Shown here: positions 1 to 56,428 of the stretch, one piece after another
How the letters are laid out: each line of letters starts with the position of its first letter
Position numbering within the stretch: position 1 is the first letter of the stretch
Assembly (NCBI GenBank): GCA_902777605.1
Contig: CACYUI010000008.1
Location: 1-56,428 of the forward strand
Source: an uncultured bacterium
GTDB taxonomy: Bacteria; Cyanobacteriota; Vampirovibrionia; Gastranaerophilales; Gastranaerophilaceae
Reading direction: 5' to 3'
Length of the DNA: 56,428 nt
The notes under the pieces: model-generated
What the model saw: only the letters and a program-made list of their open reading frames with translations
What the model was told of the DNA's origin: nothing
Databases searched by the model: none
Position numbers and translations under genes: made by a program

Positions 1-811
1 CAACAACATTTTTATTTTTAAAGTAATATGAAACAGGATGTTTCATTTTTACTTCATCATCCCTAATCCATTCAAAACGATTATCAACTCTATCCAATAT
101 GAATGGAAAATATTCACCCAAATGACCGAGAATCATTCTTAGGTTAGGGAATTTATCAAATGTCCCGTTTAATATGATTCTTAATGATGTTTTCATAGCA
201 TCTAAGCCAAAACCAAGCCCCGGGGAAGAATATACATAACCCATGTCTTTCATATCTTTATCATCAGATGCTTGCGGATGAACATAGAACGCACAACACA
301 ATTCTTCAGCTTTAGCAAGAAGCGGAAGATATTTTTCTTCATATAAATGTTCTTTTTTATAATTAGAATGTGTGTGCCAATATTTGAAACCAAGCTCTTT
401 TACACAGCGTTCAAGCTCTTTTATAGCCTCGTCAACATAAGGAGTTGGTAAAACTGCAGCGCCTAAGAAACGGTCAGGGTATTTTTTTATGATTTCAGCA
501 ACTGCATCATTAGATTTTTTCGCAAAATATACCGCCTCTTTTTCCGGTAATTCTTCTAATGCGGGAGAAGATGCCATAACGCCGACATCAATGCCGTTTT
601 TATCCATAACGGCAATTCTTTCTGCGCCAAAATTCATTAATTCATCAATAACAGGGTATTCATTAGTTACTCCATCAAAATGAGCAAAAACTTTATCTCT
701 TACTTCCAAAATTTTAGTCCCGGGATAATATCTCATTGCATTATCACGCGAGGAAAGATATTCCATCAATTCAGGTAAATAATAGTGAAACTCACAGTCA
801 ATTATTTTCAT
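1..811 (-). CDS. Amidohydrolase-2 family metal-dependent hydrolase (3' end outside window)
   Basis: About 270 residues can be read from an ATG at 811; the gene runs off the left edge, so its C terminus is missing. The start is supported by a GGGAGAAC Shine-Dalgarno. Motifs fit the amidohydrolase-2 (ACMSD / gamma-resorcylate decarboxylase-like) TIM barrel. The N-terminal metal motif is degenerate (IDCEFHYY in place of the usual DxHxH). A mid-protein KYWHTHSNY and a strand-end FYVHPQ supply histidines, and ILGHLGEYFPFILDR is the typical late His motif with the Arg-containing helix. Members hydrolyse or decarboxylate small cyclic or aromatic acids; the substrate cannot be told from sequence. It stands alone, facing out of the window, with a repeat-rich gap behind it. 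Confidence is good for the family and low for any specific reaction. Confidence 0.8.
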   Translation of the reverse strand, partial: MKIIDCEFHYYLPELMEYLSSRDNAMRYYPGTKILEVRDKVFAHFDGVTNEYPVIDELMNFGAERIAVMDKNGIDVGVMASSPALEELPEKEAVYFAKKSNDAVAEIIKKYPDRFLGAAVLPTPYVDEAIKELERCVKELGFKYWHTHSNYKKEHLYEEKYLPLLAKAEELCCAFYVHPQASDDKDMKDMGYVYSSPGLGFGLDAMKTSLRIILNGTFDKFPNLRMILGHLGEYFPFILDRVDNRFEWIRDDEVKMKHPVSYYFKNKNVV

Positions 812-893
812 AATGTTCTCCCTTCTATAATTACCTATTATGATATAATACTAGACAATTATATACAAGTTACCACAAAATCTTCTCACCAGT

Positions 894-1118
894 ATAGGTT
901 GGGTAAAACCCAACAATAACTTTTGTATTATGATTTGATTATGAATTATAGGTTGGCATTAGCGAATTTCTGTACATGTTACACTCGGGTTGAGAGTGAC
1001 GAAATGAGCACTAACGGAAGTTATGCTAATGACAGTCACGAGCGAAAAGAAATCCAAGACACTATGCAAACAAAAGGGATAAATAAATAATTATTGTCGG
1101 ATTAGTAAATCCGACCTA
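894..1118. repeat. Intergenic two-hairpin palindromic repeats, one partial and one apparently expanded copy
   Basis: Two related pieces lie in this gene-free stretch. The first (894-926) starts TAGGTTGGGT and folds into a 7-bp hairpin GTTGGGT/ACCCAAC, followed by an ACTTTTGT tail. The second begins TAGGTTGGCATTAG at 949 and ends with an 8-bp hairpin GTCGGATT/AATCCGAC (1096-1115) and the closing ACCTA, so its ends TAGGT...ACCTA are complementary. The intact 56-bp relative at 13123-13178 has the same ends. The interior of the second copy (about 963-1085) holds extra sequence, including GTCACGAGCG and AAATCC stretches reminiscent of the repeat near 12978, which suggests one repeat nested in another. 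No ORF is seen here. Confidence 0.6.
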
Positions 1119-1132
1119 TCTGATACAAGATA

Positions 1133-1492
1133 TTACTTATTAAAATTTCGCCTGCAAGCTTCTAGCGTTTCCGGAGGTGTAAGCTTTTCAATAGGTCCAA
1201 AAGGCCACATATTATGTGAAATCTTTGATTCTATTTGTTCTATGTGTTTTTTTATAAGTGCATTGTTTGGGTGTTTTTCCAAATATGCTTTTAAACCGCT
1301 AACATAATTTTCTGCGATTTTCTTTGCAGCATCACGCGTTATAGATTTATATCCTTTATTATAAATTTCTTAATATAAAGCCCCTTCTTTGGCAAATTTT
1401 TCATATATCTCGGGGGTTAAAACTTTGTTCCCGAAATTAACATGTTTTTGATTATTAACATTAGTTTGAAAATTAATTGGTGATACATTCAT
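1133..1492 (-). pseudogene. Small NVNFG-type protein gene interrupted by an in-frame TAA
   Basis: The ATG at 1492 follows a clean AAGGAAAG Shine-Dalgarno. The reading frame gives 40 residues beginning MNVSPINFQ and containing HVNFGNK. It then meets TAA at 1370-1372, and continues in the same frame for 78 more residues with normal composition, ending at TAA 1133. The downstream part is rich in Lys/Glu helices and ends ACRRNFNK. A single substitution (for example CAA or GAA to TAA) explains the break; no frameshift is needed. I do not recognise a catalytic domain. The SPINFQ...NFG opening recalls small proteins that are common in gut Gastranaerophilales, which is a recollection of pattern and not a database result. 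It could also be a genuine 40-residue peptide, but the open frame beyond the stop argues for decay. Confidence 0.55.
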
Positions 1493-1683
1493 AAATCTTT
1501 CCTTGCAATGTATTTTATATTTTACTACACATTCGTACACAAAGTAAGTTCGCTGAACATTCAAAATTGACTTACTTTCCAGAAATGTTTACAATTCTTC
1601 ATGAAACAACCTTAAAAAGCAATAATATCAACATTTTTATTTTATAGACACAATCTATAATTTATAGTAAAATTAGATTAATA

Positions 1684-1710
1684 TTTGCGGTCACAGATTG
1701 TGACCGCAAA
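1684..1710 (+). promoter_or_regulatory. Perfect 12-bp-arm palindrome immediately upstream of the ORF6N gene
   Basis: Arms TTTGCGGTCACA (1684-1695) and TGTGACCGCAAA (1699-1710) are exact reverse complements around a 3-nt spacer GAT. The right arm ends just before the AGAGGAAAGT Shine-Dalgarno of the gene that starts at 1721. The element could be a transcriptional operator or a translational hairpin. Its core TCACAGATTGTGA recurs almost exactly inside the gene at 1911-1923 (TCACAAATTGTGA), which suggests recognition by the same factor, possibly the encoded protein. That last step is inference. Confidence 0.6.
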
Positions 1711-1720
1711 AGAGGAAAGT

Positions 1721-2233
1721 ATGAACGAAATCATAGAAATTCAAAATCTGATATTTGTCATTAGAAATAAGCAAGTAATGATAGATAGAGACTTAGCAGA
1801 ACTTTATGGAGTTAAAACAATGGTTCTAAATCAGGCAGTTAAAAGAAACATTGAAAGATTTCCAAGTGATTTTATGTTCAGACTCAGTAAAGATGAAGCA
1901 AACGAACTTATCACAAATTGTGATAGGTTCAAAACATTAAAACATTCACCTACTACACCATATGTTTTTACTGAGCATGGTGTAGCAATGCTATCAAGTG
2001 TATTAAATAGCAAGAAAGCAGTAGAGATAAATATACAAATTGTTAGAGCTTTTATACAACTCCGTCAATATGCAATAGAGCATAAGGATTTAGCAAGGAG
2101 GCTTGACGATTTAGAACATTCTTTTATTGAACATTGCAAAGATAATAAAACCGATATACAAGAATTAAAACAAGCTATTGATATGTTAATCGATAGAACA
2201 AAACCTGTAAAAATAGGTTTTACAACTGATTAA
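1721..2233 (+). CDS. ORF6N (KilA-N-associated) domain protein
   Basis: 170 residues from ATG 1721, chosen over an upstream ATG because AGAGGAAAGT sits directly before it and because the upstream codons lie within the palindrome at 1684-1710. The N-terminal about 85 residues match the ORF6N domain: VMIDRDLAELYGV, then VKRNIERFPSDFMFRL, then TPYVFTEHGVAMLSSVL. These are DNA-binding domains shared by phage antirepressors and stand-alone chromosomal proteins. The C-terminal half is predicted helical coiled coil (HKDLARRLDDLE, then IQELKQAIDML). No phage genes surround it, so it is a solitary copy. A second palindrome, TATCACAA-A-TTGTGATA, lies within the coding region at 1909-1925. Autoregulation through these palindromes is a reasonable guess. 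Confidence in the domain is high. Confidence 0.9.
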   Translation: MNEIIEIQNLIFVIRNKQVMIDRDLAELYGVKTMVLNQAVKRNIERFPSDFMFRLSKDEANELITNCDRFKTLKHSPTTPYVFTEHGVAMLSSVLNSKKAVEINIQIVRAFIQLRQYAIEHKDLARRLDDLEHSFIEHCKDNKTDIQELKQAIDMLIDRTKPVKIGFTTD

Positions 2234-2330
2234 AATTTGAAAGCTAAAATCAAAATAATAACGCGATTTTAGTTCTATTTTATGACAACAGATATATAAG
2301 CACTTTTAAGAAAACACAGGTAAATATAAT

Positions 2331-3212
2331 ATGAAGAAAAAGATTATAGCTTTAATTTTAATACTTTTAATAGCAGGTTTAGGTATATTTTTCTATAAAG
2401 CAAATAAAAAAGATACCTCGAATGAAATTACTTTATACGGCAATATTGAAATTCGCCAAGTTGATTTGAGTTTCCTTGCAGGCGGTCAAGTTTCAAAACT
2501 CTTAAAAGAAGAGGGAGATACCGTTAGAAAGGGAGAACTTATTGCGACATTGGATTCAAGAGATTATGAAGCCAACTACAATAAGGCAATAGCTGATGTT
2601 GAAAGAACGCTTGCATTAAAAGACGATGCTCTTCAAAAATATAACAGAAATGAACCTTTAGGAAAAGCAGGCGCTGTATCTGAACAAAATGTTGAAACTT
2701 TATTAAACAATAAAAACAGGACTCAGGCTGAATACAAACTTGCCGAAGCGAATAAAACTTACGCAAAAAACCAACTTGATTACACAAAACTCTACGCGCC
2801 TGAAAACGGAATAATCATGGTTCGTGTAATTGAACCCGGAAGTAATGTTCAAAAGGGGCAGCCTGTTTATACAATGGCAAAAACCAATCCTGTTTGGGTT
2901 AGAGCCTATGTTAATGAAAAAGATTTAGGTAACATTAAATACGGGCAGGGGGTAAATGTATACACAGATACAGTAAATCCTCAAACAGGAAAGAAACGGG
3001 AATACAAAGGTCAAATTGGGTATATTTCGCCAATTGCGGAGTTTACTCCAAAGACCGTTCAATCAACCGATACGAGAACTGATTTAGTTTATCGTATAAG
3101 AGTTTATATCAATGATATAGATGAATTTCTAAGACAGGGTATGCCTGTTACTATCAAAATAGATTTAACTTCAAAGGATAATCAAGAAAATAATGCAAAC
3201 GGTAACAATTAA
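2331..3212 (+). CDS. HlyD-family membrane fusion protein of a YbhGFSR-type exporter
   Basis: 293 residues with one N-terminal membrane anchor (about residues 4-22). The order is that of a periplasmic adaptor: barrel-sandwich half (YGNIEIRQVDLSF, then GDTVRKGELIATLD), an alpha-hairpin with coiled-coil composition (about residues 75-155), the second lipoyl half (LYAPENGIIMVRVIEPGSNVQKGQP) and a beta-barrel C terminus. It would bridge the inner-membrane ABC transporter to an outer-membrane channel. It is the first gene of a four-gene operon in the order of E. coli ybhG-ybhF-ybhS-ybhR, and its last 20 bp overlap the next start. No TetR-type regulator like CecR is seen upstream. The TolC-like partner is not in the window. 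Family assignment is firm; the substrate is unknown. Confidence 0.9.
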   Translation: MKKKIIALILILLIAGLGIFFYKANKKDTSNEITLYGNIEIRQVDLSFLAGGQVSKLLKEEGDTVRKGELIATLDSRDYEANYNKAIADVERTLALKDDALQKYNRNEPLGKAGAVSEQNVETLLNNKNRTQAEYKLAEANKTYAKNQLDYTKLYAPENGIIMVRVIEPGSNVQKGQPVYTMAKTNPVWVRAYVNEKDLGNIKYGQGVNVYTDTVNPQTGKKREYKGQIGYISPIAEFTPKTVQSTDTRTDLVYRIRVYINDIDEFLRQGMPVTIKIDLTSKDNQENNANGNN

Positions 3213-4815
3213 GAATTTAACTAAAAATTTTGGTTCTACCGTTGCTATTGATAATTTGTCCTTAAATATTGAAAAAGGTAAAATAACGGGGCTTATCGGA
3301 GCTGACGGAGCCGGTAAAACCACTCTTTTAAGGACAATAATCGGTTTATTGCTGCCTAATGTTGGTGAAATAAATGTGCTTGGTTTCGACCCAAAAACTC
3401 AAAAAGATGAACTGAATCTGCATATAGGCTATATGCCTCAAAAGTTTGGTTTATATGAAGATTTAACTGTTATTGAAAACTTAAAATTATATGCCGACCT
3501 TAAAGGGGTAAATATTACTCCCTCGCCCATTGAGGGAGAGGGTAGGGGTGAGGGGTCAATTCTCACAAAGATGTTGGAATTTACGACCCTTGCACCATTT
3601 CAGGATAGACTTGCAGGGGCATTATCAGGCGGGATGAAACAAAAGCTGGGTCTTGCATGCACACTTCTTGGGAATCCTGAATTTATACTTTTAGATGAAC
3701 CCTCTGTCGGTGTTGACCCTATATCTCGCAGAGACTTAATGAAAATGGTTCGCGAAATGATAAACCCCGAAACAACGGTTTTGTGGTCAACAGCTTATTT
3801 AGATGAAGCTCACAGCTTTGATACGGCGGTTGTCATAGACAGGGGTAAAATAATTTTTAACGGAAGTCCTCATGACCTTGCGCCAACACCGCAAGAGTTT
3901 GAGAATAAAGTAATAGACTTGATGGGCGGATACAACAAAGAAGAATCGCTTATAGCTAAGAACTATGAATATCAAGATAATTCCCCTCGCTCTACGGGAG
4001 AGGGGGGAGGGGGGAGGGGGCAATCCTCATGCATTTACCCAGTTGAAGCGGATAATTTAGAAAAAAGATACGGAAATTTTTATGCAGTTAAAAATAACAC
4101 CTTTAAAATTAAAAAAGGTGAAATATTTGGGCTTTTAGGACCAAACGGAGCGGGGAAATCAACATCATTTAAAATGATGTGCGGACTTGCTCGTCCGACA
4201 TCGGGTACTGCAAGAATAATGGGGATAGATATTAAAAGACAGCCGGAAAAAGCCAGAGCAAATTTAGGGTATATGGCACAAAAATTCTCGTTATATGGAA
4301 GTTTAACCGTTCGCGAAAACTTAGACTTTTTCGCTCTTGCCTATGGAATCAGCATTTTGAAAAAAGAAGAAAAGGTTAATGAAGTTATTGATGTTTTTGG
4401 GTTGAGAGAATATGAAAAAGCAAAAGCAGAAGATTTACCTCTAGGCTTAAAACAAAGACTTTCAATGGCGGCAGCACTCATTCATAATCCTCCTGTTTTG
4501 TTTTTAGATGAACCCACATCAGGTGTTGATGTTTTGACACGAAGAGATTTTTGGAATCATATAACATCTTTGGCTAAAAAAGGTGTAACAATTCTTGTGA
4601 CAACCCACTTTATGGATGAGGCTGAATACTGCGACAGGATTTCACTTTTCTATAAAGGTGAAACTATTGCCGTTGGAACACCAACAGAGCTTAAACAACA
4701 AGCGGCAGCTTTTAACCCCTCACCCCAACCCTCTCCCACAAGGGGCGAGGGAGCTTTGCCAGATATGGAAGAAACATTTATAACTTTAATTAAAGAGAGC
4801 GAGGTTAATAAATGA
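3193..4815 (+). CDS. Double ATP-binding ABC protein (YbhF-like), carrying three in-frame repeat insertions
   Basis: 540 residues with two complete nucleotide-binding domains fused in one chain, as in E. coli YbhF. NBD1 has Walker A GADGAGKTT (about residue 37), signature LSGGMKQ and Walker B FILLDEP. NBD2 has GPNGAGKST, a degenerate signature LPLGLKQ and VLFLDEP. It would power export through the two permeases encoded just downstream, overlapping the next gene by 4 bp (ATGA). Three low-complexity stretches rich in P, S, G, E and R break the fold at loop positions: after ADLKGV in NBD1, in the inter-domain linker, and near the C terminus. They coincide with the G-rich palindromic repeat described separately and keep the frame. 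The gene is therefore probably functional, with repeat-derived inserts. Confidence 0.93.
   Translation: MQTVTIKNLTKNFGSTVAIDNLSLNIEKGKITGLIGADGAGKTTLLRTIIGLLLPNVGEINVLGFDPKTQKDELNLHIGYMPQKFGLYEDLTVIENLKLYADLKGVNITPSPIEGEGRGEGSILTKMLEFTTLAPFQDRLAGALSGGMKQKLGLACTLLGNPEFILLDEPSVGVDPISRRDLMKMVREMINPETTVLWSTAYLDEAHSFDTAVVIDRGKIIFNGSPHDLAPTPQEFENKVIDLMGGYNKEESLIAKNYEYQDNSPRSTGEGGGGRGQSSCIYPVEADNLEKRYGNFYAVKNNTFKIKKGEIFGLLGPNGAGKSTSFKMMCGLARPTSGTARIMGIDIKRQPEKARANLGYMAQKFSLYGSLTVRENLDFFALAYGISILKKEEKVNEVIDVFGLREYEKAKAEDLPLGLKQRLSMAAALIHNPPVLFLDEPTSGVDVLTRRDFWNHITSLAKKGVTILVTTHFMDEAEYCDRISLFYKGETIAVGTPTELKQQAAAFNPSPQPSPTRGEGALPDMEETFITLIKESEVNK
3518..3556 (+). repeat. G-rich palindromic repeat inside NBD1 of the double ABC gene
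   Basis: The element has an inverted pair CTCCCTC (3518-3524) / GAGGGAG (3532-3538) followed by a G-rich arm GGGTAGGGGTGAGGGG. It is translated in frame as PSPIEGEGRGEG. The same architecture recurs at 3983, 4714 (opposite orientation), 6433 and between 13245 and 13456. Confidence 0.8.
3983..4020 (+). repeat. G-rich palindromic repeat inside the inter-domain linker of the double ABC gene
   Basis: CCCCTCGCTCTACGGGAG is followed by a long G-rich arm. It is translated in frame as SPRSTGEGGGGRGQ between the two nucleotide-binding domains. It is a diverged copy of the repeat at 3518-3556, with the same stem-plus-G-tract layout. Confidence 0.7.
4714..4755 (-). repeat. G-rich palindromic repeat, inverted copy near the 3' end of the double ABC gene
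   Basis: Read on the minus strand it has the CCCTCGCCCCTTG...GGGAGAGGG...GGGGTGAGGGG layout of the other copies. It lies in the opposite orientation to them yet is still open, translated as NPSPQPSPTRGEGA. It sits in the variable stretch before the conserved C-terminal helix MEETFITLIKE. Confidence 0.75.
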
Positions 4816-5978
4816 AAATCTTATTAGCCTTAATTAAAAAAGAAATAAAACAGATACTTCGTGATCCATCAAGTATTGTTATTGCTTTTATTCTGCCAAT
4901 TATATCAATTACGATTTATATGTACGGAATTAATCTTGATTCCGTAAAAATTACAATGGGAATTAAAAATGACGATAACTCTCCTGAAGTTGCAACATTA
5001 GTCAAATCCTTCGGACACAGCAAATATGTTAATTCCATAAATTTTGATAATATGGAAGACATTAAAACAGCTATTTTAAGTTCTAAAATTAAAGGAGCAG
5101 TTGTAATTCCTAATGATTTTTCAACAAAACTTGCTCGGGGGCAAAAGGCAGATTTACTTGTCATAACAGATGGTAGCGAAGTTAATACTGCAAACTATGT
5201 TCAGAGTTATGCCAATATGATTTCTAATCAATGGCTTAATACAAGTAAATACAAAAAGAATTTATCAAAACCTCTAATTAATATAGAAAACAGAACTTGG
5301 TATAATCCGGATTTAAACTCACATCATTTTATTGTCCCTGGGTCTATAGCAATTACTATGACTTTAATCGGAATTTTGCTTACTTCTCTTGTTATTGCGC
5401 GTGAATGGGAAAGAGGAACAATGGAAGCATTATTAAGCACAAAAGTCAGAGCAATTCATATTGTACTTGGGAAATACATTCCGTATTTTATTTTGGGAAT
5501 GTTATCAACGGCATTTAATATGTTCCTTTGTGTTTGTATATTTCAAGTGCCTTTTAGGGGCAGTTATTTTATGTTTTTCTTAATAAGCGGAATCTTCTTG
5601 TTCACATCACTCGGTATTGGTTTAATGATTTCAACAGCCCTAAAAAATCAATTTATGGCAAGTATGGTATCAATAAGTGTAGGATTTATGCCTGCTCTGA
5701 TGTTATCGGGGTTAATGTTTCCGATTAATTCAATGCCTACATTTTTTCAATACTTAACTATGATAATTCCGCCAAGATATTATATTTCATTTATTGAAAG
5801 TGAATTTATGGCAGGCGGGGTAAATGAAATAAGGCTGGCAAATGCTTTTTATTTAACTTTATTGGGATCGCTTCTGTTTGCAGGAGTTTATAAAAAAACA
5901 CAAATGAGACTTGAAACTTCTTGTCCTTCCCTTGAGGGTGGACCGAAATCTTTAATTTCGAGGAGGGGTAATGATTAG
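4812..5978 (+). CDS. ABC-2 type permease, YbhS-like
   Basis: 388 residues starting in a 4-bp ATGA overlap with the ABC gene. The layout is that of ABC-2 permeases: an N-terminal cytoplasmic helix (KKEIKQILRDPSSI), TM1, a large extracytoplasmic domain (about residues 40-170), then five C-terminal TM helices, with REWERGTMEALLSTKVRA as the conserved coupling element before the TM bundle. It pairs with the next permease to form the export pore. The last about 17 codons (CPSLEGGPKSLISRRGND) are not family sequence: they come from a repeat-like element at 5924-5969, so the natural C terminus has been replaced or extended. The gene overlaps the following start by 8 bp. Confidence 0.9.
   Translation: MKILLALIKKEIKQILRDPSSIVIAFILPIISITIYMYGINLDSVKITMGIKNDDNSPEVATLVKSFGHSKYVNSINFDNMEDIKTAILSSKIKGAVVIPNDFSTKLARGQKADLLVITDGSEVNTANYVQSYANMISNQWLNTSKYKKNLSKPLINIENRTWYNPDLNSHHFIVPGSIAITMTLIGILLTSLVIAREWERGTMEALLSTKVRAIHIVLGKYIPYFILGMLSTAFNMFLCVCIFQVPFRGSYFMFFLISGIFLFTSLGIGLMISTALKNQFMASMVSISVGFMPALMLSGLMFPINSMPTFFQYLTMIIPPRYYISFIESEFMAGGVNEIRLANAFYLTLLGSLLFAGVYKKTQMRLETSCPSLEGGPKSLISRRGND
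5924..5969 (+). repeat. Repeat-like element forming the 3' end of the YbhS-like gene
   Basis: The element reads CCTTCCCTTGAGGGTGGACC, then a perfect 6-bp hairpin CGAAAT (5944-5949) / ATTTCG (5955-5960), then GAGGAGGGG. It combines the CCCTTGAGGG stem seen in the G-rich repeats with a second hairpin. It supplies both the tail of one permease gene and the GAGGAGGGGT Shine-Dalgarno used by the next gene. Confidence 0.6.
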
Positions 5979-7125
5979 AGATTTTTTACGCAGAGTTGCG
6001 GCACTCATAAGAAAAGAATTCAGAACTATTTGGAATGACCCGAAATCTCGTGCTATTATAGTTGCAATGCCTCTTATGCAGCTTTTGGTGTTTTCAAATG
6101 CAGTAACAATGGAAGTTAGGAATATTGATACAGTTGTTTTAGACCGCTCTCAAAGTGTTGAAAGCAGAGAATTACTTTCAAGGTTTGAAAATTCATCAAG
6201 ATTTAGAAAATTTTATTATGTTAATAATGAAACAGATTTTAAGGAAAAACTTGATACCCAAAAAGTTCAACTCGGAATAAATATCCCGAATGATTTTGCA
6301 AGGGGGATAAAGTCTAAAACAGGTACAAATGTTCAGATAGTATCTGATGGCAGACAAACAAATTCGGCTGCAATAGGCTCAGGATATGCATCGCAAATAA
6401 TAAATTTGTATAATGCAGAGCTATCAAAACTACCCTCGCCCCTTGAGGGAGAGGGGTTGGGGGTGAGGGGTACTACCGATTCTGGAATAAATATTACCGT
6501 AAGAAACTGGTTTAATCCTAATCTTGAATATAAATGGTATATTTTGACAATTATTGTTGCAATGCTTTCACTTGTAACAACTTTGATTTTGACATCTTTA
6601 TCAATTGCAAGAGAAAGAGAACTCGGAACATTCGACCAGCTTATTGTCAGTCCTCTTTCATCATTTGAAATATTACTTGGTAAATCCATTCCACCTTTGA
6701 TTATTGCAATGACTTTAACAATAATTATGATTGGAATAGTTATTGTATTTTTTCATGTTCCTTTTAACGGTTCTATAATTTTATTCTTTATTTCGATTTT
6801 GGTTTCTCTTATGGCAATAGTAGGTGTCGGACTTTATATTTCAGCAATATGCAATACTCAGCAGCAGGCGATTTTATCTGTTATGACATTTATGATGCCT
6901 GCGGTGCTACTTTCTGGGTTCATTTCACCAATTGAAGATATGCCGCTTTGTTTGCAGTATTTAACCTACTTGAATCCTGTAAGGTTCTTTATGGTTCTAT
7001 CACGCGGAATAATATTAAAAGGTATGGGTATAAGCGATGTAATTGTAAACATAATTCCACTGATTATAATAGCTTTGATAACTCTGACACTTGCTAGCAG
7101 AACATTTAAAAGAAAGTTAGGATAA
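5971..7125 (+). CDS. ABC-2 type permease, YbhR-like
   Basis: 384 residues with the same topology as the preceding permease: one N-terminal TM, a large outer domain, then five TMs after the ARERELGTFDQLIVSPL coupling motif. Its Shine-Dalgarno GAGGAGGGGT lies inside the repeat-like element that ends the previous gene. An insert PSPLEGEGLGVRG (about residues 155-167) in the outer domain is encoded by another copy of the G-rich palindromic repeat and lies just before the conserved NWFNPN segment. The frame is intact on both sides. It is the last gene of the operon and is followed by a strong bidirectional terminator. Confidence 0.9.
   Translation: MIRDFLRRVAALIRKEFRTIWNDPKSRAIIVAMPLMQLLVFSNAVTMEVRNIDTVVLDRSQSVESRELLSRFENSSRFRKFYYVNNETDFKEKLDTQKVQLGINIPNDFARGIKSKTGTNVQIVSDGRQTNSAAIGSGYASQIINLYNAELSKLPSPLEGEGLGVRGTTDSGINITVRNWFNPNLEYKWYILTIIVAMLSLVTTLILTSLSIARERELGTFDQLIVSPLSSFEILLGKSIPPLIIAMTLTIIMIGIVIVFFHVPFNGSIILFFISILVSLMAIVGVGLYISAICNTQQQAILSVMTFMMPAVLLSGFISPIEDMPLCLQYLTYLNPVRFFMVLSRGIILKGMGISDVIVNIIPLIIIALITLTLASRTFKRKLG
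6433..6470 (+). repeat. G-rich palindromic repeat inside the YbhR-like gene
   Basis: CCCTCGCCCC-TTGA-GGGAGAGGGG is followed by TTGGGGGTGAGGGG. This is the cleanest copy in the window and defines the consensus. It is read as PSPLEGEGLGVRG within the extracytoplasmic domain. Confidence 0.85.
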
Positions 7126-7203
7126 ATATAAACACAAAGTAAAACACTGCGATTAAACATTGCAAAAAAATCCTAAATATCCGATTTTCAAATCTGTAAT
7201 AAA

Positions 7204-7235
7204 AAATCGGGTTGATTCTTTTATCAACCCGATTT
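7204..7235. terminator. Bidirectional intrinsic terminator between convergent operons
   Basis: A perfect 13-bp stem AAATCGGGTTGAT (7204-7216) / ATCAACCCGATTT (7223-7235) has a 6-nt loop. It is flanked on the right by a T-rich stretch (ATATTTTTTATT) and on the left by an A-run, which becomes the T-tract for the minus strand. It can stop both the exporter operon and the minus-strand gene ending at 7251. Confidence 0.9.
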
Positions 7236-7250
7236 ATCAAATATTTTTTA

Positions 7251-8276
7251 TTAATATGTAAACTGATAAGTTTGACCGAGTTTATTTACCGTAAATTGAA
7301 GCGGTTGAGGGTCTTCTTTAAATTTTAAACAAAGTATTCTCATAGAAGAATTTGCCTTCAAATCATAATTTTCAGGCAATGAATGAGAATATCTTGTAGC
7401 TTCTTTTACAACCATTGCAAGTCTTACGTTGTTTGCAACAGTAAAACCTAATGACAAACCACCTGTGGCAACAGCCAAAGGAACGCCCAAATTGTCCGCA
7501 AGGTCTAATTTATCCATATCTACAAATGTCATGGTTGTGACATCTTTTAGCGCTGCAAGTCTTTCTGAATAAACTTTTTCTACTTTTATGTCAGAATTTG
7601 AATTATTTTTAACAATGTATTCAAAGGCGTGAACATATTTATTTTCTTTGTTTTTCAAACGATATTCATTAACTGTAACTGTAACATCAGCATCTGCATT
7701 ATAAAATTCTTGTGAATCAACACAAGTCAAATCAATCGGATCATTGTCCTCTGAATACGGAATAGTAGATGTTTTTTCATTTCCTTTAGACAATTTGTCA
7801 TTTAATTTACTCATACCTTTTTTAAGCGGTTTTAAACCGTCAGGAAGTGTAAATAATCCGTCCAGTGCGCCTGATCTTGCATAATCTATAAAATCAAATT
7901 TATATTCTTTATAGGCTTCATTATCTTCAAGTGTTTCATATTGGTAATTTTGGCTTTTAAAGAATGATGTAACATCGTTACTCTCTTTGTCATAATCAGC
8001 ATCTGTTACAATGTATACATCTGTATCGTGCAGAGCAGGGTAGAATTTCATATAATAGTGATTACCATCATATGTTGCGTAATAAGCGTTTCTTGCAAGT
8101 TTCTTAACCTCAATTTCGTTACTTAAAATGTTATCTACAACAGGAACAACCGTTCTTACATTTTGGTCTTTTATTCTGTACGCATGATAGTCTTTAATCA
8201 TGCCGGCAGCATTTGCAGCTACAGAAAAAAGAACAAGTATTGATAATGTACAAATACTTTTTAGCATTTTTTTCAT
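7251..8276 (-). CDS. Secreted protein of unknown function
   Basis: 341 residues with a clear Sec signal peptide (KK at the N terminus, hydrophobic about residues 7-20, likely cleavage after ANA). The mature part is about 317 residues, with an N-terminal alpha/beta portion (about 25-120), a charged Lys-rich linker (about 140-165) and a beta-rich C-terminal half. I do not recognise a family or catalytic motif. It starts 1 bp after the stop of the upstream AI-2E-type permease on the same strand, so the two are almost certainly co-transcribed. A periplasmic or envelope role is likely from the signal peptide; nothing more specific can be said. Confidence 0.8.
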   Translation of the reverse strand: MKKMLKSICTLSILVLFSVAANAAGMIKDYHAYRIKDQNVRTVVPVVDNILSNEIEVKKLARNAYYATYDGNHYYMKFYPALHDTDVYIVTDADYDKESNDVTSFFKSQNYQYETLEDNEAYKEYKFDFIDYARSGALDGLFTLPDGLKPLKKGMSKLNDKLSKGNEKTSTIPYSEDNDPIDLTCVDSQEFYNADADVTVTVNEYRLKNKENKYVHAFEYIVKNNSNSDIKVEKVYSERLAALKDVTTMTFVDMDKLDLADNLGVPLAVATGGLSLGFTVANNVRLAMVVKEATRYSHSLPENYDLKANSSMRILCLKFKEDPQPLQFTVNKLGQTYQFTY

Positions 8277-8277
8277 A

Positions 8278-9342
8278 TTAATTACTCTCCTTTGCTGTTA
8301 ATTCAACATTTTCTTCTTTTTCTTTTATATTTTTTACATATAATTCATCAAGCAAAACACAAATTGTTGCAGCCATCGCAGGTCCGAAAAGTACTCCGAT
8401 AAATCCAAAATATTTTCCGCCTAAAATTAGTGATAAGAAAATAATTGTCGGATGCAAATCCATTAATTTGCTGAATGCCAAAGGTCTAACCAAATTATTT
8501 TCTATAAGTTGTGCTAAAACCATAACAATAAGTGTTGTAATAAGAACTTTTGTACCAAATTCATAAACACCTATTAAACAGATTACAATAGCAATAGCTG
8601 GCCCCACAACAGGAACTATATCCAATATTGCAGCTATAATTGCAATAGAAATTGCATATGGGTTTTGCAAAATTAATAAACCGACTGCATTTACAACAAA
8701 AACACTTAATACAGCCATTGTTTGAGCAAATACATATCCGCCCATTTTTGAAGATATATTATCAATGATTTCTTCAGTTCTATTTTTTATGTTTAACGGA
8801 AAGTATTTCAAAACAGTTTCTTTAATGTTCTTTTTATCCTGCATAAAGAAAAACAGAAAGATTAAACCCGTTAAGCAATAAGCGAAACTTGAGCCCATGC
8901 CTTTTAATAATTCTGCGATATAATCTATTGCACTTTCAGTAGAATTTGCCATAGAGGTAGTCATTCCGTCAATGTCTATTTTGGTTATGCCCATTGCTTG
9001 GCATAAAGCACTGCCCTTAATGGCTTCGTCTAAATTTTTCACATAATTAGGATATTCTTTAATTAATTCGCTAATTTGGTATGCACCCAACATAAATATA
9101 AATGCCAGTAACACACCTAATATAGATAAAGCACCAAATAATACAATGCATGCAGCGGCAGGTCTTGGCATTTTCTTTTCCAATTTGTCAACAATAGGAT
9201 TAAGAGAACATGCAAATACTAACGAAATAAATAGCATTATTGCTATATCAACATTTGTGAACATAAAGAATAAAAAAAGTACAATGAATGCTCCAAATAA
9301 AATGATATTAATCGGAATTTCATTGTTAAACAATCTTATCAT
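8278..9342 (-). CDS. AI-2E family transporter (TqsA/PerM-like permease)
   Basis: 354 residues starting at the ATG at 9342, preceded by AAAGGAGGAAGT, which is far better than the upstream ATG at 9366. The pattern is that of the AI-2E (UPF0118) family: N-terminal TM pair, a helical extracytoplasmic segment (about 75-145), then a conserved C-terminal bundle with DIVPVVGPAIAIVICLIGVYEF and LVRPLAFSKLMDLHPTIIF, followed by GGKYFGFIGVLFGPAMAA. Members range from autoinducer-2 exporters to Na+/H+ antiporters, so the substrate is open. It is first in a two-gene unit with the secreted protein downstream. Confidence 0.9.
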   Translation of the reverse strand: MIRLFNNEIPINIILFGAFIVLFLFFMFTNVDIAIMLFISLVFACSLNPIVDKLEKKMPRPAAACIVLFGALSILGVLLAFIFMLGAYQISELIKEYPNYVKNLDEAIKGSALCQAMGITKIDIDGMTTSMANSTESAIDYIAELLKGMGSSFAYCLTGLIFLFFFMQDKKNIKETVLKYFPLNIKNRTEEIIDNISSKMGGYVFAQTMAVLSVFVVNAVGLLILQNPYAISIAIIAAILDIVPVVGPAIAIVICLIGVYEFGTKVLITTLIVMVLAQLIENNLVRPLAFSKLMDLHPTIIFLSLILGGKYFGFIGVLFGPAMAATICVLLDELYVKNIKEKEENVELTAKESN

Positions 9343-9457
9343 ACTTCCTCCTTTAACTTTTATCACAATAAATGATATAATAAATTTGGATATTATTCAA
9401 ATTTTATAAATCTATTTTTACAAAAATATAGTGTATATAATATTTAGGGGGTAGTGT

Positions 9458-9923
9458 ATGCGCAAAGTAACAGGATTGTTAGCAATTATTATATCTGTTG
9501 TAATTTTTGTTGGCGTAGCAGTCTATTATAAAAATATCAAAGATAATGGTTTTTTAACAAAAAAAACTGTAATATCTTATTTTCACAAAGGAGTTTATAG
9601 AAGTTACTTACTTACTTAATACAGAAAAATCAAATAGTGATGATTTTTATATTTTTTATGATGATAAATCCGGTTATACTCAAGATGGCGAAATGGGGAT
9701 AGGGTTACCTTATTCTTGTGTGCAAATTAACGGTTATGTAAAATTTAGGTTTGGAGGAGTTGATGAGCCAGAGGAGGTATTAACAATACAATCAGCTGAG
9801 GGCGCTAAAATTACAGGCTCCTTTAAGGATGGTCTAATACACGAATTTGTTCTTATTCCAAATGCAAATCCCGATGATTTTGATGCTGTTGAATATACAA
9901 AAACTGGCAAACCAAATAAATAA
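9458..9923 (+). pseudogene. Small membrane-anchored protein gene with a frameshift
   Basis: An ATG at 9458 after a GGGGG-type Shine-Dalgarno opens 53 codons with an N-terminal TM helix (about residues 5-24) and stops at 9617. A second frame is open from 9573 to the stop at 9923 and reads on naturally, through VTYLLNTEKSNSDDFYIF and QDGEMGIGLPYS, to a C terminus ending TKTGKPNK. One indel between 9573 and 9617 would join the two into a protein of about 154 residues. The alternative ATG at 9693 has no Shine-Dalgarno, so an independent downstream gene is less likely. A TATAAT at 9436-9441 lies just upstream. The family is not recognised. It could be a true frameshift mutation or a sequencing error. 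Confidence 0.5.
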
Positions 9924-9943
9924 TATTTAAAGTTTAAACAAAG

Positions 9944-10621
9944 CTACTCTATATCAAAATTAAAGTATGTGTCAGGAAATGGTTCGTTTTTTAAGGTAAA
10001 ATGCCACCACTCGGAATCTATACCTTGAAATCCTGCTTTAATCATTGCATCGTGTAAAATTTTTCTGTTTTTCTTTTGCTCTCGTGTTAATTTTTTGTAA
10101 TCAGGATGCGAAATTTCGCTGAACAAATCAAAAGTTCCACCCATATCAACAAAAGAGCCGTCTTTTCTAATAATAGTCAAATCAACGGTAGAACCTCTTG
10201 TGTGTCCTGATTTTTCCATGATATATTGACCTTTGAGTAAATCAGATTTTTTGAGAGTTGGATAGAAAGATTTATCTCCTTCGTCATTAGGATTATTTAT
10301 CCATACAACAAAATTATCGACAGCTTTTTGCGGTCTGTATGTATCCCAAATAAGTAATCTGTATCCTTGTTTTCTTAAGTCTTTTGCAGCACGGGCAAGA
10401 GCACTTGCCCCTTCTTTAGTCATATAGGCAACTGGGGCTTTGTATCCGTTAATGGGATTTCCTGTAAAATTATTTGGCGAATAATATCTTATATCAAAAG
10501 CTGCATCATTAACTACGGTATAAACAGGTACAAAATCACTTTTGTCATAAGAAATTTCAGATGCAAAAGTTATTTGTGCAAAGCCTAAAGTGATTAGTAA
10601 AATCAAGAATAAATTTTTCAT
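9944..10621 (-). CDS. D-alanyl-D-alanine dipeptidase, VanX/DdpX type (peptidase M15D)
   Basis: 225 residues with a signal peptide (about 1-20), so it acts in the periplasm. The M15D zinc site is complete: H140 and D147 in SGHTRGSTVDLT, with H207 in EWWHF and the catalytic base E204. R96 in DTYRP matches the transition-state arginine of VanX. The reaction is hydrolysis of D-Ala-D-Ala. In the absence of other vancomycin-resistance genes here, a role in recycling peptidoglycan-derived dipeptide (as for DdpX) is more likely than resistance. Its neighbours are envelope-related (GT8 glycosyltransferase, MFS). Confidence is high for the activity. Confidence 0.93.
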   Translation of the reverse strand: MKNLFLILLITLGFAQITFASEISYDKSDFVPVYTVVNDAAFDIRYYSPNNFTGNPINGYKAPVAYMTKEGASALARAAKDLRKQGYRLLIWDTYRPQKAVDNFVVWINNPNDEGDKSFYPTLKKSDLLKGQYIMEKSGHTRGSTVDLTIIRKDGSFVDMGGTFDLFSEISHPDYKKLTREQKKNRKILHDAMIKAGFQGIDSEWWHFTLKNEPFPDTYFNFDIE

Positions 10622-10646
10622 ATAAATTTCCTATTGTGTTTATATT

Positions 10647-11627
10647 TTAATCTGCGTTATTGAAATTGCAAGTTTCTAGCTTCCAGTTAGGGTTAATCAT
10701 GTGAGCATATTCCCACCATTTATCACTATATGGAATATCCATTGTGCACCATGGTTTATTTTGTCCTGCAAAATGCACTATTACTGCACTGTCTTTTAGC
10801 TGTTCATATGAATTGATATCATCTAAATAAGGTCTATAAATATACCTAAAATCATTCATATAAAAATCCGTATCAGTCCAATATGTTATAAAATTGTATA
10901 TTGGTGAAAGTTTTTTTATCTTTGCTATTGGAATTACTTCATTAAAAGCTGTTTGAGTCATCAACATTCTCATCATATCAGCATTTTTTGATTCTATAAG
11001 TTTTTCTTTAATATTATCTTTTCGCATTTTTTTGAGGTTTAATACCATTACTCCACAATTGTAGTTATACCATCTTTGAAATAGTACAAAGTCTTGTCCA
11101 AGATTGTATCTTTTGCTATCAGCAGTTGCTTTTGACACTGCTGCTAAATAATATCTGTTAATATTTGTATTATACAAATTCAATAAATCCCCAAGAATGA
11201 TAATATCAGAATCTAAATAAAGGACTTTGTCATAATCAGGAAGCAAGTCCGGCATAAAAAATTTGTATAAATCGGCTCTGGAAACATGGTTGCTTACCGG
11301 AAAATTTCCTATGTCATTGAGTTTTGAGATTTCTAATGGTTTTATATTTATAACAAAATTTTTATTTTCAAAAGTTTTAAATTCTTTTTCTGTTTGTTTA
11401 TCCACATCAACAGCAAAAATTGTAATATTATATTTTGATTCGGGATTTTTATTAAGAAAAGCTGATTTTAAAGCAACTTTTAAATAGTTTTTATATGCAT
11501 TGTCTGTTGTAAATACGATGTTTACGGTGCTTGGCGTAGGTTCTCTTTTTGTTGAAAAAAAATATACAAGTAAAGTTGTACTGATAATCAATGCCAGTAT
11601 TAACACATAAAGTAAAAACTTTTTCAT
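10647..11627 (-). CDS. Family 8 glycosyltransferase with N-terminal membrane anchor
   Basis: 326 residues. TM helix at about residues 4-24, then a GT8 catalytic domain: VNIVFTTDNAY at the nucleotide-binding start, KVLYLDSDIIILGDL with the metal-binding DxD, CGVMVLNLKKMR, and a late VIVHFAGQNKPW, which is the conserved H-x-G/A-x-x-KPW motif. GT8 enzymes of the LgtC type transfer galactose or glucose to lipopolysaccharide or other glycans with retention. An N-terminal anchor is unusual for LgtC-like enzymes and suggests a membrane-tethered catalytic domain. It faces away from the MFS gene upstream, sharing a divergent promoter region. Confidence 0.88.
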   Translation of the reverse strand: MKKFLLYVLILALIISTTLLVYFFSTKREPTPSTVNIVFTTDNAYKNYLKVALKSAFLNKNPESKYNITIFAVDVDKQTEKEFKTFENKNFVINIKPLEISKLNDIGNFPVSNHVSRADLYKFFMPDLLPDYDKVLYLDSDIIILGDLLNLYNTNINRYYLAAVSKATADSKRYNLGQDFVLFQRWYNYNCGVMVLNLKKMRKDNIKEKLIESKNADMMRMLMTQTAFNEVIPIAKIKKLSPIYNFITYWTDTDFYMNDFRYIYRPYLDDINSYEQLKDSAVIVHFAGQNKPWCTMDIPYSDKWWEYAHMINPNWKLETCNFNNAD

Positions 11628-11700
11628 AAATACTCCGCTATTTTTGTATTTAAGTTACAATAACAATTGTATATTATACGAGAGAAAAAAACAATAAATA

Positions 11701-12891
11701 ATGAATAAAACGGTAACGCTACATTTAAATATACTAAATTTTTCGTCTTTCTTGCAATATCAAAGATTTATTATGCCAATATCGTTTTTGTTTTATATAA
11801 GCAACGGTTTGACTTTTTCTGACTTTGTTTTTTTTCAGAGTATTTTTAATATAACATGTTTAATATCAAAAATACCTATGGGTTTTTTAGGAGACATCTT
11901 TCCCAAAAAACATTTGATAATTATATCGTATTTAATGTTTACATTGAGAGTTTTGTTGTGGATATTTTTTAGCGGTTTTTGGGTTATATTAGCCGGTGAA
12001 ATTTTATATGGTTTATTTAAAGCATTGTTTAGAGGAAATGTAGATAGTTATATTTACGAACTTCTAAAGAAAAATAATATAGAAGCGAAGATGATGTCTG
12101 GATATGGTAAACTGTCTTTATATACTTCTATCGGTTCTGCGCTAAGTTGTATAGCGGGTGCCATATTGTACAAATATACTGGTTTTAAAACAATATTAAT
12201 ACTGGAGCTTGTATTCCAAATTGTTGCGGTCATTTTATTGTGTTTTATACCAAATATACCGGCAGCAAATAAACCGGGCAGGACATTTACTCAACATCTA
12301 AATGATTTAAGACAGAGTATATTGAGCACAATAACTAACGAAAAAATAAACTATCTTGTTTATTATTCTGCATTTTTAACAGGTATGACAACTGTTTTTG
12401 TATGGAATTTTCAGCCTCTTTTAAAGTATTCCCATGCCCCCGTAATTTTGTTTGGTGTAGTGAGTTTTGTAAATCAGCTTCTAAGAGGTATTGGAGGAGC
12501 TTGTGCAAACTTCTTTGTAAAACTATTTAAAACTTCAATAACAAAAATAGAATACATGTTTGTAATTTTAGCATTTTTAATGATTCTGTCTGCTTATAAA
12601 GTGAACAATTATATATTCTCCGCTTTGGCGATATTTATAGTTAGTGCAGCGATAATGTTGTTTGTAGTTTTTAATATATATACTGTTTCGAAAATACATG
12701 CAAACACGCCTGATGCATCGAGAGCGTCTACATCTTCTACAAGCACTTTTTGGGGAGATTTTTCAGCTTTTATAATGCTTATATCGTTCAAATTTTTGTA
12801 TGATGGTGTTGGTTTAAAATATACTCTTTTAATATTTTTCTTACTGGCAATGATATTATTATTTCCAAGAAGAAGTCATAATTCTGTGTGA
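11701..12891 (+). CDS. Major facilitator superfamily transporter
   Basis: 396 residues with about 12 hydrophobic segments. The loop after TM2 carries GFLGDIFPKKHLI, the family's G-x-L-x-D-x-x-x-[RK]-[RK] motif between TM2 and TM3. Codon bias is strongly AT-rich. No good Shine-Dalgarno precedes the ATG, only GAGAG about 17 bp upstream, so the start is moderately certain. It stands alone between a divergent glycosyltransferase and the repeat-dense gap. The substrate cannot be assigned; proximity to envelope genes is weak context only. Confidence 0.8.
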   Translation: MNKTVTLHLNILNFSSFLQYQRFIMPISFLFYISNGLTFSDFVFFQSIFNITCLISKIPMGFLGDIFPKKHLIIISYLMFTLRVLLWIFFSGFWVILAGEILYGLFKALFRGNVDSYIYELLKKNNIEAKMMSGYGKLSLYTSIGSALSCIAGAILYKYTGFKTILILELVFQIVAVILLCFIPNIPAANKPGRTFTQHLNDLRQSILSTITNEKINYLVYYSAFLTGMTTVFVWNFQPLLKYSHAPVILFGVVSFVNQLLRGIGGACANFFVKLFKTSITKIEYMFVILAFLMILSAYKVNNYIFSALAIFIVSAAIMLFVVFNIYTVSKIHANTPDASRASTSSTSTFWGDFSAFIMLISFKFLYDGVGLKYTLLIFFLLAMILLFPRRSHNSV

Positions 12892-12940
12892 GTAGGATAT
12901 GGCATTTGCCTCAACAATGTAGCTAAAGTGAACAGACAAT

Positions 12941-13117
12941 GCCTCGGAATGACTTAGTGTGAAAGCTGCCGGTATGGCGTCATTGCGAGTGGCTCAAAAG
13001 CTTGAGACGCGTGGCAATCCAGCTTTTCTTTTCTATTTACAAATCTTGTATTTGACCAAATAAGAATAGTTAATAAAAGGCTGGATTACTTCGTCCTACA
13101 GTCCTCGTGATGACAAA
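12941..13117. repeat. MITE-like palindromic repeat of the CGTCATTGCGAG / GGCAATCCAG type
   Basis: The left half CGTCATTGCGAG (12978-12989) ... GTGGCAATCCAGC (13011-13023) is mirrored by the right half GCTGGATTACTTCGTC (13080-13095) ... CCTCGTGATGAC (about 13102-13113), giving a long imperfect inverted repeat around an AT-rich core. A fragment of a second right end, GCCTCGGAATGAC, sits at 12941-12953. Repeats with these ends are scattered across many bacterial genomes. No ORF or transposase lies inside. Confidence 0.75.
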
Positions 13118-13122
13118 GTTTA

Positions 13123-13178
13123 TAGGTTGGCATTACTATGCCAACAAAAGTTTTTGTCGCCTTGGTAAAGGCGACCTA
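13123..13178. repeat. Compact two-hairpin repeat, intact copy
   Basis: Two 8-bp hairpins follow each other: GTTGGCAT (13126-13133) / ATGCCAAC (13138-13145) and GTCGCCTT (13156-13163) / AAGGCGAC (13168-13175), each with a 4-nt loop and joined by AAAAGTTTTT. The outer ends TAGG and CCTA are also complementary. The copies at 894-1118 share the ends and layout but differ in the stem sequences, with compensating changes on both sides of each stem. Confidence 0.7.
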
Positions 13179-13244
13179 TTATTCCTACCCTGATTAGTGG
13201 AGGTTAGGTGGGGTAACGGTTTTTCTTATTAAACATTATCAATA

Positions 13245-13456
13245 CCCACCCCTTACCCTCCTCGTTGGAGAGGGGAGGGTTTTTAGAGTCCTAAATCCTC
13301 GCCCCTTGAGGGAGAGGGAAGAATTTCTATATGAAAGCTTTGCTTGAATATTAGAAATTCGGGTGCGGGGTATTTTTCTTACTTTGATGGATAAGTAAGG
13401 TTTGACACCTCACCCTGTCCTCGCCACTTCGTGGTCTCTCCTGTTAGGAGAGGGGA
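13245..13456. repeat. Cluster of G-rich palindromic repeats in a gene-free stretch
   Basis: Three copies or part-copies of the repeat found inside the exporter genes lie here: 13245-13279 (CCCACCCCTTACCCTCCTCG ..., minus orientation), 13297-13318 (CCTCGCCCCTTGAGGGAGAG ..., plus orientation, stem only) and 13406-13456 (CACCTCACCCTGTCCTCGCC ..., minus orientation with an extra small hairpin). Together with the two repeats just upstream they fill most of the 790-bp gap between 12892 and 13680. The remaining about 200 bp before the pilin gene shows nothing else I can identify. Confidence 0.7.
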
Positions 13457-13680
13457 GTTTATTTTGTCATTCTGAACTCCTTTAACCATTTACCCCTGAA
13501 GAATCGCCATAACTTCTTTGTCATGTAAAACTTGATCTACGATTAATTTGTTATTGCTGGGTTTCACCCAATCAGGATACAGGCTACCACTATTTTTGAT
13601 ATTGATATTTTGTACATTATGATGTATGATATACGCAAAAGCAAGCTAAAAATTTTTATTTAAGAATAGAAAGGGTTTTT

Positions 13681-14343
13681 ATGTTGAAAAATAGAAAACT
13701 AAAAGGTTTTACTCTTGCAGAAGTATTGATTACTCTAACAATTATTGGCGTTATATCGGCAATTACATTACCGGCGTTACAAAATAATGTGAATACAACT
13801 GCAATGGAAAAACAAACCTCGAAGTTTTATTCACAACTTCAAGAAATGGTAGACAGATATAAATCAATTAACGGCATAGATCAAATAGATTCAGACATAA
13901 GGTCTGAAGCAAACTTGAGAAAATACTTTAAGATTAAAAGCAAGTGTGCGACCAAAACTGATTGTTTTGCATCTACATATTATAGTGTAAGAGATTTAAG
14001 TAAAACATACAGTTTAGATGATATGTCAAAAACCGGTAATGTGTCAGCATCAGACCCAGATGCTGCAACATATCTTTTAGCAGATGGTACTACTTTTGGG
14101 ATAAATGGACACAATATAGTATTCTTCGATATAAACGGACCTAAAAAACCCAACAAAGTCGGATATGACATGTGGGTGGCACAAATAAGTGATGATGGAA
14201 ACATTGATGGTTATGGTTGCAATGATAGTACTACAAAAACAACTATTGCGACGGACCTGGAGAAATGTTTAAAAGGTGAAACCGGAAAGTATACCGGTTG
14301 TTTTGGTCATTTTGTACGTAACGGGTTTAAATTCGACTACTAA
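13681..14343 (+). CDS. Type IV pilin-like (pseudopilin) protein, first of a tandem pair
   Basis: 220 residues. The prepilin peptidase site is textbook: a short basic leader ending at G9, F10 as the mature first residue, E14 at mature position 5, and hydrophobic helix FTLAEVLITLTIIGVISA. Mature length is about 211 residues, with a Cys-containing globular domain (pairs KCATKTDCF and GCNDS...KCL, and a late GCFGHF) likely forming disulfides. A D-x-NGPKKPNKVGYDMW segment resembles the Asp-rich loop near the end of pseudopilin folds. The C terminus RNGFKFDY is shared with the downstream paralogue. It would be assembled by type IV pilus or type II secretion machinery not present in the window. A good AAAGGG Shine-Dalgarno precedes the ATG. 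Confidence 0.9.
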   Translation: MLKNRKLKGFTLAEVLITLTIIGVISAITLPALQNNVNTTAMEKQTSKFYSQLQEMVDRYKSINGIDQIDSDIRSEANLRKYFKIKSKCATKTDCFASTYYSVRDLSKTYSLDDMSKTGNVSASDPDAATYLLADGTTFGINGHNIVFFDINGPKKPNKVGYDMWVAQISDDGNIDGYGCNDSTTKTTIATDLEKCLKGETGKYTGCFGHFVRNGFKFDY

Positions 14344-14454
14344 TATCTAATATAAGCAAGTGTAAAATCGATTATATTGATATTTTGCTAATGATTGTGT
14401 ATGATACAATTAGGATTAAATTATTAAAAAACAATTAAAATAAAAGGGGGGTTC

Positions 14455-15090
14455 ATGTTTAAAGATAGAATGTTTAAAGGTTTCACTCTTGCAGAAGTAT
14501 TGATTACTCTGACGATTATTGGTGTAATTTCTGCTATGACAATACCTTCTTTGCAGAGTAATGTGGGTACACAAGCGTTAGAAAAGCAAACGCTCAAGTT
14601 TTATTCTCAACTACAAAATATGGTTGACAGATATAAGGTAGATAATGGTGTAGATACTATTGGAGATGATTTTGGAAAAGAAGAGAATATAACCAAATAT
14701 TTAAAGATAGCTAAAAAATGCGCAAGTGCAAGTGATTGTTTTGCGAGCAGCTATACTCATGCTAGGGGTAGTTCCTTTAATAGTATACCATCAGCTTCTA
14801 ATGGTAGGATATATCAGCTGATGGACGGTACTGCGATTTCATTTAGTAGTGGTAGGGACATTTGGGTTGATGTCAATGGGCCCAAAAAGCCAAATAAAGT
14901 TGGGTATGATATGTGGAAGATTGCAGTACAAAGAGATGGAAGAATTGATGGGGGTGGAAGTTCAGCTACTTGGAATATGAATATGTCAAAGGCAACTATT
15001 AATACCAATTTGAACCTTTGTTTAAATTCAGGCACCGCAAGCGGTTGTTTCGGTCACTTTATTCGTAACGGGTTCAAGTTTGACTACTAA
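14455..15090 (+). CDS. Type IV pilin-like (pseudopilin) protein, second of a tandem pair
   Basis: 211 residues, clearly paralogous to the gene 110 bp upstream. It has the same 9-residue leader, the same N-terminal helix nearly residue for residue, the same Cys spacing (KCASASDCF, a late CLNSGTASGCFGHF), the same VNGPKKPNKVGYDMW segment and the same RNGFKFDY end. The middle of the globular domain differs most and has a Ser/Gly-rich stretch (GRIDGGGSS). A strong AAAAGGGGGG Shine-Dalgarno precedes ATG 14455. The pattern of conserved ends with a variable middle fits duplication followed by diversification of the exposed face. Start and family are secure; whether it is a major or minor pilin is not known. 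Confidence 0.9.
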   Translation: MFKDRMFKGFTLAEVLITLTIIGVISAMTIPSLQSNVGTQALEKQTLKFYSQLQNMVDRYKVDNGVDTIGDDFGKEENITKYLKIAKKCASASDCFASSYTHARGSSFNSIPSASNGRIYQLMDGTAISFSSGRDIWVDVNGPKKPNKVGYDMWKIAVQRDGRIDGGGSSATWNMNMSKATINTNLNLCLNSGTASGCFGHFIRNGFKFDY

Positions 15091-15092
15091 TT

Positions 15093-16000
15093 GTGAATAA
15101 GCAAGATTTATTATACAGTCATAGAGTAATATTAAAGAATTTAGTACAGTATCTGCCTGCAAAGCTGATTGTTATACTAAATTCTTTTTTTATAATTCCT
15201 TTGCTAACATATTTTTTAAATATTAAAGAAGTCAGTATTTATTTGATTGCACTTCAAATTCTTAATATTTCCTGTACATGTTCTTCTGACTGGATTGCAA
15301 AGGCTGTTTTTAAGGTTTTATGAAAAATACAGGCTGAATAAAAAATTAGAAGATTTTTTATCGACAATTTTTTGGTTATCTGTTTTTGTGTATGCGGTTA
15401 TATGTGTAATGATGTTTTTCTTAAAACCGTTTATAAATAACAATTTTGCAGTCAATTCAACAATTTTATTGCTTGTCGGTATACTGCTTGTTCCATGTGC
15501 CGTTAGGCAGCATTTATACCAAATACTCCGTGTAAGAAACAACTATTGGTTGTATACTCTAAGCATCATAATATATCAACTGCTATTTATTATTCTATTT
15601 ATCTCTACAGCAGGATTGTTGCCAAATGCCCGCGGAATAATAATTGCAATGATTACATCTATAACGATTATTGATATATATAATTAAAACTATACCCAAA
15701 ATAGGTAAAATAATGCCACAGGTTAGTTTTCCTATTTTGCAAGAAGTTTTAACATACGGATTACCTCTTGTCATAACAAATGCAGGATATTGGTTAGTAT
15801 TGAATGTTCCAAAGTTTGTATTTCAATCTCAAGAAAAATATATAGATACATCAGTATTAGGGTTGGGATGGGTAATCGCTACAAGTGTTATAGAAACTCT
15901 TGCAGGGTTGTTTATTTTTGTCAACTTTCCTAAACTGGTTAAAAATTTTATAATTTGTTATTCTCTTGGATATTATCTGAGAAAAGTTATCTTTACTTAA
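15093..16000 (+). pseudogene. Polysaccharide flippase-like membrane protein gene, two frameshifts and truncated
   Basis: Three overlapping open pieces in three successive frames (15093-15323, about 15300-15687, about 15671-16000) each continue the next. Together they encode about 300 residues of hydrophobic protein of the Wzx / polysaccharide-transporter type: N-terminal basic helix, a series of TM pairs, and a cytoplasmic RFYEKYRL-type loop. The breaks fall in a T-run near 15308 and in an (AT)n tract near 15670. Flippases usually have 400-500 residues and 12-14 TMs, so the 3' part is also gone. The GTG start lies 3 bp after the pilin stop, and no good Shine-Dalgarno is seen. This is probably a decaying gene. 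Sequencing errors at low-complexity tracts could explain the frameshifts but not the truncation. Confidence 0.65.
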
Positions 16001-16045
16001 AAAATACAAACTTTTTTCTTACATAAAATTTTTCTTTATCTCTAA

Positions 16046-16868
16046 TCAAGATATTTTCCATTTTTTATAGTTTTCTTCTTCTTGCTCAGTAGGATTATAT
16101 TTTGCAAAAACATCATATCTCATAGTCCATAAAGGAGCAGTTATTATATTTTATATCTGCATAATACTTAGGAACAACAGAAATTTCTCTTATGTAGTGA
16201 GGCATTTTTTCATTGTAATCCACAAGGCTGCTATATAATTGTATCGGATGTCTGTCCTCCAAAAGAATTTCGCCGGACTTCATTATATATGGTACATCTA
16301 TACCACCTTTATTGTGTAATCCATCAACCCCTTTTTTCGTATATTGTATATAATTTTCTCCCGCTATTGCTAAATCAAGAGTGTTTTTTATGGTATCTTT
16401 TTGCATTTTGGCACTTTTATTGAGTTCTTCTAAATGCTTAAGCGGAGATTCTGCGGGTGTAATAGTATTTTTAGGCATGCTATTTGCATAAAAATATACG
16501 GAATATTGAAAAGTATTCATATTATCAACGAGTACATCCGCTATTTTTGCCCCATTTTTGCCATCATAATCAAATTCGCCCAAATAAATGCCAATAGCAG
16601 TGTCCAAGTCATTGGGTATAGGATTATTATTTATAAATCCTGAACCATATGCATTAAAATACAAAAACTTAATATCAACACCTTGTCTTTTGCACGATGA
16701 TTTTGCTTGATCAAAAACCTTGTTCATAACTTTTATAGTTGGTGTCAAATATTTCAAACCGGAAATATTTGTATAAGGGTTTGTGTACACATATACCATT
16801 AAATGCTTTGATATTATATAATAACAAACAAGTATTTAACAAATTGCTAATAACAAAAATTTCTTCAT
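16046..16868 (-). pseudogene. Secreted protein gene with an early in-frame TAA and a 3' frameshift
   Basis: The original start appears to be ATG 16868, after GAGGAAAAGTT. It encodes a signal-peptide beginning MKKFLLLAIC, then TAA at codon 11, then the same frame continues for 228 residues from codon 24 onward to a stop at 16113. Near 16145, in an AT-rich tract, the frame shifts: the alternative frame reads naturally as TAPLWTMRYDVFAKYNPTE and on to a TGA at 16046. The protein would be about 270 residues and exported. I do not recognise the family; a segment GSGFINNNPIPNDLDTAIG is Asn/Asp-rich. Internal ATG 16799 is not preceded by a Shine-Dalgarno. It lies next to the broken flippase, so the two may share a history of loss. 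Confidence 0.55.
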
Positions 16869-16945
16869 AACTTTTCCTCAAAATAGATATGATTATTGTA
16901 ATGACTTAAAGATAAAGTGTCAAATAAAATGGTCAGTTATTAATT

Positions 16946-16963
16946 CGTGCAATTTTGCACAAT
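16946..16963. promoter_or_regulatory. Candidate Rex operator upstream of adhE
   Basis: A palindrome GTGCAA (16947-16952) - TT - TTGCAC (16955-16960) is flanked by C and AAT. Read on the minus strand it is TTGTGCAAAATTGCACGA, a good fit to the general Rex pattern TTGTG-n-CACAA except for the last C/G step. It lies about 140 bp before the adhE start, and rex is the next gene after adhE. Rex control is inferred; the match and position are seen. Confidence 0.5.
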
Positions 16964-17017
16964 TAATTTTAAATATCGTGATATCATTATAAAATCTTTA
17001 TATTAATTTTACTTGTA

Positions 17018-17051
17018 TAGTGTTGACACTACACTTTTAGTATAATAAAAT
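17018..17051 (+). promoter_or_regulatory. adhE promoter with a palindrome over the -35 box
   Basis: TTGACA (17023-17028) and TAAAAT (17046-17051) are spaced by 17 bp, a near-consensus sigma-70 type promoter. The perfect palindrome TAGTGT-TG-ACACTA (17018-17031) covers the -35 element, a placement typical of a repressor operator. The transcript would start about 30 bp before the AAAGGAG Shine-Dalgarno of adhE. Confidence 0.6.
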
Positions 17052-17089
17052 TTAATTAAGGAATTTATTCACAATTAAAGGAGAAAAAT

Positions 17090-19735
17090 ATGCCGAAATT
17101 AATGGAAAAAAAATCAGAAAAGAAAAGCACAAAATCAACAGGTTTAGTTGATAATATTGATGCTTTGAACGAGCTTTTGGAAAGAGTACAAAAAGCTCAA
17201 AAAGAATATGAAAATTATTCTCAAGAACAAGTAGATGCAATTTTTAAAGCAGCAGCTACTGCAGCTGATAAAATGCGTATTCCTCTTGCAAGAATGGCTG
17301 TAGAAGATACAGGCATGGGCGTTTTGGAAGATAAAATCATCAAAAACCACTTTGCATCAGAATACATTTATAACAAGCACAAAAATGCAAAAACATGTGG
17401 AATTATAAGAGAAGATAAAGAAAATGGTATCAAGATTGTTGCAGAACCTTTAGGTATTTTAGCAGGTATTATTCCTACCACTAACCCTACTTCTACTGCA
17501 ATATTTAAATCTTTAATAGCATTAAAAACAAGAAATGCTATCGTATTTTCACCACACCCTCGCGCTACAAAATCAACAATTGCAGCAGCAAAAGTTGTTT
17601 TAGATGCAGCAGTTGAAGCAGGTGCTCCAAAAGATATTATCGGTTGGATTGATACTCCTTCAATGGAGCTTTCAGACGCTTTATTACATCACCCTGCAAT
17701 CAACTGTATTTTAGCAACAGGTGGCCCAGGCATGGTTAAGGCAGCATACTCATCAGGAAAACCGGCATTGGGTGTAGGCCCCGGTAATGTAGCTGCAGTA
17801 ATTGACGAAACAGCTGATATAAAGATGGCGGTTTCTTCAATTCTTATGTCTAAAACTTTTGACAACGGTATGATTTGTGCTTCTGAACAATCGGTTATCG
17901 TTGTTGAAGATATTTATGAAGAAGTAAAAAAAGAATTCTTATACAGAGGCGCATACCTTGTTAAGAAAGAAGATGAAAAGAAAATGATTGAACTTCCGTT
18001 CATTGATCCTGCAAGAGGAACAGCTCATCCTCTTATCGTTGGTCAACCTGCTCACAGAATTGCTGAACTTGCAGGTTTTAGCATTCCAGAGGATTCAAAA
18101 ATTCTTCTTTGTGAAAGACCAAAACTTGATTGGGCAGATCCATTCTCAAGAGAAAAACTCTCACCAATTTTGACTATGTATAAAGCTAAAAACTTTGAAG
18201 CAGCAGCAGAAATGGCTCACGAATTGGTATTAAGGGGCGGAGCAGGTCACTCTTCTGCTTTATATACAGATGAAAGAAAATCTGACAGAATTAACTATTA
18301 TGCAGAAAAAATGCCATCTTGCCGTATTTTGGTAAACTCACCATCATCACAAGGCGGTATAGGTGATTTATTCAACTTTAAACTTGAACCATCATTATCA
18401 CTTGGTTGTGGTTCTTGGGGCGGAAACGCAGTATCAGGAAACATTGGTGTAGAACACTTATTGAATTATAAAACCGTAGCGGAAAGGAGAGAAAATATGT
18501 TATGGTTCAAAGTTCCTCCGAAAGTTTACTTCAAGAGAGGTTGTTTAGACCTTGCTCTAAAAGAACTTAAAGGCAAAAAACGCGCATTTATTGTAACAGA
18601 CCGTTTCTTGTTTAACTCCGGTGCGGTTGATAATATAACTAAAATTTTGGATGAAATTGGTATTGACCATCAAGTATTCTTTGATGTAAAACCGGATCCT
18701 ACAATTGCTACAATTAATCAAGCTATGGAAATAGTTAAACCATACGAACCTGATGTAATCATAGCATTAGGTGGCGGTTCTCCGATGGATGCTGCGAAAA
18801 TTATTTGGTTATTGTATGAACAACCTGATACAAACTTCTCAGATATTTCTATGAGATTTATGGATATCAGAAAGAGAATTTGCCAATTGCCTGATTTGGG
18901 ACAAAAAGCTACAATGGTTTGTATTCCTACTACATCAGGTACAGGTTCTGAAGTTACACCGTTTGCAATTATTACAGACGAAAAAACTCATTACAAGTAT
19001 GCAATCGCTGATTATGCTCTAACACCAAATATGGCAATTGTCGATCCTAACTTTGTTGACGGAATGCCAAAAGGTTTGACTGCAGCATCAGGTATTGATG
19101 CTTTAGTTCACGCAATCGAAGCATATGTTTCTTGTATGGCTACAAACTTTACAAATTCAAATGCTTTAGAAGCAACAAAACTTGTATTTAAGTACCTTGC
19201 TCGTTCATACAAAGAAGGTGCAAATGATCCTATTGCAAGAGAAAAAATGCACTATGCAGCAACAATTGCAGGTATGTCTTTTGCAAACGCATTCTTAGGC
19301 TTATGCCACTCAATGGCTCACAAGTTGGGTGCTATGTACAGCATTCCTCACGGTGTTGCTAACGCATTATTAATTCGTCAAATTATTAAATATAACTCAA
19401 CAGATAAGCCTACAAAACAGGCTATCTTCCCACAATACAAGTTCCCATGTGCTAAAACTAAATACGGTCAAATCGCTGACGAACTTGGTTTGGGCGGTAA
19501 AAATGACGATGAAAAAGTTGCATTGTTAATCAAGGCAGTTGATGAACTTATGACAGAAATTAACTTGCCAAAATCAATCAGAGATTTTGGAGTTCCTGAA
19601 AATGAGTTCATGGCAAATCTTGATACATTGGTTGAAAGAGCATTTGATGACCAATGTACAGGTGCAAACCCAAGATATCCGCTTATGAGCGAAATCAAAC
19701 AATTATTCCTTGATGCTTATGAAGGAATCGTATAG
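17090..19735 (+). CDS. adhE: Bifunctional acetaldehyde-CoA / alcohol dehydrogenase
   Basis: 881 residues, the usual AdhE length. The N-terminal half (about 20-460) is a CoA-acylating aldehyde dehydrogenase: GPGNVAAVID and the catalytic Cys in SKTFDNGMICASEQSVIV. The C-terminal half (about 470-881) is an iron-dependent alcohol dehydrogenase: GGGSPMDAAKI for NAD binding, TTSGTGSEVTPFA, and the metal residues in the AASGIDALVHAIEAY, LCHSMAHKLGA and PHGVANA segments. It converts acetyl-CoA to ethanol with two NADH and forms spirosomes. It is transcribed from its own strong promoter, ends in a terminator, and is followed directly by rex, its likely repressor. The start is fixed by AAAGGAG 6 bp upstream. 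Codon use is less AT-extreme than its neighbours, as expected for high expression. Confidence 0.97.
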   Translation: MPKLMEKKSEKKSTKSTGLVDNIDALNELLERVQKAQKEYENYSQEQVDAIFKAAATAADKMRIPLARMAVEDTGMGVLEDKIIKNHFASEYIYNKHKNAKTCGIIREDKENGIKIVAEPLGILAGIIPTTNPTSTAIFKSLIALKTRNAIVFSPHPRATKSTIAAAKVVLDAAVEAGAPKDIIGWIDTPSMELSDALLHHPAINCILATGGPGMVKAAYSSGKPALGVGPGNVAAVIDETADIKMAVSSILMSKTFDNGMICASEQSVIVVEDIYEEVKKEFLYRGAYLVKKEDEKKMIELPFIDPARGTAHPLIVGQPAHRIAELAGFSIPEDSKILLCERPKLDWADPFSREKLSPILTMYKAKNFEAAAEMAHELVLRGGAGHSSALYTDERKSDRINYYAEKMPSCRILVNSPSSQGGIGDLFNFKLEPSLSLGCGSWGGNAVSGNIGVEHLLNYKTVAERRENMLWFKVPPKVYFKRGCLDLALKELKGKKRAFIVTDRFLFNSGAVDNITKILDEIGIDHQVFFDVKPDPTIATINQAMEIVKPYEPDVIIALGGGSPMDAAKIIWLLYEQPDTNFSDISMRFMDIRKRICQLPDLGQKATMVCIPTTSGTGSEVTPFAIITDEKTHYKYAIADYALTPNMAIVDPNFVDGMPKGLTAASGIDALVHAIEAYVSCMATNFTNSNALEATKLVFKYLARSYKEGANDPIAREKMHYAATIAGMSFANAFLGLCHSMAHKLGAMYSIPHGVANALLIRQIIKYNSTDKPTKQAIFPQYKFPCAKTKYGQIADELGLGGKNDDEKVALLIKAVDELMTEINLPKSIRDFGVPENEFMANLDTLVERAFDDQCTGANPRYPLMSEIKQLFLDAYEGIV

Positions 19736-19743
19736 ATAAAATT

Positions 19744-19777
19744 AGAGGCAAGAATATATTAGTATATTCCTGCCTCT
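19744..19777 (+). terminator. Intrinsic terminator after adhE
   Basis: Stem AGAGGCA (19744-19750) / TGCCTCT (19771-19777), extended after a mismatch by GAATATA/TATATTC, loop TTAG, followed by TTTTATTTTAT. It separates adhE from the rex operon. Confidence 0.9.
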
Positions 19778-19808
19778 TTTTATTTTATATTTGATGTAGG
19801 AGAAAAGT

Positions 19809-20441
19809 TTGAATATTCCTGACAAAGTAGTAAATCGCTTAACACTTTACCATTTTATTCTTGAGGATATGAGAGATGACGAGAAGTATATTTCAAGTAC
19901 AAGAATCGCCAGTCTTCTTAATATTGATGATTCACAAGTAAGAAAGGATTTGAAATATCTTAAAAACTCAGGTAAATGTCGTGTGGGATATGAGGTAAAA
20001 CAATTAAAGCATAGGATAGAAGAACAATTGGGTTTTAAACAGACTCGGGATGCTTTTATTGTCGGAGCAGGAAATTTGGGTTCTGCGTTAGCTAAATATG
20101 ATAGTTTTAAAGATTATGGTTTGAATATTTTAGCTATGTTTGACAAAGATTCTAAAAAAATCGGAACGATTATTAATGGTAAAGAAGTTTTTGATTTATC
20201 AAGAGTTGGGAATTTGGCATCCAGATTGAATGTCGATATAGCGATACTTACTGTTCCAAAAGAGTATGCACAAGGTGCAGCGAATTATCTTGCAGGAGCA
20301 GGAATTAAATATATATGGAATTTTACACCATGTATTTTAGATGTTCCAAGAGATGTTAAAATATGGAATGAGAACTTGATAGGAAGTTTTTTACAATTTA
20401 CAAATAACGAAGAGGAAGAAGAATACAAAAATGACAACTGA
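19809..20441 (+). CDS. rex: Redox-sensing transcriptional repressor Rex
   Basis: 210 residues from a TTG start at 19809, supported by TAGGAGAAAAGT with correct spacing. Domains: winged helix (about 1-75) with RLTLYHFILEDM and the recognition region SSTRIASLLNIDDSQVRKDLKYL, then a Rossmann fold with FIVGAGNLGSALAKY (NAD-binding G-x-G-x-x-G), IGTIINGKEVF, and a C-terminal domain-swap helix. Rex homodimers release DNA when NADH/NAD+ rises. The acidic tail EEEEEYKNDN is a local feature. The gene heads the hydrogenase operon and overlaps the next gene by 11 bp, so it probably controls adhE upstream as well as its own operon. Confidence 0.95.
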   Translation: MNIPDKVVNRLTLYHFILEDMRDDEKYISSTRIASLLNIDDSQVRKDLKYLKNSGKCRVGYEVKQLKHRIEEQLGFKQTRDAFIVGAGNLGSALAKYDSFKDYGLNILAMFDKDSKKIGTIINGKEVFDLSRVGNLASRLNVDIAILTVPKEYAQGAANYLAGAGIKYIWNFTPCILDVPRDVKIWNENLIGSFLQFTNNEEEEEYKNDN

Positions 20442-20667
20442 AATAAAAGTTTGTATGGGCAGTGCTTGTTTTGCCAAAGGCAATCAAGATAACCTGCAAT
20501 ACATAAAGGAATATATAGAAGAAAATAATTTGGAAGCTGAAGTATCAATTGTTGGTGCATTATGCGAGAACAAGTGCGATATAGGTCCAAGAATAATTAT
20601 TAACGATATAGAATATACAAATGTTAATGAAGATAGTCTTAAAGAAATATTAGCAAGTGTGAAATAG
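20431..20667 (+). CDS. Thioredoxin-like [2Fe-2S] ferredoxin (NuoE C-terminal type)
   Basis: 78 residues. Cysteines in CMGSACFAKGN and LCENKCDIGP give the four-ligand pattern C-x4-C ... C-x3-C of thioredoxin-fold [2Fe-2S] proteins, the domain found in NuoE, HydC and HydA relatives. Here it is stand-alone. It overlaps the end of rex and lies 15 bp before the PAS-containing hydrogenase, so it likely passes electrons to or from that protein. A NuoF-like flavin subunit, the usual partner, is not in the window. Function in detail is inferred from context. Confidence 0.85.
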   Translation: MTTEIKVCMGSACFAKGNQDNLQYIKEYIEENNLEAEVSIVGALCENKCDIGPRIIINDIEYTNVNEDSLKEILASVK

Positions 20668-20682
20668 AAAGAGAAAAGTAAA

Positions 20683-22410
20683 ATGGAAAAACAATATCCT
20701 GTCTATACTTTAAAAAATGAATGTAATGACTGCTACAAATGTATTAGAGGTTGTCATATAAAGGCAATTCGTATTCATGGCGGCAGCGCATCCGTTATTA
20801 ATGACAAATGTATAGCTTGTGGTCACTGCGTTACGATTTGTCCAGCCGGTGCAAAAAGAGTACGCAGCGATATAGAAGTAGTAAAAGCTTTATTTTTGAC
20901 AGGAAAGAAAGTTTATGTATCTCTTGCACCAAGTTGGGCAGGTGTATATAATATTTCAAAAGAAAAAATGGTTGCCGTTCTTAAAAAACTTGGTTTTGCA
21001 GGTGTTTCTGAAACAGCATTAGGTGCGCAAGAAGTTTCTATTCAAACCGCAAAGATGCTTAATGAGGGCAAAAACGGCTTGTATATTTCATCAGCTTGCC
21101 CTGTAATTGATGATTATATAAGACTATACAAACCTGAATTTGCAAAATGTATTACACCGATTGCATCGCCTGCACTTACGCATTGCGGACTTTTGAAGGA
21201 TATGCTTGGTGAAGACATTAAAGTTGTATTTATAGGACCTTGTATTGCAAAGAAAAATGAGGCAGACTCACATCCTGATTTAATGTCTGCAGCGCTTACT
21301 TTTGATGAACTAAATTATTGGATGAAAGAAGAATTTATTGATGTTGATAATATAGAAGTTGACGATTCTTGTCACTTTGTGCCCGCAAGCGCTTATGAAG
21401 GAGCCTTGTATCCTTTAGAAGGCGGCATGAACGAAACTATTAAACAAGTCGGTATTGATAAAAATGATGTGACTTTTATTGCAGTAAGTTCTTTGGAAAG
21501 TTTTGACAAATCACTTCAAAATATTAATCCTGATAAGATAGAAAACAAAATTTTTGTTGAAGCACTGGGTTGTTCCGGTGGTTGTATAAATGGTCCTTGT
21601 TTATCAAGTGATAAATCAAGAATTTTAATTACTTCTGATATTTATGCAAATACTCAGTACAGAAATACTGTTCCGAAAGAAGCGAGAAAGGTTGTACCGC
21701 AAGAATACATTCCGGCCCCTGTCAAAACAGAAGAGTATCCTATGGAGCAAGTTGTAAAAGCCCTAAAGAAAATAAGTAAACATTCTCAAGAGGACGAACT
21801 TAATTGTTCCGGTTGTGGATATGCAAGTTGCAGAGAGTTTGTGAATGCTCTTATTGCAGGTGATGCTGAACCATCACAGTGTGTTTCTTATATGAGAAAG
21901 ATTGCAGTTAGAAAAGCGGCTGCTATGCTTAGATGTATGCCATCAGCAGTGGTTATTGTTGATTCAAATATGGAAATAGTTGAAGCAAACGATTCTTTTG
22001 AACATATGTTCTTGTCTGAAGATATGTACGAAATTTTTGCATCACGCCAAGATGGTCTTTCAGGTGCAGCTATAGACAGAATTGTTCAATTTAGTGAACT
22101 GTTTAAGTCAGCGCTTGATACAGGTAAAGATATTCACCAAGAGCACTATGCAATAGAAGACAAAGTGTATGATATAAGTATATTTACAATAGAAGATAAC
22201 GAACTTGTCGGTGCGGTTATTTCTGATGTAACAAAATCAGAAATGGACAGAAGTAAAATTGCGCAAAAAGCGCGTGAAGTTATTACAAAAAACATTGCAA
22301 CAGTGCAAGAAATTGCAAGCTTGCTGGGTGAGCATATGGTAGAAACAGAACTCTTGCTAAATTCTATTGCAGAAGGTTATGATCCTCAGGGCGATAACAA
22401 AGGGGGGTAG
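20683..22410 (+). CDS. Putative sensory [FeFe] hydrogenase with PAS domain (HydS/HfsB-like)
   Basis: 575 residues. Order: two [4Fe-4S] ferredoxin motifs (CNDCYKCIRGC, CIACGHCVTIC; about 14-60), an H-cluster domain (about 75-340), a cysteine cluster of the CSGCGYASC type (about 365-400), then a PAS domain (about 415-525) and a C-terminal helix. The H-cluster ligands are present: C139 in SSACPV, C187 in GPCIAKK, C297 and C301 in GCSGGC. The residue before C139, normally the proton-relay Cys of the TSCCP motif, is Ala, as in the sensory group of [FeFe] hydrogenases. That, together with the PAS domain and the downstream phosphatase gene, points to H2/redox sensing and not bulk catalysis. It begins 15 bp after the [2Fe-2S] gene and ends 3 bp before the phosphatase. 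Confidence 0.9.
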   Translation: MEKQYPVYTLKNECNDCYKCIRGCHIKAIRIHGGSASVINDKCIACGHCVTICPAGAKRVRSDIEVVKALFLTGKKVYVSLAPSWAGVYNISKEKMVAVLKKLGFAGVSETALGAQEVSIQTAKMLNEGKNGLYISSACPVIDDYIRLYKPEFAKCITPIASPALTHCGLLKDMLGEDIKVVFIGPCIAKKNEADSHPDLMSAALTFDELNYWMKEEFIDVDNIEVDDSCHFVPASAYEGALYPLEGGMNETIKQVGIDKNDVTFIAVSSLESFDKSLQNINPDKIENKIFVEALGCSGGCINGPCLSSDKSRILITSDIYANTQYRNTVPKEARKVVPQEYIPAPVKTEEYPMEQVVKALKKISKHSQEDELNCSGCGYASCREFVNALIAGDAEPSQCVSYMRKIAVRKAAAMLRCMPSAVVIVDSNMEIVEANDSFEHMFLSEDMYEIFASRQDGLSGAAIDRIVQFSELFKSALDTGKDIHQEHYAIEDKVYDISIFTIEDNELVGAVISDVTKSEMDRSKIAQKAREVITKNIATVQEIASLLGEHMVETELLLNSIAEGYDPQGDNKGG

Positions 22411-22413
22411 AGA

Positions 22414-23571
22414 ATGTTTATAGATATTGCATGTTCTCAAAAAAAGAAATATAACCAAAACGCATATGGTGATTATTTTTCATCAAACAGATTTCCTAAC
22501 ATGAACCGTGTTGTTGCGGTGCTTTCAGATGGTTTGGGAAGTGGAATTAAAGCGAATATTTTAGCTTGTATGACATCCACTATGCTGCTTAAATTTATGG
22601 AAAACAATTCTGATATAGAAAAGTCTTGCGAAATTATTATGAACTCTCTTCCTGTTTGTAAAGTCAGAGGAATTAGTTATTCTACTTTTTCAGCAATTGA
22701 TTGTTATGAAAACGGCAAGGCTAAAATTGTTGAAGAAGGAAATCCTGACTTTATTTGGATTAGAAATAACGAAGTTTTAAAGCCGGAGTATCAAACAATA
22801 CAATCAAAAGATTTTAAAAATCGCAAGATGAAGGTTTATAAAATCAAGCTTGAAAAGTATGACAGAGTTATTTTTTGCTCTGATGGTGCAACTCAAGTTG
22901 CAATGGGAACAAAAGAATTTCCGCTCGGTTTGGAAAGAAGCGGATTTATAAAAATTATTTTGGATAAACTTCAAAAAGAACCTGAAATATCATCACAAAA
23001 GTTAAGTGATTATTTGGTTCGTCAAGTTCAGTTGATAGCGCCTAACCATGATTTAAAAGACGATACATCGGTTGTTTCTCTTTATTGTCGTGATCCGCGA
23101 GAATCTTTGATTTTTACCGGACCTCCTTATCATCAAGAAAAAGACAGTTATTTTGCAAAATCTTTTATGGAATTCAAAGGAAAAAAGGCAATTTCCGGAG
23201 GAACAACTGCTAATATTATTTCAAGAGAATTAAATATCCCTGTCATAGCAGATATGTCTACTAATACAGGTAAACTTCCGGGAATTATGCGAATGGAAGG
23301 AGTTGATCTTGTTACCGAGGGAATTTTAACTTTGACTAAGACATTAGAGTATTTAGAGACAAGAAAAACAGAAGAAAATGCAGCTAAAATGCTTATGGAT
23401 TTTATGCTTGACAGTGATTGCATTAACTTCCTTGTTGGGGCACAAATGAACAAAGCTCACTACGATCCGAATTTACCTATTGAAATAGAAATTAGAAAGA
23501 ATATAATAAAACAGATGGCACAAGTGTTGGAAGATAAATATTTGAAAAAAGTTAATGTACAATTTGTATAA
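22414..23571 (+). CDS. SpoIIE/PP2C-type serine phosphatase with a conserved-looking C-terminal extension
   Basis: 385 residues. The first about 225 form a PP2C-like SpoIIE domain: VVAVLSDGLGSG with the metal Asp, VIFCSDGATQVAMG, and KDDTSVVSLY with the paired metal-binding Asps. Residues about 235-385 are an added domain with motifs IFTGPPYHQEKD, KKAISGGTTANIIS and GVDLVTEGILTLTK that I cannot place in a known fold. Phosphatases of this kind sit beside sensory hydrogenases in anaerobes and are thought to relay the signal to a phosphoprotein target. The target (for example an anti-anti-sigma-like protein) is not in the window. It lies tightly inside the operon. Confidence 0.85.
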   Translation: MFIDIACSQKKKYNQNAYGDYFSSNRFPNMNRVVAVLSDGLGSGIKANILACMTSTMLLKFMENNSDIEKSCEIIMNSLPVCKVRGISYSTFSAIDCYENGKAKIVEEGNPDFIWIRNNEVLKPEYQTIQSKDFKNRKMKVYKIKLEKYDRVIFCSDGATQVAMGTKEFPLGLERSGFIKIILDKLQKEPEISSQKLSDYLVRQVQLIAPNHDLKDDTSVVSLYCRDPRESLIFTGPPYHQEKDSYFAKSFMEFKGKKAISGGTTANIISRELNIPVIADMSTNTGKLPGIMRMEGVDLVTEGILTLTKTLEYLETRKTEENAAKMLMDFMLDSDCINFLVGAQMNKAHYDPNLPIEIEIRKNIIKQMAQVLEDKYLKKVNVQFV

Positions 23572-23582
23572 AGGAGTTTAGT

Positions 23583-23843
23583 ATGGCAAAAATTGAAGTA
23601 AAAGTATGTTTAGGAACAACTTGCTTTGTAATGGGCGGAAGCAATTTGCAGGAATTGAATGATATAATTCCCCAAAGATATGGTGATAAGGTTGAAGTAT
23701 CAGGAAGCAATTGCTTAAATTTGTGCTCAATTCATTGGGAATATTCAAAAGCACCTTATGTAAAAGTTGACGAAGAAGTTGTTACAGAAGCAACTGTAGA
23801 AAAAGTTTTGGAAGTAATAGACAGAAAATTAGGAAATAATTAG
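23583..23843 (+). CDS. Second thioredoxin-like [2Fe-2S] ferredoxin
   Basis: 86 residues with CLGTTCFVMGG and SNCLNLCSIHW supplying four cysteines in the same arrangement as the protein at 20431, but with a distinct second motif (no D-x-GP). An AAGGAGTTTAGT Shine-Dalgarno gives a firm start. It lies 11 bp after the phosphatase and 4 bp before the catalytic-type hydrogenase. It is likely an electron-transfer partner of that enzyme. Two different copies of this small protein in one operon suggest one per hydrogenase, which is inference. Confidence 0.85.
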   Translation: MAKIEVKVCLGTTCFVMGGSNLQELNDIIPQRYGDKVEVSGSNCLNLCSIHWEYSKAPYVKVDEEVVTEATVEKVLEVIDRKLGNN

Positions 23844-23847
23844 ATAT

Positions 23848-25389
23848 ATGAATAATGCAGGACAAGCAATACACATAAAAAAAGAAATATTAGTAAGAAT
23901 AATAAAAGCATTCTTATCAGATGACTTTGAAGAACAAACAAGACTTATTCCATACGCAATGCGTCCAAAGGGAATGGAAGTTCCTTATAGATGCTGTGTG
24001 TATAAAGAAAGAGCTATTATTAAAGATAGAGTAATAGCCGGATTAGGTTTTCCGATAGAAGAAGATGATGAAACCGTTTCTTTAGCTAAATATGCTAAGA
24101 AAGCTATTGAAAGAAAAGAAATCGATGAGAAAAATTTAACTGTTTTGCAGGCTGCTTGTAAAGGGTGCGCTACAAACAGAATTTATGTTACCGACCTATG
24201 TCAAGGCTGCGTTGCAAGGTCTTGTCAAACTGCTTGTAAATTTGGCGCTATATCAATGGTAAACGGTAAATCGGTTATAGATGATTCTAAATGTAAGAAA
24301 TGTAAGATGTGCGTTAATGCATGCCCATATAACGCAATTGTAAAAATAACAGTTCCTTGTGAAGACTCTTGTCCTGTTGGTGCAATTAAAAAAGATGAAA
24401 CAGGTTTTGCAAGTATTGATGCGGATAAATGCATAAACTGCGGAAGGTGTACAGCCGCTTGTCCGTTTGGAGCAGTACATGAGAAGAGTCAAATAATCGA
24501 CATCTTGAAAGCTATAAAATCAAATAAAAAAGTAATAGCAATGATTGCTCCATCTATTGCCGGACAATTCCCGGGAAATATTTATCAGCTTAAATCTGCT
24601 ATTATAGCAGCAGGTTTTGATGATGTTTATGAAGTTGCTCAAGGTGCAGATATTACGGCTAATAATGAAGCAAAAGAATTTACGGAAAGAATGGCAGAAT
24701 CAAAAGAAAAACAATCCGAATGGATTAATGAATGGGTAAATGAAGGGGGTTACGGAGAAAATCCTGAGGCAGGTGAAGAAAAAACAGTACAGCATTTTAT
24801 GACTACTTCTTGCTGTGCAGGTTATAACCAACTTATCAAAAAACATTTGCCTGAAATAAAACCATTTGTATCTGATACAGGGACACCGCTATATTATACA
24901 GCACAAATCGTTAATAAAGAATTCCCTGATGCAATAACTGTATTTGTAAGTCCTTGTGTAGCAAAGCGTGCGGAAGGTTTTGAGAACCCGAATGTAGATT
25001 ATGTAATGAACTATGAAGAGTTGGGTGCTCTATTTGTAGCTAAAAAAATCCAAATTACTGAGATGGAGGAGAGTAAATATGTAAAAGAATCTTCTAAACA
25101 GGCTCGTAATTTTGGTTTCTCCGGCGGTGTTGCAGAATCTGTTAAGGCATCTTTAAGAGATGAAAGTGCCGTAAAACCTTTTGTTATAAATGGTTTAAAT
25201 AAAGAAAGCATAAGACAACTTAAAAAATTTGCAACAACAGGTGAGTGTGAAGGCGGTTGTAATTTAATAGAAGTTATGTGCTGCGAAGGCGGTTGTATCG
25301 GTGGTAATGCGACTATGAATAATCAAAAAACCGCAAAAAAACTTATTGACCAGCTTGCAGCTAATAGTCAGGATATAGAAAAAATATAA
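23848..25389 (+). CDS. [FeFe] hydrogenase, group B-like, monomeric
   Basis: 513 residues. The N-terminal about 90 residues are followed by a cysteine-rich region with three ferredoxin-like [4Fe-4S] motifs (GCVARSCQTAC, CKKCKMCVNAC, CINCGRCTAAC; about 110-210). The H-cluster domain follows: C323 in TTSCCAGYNQLI (the proton-relay C322 is present), C370 in SPCVAKR, C479 and C483 in MCCEGGCIGG. The TSCCAGY variant differs from the TSCCPxW of bidirectional group A enzymes and fits what is called group B. It likely evolves H2 from reduced ferredoxin. Maturases HydE, HydF and HydG are not in the window and must be elsewhere if it is active. It is followed 25 bp later by an alcohol dehydrogenase. Confidence 0.92.
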   Translation: MNNAGQAIHIKKEILVRIIKAFLSDDFEEQTRLIPYAMRPKGMEVPYRCCVYKERAIIKDRVIAGLGFPIEEDDETVSLAKYAKKAIERKEIDEKNLTVLQAACKGCATNRIYVTDLCQGCVARSCQTACKFGAISMVNGKSVIDDSKCKKCKMCVNACPYNAIVKITVPCEDSCPVGAIKKDETGFASIDADKCINCGRCTAACPFGAVHEKSQIIDILKAIKSNKKVIAMIAPSIAGQFPGNIYQLKSAIIAAGFDDVYEVAQGADITANNEAKEFTERMAESKEKQSEWINEWVNEGGYGENPEAGEEKTVQHFMTTSCCAGYNQLIKKHLPEIKPFVSDTGTPLYYTAQIVNKEFPDAITVFVSPCVAKRAEGFENPNVDYVMNYEELGALFVAKKIQITEMEESKYVKESSKQARNFGFSGGVAESVKASLRDESAVKPFVINGLNKESIRQLKKFATTGECEGGCNLIEVMCCEGGCIGGNATMNNQKTAKKLIDQLAANSQDIEKI

Positions 25390-25414
25390 TATATGTTAGT
25401 GAAGGAGAGCTTAT

Positions 25415-26620
25415 ATGATTAATTGGGAAAAAGACATTAACATTAATGAAGTTAAAGAAATCAGAACACGCAGCTGCGTTTATTTTGGGTGTGGCGCAAT
25501 ACAAAAAATAAATGACATTGCAAAAATTTATGCAGACAGAGGAATTGATAAAGTTATTGTTATGTCAGGAAGAAACGCATACAAATCAACAGGTGCTTGG
25601 GATGTAGTAGAAAAAGCATTAAAAGATAACAATATCGGTTATATAAACTATGATAAGGTCACTCCGAACCCGACAACTGATGCAATTGATGAAGCAGCAA
25701 AAATGGGCAGAGAATTTGGCGCAAAAGCTGTTATAACTATTGGCGGCGGTTCTCCGACTGATGCAGGTAAATCAGTTGCAATTCTTTTAAAATACCCGCA
25801 AGAAACAGGCAGCAGCTTGTATGAATTTAAGTTTACTCCTACAGAAGCAGTGCCTGTAGTAGCAATAAATTTAACTCACGGAACAGGAAGTGAAACAAAC
25901 AGATTTGCAGTTGCAACAATTTTAGAAAAGAATTATAAGCCCGCCATTGCTTATGATTGCATATATCCTGAGTTTGCAATTGATGACCCTGATTTGATGA
26001 CAGGTTTATCTCCAAAACAAACCCGCTATGTTTCAATTGATGCAGTAAACCATGTAGTAGAGGCTGCAACTTCTGTTGTTGCATCACCTTATACGGTTAC
26101 TCTTGCGAGAGAAGTAATTGAACTTGTCGGAAAGTATTTACCAAAAGCAATTGCTAATCCTCAAGACAGAGAGGCAAGGTATTTCTTATGCTACGCGGCT
26201 ATGATTGGCGGTGTTGGTTTTGATAATGGTTTGTTACATTACACCCACGCACTTGAACACCCGCTCAGTGCTATGAAACCTGATTTTTCTCATGGCTTGG
26301 GACTTGCAATTCTTCTTCCTGCGGTAATAAGAAATATTTATCCTGCAAAAGCAAATACACTTGCTTATATCTTAGAGCCGATTGTAAAAGGATTATCAGG
26401 AGATGCTTCTGATACAGAAAAAGCTGCAGAAGGAGTATACAACTGGCTTAAATCGGTTGATGTTCCTAACAAATTAAAAGACGAAGGTTTTACGGAAAGT
26501 GATGTGGAAAAACTTACTGAACTTGCATTTGCTACACCATCTCTTGACGGACTTTTAGGCATAGCACCGACAAAAGCTACCAAAGAAGCTGTTGCGGTAA
26601 TATATAGAGAATCATTGTAA
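25415..26620 (+). CDS. Iron-containing alcohol dehydrogenase
   Basis: 401 residues, normal for the family. GGGSPTDAGKS is the NAD(P)-binding glycine motif, NLTHGTGSETNRFA is the second family motif, and the metal ligands are in IDAVNHVVEA (D, H) and HALEHPLSAMKPDFSHG (two H). It interconverts an aldehyde and a primary alcohol. AAGGAGAGC precedes the ATG. It is the last gene of the rex-hydrogenase operon and is followed by a strong hairpin, so its expression is tied to redox state. It shares the fold but not the context of the C-terminal half of AdhE. Confidence 0.92.
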   Translation: MINWEKDININEVKEIRTRSCVYFGCGAIQKINDIAKIYADRGIDKVIVMSGRNAYKSTGAWDVVEKALKDNNIGYINYDKVTPNPTTDAIDEAAKMGREFGAKAVITIGGGSPTDAGKSVAILLKYPQETGSSLYEFKFTPTEAVPVVAINLTHGTGSETNRFAVATILEKNYKPAIAYDCIYPEFAIDDPDLMTGLSPKQTRYVSIDAVNHVVEAATSVVASPYTVTLAREVIELVGKYLPKAIANPQDREARYFLCYAAMIGGVGFDNGLLHYTHALEHPLSAMKPDFSHGLGLAILLPAVIRNIYPAKANTLAYILEPIVKGLSGDASDTEKAAEGVYNWLKSVDVPNKLKDEGFTESDVEKLTELAFATPSLDGLLGIAPTKATKEAVAVIYRESL

Positions 26621-26638
26621 AAAAATTTAATTAAAAGT

Positions 26639-26673
26639 GAGAAACGGCGCGGCAAAATGCCGCGCCGTTTCTC
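26639..26673 (+). terminator. GC-rich hairpin ending the rex-hydrogenase operon
   Basis: A perfect 16-bp stem GAGAAACGGCGCGGCA (26639-26654) / TGCCGCGCCGTTTCTC (26658-26673) has a 3-nt AAA loop. The following AACAATTTTCC is a weak T-tract, so it may be a poor intrinsic terminator but a strong RNA-stabilising 3' end. Its GC content is strikingly above the local background. Confidence 0.8.
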
Positions 26674-26760
26674 AACAATTTTCCTATTTACAAAACATAC
26701 AAACCGCCAAGCCGTCATGTACCCCTTTGCGTGTTTTCAAATATATGTTAAAATATAAAT

Positions 26761-27567
26761 ATGAAGTCAATAAAAGAAGTTTCGGTAGAATCAAAGATTC
26801 TCAAAAGATTACAAGATTATCCCAAATGCGTTGAGCTGGTAAATTATCTCTTCAAGGATGCAGAACTTCAGGAGATGCAGGATTATGCCAACAATGTATC
26901 AATAAAAAGACTGGGATATAACGACCACGGACCTGTACATATGAGACAGGTTACGGCAAATGCTATAAAAATGCTGAATATTTTACACGAAGCAGGTATT
27001 CAAACTTCAATTGAAGCAGAAGAAATCGGTTGCTTTGAAGATAGTTTGTGTGCAGTAATTATAGCAGGCTTAATGCATGATTTGGGTATGATGATTGGAA
27101 GACAAGGACATGAACAGATGTCCGTAATCCTTGCAAAACCTCTTATTGAAAGAGCTGTAATGCATATTTTTCCTGATAATTTGCACAGAAGAACTATTAT
27201 TAAATCTGTTGCCATAGAATCTATCATTGGACATATGGCATCCAGAAAAATTCATTCTATTGAAGCAGGTATCATATTAATTGCAGACGGTTGTGATATG
27301 ACAAAGGGCAGGGCGCGTATTCCTTTGGCTTTAAATACAACTCCAAAAGTCGGTGATATCCATAAATATTCTGCTCACGCAATTGAAAGAATAGGTATTC
27401 ACAGAGGTGAAAATAAGCCTATAAGAATTGATATTGAAATGTCGGCAGAAGTAGGATTTTTCCAAATAGAAGAAGTTTTGATTACAAAAATTGATATGAG
27501 TCCTTCAAAACAGTTTGTAGAGCTATATGCAGGAGTAACAGGTCAAGAGCCTAAGTGTTATTTATAG
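26761..27567 (+). CDS. HD-domain metal-dependent phosphohydrolase
   Basis: 268 residues. HD-superfamily metal ligands: H56 and H60 in NDHGPVHMRQV, H106-D107 in AGLMHDLGM, a further His in GRQGHEQMSV and IIGHMASRK, and a late Asp in IADGCDMTKGRARI. The last third (about 195-268) is beta-rich and not part of the HD core. HD proteins cleave phosphodiesters or phosphomonoesters of nucleotides; the substrate cannot be assigned, and no HD-GYP motif is present. No strong Shine-Dalgarno is seen before ATG 26761, and TATAAA-like sequence lies directly upstream, so translation from a short or absent leader is possible. It appears monocistronic. Confidence 0.8.
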   Translation: MKSIKEVSVESKILKRLQDYPKCVELVNYLFKDAELQEMQDYANNVSIKRLGYNDHGPVHMRQVTANAIKMLNILHEAGIQTSIEAEEIGCFEDSLCAVIIAGLMHDLGMMIGRQGHEQMSVILAKPLIERAVMHIFPDNLHRRTIIKSVAIESIIGHMASRKIHSIEAGIILIADGCDMTKGRARIPLALNTTPKVGDIHKYSAHAIERIGIHRGENKPIRIDIEMSAEVGFFQIEEVLITKIDMSPSKQFVELYAGVTGQEPKCYL

Positions 27568-27638
27568 GACTTAATTAATTGTAAATATGTTGATTAATTT
27601 TAAAATTCTGCTAAGATAAAATTAGCACTTTTAAAAAA

Positions 27639-27842
27639 TAATACAGGCAAAAGAAGAGTATATAAATGCTCTGCCATTTTTGGCTTTCAATTATATGTTT
27701 TCACTAACATGAAAGGAGGTGAAAATGTTAGTTGAAATCAACGAAAAAGAGTTAATACTGTTAATAGTATTAACTCTCGCACTCAAATCCCTAATTAATT
27801 AGGGTACGGGTGAGGGTGTTTGCGTCACCCTTGCCTGTATTA
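27639..27842 (+). ncRNA. Candidate structured RNA / mobile-like element with a 12-bp closing stem
   Basis: TAATACAGGCAA (27639-27650) is exactly complementary to TTGCCTGTATTA (27831-27842). Within this 204-nt unit lie: ACTAACAT/ATGTTAGT (27703-27710/27725-27732), whose 14-nt loop holds a perfect AAAGGAGGTG Shine-Dalgarno; an 11-bp stem GAGTTAATACT/AGTATTAACTC (27749-27759/27766-27776); a 16-nt palindrome CCCTAATTAATTAGGG (27789-27804); and AGGGTG/CACCCT (27813-27818/27826-27831). It could be a multi-branched leader RNA of prmA, which begins 40 nt downstream, or a small non-autonomous mobile element. It matches no RNA family I recognise. Confidence 0.5.
27725..27802 (+). CDS. 25-residue hydrophobic small protein or leader peptide
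   Basis: An ATG at 27725 with an ideal AAAGGAGGTGAAA Shine-Dalgarno opens 25 codons ending at TAG 27800-27802. The peptide has a charged start (VEINEKE) and then a hydrophobic run ELILLIVLTLALKSLI long enough to span or lie in a membrane. The start codon is part of a stem and the Shine-Dalgarno is in its loop. The size and composition resemble small hydrophobic type I toxins, and the surrounding hairpins resemble attenuator leaders; neither is proven. The strength of the Shine-Dalgarno is the main reason to call it. Confidence 0.5.
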   Translation: MLVEINEKELILLIVLTLALKSLIN

Positions 27843-27881
27843 ATATTTTAACCTATTATTTAAAAAAAACAAGGGGCAATA

Positions 27882-28775
27882 ATGAATAATTATTATGAAT
27901 TAAAAATAGCTATTAATCCTGATATGGAGGACATAGTATCGGATATTTGTTTTACAAATTTTGATTGTGAAGGTGTGGTTTTAGAGGAAGAAACATATAA
28001 AGATTTGGTTATGACCTCTACCACAAAAGGCAATTTGAGAGTGTTTTTGACATCTGTTGACAGAAATCCTATAGAGGTTCTAAAAACTGAGAGAGAACTC
28101 CTTAAGTCAAGAGGTTTTTCTGATGAAGAACTGGGAAGCTGGGAAGTTTCTCTTGACGAAAAGGAAAATCAGGATTGGTCAAAAAAATGGAAAGAAAAAT
28201 GGACTGTAACCCATGTAACGGATAAGATTGCGGTTGTTCCAAGCTGGCTGAGTTATACTCCAAAAAAAGATGAAGTTACAATAACACTTGACCCCGGATG
28301 TGCTTTCGGAACAGGCACACACCAAACTACACAACTTTGTATGAAGGCTTTGGAAAAATATCTTAAAAAGGGTGATACAGTAGCTGATATCGGTATGGGT
28401 TCAGGCATTTTGGGAATTTTAGCCAAAAAGCTTGGTGCATCTGCAGTTTACGGGTGTGATATTGATGATACCGTAATAGATGTTGCAAAAGAAAATGCCA
28501 AAATTAACGAAGTAAATGATATAACTTTTGAATTGAATACGGCTGATAAGATAAAAGAAAAATACGATTTTGTTTGTGCAAATATTTTGCATAATGTTTT
28601 GGCTGAAATTATGGGTGATTTGAAAAACATTATGAAAGATGGCGGAATAATGTCACTCAGCGGAATTTTGGACGAAAAGAAGCCTGTTGTTCTTGATGCA
28701 ATTTCTAAAAATGGGTTGAAAATTATTGACACCATCAAACAAGACCAATGGATTTCTTTTGTGGTAACAAATTAA
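27882..28775 (+). CDS. prmA: Ribosomal protein L11 methyltransferase
   Basis: 297 residues, the normal length. The N-terminal about 95-residue substrate-recognition domain ends in the acidic WSKKWKEKW segment. The methyltransferase domain shows LDPGCAFGTGTHQTT (the PrmA hallmark), motif I VADIGMGSGILGILA, motif II acidic YGCDIDD, and CANILHNVL for motif IV (NxxxN/D type). It methylates L11 on several amino groups using SAM. The AAGGGGCAAT Shine-Dalgarno supports ATG 27882. It lies 20 bp before priA and is probably co-transcribed, downstream of the structured element at 27639-27842. Confidence 0.95.
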   Translation: MNNYYELKIAINPDMEDIVSDICFTNFDCEGVVLEEETYKDLVMTSTTKGNLRVFLTSVDRNPIEVLKTERELLKSRGFSDEELGSWEVSLDEKENQDWSKKWKEKWTVTHVTDKIAVVPSWLSYTPKKDEVTITLDPGCAFGTGTHQTTQLCMKALEKYLKKGDTVADIGMGSGILGILAKKLGASAVYGCDIDDTVIDVAKENAKINEVNDITFELNTADKIKEKYDFVCANILHNVLAEIMGDLKNIMKDGGIMSLSGILDEKKPVVLDAISKNGLKIIDTIKQDQWISFVVTN

Positions 28776-28795
28776 TTTAGTGTATAATAAATTTA

Positions 28796-31000
28796 ATGAA
28801 ATATGCACTTGTTTTAGTAAATATTAAGGGATTGGGAGTAAAGACTTTCAGCTACGCAATACCTGATGAGATGAGAGAGATTTTGCAAATCGGTCAGGCT
28901 GTTCTTGTGCCTTTTGGAAGACAGGGACTTATTAATGCTTTTGTTGTAGGTTTTTCTGATTATGTAACAGGAGATTTCAGGGTAAAGAAGATTAACAGAA
29001 TTCTTGACGAAACTCCGCTTTTTTCACTTAAATACTTAAAACTTCTTGAATGGGTTGCAAATTATTACTGTACTGATTTTGTAACGGTTCTAAATGCTGC
29101 ACTTCCTATGAAGCTTATAGAAAAAAATGCAAAATTTGAACTGGCGGTCTCTTTAATTAAAAAAGACGGGGAAGGGCTGACAAAAAGACAAAAAGAAATA
29201 TTAGAAATTTTGGAAACAAGGGGAAATTGCTCGCTGATAGAGTTTGAAGAGATTGCCAAAACGACTCGTGCAACAATGAAAAAACTTGCAGAAAACGGTT
29301 TTGTAAAAATTGAAGAAGAGTATATCTACAGAAACCCGCTTTATATTTTCAAAGATATTGAAACAGAACCTCTTTTTGAACTTCAGGGAGAACAAATAAC
29401 AGCTTATGAAGGAATAAAGGCAAAATTTAAATCGCCCAATCCTATACTTTTGCATGGTGTAACCGCATCCGGCAAAACAGAAGTTTATTTCAAACTTATA
29501 AAAGATGTAATTGATTCGGGAAAAAATGTTTTGTTCTTGGCACCCGAAATTGCGCTGGCATCTCAGTTGACTAAAAGACTTGCAAAAAAATTCGGAATAA
29601 AAGATGTGGCGATTTGGCACAGCAGTATTTCTGACGGCGAAAAGTATGATGTATGGCAAAGGCTCTATAAAAACGAAATTAAAATTCTGGCAGGTGCTCG
29701 TTCTGCCGTATTTGCACCGCTTCAAAATATAGGTTTAATTATTATTGATGAGGAGCATGAAGGAGCTTATAAACAAACAAACCCTGCTCCAAGATATGAT
29801 GCAAGAGTAGTTGCCAAAAGGCTTGCACAGTTTTATCAGGCACCGCTGATTTTAGGTTCTGCAACCCCTGATGTTTCAACTTATTATTATGCAACTAATA
29901 ATAACAATCTTTTTGAAATGAGAAAAAGGTTTAATAACTCTCCTTTGGCACTTCCTCAGGTTATTAATATGCAAGAGTACGGAAAAGCATCATATAAGGG
30001 CATAATTTCTAAACCTTTGCAAACAGAAATAACTGAAACTTTGGAGAGAGGTCAGCAAGTAATTCTTCTTATGAACAGAAGAGGTTATTCCACATACACT
30101 CAATGCAAAGCCTGCGGAACTGTAATTGAGTGCCCTGACTGTTCTATTCCGATGATTTGGCATACAAGTATAAAGCAGTTGAAATGCCACTATTGCAACA
30201 AGGAAATGTCATTCCCTGATTATTGTCCCTCATGTGGAAGCGATGCTCTGACAACATCAGGAGTAGGAACACAAAAAATAGAAGTCTTGATAAAAGAATT
30301 GTATCCCGAAGCAAGAGTTGAAAGAATTGACAGTGATATTTTAACCAAAAAAAATGCTCATATTGAACTTTTGAGCAAATTTCAAAAGGGTGAAATTGAT
30401 ATTTTAGTCGGCACTCAAATGATTGCTAAGGGATTAGACAATCCTAATGTTACTCTTGTCGGAGTTTTGAGCGCAGATTCAGGCTTTAATGTTCCCGATT
30501 ACAGAGCCTCGGAAAGAGGGTTCCAATTGTTGACTCAAGTTGCAGGAAGAGCAGGAAGAGGAGAATTTAAAGGAAAAGTTTTATTCCAAACATATAACCC
30601 CGATTATTATGCTTTTCAAACAGCAAAATCTCAAAACTATGAAAAGTTTTTTGAAACAGAAATCAAATCCAGACAAGAATTTGACTATCCGCCATTCAGC
30701 CAAATTATAAGAGTTATTCTTTCTTCGGAAAACAATTTTAGGGCAGAAAAATCCGCAATGGAAATTGCAATGAGATTAAACACCATGACAGAAAAATTTG
30801 GCTTTAGCGAATATGTTGAAACTCTTGGTCCAACACCATGTGTTATAGAAAAAATTAACGGCTTTTATCGTTTCCAAATTCTTATAAAAAACAAACTTTC
30901 TCAAAAAGGACACGATTTTGTATCTAAATTTTTTAGCAAAATAAGTATGCCAAAAGATATAAGAATGGCGATTGATGTTGATCCTTTAGATATTTTATAG
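28796..31000 (+). CDS. priA: Primosomal replication-restart helicase PriA
   Basis: 734 residues. N-terminal DNA 3'-end-binding domain (about 1-105), helicase core with Walker A GVTASGKTEVYF, DEEH box (IIIDEEHEGAYKQ), GSATPDVSTYY, and the PriA zinc region with eight cysteines from CKACGTVIECPDCSIP to CHYCNKEM and CPSCGS. Motif V/VI: VGTQMIAKGLDNPNV and TQVAGRAGRGEFKG. It reloads the replisome at stalled forks. Its 3' end overlaps the convergent rpe gene by 6 bp. No good Shine-Dalgarno precedes the ATG, only AT-rich sequence with a TATAAT-like box, so it may use a short leader or be coupled to prmA. Confidence 0.96.
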   Translation: MKYALVLVNIKGLGVKTFSYAIPDEMREILQIGQAVLVPFGRQGLINAFVVGFSDYVTGDFRVKKINRILDETPLFSLKYLKLLEWVANYYCTDFVTVLNAALPMKLIEKNAKFELAVSLIKKDGEGLTKRQKEILEILETRGNCSLIEFEEIAKTTRATMKKLAENGFVKIEEEYIYRNPLYIFKDIETEPLFELQGEQITAYEGIKAKFKSPNPILLHGVTASGKTEVYFKLIKDVIDSGKNVLFLAPEIALASQLTKRLAKKFGIKDVAIWHSSISDGEKYDVWQRLYKNEIKILAGARSAVFAPLQNIGLIIIDEEHEGAYKQTNPAPRYDARVVAKRLAQFYQAPLILGSATPDVSTYYYATNNNNLFEMRKRFNNSPLALPQVINMQEYGKASYKGIISKPLQTEITETLERGQQVILLMNRRGYSTYTQCKACGTVIECPDCSIPMIWHTSIKQLKCHYCNKEMSFPDYCPSCGSDALTTSGVGTQKIEVLIKELYPEARVERIDSDILTKKNAHIELLSKFQKGEIDILVGTQMIAKGLDNPNVTLVGVLSADSGFNVPDYRASERGFQLLTQVAGRAGRGEFKGKVLFQTYNPDYYAFQTAKSQNYEKFFETEIKSRQEFDYPPFSQIIRVILSSENNFRAEKSAMEIAMRLNTMTEKFGFSEYVETLGPTPCVIEKINGFYRFQILIKNKLSQKGHDFVSKFFSKISMPKDIRMAIDVDPLDIL

Positions 31001-31642
31001 CAAGCTCTCTATTGCTTTTTTGTAATCATTACTTCCATATATATAACTGCCTGCGACAAGAGAAGTTGCGCCTAAAGATTTGCATATCTTTGCCGTGATA
31101 TTATTGACTCCTCCGTCAACTTGAATAATTAGATTATCAGGCGCTTTTTCTTTTATTTTTGGAATTTTAAGAGCACAATCATGCATAAACTCCTGTCCGC
31201 CAAAACCGGGTTCTACAGTCATGACTAAGACTAAATCAATATCATTTAAAAACGGAAATATTTCTTCGGGTTTTGTTTTTGGCTTTATTGATAAACCCGC
31301 TTTTATTCCAAAACTTTTAATTAAATTAATAACTTCTCTCACATGCTGCTCGTTTTTGCATGCTTCATAGTGAAAAGTTAAAATGTCAGAGCCTGCTTTT
31401 GCAAATGGTTCTATATACTTTTCAGGATTTTCTATCATTAAATGAGTATCAAGAATTAAATCCGTAACCTTTCTTAGTGATTTAACAACAGGAACTCCTA
31501 TTGTAATATTAGGTACAAAATGCCCATCCATTACATCAACATGTATCCATTTGGCGCCTGCATATTGCACAGCTTGAATTTCTTGTTCTAAATTTGCAAA
31601 ATTTGCAGATAATATTGATGGTGAAATTATTACATCATTCAT
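30995..31642 (-). CDS. rpe: Ribulose-phosphate 3-epimerase
   Basis: 215 residues, a complete small TIM barrel. Motifs: SPSILSANFANLEQEI at the start, HVDVMDGHFVPNITIG (metal His/Asp), DTHLMIENPEKYI, HYEAC, VLVMTVEPGFGGQEF, and IQVDGGVN with the catalytic Asp. It interconverts ribulose-5-P and xylulose-5-P in the pentose phosphate pathway. It is convergent with priA, with overlapping 3' ends and no terminator between them, so the two transcripts are antisense at their tails. Confidence 0.95.
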   Translation of the reverse strand: MNDVIISPSILSANFANLEQEIQAVQYAGAKWIHVDVMDGHFVPNITIGVPVVKSLRKVTDLILDTHLMIENPEKYIEPFAKAGSDILTFHYEACKNEQHVREVINLIKSFGIKAGLSIKPKTKPEEIFPFLNDIDLVLVMTVEPGFGGQEFMHDCALKIPKIKEKAPDNLIIQVDGGVNNITAKICKSLGATSLVAGSYIYGSNDYKKAIESLL

Positions 31643-31716
31643 ACTATTATTCTATCATATATATTGAAATTGAACTTATTTTTTAGTAAACTATTTAACA
31701 TTATAAGGATTGAAAT

Positions 31717-32076
31717 ATGGAAATAGAAGATTTAGAGCAAATAAAACATTATTTAAAAAGTTTACAAAAAGTTGTAACTTATGGTGCAGATTTTAAACTT
31801 TTTACGAACTATTTAATAAAAAAGAATAAGATAGATGATACATATGTATGTTTCCTATCATTGCTTCCAAAATCATTTAAGACAGCCATTAATATAAAAA
31901 AATTTGAGAAAGTTCCTTCTATTGTATATTATAAAATACTTTTCGATTCAATAAAAGGTAAATTTATTTTGAACAATGGTGTATATCTTGTAAATTATGA
32001 AAAAGCAGTTAATTGTATAAATGGACTTATAAATAATCTTGCAAAAGATATTGAATTTATTGAAAAAAATCTGTAA
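31717..32076 (+). CDS. Hypothetical protein, 119 residues
   Basis: It starts at ATG 31717 with AAGGATTGAAAT before it, a fair Shine-Dalgarno. It is lysine-rich, predicted mixed alpha, with no TM and no signal peptide. No family recognised. It is followed 76 bp later by a coiled-coil protein on the same strand, and separated from rpe by a divergent promoter region of about 75 bp. Cytoplasmic from composition; nothing further can be said. Confidence 0.6.
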   Translation: MEIEDLEQIKHYLKSLQKVVTYGADFKLFTNYLIKKNKIDDTYVCFLSLLPKSFKTAINIKKFEKVPSIVYYKILFDSIKGKFILNNGVYLVNYEKAVNCINGLINNLAKDIEFIEKNL

Positions 32077-32152
32077 TTATCCCATGCATTGACTTTTTTT
32101 GTTTGCTTGATGTACAATTTTATTGGCTATCATAAAATTTACGGAGCGAAAA

Positions 32153-32752
32153 ATGAATTCACAAAAAGATGTTATATACGGCTTGATGGGAGAGTTGGAA
32201 GATGCTTTAGACAGAGGATTTTCACCGTTTGGATACTATTCTATCGTTAAAAAAGATACAGTAACAAATCTTTTAGATAAGCTTTTTGCGGCACTACCTG
32301 ATGAGATTAAAGAAGCACGTGCATTGCTGAGAAGAAAAGATGAACTTCAGTATGAAGCACAACAAAAGGCTGAAAGCATTATTGCAGATGCTCAAAATGA
32401 AGCAAATAGACTGTTGAGTGAATCGGATTTGCTTAGAGCTGTTCAAAGAGAAGCAGAAAAAATTAAAGAGCAGGTTATTAATGACTGTGAAGAAATAAAG
32501 AGAAAAGCTGTAGAAGAAGCAGATGCTATAAGATTGCAAGCTGTAGAAGAAGCAAATAAAATCAAAGACGGAACATCTGTTATGGCAGAACAAATCCTTG
32601 CAAGCTTAGAGCATAATATGGCTCAAATGCAAGAAATTGTTAAAGACGGACAGGTTCAGTTGGAAAAGCGTAGAATGGAATCGGAAGAAAGTATGAGCGC
32701 TAATTATGTTAATCAGCGTCCTGAATATGCCCAAGATTTTAAAATGCAATAA
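32153..32752 (+). CDS. Coiled-coil protein, F-type ATP synthase b-subunit/DivIVA-like helix
   Basis: 199 residues from ATG 32153, chosen because ACGGAGCGAAAA precedes it and the upstream in-frame ATG at 32123 has none. The first about 60 residues are globular; about 60-190 form a long heptad-rich helix (QYEAQQKAESIIADAQNEAN, then KAVEEADAIRLQAVEEANKI) like those of the ATP synthase b stalk or DivIVA. No TM helix is present, so it is not subunit b itself. A structural or cell-division scaffold is possible. Function inferred weakly. Confidence 0.7.
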   Translation: MNSQKDVIYGLMGELEDALDRGFSPFGYYSIVKKDTVTNLLDKLFAALPDEIKEARALLRRKDELQYEAQQKAESIIADAQNEANRLLSESDLLRAVQREAEKIKEQVINDCEEIKRKAVEEADAIRLQAVEEANKIKDGTSVMAEQILASLEHNMAQMQEIVKDGQVQLEKRRMESEESMSANYVNQRPEYAQDFKMQ

Positions 32753-32780
32753 CTGCAAAGTTAAAAATATTTGTATGATT

Positions 32781-32799
32781 CCCTGAATTCATTTCAGGG
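32781..32799 (+). terminator. Short hairpin between two small genes
   Basis: CCCTGAA (32781-32787) / TTCAGGG (32793-32799) with a 5-nt loop, followed by TTTCGTG. The T-tract is poor; it may be a partial terminator or a processing hairpin just before the AAGGAGGATG Shine-Dalgarno of the next gene. Confidence 0.45.
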
Positions 32800-32820
32800 T
32801 TTCGTGTTAAGGAGGATGTT

Positions 32821-33018
32821 ATGTACCAAGTTTATATAGATAAGCCATCCTATTTTGAACCGGATATGGCTGCAGAGTTTAAAGATTTAGACAAAGCTAT
32901 AGAATTTGCAGAAAAGCAAAAAGCTGATGACGATGAAATCTCTTATACAATAGAAGAAACTAACGGTTGTGTTAATAGTTATGGTGAACAGATTACTACA
33001 GTTGTAAAAAGAGGTTAG
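32821..33018 (+). CDS. Hypothetical small acidic protein, 65 residues
   Basis: A strong AAGGAGGATGTT lies before ATG 32821. The protein is acidic and soluble (DLDKAIEFAEKQKADDDEISYTIEE), with no TM segment, and looks like a small alpha/beta domain. No family recognised. Its stop overlaps the stop of the convergent GT2 gene by 3-4 bp. The strong Shine-Dalgarno makes it likely to be a real gene despite its size. Confidence 0.7.
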   Translation: MYQVYIDKPSYFEPDMAAEFKDLDKAIEFAEKQKADDDEISYTIEETNGCVNSYGEQITTVVKRG

Positions 33019-33860
33019 TTTTTCTTATCAATATTTCTTTTGAAGATGGGAATAAAACCAAAAAGGTAATATTCGAGATAATTTTTATATTCTTTAATTT
33101 TAAGTACTAAAATATTTCCCCCAAAAATTTGGGTTTTGTTGATATGTCTTTCTTTGTCATTAAGCGTAAGATTATTATCATCAAAAAATTTAACTAATTC
33201 TTTTTTTGCATTATAAAAATCTTCTTGTTTTTTTTGAGAAGGCTTTGATTTTACTATAGAATTTGAATTGCGTCTGTAGTGATACATTGTGTTTGGTGTA
33301 GTAACAAGCTTTTCAGATTTGGCAAGTATATAAGGCATCCAAACCATATCTTCAAAATATACTCCGTTTCTGAACATGTTATTTTTTATAAGATTAGCTT
33401 TGTATAATTTATTCCACACATAACAAGAATTTGGGATATTACATATTTTTATTTTTTCATTTAATTCTGTATATGTTTCCTCTTCTGTATATTTAACTCT
33501 GTATTTAACCTCTCCTCTTAATATAGTGGCTGCAGCGATATCAGAGTTTGTTGATATTATAGAATTGTATAGTTTTTCATAAAAATCTAAATCAACCCAA
33601 TCGTCTGAATCAACAAAACCAATATATTCTCCTATTGCAGCGCTTATGCCTGTATTTCTCGCGGCAGACAGACCTTGATTTTCTTGTGTAATAATTTTTA
33701 TTTGCGGATATTTTTTTAATATTTCTAAAGAATTATCGGTTGAACCATCGTTAACACAGATAATTTCCATATCCTTAAATGTTTGATTTACAAGGCTATT
33801 TAAGCAATCCTCTAAATACGCAGAAGTATTATATACAGGAACAATTACACTGATTTTCAT
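33015..33860 (-). CDS. Family 2 glycosyltransferase
   Basis: 281 residues with the GT-A fold motifs: ISVIVPVYNTSAYLEDCLNS, CVNDGSTDNSLEI (UDP-binding Asp), AARNTGISAAIGEYIGFVDS with the catalytic-metal DSDD at about residue 90, and a late YHYRRNSNS. It transfers a sugar to a cell-surface glycan; donor and acceptor unknown. It is translationally coupled to the dCMP deaminase gene upstream through a TAATG overlap, an unrelated function. No TM helix, so likely peripheral at the membrane. Confidence 0.92.
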   Translation of the reverse strand: MKISVIVPVYNTSAYLEDCLNSLVNQTFKDMEIICVNDGSTDNSLEILKKYPQIKIITQENQGLSAARNTGISAAIGEYIGFVDSDDWVDLDFYEKLYNSIISTNSDIAAATILRGEVKYRVKYTEEETYTELNEKIKICNIPNSCYVWNKLYKANLIKNNMFRNGVYFEDMVWMPYILAKSEKLVTTPNTMYHYRRNSNSIVKSKPSQKKQEDFYNAKKELVKFFDDNNLTLNDKERHINKTQIFGGNILVLKIKEYKNYLEYYLFGFIPIFKRNIDKKN

Positions 33861-34321
33861 TAAACATTCACCAATTGCGGTTCTTCTAACTCTCGTTTTA
33901 TATCGGCAACCGATACATGCAAAATCTCTGAATTATCGTCTTTTTTTAAGTAAACATCAACAATTCCCGATTGAACGATAAATCTTTTACACAAAATGCA
34001 AATAAAATTATGCCCGTAAATATACATCGTAGCTCCCATGCATCTGTCTTGGCCTGCTTGTATAATTGCATTTTGTTCGGCATGTATTGATCTGCAAGTT
34101 TCGTAGCAAGTCCCTGATGGTATATTATTTTTTATTCTAAAACATTCACCACGTTCGTAGCAGGATTCGACACCGGAAGGTGTTCCGTTGTATCCCGTAG
34201 CTTTTATTTTTTTATCTTGTCCTACAATAACGGCTCCGACTTGTGCACGTAAACAATTAGAACGAGAAGAACAGGTCTTTGCCATATCTAAAAAATAATC
34301 GGTCCAAGATTTTATACCCAT
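33860..34321 (-). CDS. dCMP/CMP deaminase family protein
   Basis: 153 residues. Cytidine/deoxycytidylate deaminase fold with zinc ligands H80 and the catalytic E82 in SIHAEQNAI, and C108/C111 in the second motif. The usual PCxxC there is ICILC, so the proline is replaced. RAQVGAVIVGQDKKI is the conserved strand start and ATGYNGTPSG the substrate loop of dCMP deaminases. It would form dUMP for thymidylate synthesis. ComE-type deaminases share the fold, but the length and GYNGTPSG loop favour dCMP deaminase. AAGGAAATCC precedes the ATG. Coupled to the GT2 gene. Confidence 0.88.
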   Translation of the reverse strand: MGIKSWTDYFLDMAKTCSSRSNCLRAQVGAVIVGQDKKIKATGYNGTPSGVESCYERGECFRIKNNIPSGTCYETCRSIHAEQNAIIQAGQDRCMGATMYIYGHNFICILCKRFIVQSGIVDVYLKKDDNSEILHVSVADIKRELEEPQLVNV

Positions 34322-34500
34322 AAGGATTTCCTTTCAAAACTTCCTCTAATAATTATATATTAAATTTTATATAAAAAACTTTGCACAAAACAAATGTAAA
34401 GATTTGTAAACATGTTAAAACAAGCATGGCAATTATTTAAGAGAAAAAAACTTCATGTATATAAGGGAAATTTATAAGGTTAATTGAAAGGTAGGTATTT

Positions 34501-35751
34501 ATGACTCCGAATTATGGTTATGGTGCTATTGATTGGGCAGCTGTTGCTAATGATCCTTTTTGGAAATATTATCAGCAAAATAATTTAGGTTTTCGCAGTA
34601 CTCAACCATCTCAAAATCAAGCAGAGCAAGCATACCTTAAGGCTATGCAGGAAGCTGCTGCACAAGATACAACAAAAGCACAAAATATTGTGCCTGATTA
34701 TAAAGATATGCAACCTGAATCTTCAGGACTTAGCGGTTGGATAACTGGCGGATTAGGTGCTGCTGCCTTATTAACAGGTGCTGCAGCTATAAAAGGGCAT
34801 GGTAATATCTTTAAAGGTTTTAAATTAATGGGAGAATTTATCACAGGTAAAGCCGGCAAATTAAAGTCAAAAGTTGTAAATCAAAATCAAGGGAAGTTGG
34901 AAAATTTAGTTGCATTAAGAAATGCTGACGGAACATATTCATATTTAGTTCCGGGAGAAACAGTAACATTTAAGAAAGCAGATATAAACACTCCTGAAAA
35001 ATTACAAGAAATTGCCAATAAATATGGAATTGACTTAAAAGAATTGTTAGCATTTAAACAAGGAAATTCAACTCTCAAAAGCGGAGTATTTAAATATAAA
35101 GATAAAAATGATAAGGTTTTTGAAATAACTTTTGAAAATAACAAAATTACAAAAATAAAAGATCACAAAGATGATGTAACTTCATTATGGTTAGCTAAAG
35201 ATGCTAATTTGAATACCAAGGACAAAGAATTTTTAGCAGAACTTGAAGATTTTATTTCTAATGCTCAAAAAATGGAAAAAGGTTGGGCGAAAAACTTCGT
35301 ATCTTGCGATATCACAAGAACTTTAGGTGATAACATAGCAAAAATAAGTTATCAAAAAGGCACAAAACCTGTTGTAACAAGTTTAACAACACTGGAACAT
35401 TTAGGTCAAGATAACAAAGCTGTCAGAGCATGGTTACAAAATCATGAAGCGGAAAAAGAACTCTTTACAAACAAAACTTTTTTGGAAAAAGGCATTATTC
35501 CGGAAGGTGCAAAAGTAGAATATGCTGAAATTCCATACAAAGGTAAAATCTGCAGATTTGAAAATGGCAAGTTTAGAGGAATACAAGAAGTAGGCACAAA
35601 CGGAAAATATTATGCAAAAGGATCGAAGGATTGCGACTCTTTCCTATTAGATGAAGAAACAAATATAACAAAACTATATGAGAACTTCTTGAAAGGAAAT
35701 TTGCCAAAAGGAACAAACAAATCAGAAATAAAATTGAAATTGTCAGCATAA
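34501..35751 (+). CDS. Hypothetical protein, 416 residues, with a glycine/alanine-rich hydrophobic segment
   Basis: ATG 34501 follows AAAGGTAGGTATTT. The N-terminal about 75 residues are Gln/Asn-rich and low in complexity (PNYGYGAIDWAAVANDPFW). One hydrophobic stretch lies at about residues 80-100 (GWITGGLGAAALLTGAAAI), and the rest is soluble, Lys-rich and mixed alpha/beta. There is no signal peptide. I do not recognise a domain. It is monocistronic with a strong terminator. Such Asn/Gln-rich openings recur in secreted or surface-linked proteins of related gut bacteria, but that is pattern recall only. Confidence 0.7.
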   Translation: MTPNYGYGAIDWAAVANDPFWKYYQQNNLGFRSTQPSQNQAEQAYLKAMQEAAAQDTTKAQNIVPDYKDMQPESSGLSGWITGGLGAAALLTGAAAIKGHGNIFKGFKLMGEFITGKAGKLKSKVVNQNQGKLENLVALRNADGTYSYLVPGETVTFKKADINTPEKLQEIANKYGIDLKELLAFKQGNSTLKSGVFKYKDKNDKVFEITFENNKITKIKDHKDDVTSLWLAKDANLNTKDKEFLAELEDFISNAQKMEKGWAKNFVSCDITRTLGDNIAKISYQKGTKPVVTSLTTLEHLGQDNKAVRAWLQNHEAEKELFTNKTFLEKGIIPEGAKVEYAEIPYKGKICRFENGKFRGIQEVGTNGKYYAKGSKDCDSFLLDEETNITKLYENFLKGNLPKGTNKSEIKLKLSA

Positions 35752-35775
35752 TAGACTTTTTGAATAATAAAAACA

Positions 35776-35806
35776 GTCAGATAATGCAGTATTATCTGAC
35801 TTTTTT
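35776..35806 (+). terminator. Intrinsic terminator
   Basis: Stem GTCAGATAAT (35776-35785) / ATTATCTGAC (35791-35800), 5-nt loop, six Ts. It ends the gene at 34501-35751. Confidence 0.93.
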
Positions 35807-35846
35807 AGTATAAACTAATACGAACGAATGATATTATAATCAACTT

Positions 35847-35957
35847 ACTAAAGAAAATAATAAATATTCCGATATAACTGGTATGGAAAACCGAAGAGGT
35901 TTTTCATACCTCCTCCCCAAGTCTGGTAGCCGTTCTCTAAGAAACGGCTTTTTTTTG
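35847..35957 (+). ncRNA. Candidate small RNA with C-rich linker and intrinsic terminator
   Basis: In the gap between a terminator and a convergent gene lies a TATAAT (35835-35840). About 40 nt further on is a 13-bp hairpin (GGTATG-GAAAACC / GGTTTTT-CATACC, 35880-35892/35898-35910) with loop GAAGA. A C-rich single-stranded linker TCCTCCCCAAG follows, then a terminator AGCCGTT/AACGGCT (35928-35934/35943-35949) running into eight Ts. No ORF is present. The linker, with the end of the stem, spells ACCTCCTCCCC, which can pair with Shine-Dalgarno sequences such as AGGAGG. It resembles C-rich regulatory sRNAs in design; the family is not recognised and the 5' end is approximate. Confidence 0.5.
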
Positions 35958-35981
35958 TTTTAAAAGTAAATAATAACCGTT

Positions 35982-36812
35982 TTATGCGGTACTGTATTCA
36001 TTATAATATCCGAGGACTTTGTTAATATAGTCTCGGGTTTCATTTGGTCTGTTTTCAAAACCCTTTTTATTGAGGTTCCCGGAACCCCAATTATAAGCAG
36101 CAAGTATCATTTTTTTGTTTCCGTTATATTGCTTACTCAAATCACTTAACAATTGAATACCTGCTCTTATATTTTGTTCAGGATTATATACATCTGTAAC
36201 ACCATATTTTTTTGCAGTATCAGGCATTAATTGCATTAAACCTCTTGCCCTTCCATACTTGGTTGATATACCGGTGGCTCTTGGGTTAAAACGAGATTCT
36301 TGTTTAATTACCGCTTTAACAAAATTAGGGTCAACACCATATTGTTCTGAGTATTTGTTAATCAAGTTATTGTATTGTGTTGAGTCTTTATTGCTTAAGC
36401 GAGAAATATTGTGACTGTCATATTTTACAGGATTTTTTATTGTTGATTTTTGTGTTTCTGTTTTGCTACTTTGGGTTGTTTCTTCCGTTTTTTTACTTAA
36501 AGTAAAAGTATCTCCTATTTCTCCTTCATTTCTTGAATTATAGTATTTCATAAGATCAGAAATACTCGGAACATTAAATTGCATATTTGAAAAATCAAAC
36601 CCTCTATAAGCGCTCTGAGGTGGAGTCATGTCAAATATCGGCATAGATATTTGTGGCATTATGGGGAAGAAACCTCCTGTCATAAACGGGTTAGGAGAAT
36701 AATAGAGCAAATTTGTATTGCACCAGCATCCTCCCCAAAACGGGTTTAAGCCGAATGTTCCGAATGCAAATCCTCTTGCCATGCCGTTAAAGATATTACT
36801 GAATACGCTCAT
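35982..36812 (-). CDS. Lytic transglycosylase (SLT domain) protein
   Basis: 276 residues. The C-terminal about 125 residues are a soluble lytic transglycosylase domain: YGVDPNFVKAVIKQESRFNP with catalytic Glu in KQESRFNPRA, GLMQLMPDTAKKYGV, NPEQNIRAGIQLLSDL, and LAAYNWGSGN. The N-terminal about 150 residues are low-complexity (Gly/Pro/Phe-rich, then Ser/Thr/Lys-rich), and there is no clear signal peptide, which is odd for an enzyme that cleaves periplasmic peptidoglycan. The N-terminal region is hydrophobic enough (about 1-60) to raise a non-classical or membrane-linked route. It is preceded by AGGGAATAT at its ATG. Convergent with the small RNA candidate. Confidence 0.9.
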   Translation of the reverse strand: MSVFSNIFNGMARGFAFGTFGLNPFWGGCWCNTNLLYYSPNPFMTGGFFPIMPQISMPIFDMTPPQSAYRGFDFSNMQFNVPSISDLMKYYNSRNEGEIGDTFTLSKKTEETTQSSKTETQKSTIKNPVKYDSHNISRLSNKDSTQYNNLINKYSEQYGVDPNFVKAVIKQESRFNPRATGISTKYGRARGLMQLMPDTAKKYGVTDVYNPEQNIRAGIQLLSDLSKQYNGNKKMILAAYNWGSGNLNKKGFENRPNETRDYINKVLGYYNEYSTA

Positions 36813-36991
36813 AAATATTCCCTAAATATTCCCTATATTTATAAAGTCATGTTTTTAGCTATAATTGCCATGTTTTTACTTTTTATGTAAAGAATTGTAA
36901 ATTCGGTAGTATTTGAATTTATCAACTTCTTGCTAATTTCCAAATATCTAGATTTTCTGATATAATAAAAACTAGTTAAAGAGGGAGAAAT

Positions 36992-38863
36992 ATGAATAAA
37001 AATCAATCAGTAGGAATGTATATAATTTTAGGCATAATGGTATTGGCTTTTATATCCATGCTTTTTACAGGCCCAACTTCAAGTACGGAAGAACTTTCTT
37101 ATACAAACTTTGTTCAAAAAGTAGAAAATAATGAAATTAAAAGTGTAGATTTGGGAAAAGACTCTTTGATTGCTCTGCCAGTAAAACAACCAGAGGCTGA
37201 ACAAAAAGTAAAAAATCCTCTATATGGCGAGGTAAGAGCTCCTAAAAAACAATACAAGGTTATCCTTCCGGAAAACTCTGATATTTTAAGTAAACTTCAG
37301 GATAACAATGTAGAAATAGTTGCGCATAAAGCTGACTCGGGTTCCGCTTTTGGTTTAGGTTCATCATTTATTACTATATTGTTGGTTTTGGGGTTTATTT
37401 TTATAATTATCAAATCTATCCAAGCCGGTGGTGCTCAGGCGATGTCTTTTGGAAAAAGCAGAGCAAAAATGCTTATGGATAGTAAAGTTAAGACAACATT
37501 TAAAGATGTTGCAGGTATTGATGAAGAAAGAAAAGAATTAGAAGAAATTGTAGATTTTCTAAAACATAGTGATAAATATGTAAAATTGGGAGCAAAAATT
37601 CCTAAAGGAGTACTTTTGGTAGGTGCTCCGGGTACAGGAAAAACTCTTATGGCAAAAGCTGTTGCCGGAGAAGCAGGAGTTCCTTTTTTCTCAATAAGCG
37701 GTTCGGATTTTGTAGAAATGTTTGTTGGTGTTGGTGCATCTCGTGTAAGAGATTTGTTTGAACAAGCTAAAAAACATCAACCTTGTATTGTTTTTATAGA
37801 TGAAATTGATGCCGTAGGCCGTCAGCGTGGTGCGGGTTTAGGCGGCGGACATGATGAGAGAGAACAAACTCTAAACCAATTATTGGTTGAAATGGATGGG
37901 TTTGATGAAAATACTAATATTATTATTTTGGCTGCAACAAACAGACCTGATATTTTAGACAATGCCCTTTTAAGACCTGGGAGATTTGATAGACAAATTG
38001 TTATCAATAAGCCTGATGTTTTAGGAAGGGAACAGATACTCAATGTTCATGCAAAAAATAAACCTTTGTCAAAAGAGGTTGATATAAAAACCCTTGCAAA
38101 ACGCACTCCGGGATTTACGGGGGCAGATTTATCCAATCTTCTTAACGAAGCAGCGCTTTTGGCGGCAAGACACGATAAATCTGAGATAGAAATGCCGGAT
38201 TTAGAGGAAGCTATTGATAAGGTTATGGCTGGGCCTGAAAAGAAAAGCAGAATAATATCAGATGAAGAAAAAGAAAATACTGCATACCACGAAGTAGGTC
38301 ACGCTCTTTTAGCTAAATTGCTGAAAGATTGTGATCCTTTGCATAAAGTTTCTATAATTCCTCGCGGTATGGCGCTTGGTATAACTTTAACACTTCCTGA
38401 AAAAGATCATTTAACAATGAGGAAAAATCAATTGTTAGATAAAATCACGATGATATTAGGTGGTCGTGTAGCAGAAGAATTGATTTACGGCAAGGATAAT
38501 ATTACTACAGGCGCTTCAAATGATTTGGAAAAAGTTTCCGCTCTTGCAAGAAGCATGGTTACAACATACGGTATGAGCGACAAAATGGGTAATATGGCTT
38601 ACGGAAAAGATCAGGAACATGTATTTATGGGAAGAAATTTTGGAAATACTCGTGACTTTTCTGAAGAAATTGCCGCAGATATTGATAAAGAAGTTAAAAA
38701 GATTATTGATACACAATATGAGTATGCTAAAAATCTTTTAAATGAAAATAGAGATATGCTGGAACATATAGCAAAAAATCTTCTTGAAAAGGAAACTCTT
38801 GATGAAAAAGAATTTGAAGATTTGATGAATGATGTTCGAAATCAAAGAAACCAAAATTGCTAA
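36992..38863 (+). CDS. ftsH: ATP-dependent zinc metalloprotease FtsH
   Basis: 623 residues. Two TM helices (about 8-26 and 123-142) flank a short periplasmic domain; then the AAA domain: [20 protein letters not shown], Walker A GAPGTGKT, Walker B IVFIDEID, second-region [20 protein letters not shown], and the M41 protease zinc site HEVGH at residues 433-437. It degrades misfolded and regulatory membrane proteins. GAGGGAGAAAT supports the start. It heads a plus-strand run with a small membrane protein, PAP2 phosphatase and GT9 behind it. Confidence 0.97.
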
Positions 38864-38881
38864 ATATAGAAAGGAGAAAGT

Positions 38882-39361
38882 ATGGATAGAGATGATATAA
38901 TATTGCAAGAATACAAACTGTATACTGAGCAAAAAGAAAACTTTATAGATAGAAACTTTAGAACAAATCGTTTTTATATGATTGCAGTTGTTGTTATAGT
39001 ATTTTCTATGATTTATACAGGAAATGTGATTTTTCTGCATAAAATTTCTGCAACATTACTTTTTTCTTTTTTGGGAATTGCAGCCAGTGCATTATGGTGG
39101 ATGAATGTAGATTCTTATAATACATTGATTAAAATAAAATATTCAAATGTAATCGAAGCAATAGAAGAAAAAATGCCGGTTAAACCTTTCTCTGATGAAT
39201 ATAAAGGAATTGAAGAATTTCGTAAAAAGAAAGTTTTCATGTTTTCTGATATTCAAAAAACAATTGCTGCAATTATGGCTTTGTTTTTCTTTGCAGTTTG
39301 TGTAAGCGAGCTTACACCAATTGTTGTTGTTATTATAGATAAGGTTAAAGGGTTAATATAG
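38882..39361 (+). CDS. Small membrane protein, RipA-like octameric membrane protein family (tentative)
   Basis: 159 residues, two or more TM helices (about 34-52, 58-76, 128-152) and a cytoplasmic N terminus with EYKLYTEQKENFIDRNFRTNRFYM, a pattern I associate with the RipA-family octameric membrane protein. AAAGGAGAAAGT gives a firm start 19 bp after ftsH. The function of that family is unclear. It could be an FtsH-associated membrane factor, but only co-direction supports that. Confidence 0.55.
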   Translation: MDRDDIILQEYKLYTEQKENFIDRNFRTNRFYMIAVVVIVFSMIYTGNVIFLHKISATLLFSFLGIAASALWWMNVDSYNTLIKIKYSNVIEAIEEKMPVKPFSDEYKGIEEFRKKKVFMFSDIQKTIAAIMALFFFAVCVSELTPIVVVIIDKVKGLI

Positions 39362-39365
39362 CAAT

Positions 39366-39989
39366 ATGAAAAGCAAAGAAATTAGTACAGCTTTTAACTG
39401 GAATTGTGTTGTTTTATGCGTTACTTTGTTTGTCATTCTAACAATGTTAGTAATGTATATGCCAAATATAAGAACAATTGATGGAGAGATTTTGAATTCT
39501 ATTCGTAGTTGGTTATCGCCATATCCTTCCTATATTCCGCTATTTATTGGCAAATTTGGTATGGATTATGGTATGTTATGGCCTCAAATAGCTGCTGCCA
39601 GTGTCCTTGTTTCTCATAAGTTGTATACAAAAGCAACTTTGCTTGTAGTTTTTACTTATGGAACACTGGGGTTAAAAGAATTAATAAAAAATTATGTATG
39701 CAGAGAGCGCCCTCTTCCTGATTGTGAAGTAGGATTTAGTTTTCCTAGCGGTCATGCATCTCTATCAATGTGTTTTTATGGTATTTTAATTTATTTAGTT
39801 CACAGATATGTAGCAAACAGTTTTTTGAGAAATATTTTAATCTTTATATTCGGATTATGGATTTTCATTGTTTGTGTATCACGGATGTGGCTTGGTGTAC
39901 ACTTCCCGATTGATATTCTTGCAGGTGCTATTTTAGGTTTTATGATGGTTAACCTATATATCATCATCTGTAAAGTTCTTAAAAAGTAG
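39366..39989 (+). CDS. PAP2-family membrane phosphatase
   Basis: 207 residues, about six TM helices, with all three acid-phosphatase motifs: KNYVCRERPLP (K-x6-RP), FPSGHASL (PSGH) and SRMWLGVHFPIDI (SR-x5-H-x3-D). It dephosphorylates lipid phosphates such as undecaprenyl pyrophosphate or phosphatidic acid on the outer face of the inner membrane. It starts 5 bp after the preceding gene's stop and lies 10 bp before the GT9 gene, so it is in one operon with envelope functions. Confidence 0.92.
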   Translation: MKSKEISTAFNWNCVVLCVTLFVILTMLVMYMPNIRTIDGEILNSIRSWLSPYPSYIPLFIGKFGMDYGMLWPQIAAASVLVSHKLYTKATLLVVFTYGTLGLKELIKNYVCRERPLPDCEVGFSFPSGHASLSMCFYGILIYLVHRYVANSFLRNILIFIFGLWIFIVCVSRMWLGVHFPIDILAGAILGFMMVNLYIIICKVLKK

Positions 39990-39998
39990 GTTTTTAAT

Positions 39999-40985
39999 AT
40001 GAAAAAGGTTTTATTTATAAATTTCGGAGGCTTGGGTGATGAAATACTTTTTTTGCCTGCAATTATTTCTGTAAAAAAGGAGTTTCCGAATTCAAAAATT
40101 ACGCTTGCCCTCGAACCACGAAGCAAAGGAATAATAAATCTAACAGATGTAATTGATGAAACAATGTTCGCAGATATAAAAGGCAAGAACAAATACATAG
40201 AATTATTAAAATTATTATTTAAAATTTGGACAAAAAAGTTTGATGTTGTTGTATCGTCAGGAGGAAACAAGTTTATTTCAATATTTTTATTTTTGACATT
40301 TATAAAGGAAAGATACGGTTATAATACTGGTAAACTGAGCGAACTTCTGCTGACAAAAGCCATTACATTAAATAAGAATCAATATGCTGCAAAAATGTAC
40401 CATGATTTAGTAGAAAATTTGACTAAGCATAATACTGAGTTACCTCATATTAATGTAGAAAAAAAGTGTGCTGAACCTAACACTGTTCTTATTCATCCCG
40501 GTGTAAGTTTAATGAGCATAAAAAAGGGAATGGTAAAAACTGTTTCAGCAAAAATTTGGGCAGAAGTAGTTGAAAATTTAGCAGATAGAGGCAAGAAAGT
40601 TATTTTAGCAGGCGGTCCTGATGATAAAGAAACAATCGAGACAATTGAAAAGATTGTACCAAAGGAAAAATACATAAATTATTATGGCAGAACTAGAAAT
40701 TTAAAAGAATTGGCTGAACTTATATCAAGTGCAGAAAAGTTTTTATGCTCAGATTCTGCTCCTCTTCATATTGGAGTAGCACTTGGAGTAAAAACATATG
40801 TTATTTTTGGTTCAACCGATGATAAAAAATTGATTCCGCAAAATGATAAAGTTGTGCCTATAAAAAATGATTATAATTGCCCGATAAGACCATGCTTATG
40901 GGAAAGAAGACAAACAACCTGTGAAGAATTAGGATGTCTTAAAATTTCTCCTGATGACATTGTTGAAGCAGTTTTAAGCAAATAA
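39999..40985 (+). CDS. Family 9 glycosyltransferase, heptosyltransferase-like
   Basis: 328 residues, GT-B fold: VLFINFGGLGDEILFLPAI at the start (GD of the acceptor site), FDVVVSSGG, then VLIHPGVSL, VILAGGPDDKETI, NYYGRTRNLKELAELI, and CSDSAPLHIGVALGVKTYVIFGST, the nucleotide-binding D/H-containing motif of heptosyltransferases. It suggests a lipopolysaccharide core, hence an outer membrane. The C-terminal part carries four cysteines (NCPIRPCLWERRQTTCEELGC), as seen in several GT9 enzymes. Its 3' end overlaps the convergent csaB-like gene by 12 bp. Confidence 0.92.
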   Translation: MKKVLFINFGGLGDEILFLPAIISVKKEFPNSKITLALEPRSKGIINLTDVIDETMFADIKGKNKYIELLKLLFKIWTKKFDVVVSSGGNKFISIFLFLTFIKERYGYNTGKLSELLLTKAITLNKNQYAAKMYHDLVENLTKHNTELPHINVEKKCAEPNTVLIHPGVSLMSIKKGMVKTVSAKIWAEVVENLADRGKKVILAGGPDDKETIETIEKIVPKEKYINYYGRTRNLKELAELISSAEKFLCSDSAPLHIGVALGVKTYVIFGSTDDKKLIPQNDKVVPIKNDYNCPIRPCLWERRQTTCEELGCLKISPDDIVEAVLSK

Positions 40986-41894
40986 TTTATCAAATTCTTG
41001 ACTTATATCCTTTTGATTTAAGTTAATAATTGGGATATTATATTCTTCAGCCAGCTTTTCAACTTTCGGATCATAATTTATTGCAAGAGTTTTAACTCCG
41101 GATTTTATACCGACAACATTTGCGTGAAATCTCATTGCAATCAAGTATTCTAAATTTGAAATTGTTTCAAATACTTGATTTAATTCCAGTTTCGAAAGGA
41201 TTTCTACATCAATTCCCTTTGAAAAAATAAGTTGTTTAAATTTATTGCAGACCTCTAAGTCAATATCATCTTGTAATGATATTAATTTTATTTTTTTATC
41301 AGCGAATCTTTTTACTACTTCATTGGCAAGGATATTTAAAAAATCATCTGTAATTGTATTAAAAGATCTTAGTTGAATTCCTACACATCCTTTCGTATTT
41401 TTGTGTGGAATACTTAAATCTAATATAGGATCATTGACTAATTCTGAATGGATATTCCAACTTATTAGCAAATCTTGTGATTTTTTATCCCTGACGGTTA
41501 TTTTTGAACATCTTTTTAATGCAAATTTTGTTAATATTTGTCCTATTCTAGAATTTATAGGACCAATTCCTTGTGCAAAAATTTCAACTTTTTTCCCTAA
41601 AATTAGTGCTGTATAAATAACCATAAGATAATATATTAGGCTTTTAATGCTTGTAACATCTTGCAAAAGACTTCCACCTCCTGATATTAAAATATCAGCA
41701 TCTTTAATAGCATTGAAAAAATTGAACATACTGCAGGAATTTACAGAATGTATTTTAGCAGTTTTTGCAGGATTAGAAGAGATTAATGTTATTTTTTCGG
41801 CACCTTCATTTTTAAGCTTGTTTGTTAATACATGAGCAATTGCTTCGTCACCGAAGTTGTCAAAACCTATGTAGCCAGAAACTACATATTTCAT
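40974..41894 (-). CDS. csaB: Polysaccharide pyruvyl transferase, CsaB-like
   Basis: 306 residues. KYVVSGYIGFDNFGDEAIA (NFGDE motif), LISGGGSLLQDVTS, VEIFAQGIGPI, ITVRDKKSQDLL, and IAMRFHANVVGIKSG (catalytic His) match the pyruvyl-transferase family in order. It adds pyruvate from PEP to a cell-wall or surface polysaccharide, a modification that anchors S-layer proteins in several lineages and occurs in cyanobacteria. It is the third gene of a minus-strand operon after the KDPG aldolase and sugar kinase, with a 4-bp overlap to the kinase. Confidence 0.92.
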   Translation of the reverse strand: MKYVVSGYIGFDNFGDEAIAHVLTNKLKNEGAEKITLISSNPAKTAKIHSVNSCSMFNFFNAIKDADILISGGGSLLQDVTSIKSLIYYLMVIYTALILGKKVEIFAQGIGPINSRIGQILTKFALKRCSKITVRDKKSQDLLISWNIHSELVNDPILDLSIPHKNTKGCVGIQLRSFNTITDDFLNILANEVVKRFADKKIKLISLQDDIDLEVCNKFKQLIFSKGIDVEILSKLELNQVFETISNLEYLIAMRFHANVVGIKSGVKTLAINYDPKVEKLAEEYNIPIINLNQKDISQEFDKLFA

Positions 41895-42826
41895 ACAAGA
41901 TTCTCCATAACGGTTTTCGCATATGGGATTGACTGTATTGCACCATAGTTTTGTGTTTGAAGTCCTGATGTTACGGATGCAAATTTAACTGCTTCAGATG
42001 GTTTATATCCGTTCGTTATTGCATACAAAAATCCGCCATTAAACACATCGCCTGATGCAGTTGTGTCAATAGCCTTTGATGTATTATAAAATTCTGTAAA
42101 TGTAATATCACCGTTATATCCTACATAATAACCGTTGTCAATGTGTGATTTAATTACAACTATTTTTACACCTTTATCCCAAAAGTATTTCATGACCTTG
42201 TCAATAGAATCAATTTCATAAAGTCTTTCTGCATCTCCTTTAAGACTTAAGAATATAATATCTGTATACTCAACAATTTCTTCCAGAAATTCTTTGGTGT
42301 CAGTAGAATTCATAAAACACGATGTATAATTTGGATCATATGCTGTTAAAACATCATTTTCTTTTGCGATTCGAAAACTTTCTCTAACAAGCTCTCTTGA
42401 GCTTGCGCTTAAAGATTGAACAACACCTGTTGTGTATATAAGTTTTAAATTTCTAATACAATCTTCTGTAATGTCGTCTATAGAAAGCTTTGTAGCAGCT
42501 GTTTTGCGTTTATAATATAAAAGTTCTTTTTTATCTTGTGCATTTGAAACTATATACATACCATTTTGTTCGTTATTAGTTTTTATCAGCGATGTATCAA
42601 TATTTTCTTTTTTTAAACTGGATATGATAAATTCACTAAAACCGTCATTTCCTACTTTTGTCAAATATGTTACTGCACCTCCAAGCCTTGCTATTGCTAC
42701 AGCTGTTGTGACAGTATCACCACCAAAAAATTTGTTTAGTGTTGAACTTTCTGCTAGAGTACCATTTGACGAAAGTTCTATTAAACACTCTCCAATTATG
42801 GCAACATCTATTTTCTGTTCATCCAT
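41891..42826 (-). CDS. PfkB-family sugar kinase, probably 2-keto-3-deoxygluconate kinase
   Basis: 311 residues, ribokinase fold. N-terminal VAIIGECLIELS, KFFGGDTVTTAVAIARLGG (substrate/dinucleotide-like motif), YDPNYTSCF, and the catalytic DTTASGDVFNGGFLYA (anion hole GxGD variant ASGD). It phosphorylates a sugar acid; the choice of KDG kinase rests on the KDPG aldolase gene that immediately precedes it, overlapping by 19 bp. The product would be KDPG, which that aldolase cleaves. Specificity not provable from sequence. Confidence 0.85.
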   Translation of the reverse strand: MDEQKIDVAIIGECLIELSSNGTLAESSTLNKFFGGDTVTTAVAIARLGGAVTYLTKVGNDGFSEFIISSLKKENIDTSLIKTNNEQNGMYIVSNAQDKKELLYYKRKTAATKLSIDDITEDCIRNLKLIYTTGVVQSLSASSRELVRESFRIAKENDVLTAYDPNYTSCFMNSTDTKEFLEEIVEYTDIIFLSLKGDAERLYEIDSIDKVMKYFWDKGVKIVVIKSHIDNGYYVGYNGDITFTEFYNTSKAIDTTASGDVFNGGFLYAITNGYKPSEAVKFASVTSGLQTQNYGAIQSIPYAKTVMENLV

Positions 42827-43440
42827 GCTTTATAGTCCTTTATTTCTTTCAAAATTTCTCTTGTTCTGTTTGTTATTTCTTTTTGTTCAAAACCTTGATA
42901 AAAGCTTCTTCCAACACCTACAGCAACAGCACCGGCTTTTATATAAGTAATAACCTCATTCAACTTTATATTACCCATTGGTAATAATTTCAAAAATGGC
43001 ATTTGTCGAAGAATATCACCAACATATTGAGCCCCGCCCATTGCTTCTGCCGGAAACAGTTTGATCAGAGGAATCCTTGATTTCCAAGCGCTATATGCCT
43101 CATTTGCAGTTGTTGCACCGGCAATAAAAGGAACTCTTTTGTTCTTTGAGATTTTTATCAAACTCATTTGAAATATAGGGGAAGAAAACATTTCTGCACC
43201 ACATTCCAAAGCCGCATCTGCCTGCATAGAAGTGATAATTCCTCCTGCACAAACATGCATAAATTTGGAAACTTCTTTTATCGCATCATATATTGTCGAA
43301 TGCTCGACATTCATCTCAACTAATTTTATGCCACCCTCATGTAAAGCTTTTGCAATATCAACGGCATACTGTGCATCTTCGCATCTTATAATAGGGTAAA
43401 CCTTTGTATCTGCAATTAATTGTATAAAATTTTCACTCAT
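42808..43440 (-). CDS. eda: 2-keto-3-deoxy-6-phosphogluconate aldolase
   Basis: 210 residues, class I aldolase. E42 in VEMNVEHST matches the catalytic Glu, and K127 in IKLFPAEAMGG is the Schiff-base lysine. CAGGIITSMQADAALECGAE and GAVAVGVGRSF complete the family pattern. The usual GTVLN is GGIITS here. It cleaves KDPG to pyruvate and glyceraldehyde-3-P, the lower half of the Entner-Doudoroff route, here used with the KDG kinase for uronic/aldonic acid catabolism, since no 6-phosphogluconate dehydratase is nearby. First gene of the minus-strand operon. The overlap with the kinase implies coupled translation. Confidence 0.92.
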   Translation of the reverse strand: MSENFIQLIADTKVYPIIRCEDAQYAVDIAKALHEGGIKLVEMNVEHSTIYDAIKEVSKFMHVCAGGIITSMQADAALECGAEMFSSPIFQMSLIKISKNKRVPFIAGATTANEAYSAWKSRIPLIKLFPAEAMGGAQYVGDILRQMPFLKLLPMGNIKLNEVITYIKAGAVAVGVGRSFYQGFEQKEITNRTREILKEIKDYKAWMNRK

Positions 43441-43509
43441 CTGTATGTATCCTTTTCCTCCGATTTATTATATCATAAATAATATGTTAAACTACTGAAC
43501 AAGGAAATT

Positions 43510-45489
43510 ATGAAAAAATTCAAAATTGGTCTTTTTACATTATTTGTTGTTTTTGTTTTATATTGTGTTTATTTCTTAACTTACACATTTGTTGAACCTA
43601 AAGCATATGATTTTATGGTAAGAAATGTTCTTACAGAGGCCCTTCCATTCGATCAAAATAAAAATATCTATGGGCATGGTGATGTTGTAATAGTCCTTAT
43701 TGATGCAAAAACAAATGACAAATACAGATGGCCATGGAAAAGAGATCGTGTAAGCAAACTCTTGAAATTTTTTAAAGAGTATACTACTCCAAAAGCAATT
43801 ATGCATGACCAGCTGATACTAACATTGGATAAAGAAAACCCAAGCGCTGATAAACAGTATTTTTCTACGGTAAACAATTTTGAAAATCTTGTAGAAGGAT
43901 TTATGCCAAATATTAATTATTGGGAAGAACAAGGCATAAGCGAACAAGAAGGAAATGCCTACGAACAAAAATTTAAACAAAAATATGCCGTTATGCCGTA
44001 TCAAGGAAAAGTTAAACCCATTTTATTTAACAGTTTGGCAAGATTTCCGCAACCGTATTTTGATGTTGTAAAAAACACAGGGCATGTTATAAACCTTCCC
44101 GGTTTTTTTGATGGAAACTTTATATCAGATGAAATTTACAGAACCACTCAAAACTTTATAAACTACAAAGGCATCCTTTATCCCTCACTTGCAATGAAAA
44201 CTTTTCTATTAATTAATAACAATCCCGATGTTAAACTAACCGATAATGAAATATTTTTTGACAAATTAAATTACAGAATAAAACAAAAAACGACTGATTA
44301 TATAATGTTTACACCAATCAGATATTACAAGTTTTATGAAGGATATTCTCATCCTGTTGTTTCAGCAGTAGATATTTTGGATTCTTATGACAATATCAAA
44401 AACGGAAAGAAACCGATTATTAACCCTGCATTATTCAATGATAAAATTATAATTATAGGCGCAAATGTCCCTGCGACTAAAGGATTAAATGATAATCTTA
44501 ACAGCCCTATGACAGCAAATCATCCGGGAGTTGATATTCAAGCTACAATAATTGACAATTTGATGCATAGAGATTTCTTAAAGCTAATACCACAATGGTT
44601 AAATCTTATTGTCACATTACTTGGTATGTTGTTTGTTTATTATACAATCAGATGCCATAATATAATTAAATCAGTAATATATACAATCTTTATGATTGTC
44701 ATATATTTGGCGGCAGCCTCTACTGCTTTCTATTATGCAGTAATAGTAAATGTTATAACTCCGCCGGTTATGTTTGTTATTACAATGATAATAGCTTATG
44801 TCCACAGATATATAATTGAAGCCAGAAACAAAGAAAAAGTAAAAATAGCAATGGGCAAATATATGTCAGAAGATGTTATGGAAAAGGTTATTCAAAATAT
44901 TGACAATTTGGGTCTTGGAGGTAAGAAATCGACTGTAACCGTATTATTTTCTGATATTAGAGGTTTTACATCCATGTCGGAAAAAATGTCTGCCAATCAA
45001 GTTTCTGAACTTTTAAATGAATATTTTTCTGAAATGGAGCCTATTATAACAAAATATAACGGCATTATTAATAAATTTATTGGCGATGCTATTATGGCTG
45101 TTTTTGGAGAACCAATTCAAGACGACAATCATCCTCAGAATGCTGTTAAATGTGGTATAGAAATGTTAGATAAGGTTCAAGAACTTCATACAAAATGGAT
45201 ACAAGAAGGAAAGCCATTGATAGAAATAGGAATAGGTATCAATACAGGAGAAGTTTTTGTCGGGAATATAGGTTCAGCTAAAAGAATGGAGTATACTGTA
45301 ATTGGTGATACTGTCAATTTGGCAAGCAGACTTGAAAGTTATAATAAAACTTATCATACAAAATTTTTAATTAGTTCTTTTACATACGAAGCATCAAAAG
45401 ATATTATTGAAGTAAATAAAATTTCTGATGTGGAAATTAGAGGAAAATCTCACAAAATGGATATATACGAAGTTTTAAGACTAAAATAA
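43510..45489 (+). CDS. CHASE2-domain class III adenylate cyclase
   Basis: 659 residues. N-terminal TM (about 4-24), periplasmic CHASE2 domain (about 30-355), three TM helices (about 365-440), then a class III cyclase domain (about 470-655). Metal-binding D482 in LFSDIRGFTSMS and D526 in KFIGDAIMAVFGEP are both present. MEYTVIGDTVNLASRLES holds the D/T-type purine-specificity and the N/R transition-state residues, consistent with ATP as substrate. This layout is very common in cyanobacteria. It senses an unknown periplasmic or membrane signal and makes cAMP. AAGGAAATT gives the start. It is upstream of coaD and close to the chemosensory locus. Confidence 0.93.
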   Translation: MKKFKIGLFTLFVVFVLYCVYFLTYTFVEPKAYDFMVRNVLTEALPFDQNKNIYGHGDVVIVLIDAKTNDKYRWPWKRDRVSKLLKFFKEYTTPKAIMHDQLILTLDKENPSADKQYFSTVNNFENLVEGFMPNINYWEEQGISEQEGNAYEQKFKQKYAVMPYQGKVKPILFNSLARFPQPYFDVVKNTGHVINLPGFFDGNFISDEIYRTTQNFINYKGILYPSLAMKTFLLINNNPDVKLTDNEIFFDKLNYRIKQKTTDYIMFTPIRYYKFYEGYSHPVVSAVDILDSYDNIKNGKKPIINPALFNDKIIIIGANVPATKGLNDNLNSPMTANHPGVDIQATIIDNLMHRDFLKLIPQWLNLIVTLLGMLFVYYTIRCHNIIKSVIYTIFMIVIYLAAASTAFYYAVIVNVITPPVMFVITMIIAYVHRYIIEARNKEKVKIAMGKYMSEDVMEKVIQNIDNLGLGGKKSTVTVLFSDIRGFTSMSEKMSANQVSELLNEYFSEMEPIITKYNGIINKFIGDAIMAVFGEPIQDDNHPQNAVKCGIEMLDKVQELHTKWIQEGKPLIEIGIGINTGEVFVGNIGSAKRMEYTVIGDTVNLASRLESYNKTYHTKFLISSFTYEASKDIIEVNKISDVEIRGKSHKMDIYEVLRLK

Positions 45490-45522
45490 TTTTATGTTAT
45501 AATTTTGAAAAAAGGTATTAAT

Positions 45523-45993
45523 ATGAGTATTGCAATTTTTCCGGGAAGTTTTGACCCTATAACAAACGGGCATTTAGATATTATAAAAAGTGGTGCGGAA
45601 ATTTTTGACAAGATAATTGTTGCTATATCTTTTAATTCAAAGAAAAAAGGGTTTTTACCGACTGAAATAAGAAAAAAGCTTATAGAAGAGAGCGTGAAAG
45701 ATATACCAAATGTAGAAGTGGATTTTTTTGAAGGCTTAACCGTTGAATATGCCCAAAAAAAAGGTGCGAGCATATTGTTGCGTGGTCTTAGAACCTCTGC
45801 AGATTTTGAGTACGAGAAAGAGTTGTCGCAAACAAACAGCTCGCTTTATCAAAATATTAAAACAGTTTTCTTAATTACTAAACCGGAATTTTCATATATA
45901 TCGTCATCAGGTGTAAGAGATGTTCTTTTAAACAATGGTGATATTTCAAAATTTGTACCGAAACCGGTTTCCGAATATTATAAAAAGCATTAA
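45523..45993 (+). CDS. coaD: Phosphopantetheine adenylyltransferase
   Basis: 156 residues from ATG 45523, which sits after AAAAAGGTATTA; an upstream in-frame ATG at 45505 would add six residues not found in the family. FPGSFDPITNGHLDI carries the T-x-GH nucleotidyl-transferase motif; LLRGLRTSADFEYE binds phosphopantetheine; FSYISSSGVRDV is the ISSTxVR-like motif with Ser in place of Thr. It makes dephospho-CoA. The 3' end overlaps the convergent CheA-like gene by 4 bp. Housekeeping gene between the cyclase and chemosensory genes. Confidence 0.95.
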   Translation: MSIAIFPGSFDPITNGHLDIIKSGAEIFDKIIVAISFNSKKKGFLPTEIRKKLIEESVKDIPNVEVDFFEGLTVEYAQKKGASILLRGLRTSADFEYEKELSQTNSSLYQNIKTVFLITKPEFSYISSSGVRDVLLNNGDISKFVPKPVSEYYKKH

Positions 45994-48956
45994 ATATGAT
46001 ATTTTGTCAGCAACTCTTTAACCTGTTTTGAAAATTCATCTTGATCAAAATTTTCTTTGCATATATAAAAATTAATATTATATTGAGAAAGATTCTTCAA
46101 AGCTTCTTGTTTTGGAACAGAACTCATTATAATAATTGGAATATCAGCATACATTTCGTCATTTTTAATTTTTGCAATAAATTCGTATCCGTCAACTTTA
46201 GGCATATTTAAGTCTGTCATGATTAAATCATAATGGAGTAATTTTAATTTAACAAAAGCCTCTTCTACATCAGCGCATATATCTACATTGTATCCCGAAT
46301 TCATCAATATATTTTTAATCATTGTTCTTGATGTTATAGAATCATCAACAACCAAAATTCGTTTATACGATAATATGTCGGAAGTAAGTAGTTTTGGGTT
46401 ATTACTTGATGCTATTGCTTTATTAAAATCATAATGCATAATGTCTTGTATATTAAGTATAAGACATAGCTCTCCAGAAGCTAAATTAGTGACACCTGCA
46501 ATGTTTTTGACTTTATATAACGGCGAAGGAAGTTTCTTTTGTAAAATGTCCTGATCTCCTAAAAGTTTGTCAACAACAAGCCCGATAATTTTTTCATCAG
46601 CTTCTATTATTAATATTGTTTCTTTGTCCTCTGGTTTTTTAGTTGTTTCGAGCTCTAAAATATCAGACAAATAATACAAAGGTATGATATCATTATTGTA
46701 TACAATAGAGCGAATCCCATTATTTGTTTTAATTTCATTTTGTTTTTTTACTACAAATGTTTTTATTACTTGTATAGGAATTGCAAATGTCTGTGAATCA
46801 ACACCAACAAGGAAAACTCTCAGCGTAGTAAGCGTTACAGGGATTTCAATATGAATACAACTTCCTTTACCAAATTCAGAAACAACTTTAACTTTTCCGT
46901 TTAGTTGGGAAATCTTGGTTTTAACCACATCCAATCCGATACCCCGTCCGGAAATGCTTGTAATCGAATCTCCGGTTGTAAATCCCGGCCAAAAGATGAT
47001 ATTCATAATAGCTTCATCAGTCATAGATGCGATATCTTCTTTCGTTAAAAATCCTCTTGAAACAGCTCTGTCTTTTATTTTTTCCAAATTGAAACCACGA
47101 CCATCATCTATAACTTCAATGATAACAGTATTGTCATCTTGTTTTGCAGATAAAGTAATTCTTCCAACGGCACTTTTGCCACAAGCAATTCTTTCATCCT
47201 TTGTTTCAATACCATGATCGATAGCATTCCTTAAAATATGTATTAAAGGTGTCTTTATTTCTTCTATAATCTTTTTATCTGCACATGTATCGTTGCCTGC
47301 AATCTCAAAATCTATATCTTTGCCTTTTTCATTTGCAATATCTCTAACCATTCTTGAAAAAGAATTAAATACTGTAGATATTGGTAAAACTCTTATGTTT
47401 TTTACCATAGATTCCATTTCATCAATAATTAGACGCATTTTGATATCGTCTTCTTTAGACGAACGATAAAGCGAAGATAGATCATATATATTGCGCGATA
47501 TGTTTTGGGTTATCTCTGATAAAAGCGAAAAAACTTGTTTTACAAATGCAGTCGTATATTGTTCAGAATTGCCTGTTTGCAAATATTTTCTATTATAATA
47601 TCTTAAATAATTTGATGTTTTAAGCAAATCTTTTTGGCATATTTCGTTAGAAACCTTTATTGCATCAATTTTTTCCAGATTTTTTTCTGTTTTAATTTTT
47701 GTAATGATAAGTTCACCAAGTTGATTAACAAGCAAATCCAATTTTTGAGCATTAACATGCAAAGTTTTTATTTCAGAAGATGATGATTTATTATTTTGAA
47801 CATTTTGAACCATCATATTTTTCGTTTCGGTAATTCCCGTATCTTTTTTATAGCTTAATTCTAAAAGCTGCTTCATTATTTCAAGCTGTTGTACAATTAA
47901 GTCACTATCAATGTTCTCGTTTGGAGAAGCGCAATATTCTATGCCGCTTTTCAGTGTAAGCATCATTTGCTCTTCTAGTTGAACAGAATTGTCAACAATA
48001 AAATCAAGTATTTCCAGTACTATATTAATAATTTCCAGTATAGTACTATCTGTTATTGTTACTTTTAATTTTAGGATATCTTCTTTTATCTCGGATGTAT
48101 ATATACTGCTTCCTTGAAGCATGGATATTTTTTCTGCAACATCAAAAAATGTTAATTCCGATGATGTAGTTTCTATGCAAGATGTTGAAAATTTTGATAC
48201 TGCAGAGCCAAGCTCGTTTCTTAATTCTAAAATTTCACTTATTGTAAATGTTCCGGATGCATTCATTACAAAATCAAGTTTTGTAATAACATTTTCTAAA
48301 GACGATTTTATTTCATATATATTAGAATCTTTAAAAAAATTGTATATTTTCTCAACTTCTTCTTTCAAAAGTACTATATCTTGAGATTCTTCTTCAGGTA
48401 CTATACTATCAATTAATTCAAAGCAAGTGTTAAATGACATGTTTATTTGTTCTTGATGTTCGCTCAAATATTCTGATATATGAGAACTGTCATCCAATAT
48501 ATTATTAGTATCGATATTTAAGTCTGCATCGTTAGCAATTGATTTTTGTTGTTCCGGAATTTCAACATCTATAATATATTCTATATTTGAAATAATAGTT
48601 GTATAATTTTCATCAATTATCTCCCTCTCATTTTCTATTGATTCTTCGAGATATTTAACTACAGTTTCCAAAGAGTGTGATAGGAGGTTTATTGTAGGAG
48701 TATCTATTATAAACTTTTTTTCTTTTATTGCATCAAAAATATCTTCCATTTTATGGACTATATTTTGTATGTTAACATAACCAACCATTCTTATTGCACC
48801 CTTTAAGCTGTGCAAATCGCGGTAGATATTAACAATTAATTCCTGGTTGGAAGGTTCTTTTTCAAGGCTAAACAGATTATTAAATATTCGTTCAATAATC
48901 TCTTCAGATTCTGTCTGAAAAATAGACATAAGTTCCTTGTTGTTCTCGTTATCCAT
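45990..48956 (-). CDS. Hybrid CheA-type histidine kinase with C-terminal receiver (ChpA-like)
   Basis: 988 residues. Order: Hpt domain with H49 in RDLHSLKGAIRMVG; a long helical region (about 130-390) with no further clear Hpt histidine; a CheA dimerisation helix pair (about 400-540); HATPase with N box HILRNAIDHGIE, G1 DDGRGFNL, G2 GRGIGLDVV; a CheW-like domain (about 705-840); and a receiver domain with D915 in LIMTDLNMP. There is no separate CheY-binding P2. Kinase-plus-receiver fusions of this kind occur in Pil-Chp-type systems controlling type IV pili. It is translated 23 bp after the MCP gene. There is no CheR/CheB in the window. Confidence 0.93.
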   Translation of the reverse strand: MDNENNKELMSIFQTESEEIIERIFNNLFSLEKEPSNQELIVNIYRDLHSLKGAIRMVGYVNIQNIVHKMEDIFDAIKEKKFIIDTPTINLLSHSLETVVKYLEESIENEREIIDENYTTIISNIEYIIDVEIPEQQKSIANDADLNIDTNNILDDSSHISEYLSEHQEQINMSFNTCFELIDSIVPEEESQDIVLLKEEVEKIYNFFKDSNIYEIKSSLENVITKLDFVMNASGTFTISEILELRNELGSAVSKFSTSCIETTSSELTFFDVAEKISMLQGSSIYTSEIKEDILKLKVTITDSTILEIINIVLEILDFIVDNSVQLEEQMMLTLKSGIEYCASPNENIDSDLIVQQLEIMKQLLELSYKKDTGITETKNMMVQNVQNNKSSSSEIKTLHVNAQKLDLLVNQLGELIITKIKTEKNLEKIDAIKVSNEICQKDLLKTSNYLRYYNRKYLQTGNSEQYTTAFVKQVFSLLSEITQNISRNIYDLSSLYRSSKEDDIKMRLIIDEMESMVKNIRVLPISTVFNSFSRMVRDIANEKGKDIDFEIAGNDTCADKKIIEEIKTPLIHILRNAIDHGIETKDERIACGKSAVGRITLSAKQDDNTVIIEVIDDGRGFNLEKIKDRAVSRGFLTKEDIASMTDEAIMNIIFWPGFTTGDSITSISGRGIGLDVVKTKISQLNGKVKVVSEFGKGSCIHIEIPVTLTTLRVFLVGVDSQTFAIPIQVIKTFVVKKQNEIKTNNGIRSIVYNNDIIPLYYLSDILELETTKKPEDKETILIIEADEKIIGLVVDKLLGDQDILQKKLPSPLYKVKNIAGVTNLASGELCLILNIQDIMHYDFNKAIASSNNPKLLTSDILSYKRILVVDDSITSRTMIKNILMNSGYNVDICADVEEAFVKLKLLHYDLIMTDLNMPKVDGYEFIAKIKNDEMYADIPIIIMSSVPKQEALKNLSQYNINFYICKENFDQDEFSKQVKELLTKYHI

Positions 48957-48979
48957 ATTAATTTGTTTTCTTTTTGCAA

Positions 48980-50026
48980 TTATTCTTCTGAAGCAGCTGT
49001 TTTAATTGTATTTGACAATGCTTCTAGTGTTTTTATTTTTGTTTCATTAATTTCTAAGTTTTTCAAAAGCATTTCAGAGATATTAGATATCTCTTTGTCA
49101 AAACTATTAATGTGTTCTATAATATCATTTTGCTTTTGATTATTTTGATTTATGATTTCAAGCGATTCAAATATCTCCTTTGTTATATTAAGAAGTGCTT
49201 CAGAATCAGAAGAAATAGAATTTATTTCTTTAACAACAGATTCAATTTCTTTTGATCCCTCTTCGGTTGCCATAACAGTTGAATTAGTTGTGTATTGAAT
49301 ATTGTTGGTAAGTGAAGTTATTTTTGTAATCGCTTGCTTTGATTCATCAGCAAGTTTTCTGATTTCACCGGCAACAACTGCAAAACCTTTTCCGTGTTCA
49401 CCGGCTCTTGCAGCTTCTACGGCCGCATTCAGAGCAAGCATGTTAGTTTGTTCTGCAATGTCATCAACAACACTTATGGTGCTGCCAATTTGTTGAGAGT
49501 GTTCTGATAATTCAAGAATTAATTCTGCAATCATTTGAATTTTTTGTCTTAAAACTAACATTCTATCAGAATTTGATGAAATCGCATCGTGTTCTTTTTG
49601 CGAAAAATTGATAGATTGATTAACCTGTCTTTCAGTATTTTTAGATGTAATTTTCAAGCTTTCTGAAATTGCTTTAAGTTTTTCTATAAGATCAAAAATA
49701 CTTTTAGTATTATTAATTAATCCTTCAATGTTTTGATGTTGTGCATTCATGTTTTTCATCGTTTCTGTTACTGCCGAAGACAGTGTATTAGATTGTGAGG
49801 CCAAAGTTGTTTTTATCGTTTGATTAATCCAATGCTTTGAAAGAAAATGTGATACCGCATTAATTGTAATAACTACGGATAAGAATATAAAGGTATCATA
49901 TGCTGAAACATTTTTAATTTTTGCAAAAACTAAAAACAATACGCAAGTTATAACAAAAACAAAAACATCGATTATACATTTTATGCCAAATTTTTGTTTT
50001 AAATTCAAATTTAAATCACCAGACAC
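48980..50026 (-). CDS. Methyl-accepting chemotaxis protein without a periplasmic sensor domain
   Basis: 348 residues. Two closely spaced TM helices (about 14-35 and 40-60) leave no room for a periplasmic domain, so input must come from the membrane, cytoplasm or a partner protein. There is no clear HAMP. The rest is a coiled-coil signalling domain with the hairpin tip [20 protein letters not shown] and [21 protein letters not shown]. It should form arrays with the CheA-REC and CheW proteins beside it. It is first in the minus-strand operon, divergent from the REC-GGDEF gene, sharing an 86-bp promoter region with it. Confidence 0.93.
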
Positions 50027-50112
50027 TTTTCCACTCTCCTATAGTTTTTTTCCAATATTTATTATATAATTATTTTATACTAAAACTGTGAAAATTGGAA
50101 TATATAAATAAA

Positions 50113-51570
50113 ATGACGGTAAAAATATTACTGGTAGAAGATAGCGAAACACAATTGCAATTTTTAAAAAAAGGTCTCACAGACAATGGTTTTGAGGTTG
50201 AAATAGCTCAAAACGGAGCAGAAGCTTATAAAAAAGTTTTTGAATGTGCTCCTGATATAGTAGTGTCAGATATTATGATGCCTGCAATTGATGGATATCA
50301 ATTATGCCGTCTTATAAAAAACCACGAAGCTACAAGAAAAATACCGGTTATTTTGTTAACAATTTTAGATAGTAAAATTGATAGTTTCTGGGGGAAAAAA
50401 TCAGGAGCACAATTGTTTTTATCAAAATCAATTGACATTATAGAATTAGTAAAAAATATAAATGCTACTGTTAGAAGATATCCTGTTTCTGAAGACATAA
50501 AAACAAATATTCTTTCAAAATTAACAAATGAACAGCCTGCACAATCTCAGTTGAATACGATTTTGAATGATTTATTGATGAAATCAGTATTTGCAAACGA
50601 GTTTAGAAATCTAAGTGACTTTTTAAATTACGAAAGAATTCTTGTAGAAAAAATGTTTTCTTTATTAAGTTCTTTTGTTGAATATTCAGTTTCCGGAATA
50701 TTTTTTGCTTCTCCAGATAATTTTGCAGAAAATATTTTATATATTGATACATTAGGTAAAAATTTGTCTAAAAATCTGCTTTCAGATATTAAGTACGATT
50801 TTTTTAGAAAGATGGATGAGTTTAAAAATTATAATGATTCCAAATTTGAAGTTGTAAGGATTCTTATGGGCAAGGAAATGGATTATAATTTTAATGATTT
50901 TAAATCTAAAGTTATAATACCTCTTGTATTTGATAGAAATCTTATTGGAGGAATTTGTTTTTACACTCGTCAAGATATAGATTATTCTTCTTTTAGATAT
51001 TTTGATTTAATGTTAACAGAGCTTTTAACATTGTTTAAGATGAAATATCAATATACTGAAAAAGAATTTATGTCTGTATTGGATGGCTTAACGGGTTTAT
51101 ATAACAGACGACAATTTGAAATAGGTTTAGAACAAGAATTTAATCGCTCTAAACGACATCCATCTGATTTTAGTCTTGCAATTTTAGATATTGATTTCTT
51201 TAAGAAGGTTAATGATACCTATGGGCATCAATATGGCGATTATGTGCTGAAAACTGTTGCTAATCTTATGAAATCCTCTTTTAGAAAAACTGATATGTTG
51301 TATAGGTATGGTGGCGAAGAATTGGTAATGATTATGCCTGAAACAAACATTGAAGGTGCAATAATTCCTGTTCAAAGGCTAAGAAAATCAATAGAGGGTT
51401 ATGATTTTGATTACAACGGAGTTAAAGCAAAAGTAACTGTAAGCATAGGTTTAACTATGAATTATCAAGATTTTAATAATCATGCAGATATGCTAAAATC
51501 TGCAGATGAAGCACTATATAATGCAAAAGAAAGTGGAAGAAATAGGGTAATATTGCATGGAAAGCAGTAA
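50113..51570 (+). CDS. Response regulator with GGDEF diguanylate cyclase domain
   Basis: 485 residues from ATG 50113; a TTG at 50095 is possible but neither has a strong Shine-Dalgarno. Receiver domain (about 1-120): LLVEDSET, phospho-acceptor D53 in VVSDIMMP, and the T/K region. A middle domain (about 165-315) resembles GAF-like sensory folds. GGDEF domain (about 325-485): FKKVNDTYGHQYGD, RYGGEELVMI (GGEEL at 400-404, an active variant) with an RKTD inhibitory-site motif just before it. It makes c-di-GMP when activated, presumably by the CheA-REC kinase encoded divergently. Its last 14 bp overlap the double-CheW gene. Confidence 0.92.
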   Translation: MTVKILLVEDSETQLQFLKKGLTDNGFEVEIAQNGAEAYKKVFECAPDIVVSDIMMPAIDGYQLCRLIKNHEATRKIPVILLTILDSKIDSFWGKKSGAQLFLSKSIDIIELVKNINATVRRYPVSEDIKTNILSKLTNEQPAQSQLNTILNDLLMKSVFANEFRNLSDFLNYERILVEKMFSLLSSFVEYSVSGIFFASPDNFAENILYIDTLGKNLSKNLLSDIKYDFFRKMDEFKNYNDSKFEVVRILMGKEMDYNFNDFKSKVIIPLVFDRNLIGGICFYTRQDIDYSSFRYFDLMLTELLTLFKMKYQYTEKEFMSVLDGLTGLYNRRQFEIGLEQEFNRSKRHPSDFSLAILDIDFFKKVNDTYGHQYGDYVLKTVANLMKSSFRKTDMLYRYGGEELVMIMPETNIEGAIIPVQRLRKSIEGYDFDYNGVKAKVTVSIGLTMNYQDFNNHADMLKSADEALYNAKESGRNRVILHGKQ

Positions 51571-52549
51571 TTATATTGAACAAAAAAAGAATATGCACTT
51601 ATATTTTCAAGTAGGTGATAGCAAGTATGCTATTAATACTGATAATGTTTTGGAGATAATGAAGCTTCCTGCATTAGATTATCCTCAGAAACTTCCTAAT
51701 AATATAGTTGGGCTTTTAAAATATAATAACTTCGTTATAAATGTAATTGATATAAGATTCTATTTAGACATTGAAGTTTTGCCATATACTACAGAAAATG
51801 AATTGTTAATCGTCAAAACAGACGAATCTATTTTTGGTATTATAACCGATAAGGTTATTGGCATTTTGTCTTTTAATGCTGCGCTTGTTGATTCAATTCC
51901 TTTTGTTGACGGAAAGATGATAATAGACTCTTTATATAAATTGAATAAAGAGACAATGTTTATCATTAATACTTATGCAATTGAAAAATTGTTAAAAGAA
52001 CATGGAGATTGGGTAGAAGCAAATATTGCCTCATTGTTTCCGCAAGATAGTGCGTCGAAAGAAATATTTGCACAAAGAGCACTTGCTATGTCTGAAAAAA
52101 CTACATTAAGCTTAGTATCAGAATTTTCCAAAAGTAAATACATTTCATTCAATTTAAACAATGACTCATATTGTATAGAGCTTAGTTATATTAAAGAAGT
52201 TTTAAAAGACACTATTATAACTGATATTCCCGGAACTCCTGATTTTATTGAAGGAATTATAAATCTCCGAGGAGATTATATTACAGTACTTAATTTGAAA
52301 AAATTTTTATCAATACCTTCAGAAGAAATTCAAGAACATAAGCCGGTCATAATAGTTAGGTGTAATGAATTGGAACTGGCATTTTTGATTGACCAAATTA
52401 ACCAATTATTTGAGGCACAAATTGACAAAATTTTAGATTCAGGAGATGGTTATTTTCAAAGTGAATTCATATATCGGGATATACCATACACCATTCTTAA
52501 TGTGGAAAAAATCTTTGCTGACAAAAAAATCATAGTTACTGATATGTAG
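51557..52549 (+). CDS. Double CheW-domain coupling protein
   Basis: 330 residues, two CheW folds in one chain without a receiver. The first (about 10-145) begins LYFQVGDSKYAINTDNVLEI with LKYNNFVINVIDIRFYL. The second (about 190-325) has YISFNLNNDSYCIELSYIKEVL and GIINLRGDYITVLNLKKFL, the most canonical CheW strand pair. The domains are joined by a helical linker. It would couple the MCP to the CheA-REC kinase. Translation is coupled to the REC-GGDEF gene. Duplicated CheW is unusual and may bridge two receptor or kinase units. Confidence 0.9.
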   Translation: MESSNYIEQKKNMHLYFQVGDSKYAINTDNVLEIMKLPALDYPQKLPNNIVGLLKYNNFVINVIDIRFYLDIEVLPYTTENELLIVKTDESIFGIITDKVIGILSFNAALVDSIPFVDGKMIIDSLYKLNKETMFIINTYAIEKLLKEHGDWVEANIASLFPQDSASKEIFAQRALAMSEKTTLSLVSEFSKSKYISFNLNNDSYCIELSYIKEVLKDTIITDIPGTPDFIEGIINLRGDYITVLNLKKFLSIPSEEIQEHKPVIIVRCNELELAFLIDQINQLFEAQIDKILDSGDGYFQSEFIYRDIPYTILNVEKIFADKKIIVTDM

Positions 52550-52598
52550 TTTAAATAAAGTATAGTTACAAATTGTAAAATGTGATAATATAGTCTAT

Positions 52599-55175
52599 AT
52601 GGGACATTTTAAAAAAAAGTCAATAGCTTTAATTGTGGCATCTTTTTTGACAGTTGCAAGTTCTGTTGTAGCAGATGGCTATATAAACACTGTCAAAGCT
52701 CTTAAATTTGAAGATACACCTCAAGGGACAAATCTTACTATTTCTACGCAAAGTTCTTATAGTGGAACAATAAACCTTGTCAAACGAGATGCAAATACAT
52801 ATGTGATAATGCTTCCGGAAATAAGCAGCGAAAAAGGGCTATCTCCTACTTTAACTCCAAATATTAATAGCGTTGATATAAAAACAATACCATATACATC
52901 ATCCGGAAAAGGGTATACAAAAATTACCGTAAAAACATCTTCCGGTATTGCAATAACGACCAATAATACAGTATATACACCCGAGTTAAAAGATGATGAA
53001 AAAACACCTTCAGATATGTCAAACAACTATGACAATATGCATATTCGTAATGATGAAAAAAGGTATTCAAACACGCGTGATATAAATAATTATAGCAAGC
53101 AGAGAAATTATGATAGAAATGATAGAGTAAATGATACATATTCGGCTCAACAACAAACAGCAAAAATAGATAAAAACATTGAAAATAAAAATTTAAATAA
53201 TTCTATTCAAAAAGAAGTAAACTCAGAACCAATTACTAATACAGAAGAAAATTATAGTAATATAGAAAATCAAAAGGTAAATACAGAAGTTGGTCCAAAA
53301 CAGGCAAAAGCTGAGGATTTAATATATTTTTTGGGCGGATTATTATTGGTTATAACTATAGTGGTATTTTTGTATATTAAGTCAAAGCAAAAACTTTCCG
53401 AAATGGTTGGTGATCAATCTGACTTGGATTTTTCTGATGATTCAAAACAAAATAAAAAACCAACTAAATCGCAATCAGCATCTTCAAGAAAAATAAGGCA
53501 AACTATTGCGCAGCTTGATAGAATGTATGCAAAGCCAGCGAATATGTCTTTTAGTAAGGTAGATGAAAATTCACAAACTGTAAGTGATCCTTCAAATGAA
53601 ACCGTTGAAGAAGATAATATAGTTGATCTTGATGAACTTTTCCAACAGCAAAAAAAAGAGCAAGAAATAATCAATAAAGATAATACAGAAGAAGAAGAAG
53701 AAAATGAAGCTTTAGATGCATTTTTAAGTAGTTTTTCTTTTGATGAAGATTCGCAAAAAGATAATTTTGATGAGCAAAAAATAAACGAAGGTCTATACAA
53801 TCAGTATATTAATGATGAGACTCTAAAGTTTACACATGATGATGTAAACAAAATAAATGCATTAATGAAAAACGAAATAAGTGAGTCCGCAGTAAACGAT
53901 ATGCTCAAAGAAAAAACAGTGCCTAAACCGACAAAACTATCGAAAAAAGAAATCCTTGAGCAATTGATGACTACATTGACTGTTAAACAAAATATAGTAT
54001 TTTCAAGAGATGATGTAGTTGCATTAAATAAATTAATCAGTGTTGAATTGGATAATGATTTTATAACTGATTTGCGCACAAATCCGGAAAGAGTGCAAAA
54101 AATGCGCAGAGAAATTGAAGAACGAAGCGTAAGTGCATCCAAAAAAGTTAATGAGATTTTGACATTAAATGTTAAAGATATGTTGCCGGATTTGTCAGAA
54201 GCATTGAAAAAACAAGGGAAAAGAGCAATAGAATCAGAGGCAAAGCCGGAAGTTATTTATTATAATGAAGGATATGAATATACTACCCTTTCTATTAAAA
54301 ATGAACTTCCGGATTTACATTCGGAAAAAAATATCAAATCAAATACATATAGACCCTCTGATGATGTTGAATATTCCGTTGAGGGGTATGATGCACCAAC
54401 ATTGAAAATTGATGATATACTGCCGGATTTAAAGGATGTTAAAGCTCATCCTAAAAAATATGAAGAAAAAAAACAAAGTCCGGTGAAAGTAAATGAAAAA
54501 GAACTGCTGAAAAATATAAATAATGTTTCTTTCAAACCATTTTATGATGGAAATGAAGATTTTGAAATAATTAATAAACCGGAAGATTTCATTTCAGAAG
54601 AAGATATACATCAAGAATTTGAAGATTTCACAAATTTTGAAATTATAAATAATGATGATTTAAATAATGTAAATGATAATAAAGAGGAGTCTATAGAGCT
54701 AGAAGAGAATAGTTTTTATGATTTAGACGAAAATATTGAAGAAGTTCAAGATGTTGTCGAAGAAATTCCAGATGAAGATATTTTGAGGATTTTGGAGGAA
54801 GAAAAGGTCAAAAATTCCCAACAATGTTCTAGTGAAAAGGTAGCAAATGAGACAAAAACACAAGAACAAATCTCTACTCCAAGTATTTGTGTAATAGACA
54901 ATGAAACTTACAAAATAATAAAAACTCAAAATTTTACAGACAGAATGGGGTGCTATCTAGCTAAAAGTGATGAGGGATATGCTATTTTAGGTTATGTAGG
55001 AAATAAAATCTTTAAAATAAAATATTATGAAAAATTAAGTTCTGAAAATTTACAATCGAGAGTTAGCGAAAAATTACCTGATGGTTCTTTAAGATATATA
55101 GTAAGAATAGGATTGCATAAATTTATATTAAATGTAAGTCAAGATGATATGGAGTATGTAATGGATTTATGCTAA
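52599..55175 (+). CDS. FimV-like single-pass membrane protein with large acidic cytoplasmic region
   Basis: 858 residues. Signal-anchor (about 4-24), a periplasmic beta-rich AMIN-like domain (about 25-125; VKALKFEDTPQGTNLTI), a Asn/Asp-rich linker, one TM helix (about 243-262), then about 590 cytoplasmic residues rich in Glu/Asp. Within these are two related helical units (LKFTHDDVNKINALM at 409 and IVFSRDDVVALNKLI at 466) and three copies of a short T-L-x-[IV]-x-[DN]-x-LPDL motif at 522, 563 and 601. The C-terminal about 75 residues form a separate compact domain. The layout parallels FimV of Pseudomonas (peptidoglycan-facing domain, TM, acidic cytoplasm), but no direct sequence match is claimed. 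It has no clear Shine-Dalgarno; it overlaps the lipoprotein gene by 7 bp. Confidence 0.7.
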   Translation: MGHFKKKSIALIVASFLTVASSVVADGYINTVKALKFEDTPQGTNLTISTQSSYSGTINLVKRDANTYVIMLPEISSEKGLSPTLTPNINSVDIKTIPYTSSGKGYTKITVKTSSGIAITTNNTVYTPELKDDEKTPSDMSNNYDNMHIRNDEKRYSNTRDINNYSKQRNYDRNDRVNDTYSAQQQTAKIDKNIENKNLNNSIQKEVNSEPITNTEENYSNIENQKVNTEVGPKQAKAEDLIYFLGGLLLVITIVVFLYIKSKQKLSEMVGDQSDLDFSDDSKQNKKPTKSQSASSRKIRQTIAQLDRMYAKPANMSFSKVDENSQTVSDPSNETVEEDNIVDLDELFQQQKKEQEIINKDNTEEEEENEALDAFLSSFSFDEDSQKDNFDEQKINEGLYNQYINDETLKFTHDDVNKINALMKNEISESAVNDMLKEKTVPKPTKLSKKEILEQLMTTLTVKQNIVFSRDDVVALNKLISVELDNDFITDLRTNPERVQKMRREIEERSVSASKKVNEILTLNVKDMLPDLSEALKKQGKRAIESEAKPEVIYYNEGYEYTTLSIKNELPDLHSEKNIKSNTYRPSDDVEYSVEGYDAPTLKIDDILPDLKDVKAHPKKYEEKKQSPVKVNEKELLKNINNVSFKPFYDGNEDFEIINKPEDFISEEDIHQEFEDFTNFEIINNDDLNNVNDNKEESIELEENSFYDLDENIEEVQDVVEEIPDEDILRILEEEKVKNSQQCSSEKVANETKTQEQISTPSICVIDNETYKIIKTQNFTDRMGCYLAKSDEGYAILGYVGNKIFKIKYYEKLSSENLQSRVSEKLPDGSLRYIVRIGLHKFILNVSQDDMEYVMDLC

Positions 55176-56191
55176 AAAAGTTCATTGCGTCAATAGTTAT
55201 GCTGGTATTTATAACAGCATGTACGAACCAACAGTCTAAAGAGGAATTGTCATTTTCCTCTTGGGGTTCTATAACTGAGGTACAAGTTATACACAAAGTA
55301 ATATCTGATTTTGAGAAGCAAAATCCTGAAATACAGGTAAAGTTTATGCATATTCCTCAAAATTATTTTCAGAAATTACATCTTTTGTTTGCAGCATCTA
55401 CTCCTCCGGATGTAATTTTTATAAATAGCTTATATTTGCCTGTATACGCAGATGAACTCATTGATTTATCACAAATATTTGATTTTGCTCCGTTTTATGA
55501 AAAAAGTGTCGTAGCATTAAGTAGTGGCGGAAAGAAATTAGCAGTTCCAAGAGATGTTTCAAATTTTGTATTATATTATAACAAGAATATTGTAAAAAGT
55601 CCTAAAATTACAAACATAAGTGAATTAGAGAGCGTGCTATCAAAAGCAACAACAACCAAACACTGGGGAATAAGTTTTGAAAGAGATGTTTTTTTAGCGG
55701 AACCGTATACTTTGACATTAGGGGTTGATAAAGGAATAAATTTTTATAAAAATATAGAAGGAAAATATGCACCAAAACCTTCCGATGTTGGAAGTTCTAC
55801 TCTAGCGCAAATGTTTTTGGATGAGAAATTGGCATTTTATTTATCAGGTAGATGGATGTATCCCAAAATAAGTTCTACCGCAAAGTTTCCTTTTGGAATC
55901 ATTTTATTCCCGGGTAATGTTGCAGCAGACAGTTCAGGGTGGGCAATTTCCAAAAATACAAAACATAGAGATGCTGCCATAAAATTTGTAAAATATTTAT
56001 CATCAAAAGAGAGTATAGATTATTTTACGCAAACAGGCTTAATTGTGCCTGCAAGAATTGATTCTTCGCATGCATTAAATAATCCAAAGGAGAAGGTGTT
56101 TTTGGGTTCAATTAATACGTCAGTTCATGTAGAGCGAGGGAAGGATTATAATAAAAATCGAGATAAATTGAATAAACAATACTTTAATTAG
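55169..56191 (+). CDS. Extracellular solute-binding lipoprotein (ABC family 1)
   Basis: 340 residues. Lipoprotein signal peptide with lipobox FITAC, C18 lipidated. The mature protein has the family-1 fold: SFSSWGSITEVQVIHKVISD, FMHIPQNYFQKLHLLFAAST, PPDVIFINSLYLPVYAD, PRDVSNFVLYYNKN and a closing KHRDAAIKFVKYLSSKES. Such proteins bind sugars or oligosaccharides. No permease or ATPase genes follow; a tRNA lies next. It is translationally coupled to the FimV-like gene (7-bp overlap), so a sensory role, delivering ligand information to that locus, is possible. Transport with a distant permease is the alternative. Confidence 0.88.
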   Translation: MLKKFIASIVMLVFITACTNQQSKEELSFSSWGSITEVQVIHKVISDFEKQNPEIQVKFMHIPQNYFQKLHLLFAASTPPDVIFINSLYLPVYADELIDLSQIFDFAPFYEKSVVALSSGGKKLAVPRDVSNFVLYYNKNIVKSPKITNISELESVLSKATTTKHWGISFERDVFLAEPYTLTLGVDKGINFYKNIEGKYAPKPSDVGSSTLAQMFLDEKLAFYLSGRWMYPKISSTAKFPFGIILFPGNVAADSSGWAISKNTKHRDAAIKFVKYLSSKESIDYFTQTGLIVPARIDSSHALNNPKEKVFLGSINTSVHVERGKDYNKNRDKLNKQYFN

Positions 56192-56261
56192 TAATGAGAA
56201 TGGTCTTGCAAAGCTTGCAAAAAAATATTTATATGCTATTTTAGTAGTTGAAAACAGATGT

Positions 56262-56335
56262 GCGTCTGTAGCTCAGCTGGATAGAGCATCTGCCTTCTAA
56301 GCAGAGGGTCGCGCGTTCGAATCGCGCCAGGCGTA
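56262..56335 (+). tRNA. tRNA-Arg (anticodon TCT)
   Basis: 74 nt folding as a full cloverleaf: acceptor GCGTCTG / CAGGCGT (one G-T closing and one internal wobble), D-stem GCTC/GAGC, anticodon loop CTTCTAA giving anticodon TCT, T-arm with GTTCGAATC, and discriminator A. CCA is not encoded. It is followed directly by a terminator, so it is transcribed alone or as the end of a unit. Confidence 0.95.
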
Positions 56336-56375
56336 AATTAAAGAGGATAGGGTATATTCCTATCCTCTTTAATTT
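56336..56375 (+). terminator. Intrinsic terminator after tRNA-Arg
   Basis: A stem of 16 or more bp (AATTAAAGAGGATAGG / CCTATCCTCTTTAATT) with a 7-nt loop, then TTT. The last about 50 bp of the window beyond it show nothing identifiable. Confidence 0.92.
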
Positions 56376-56428
56376 TTGTTTGGTAGCAGTGAGAACCGCT
56401 TTTTGCGCGTTCGGCGGATTTTGGCTAG

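Follow-up and report, generated by a model that had tools for sequence, protein, structure and literature searches.

Gene content of the locus

The window, by which we mean the whole 56,428-nt stretch of DNA analysed here, corresponds to contig C8 of an assembly of 1.99 Mb (97.8% complete), and the named records closest to it are gut and rumen MAGs of Candidatus Gastranaerophilales. At its chemosensory locus, four genes form two divergent pairs that we refer to as the core. On the minus strand, cheA-REC (45990–48956) encodes a hybrid kinase of 988 amino acids with Pfam domains in the order Hpt (H49), dimerisation, HATPase, CheW and REC (D915), and mcp (48980–50026) encodes an MCP of 348 amino acids. 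Across a short intergenic region (50027–50112), the plus strand carries dgc (50113–51570), whose product is a diguanylate cyclase of REC, GAF-like and GGDEF domains according to Pfam, a residue check and the predicted fold (485 amino acids from its ATG), and cheW-cheW (51557–52549), which by Pfam encodes a coupling protein of two fused CheW domains (330 amino acids). These are followed on the same strand by genes for an AMIN-like membrane protein (52599–55175) and a solute-binding lipoprotein (SBP, recognised by Pfam; 55169–56191). On the cheA side, also on the plus strand, Pfam identifies a CHASE2 protein with a class III nucleotide cyclase domain (43510–45489) and coaD (45505–45993), which adjoins cheA within the genus only and does not belong to the unit. 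The ORF list and Pfam place every ORF and domain named by the first-pass annotation where it had put them, and its statement that CheR, CheB and flagellar genes are absent holds for the window itself; CheA and the GGDEF protein carry the only receivers at the locus, with no stand-alone receiver of the PilG/PilH type.

The residues checked, which took in the Hpt histidine, the ATP-binding boxes, the aspartates and lysines of both receivers, the GGEE motif, the I-site and the receptor tip, were invariant or conservatively replaced in 46–50 sequences; within CheA, H49, the N and G boxes, D915 and K967 were invariant among 46 homologues. Both the GGEE active site and the RxxD I-site of the diguanylate cyclase are intact, and the protein resembles the phosphorylation-activated PleD, DgcR and WspR. 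Its start codon is probably ATG 50113 and not TTG 50095 (491 amino acids from the TTG), since its homologues begin at the former. H49 and D915 had been numbered correctly in the first reading of the sequence, while the D53 given there corresponds to D59 of the longer, TTG-initiated frame. Further diguanylate cyclases are encoded elsewhere in the window genome, so the c-di-GMP pool may be shared.

Conservation of the core and its neighbours

Comparing gene order across 58 regions fetched from relatives, we found the core, with cheA-REC and mcp on one strand and dgc and cheW-cheW divergent from them, in every genus genome whose contigs cover the locus, as well as in six other Gastranaerophilales families. 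Its presence in each of the order's families that we examined means that the grouping is not due to chance. The divergent layout was kept wherever contigs allowed, except in genomes G038 and G052, where the genes are split but present: in both, dgc and cheW-cheW lack an adjoining cheA-mcp pair, which in G052 sits on another contig. The proposal that Gastranaerophilales share a conserved chemosensory array whose output is a diguanylate cyclase was thus supported. A profile search found CheW domains of the window genome at this locus only, making it the sole Che system of this genome, as it is of nearly all genus genomes read; the double CheW is absent from ten genera of the window's family. When plasmids were searched by tblastn for a close relative of the CheA, identity reached at most about 37% across half of its length, and a literature search returned no paper joining Gastranaerophilales with c-di-GMP and no chemosensory-GGDEF locus devoid of CheR or CheB.

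Of the neighbours that had been read as one unit, the four core genes are conserved together, whereas the CHASE2 cyclase, AMIN and SBP genes do not belong to the core. In the gene-order comparison of relatives, none of the other loci had a cyclase homologue next to it, and inclusion of the cyclase in the unit as an adenylate cyclase was not borne out. Nearly all genomes of the genus contain the AMIN gene, but of 33 only about 20 have it beside cheW; outside the genus its matches are weak and N-terminal only. These findings argue against including the AMIN gene or the SBP gene in the core. Wherever the AMIN gene was found in the loci examined, the SBP gene lies directly after it and overlaps it, and the overlap is kept with or without the che locus (window 52599–56191; L105–L108). 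The two genes are a separate bicistron whose linkage to the core is limited to part of the genus; by eye, no ABC permease was recognised after the pair.

The AMIN protein has a signal peptide, an AMIN-like domain (residues 31–125), a transmembrane helix (242–260), an acidic low-confidence region and a C-terminal all-beta domain (763–856). Although the AMIN-like domain had no Pfam match, its predicted structure supports the assignment, residues 29–130 matching AmiC (4bin) with a Z score of 8.0 over 94 residues and the domain matching PilQ (4av2) with a Z score of 7.5, both moderate; fold comparison of the C-terminal domain returned common beta arrangements only, at Z scores of 8 or less. FimV is marked by a periplasmic LysM domain and a TPR-type cytoplasmic C-terminus. 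Pfam matches neither of these in the AMIN protein, whose model combines the AMIN-like N-terminus with the all-beta C-terminus, and the likeness to FimV proposed earlier appears superficial. Possibly, the two proteins serve as an envelope-sensing or carbohydrate-binding pair; the SBP is unlikely to present a ligand to the MCP, because the latter has no periplasmic domain.

Receptor and adaptation

The MCP is predicted to have two transmembrane helices (residues 17–35 and 45–63) with about 10 residues between them, and in Pfam and the transmembrane prediction it shows neither a periplasmic domain nor a HAMP match. We found no methylation-consensus site in any of 47 MCPs of the system; classical MCPs from the che clusters of relatives carry one to four such sites each (six of six). 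No CheR or CheB is linked to the core in the relatives compared by gene order. Among receiver-bearing ORFs, none had the make-up of CheB as judged by length, the two near 290 amino acids being of OmpR type. CheR-like proteins do occur in the window genome, yet they have the SAM domain without CheR_N, are unlinked to the che genes, and are without a match in 8 of the 37 good genomes (zero to five matches per genus genome). Together with the lack of consensus sites, these features suggest that the pathway probably runs without methylation-based adaptation. The CheR-like candidates themselves (L101:137–979, L102:3050–3790 and L099:8797–9594; G000:C6, C1) were set aside as adaptation enzymes on their missing CheR_N and lack of linkage.

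Flagellar genes and FliM

The first-pass annotation had assigned the locus to a non-flagellated lineage, which is wrong: the window genome carries flagellar genes, with ten flagellin-N matches, fliL-fliM-fliN, a fliF-fliH-flhA2 cluster, and fliP-fliR-flhB-flhA followed by a PilZ gene. Flagellar genes have been reported from gut Melainabacteria, as full sets in some cases and partial ones in others (PMC3787301, PMC4040986, PMC5877343), and Di Rienzi et al. (2013) described these organisms as flagellated but without chemotaxis genes (PMC3787301). Two further observations concern this gene set. A CHASE2-GGDEF protein adjoins the fliF-fliH-flhA2 cluster (L098:5759–7606, G000:C1), a possible additional link between c-di-GMP and the flagellum. 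Beside an OLD-like TOPRIM gene, a 488-amino-acid protein has a match to the FlhA family that is restricted to the family's C-terminal half (PF00771 321–655; L100:6016–7482, G000:C10), and partial FlhA-family matches like it occur in most genomes of the order.

Within the window's family, FliM was found in 38 of 53 genomes with the system and in none of the 20 listed genomes without it (by genus, 10 of 14 versus 0 of 10), a co-occurrence with Fisher p = 8e-9 by genome and 0.0006 by genus, uncorrected for phylogeny. T2SSE pilus/secretion ATPases, by comparison, are present in 73 of 73 family genomes regardless of the system, so that FliM tracks it and these ATPases do not. Fifteen family genomes keep the system without FliM, from which it follows that it has another job too.

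FliM of families f2–f6 begins with the CheY-binding motif LSQxEIDxLL. In the window's family, none of the 48 FliM loci read (a set in which some genomes count twice) carries this motif, nor do the two FliM read in family f7 or the FliN of the window genome. In f5 and f6, where the FliM motif is kept, the only CheW domains found are the three of the system, which speaks against an exclusively flagellar role. All 36 genomes checked have a PilZ gene no more than 500 bp from flhA, and the one in the window genome carries the c-di-GMP-binding signature RxxxR...DxSxxG. In one MAG contig, a direct link to motor genes was seen: in G052, the cheA-mcp pair of the system comes after fliL-fliM-fliY-cheB-cheR on one strand (L087, G052:C222, 9103–18307; L080, G052:C226, 8427–10988; genes named from sequences and profile matches).

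Comparison with known chemosensory systems

Judged by its sequence composition, the unit has its closest analogue in Wsp and not in Pil-Chp. Wsp, the ACF-type chemosensory pathway of Pseudomonas, has two CheW-type coupling proteins, WspB and WspD. Its kinase WspE phosphorylates the diguanylate cyclase WspR, and the pathway includes a methyltransferase (WspC), a methylesterase (WspF) and a methylatable receptor (PMC8552884). The unit described here likewise brings together a CheA-REC hybrid, an MCP, two CheW domains and a REC-GGDEF output in one locus, but it has no linked CheR or CheB and no methylation-consensus sites, its receptor lacks a periplasmic or extracellular sensory domain, its CheWs are fused, its cyclase contains a GAF-like domain, its genes are laid out as two divergent pairs, and it is confined to Gastranaerophilales in the sets searched. 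Because neither linked CheR/CheB control nor a sensory receptor was found, the sequences describe a stripped Wsp-like pathway and not a member of Wsp.

The Pil-Chp system of Pseudomonas aeruginosa (TFP class) also combines a hybrid CheA with a C-terminal receiver, an MCP and CheW; by contrast, the CheA here has a single Hpt domain match, PilG/PilH-type response regulators are not linked, the output is a GGDEF protein, and there is neither a syntenic adenylate cyclase nor a linked pilus gene. The earlier choice of Pil-Chp, FimV and CyaB as the model is not supported, given a cyclase unlinked in relatives, a separate AMIN-SBP pair, the composition of Wsp, and T2SSE genes that do not discriminate. 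The locus is real and conserved, and was mis-modelled on Pil-Chp and on a lack of flagella.

Classical flagellar chemotaxis (F classes), which is also present in families f2–f4, shares with our unit the MCP-CheW-CheA array core and a flagellum in the same cell, but here no CheY, CheB or CheR is linked and the FliM of the window's family is without the CheY-binding motif. In Caulobacter, the CheY-like Cle proteins mediate c-di-GMP control of the flagellar motor (PMC5677366). As in PilZ (YcgR-type) and Cle motor control, c-di-GMP would plausibly be read at the motor, in this case by the flhA-adjacent PilZ protein; unlike in those systems, the cyclase would be driven directly by the chemosensory array.

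Proposed pathway and alternatives

On balance, we favor a reduced, adaptation-free, Wsp-like c-di-GMP pathway that would act at least partly on flagella. The part leading from chemosensory array to c-di-GMP is very probable, and the chances that the flagellum is the main target appear evenly divided. For phosphotransfer, c-di-GMP synthesis, flagellar target and stimulus, we infer the following course. The sensorless two-helix MCP would form an array with CheA-REC and the fused double CheW; CheA would autophosphorylate on H49 and pass the phosphate to the receiver of the REC-GAF-GGDEF protein, which would then make c-di-GMP, with CheA's own receiver probably acting as a phosphate sink or competitor. 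Within the genus, this pathway would substitute for CheY-FliM signalling. The c-di-GMP would probably act on the flagellum via the flhA-adjacent PilZ protein, with MshEN or PilZ targets of pili or the surface as possible further sites of action; most likely, a membrane or internal cue would raise c-di-GMP so that flagella are braked or tuned.

The strongest competing explanation, which we nonetheless regard as unlikely, retains the same pathway to c-di-GMP and directs its main output to type IV pili or surface attachment through MshEN-containing PilB-type ATPases and other PilZ proteins, the flagellar link being historical. The T2SSE-MshEN ATPase of the genome, the pilin-like genes within the window and the persistence of the system in the 15 genomes devoid of FliM are all consistent with it, but the ubiquity of T2SSE ATPases set against the tracking of FliM speaks for flagella, and the gene-order comparison of relatives shows no recurring pilus gene next to the core. 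A further alternative is ordinary flagellar chemotaxis through an unrecognised CheY, a stand-alone receiver that the array would phosphorylate and that would act on the motor, leaving the GGDEF protein as a side branch. A 134-amino-acid stand-alone receiver does exist in the window genome (G000:C9:28871), and families f5 and f6 retain the FliM motif; this receiver, however, sits in an operon-like run with a T2SSE-MshEN ATPase and its own HisKA kinase (L157:3047–7218, G000:C9), for which it was set aside as a CheY, and with neither FliM nor FliN of the window genome carrying the docking motif, we consider this explanation improbable. Pil-Chp-like control of the neighbouring CHASE2 cyclase and cAMP, as the first-pass annotation had modelled, is hardly credible even with the cyclase gene only 0.5 kb from cheA in the window genome, because the cyclase is without synteny at the other loci read, no CheY-type or receiver connection to it was seen, and the AMIN gene behind the resemblance to FimV is unlinked to the core outside the genus.

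Returning to the favored reduced Wsp-like pathway, its boldest form may well prove too strong: 'chemotaxis without CheY', in which a flagellated gut family would have lost classical chemotaxis together with the site at which CheY docks on the motor, and would control its flagella only through a methylation-free array, c-di-GMP and the flhA-adjacent PilZ protein.

The presence of a chemosensory system in much of the group qualifies the published absence of chemotaxis genes in gut Melainabacteria (PMC3787301), and FliM is missing from every genome of the sampled family that lacks the system. Overall, the locus would offer a compact case of a chemosensory array shifting from CheY-type switching of the motor to a second messenger, and a case for a Wsp-type pathway operating without adaptation enzymes.
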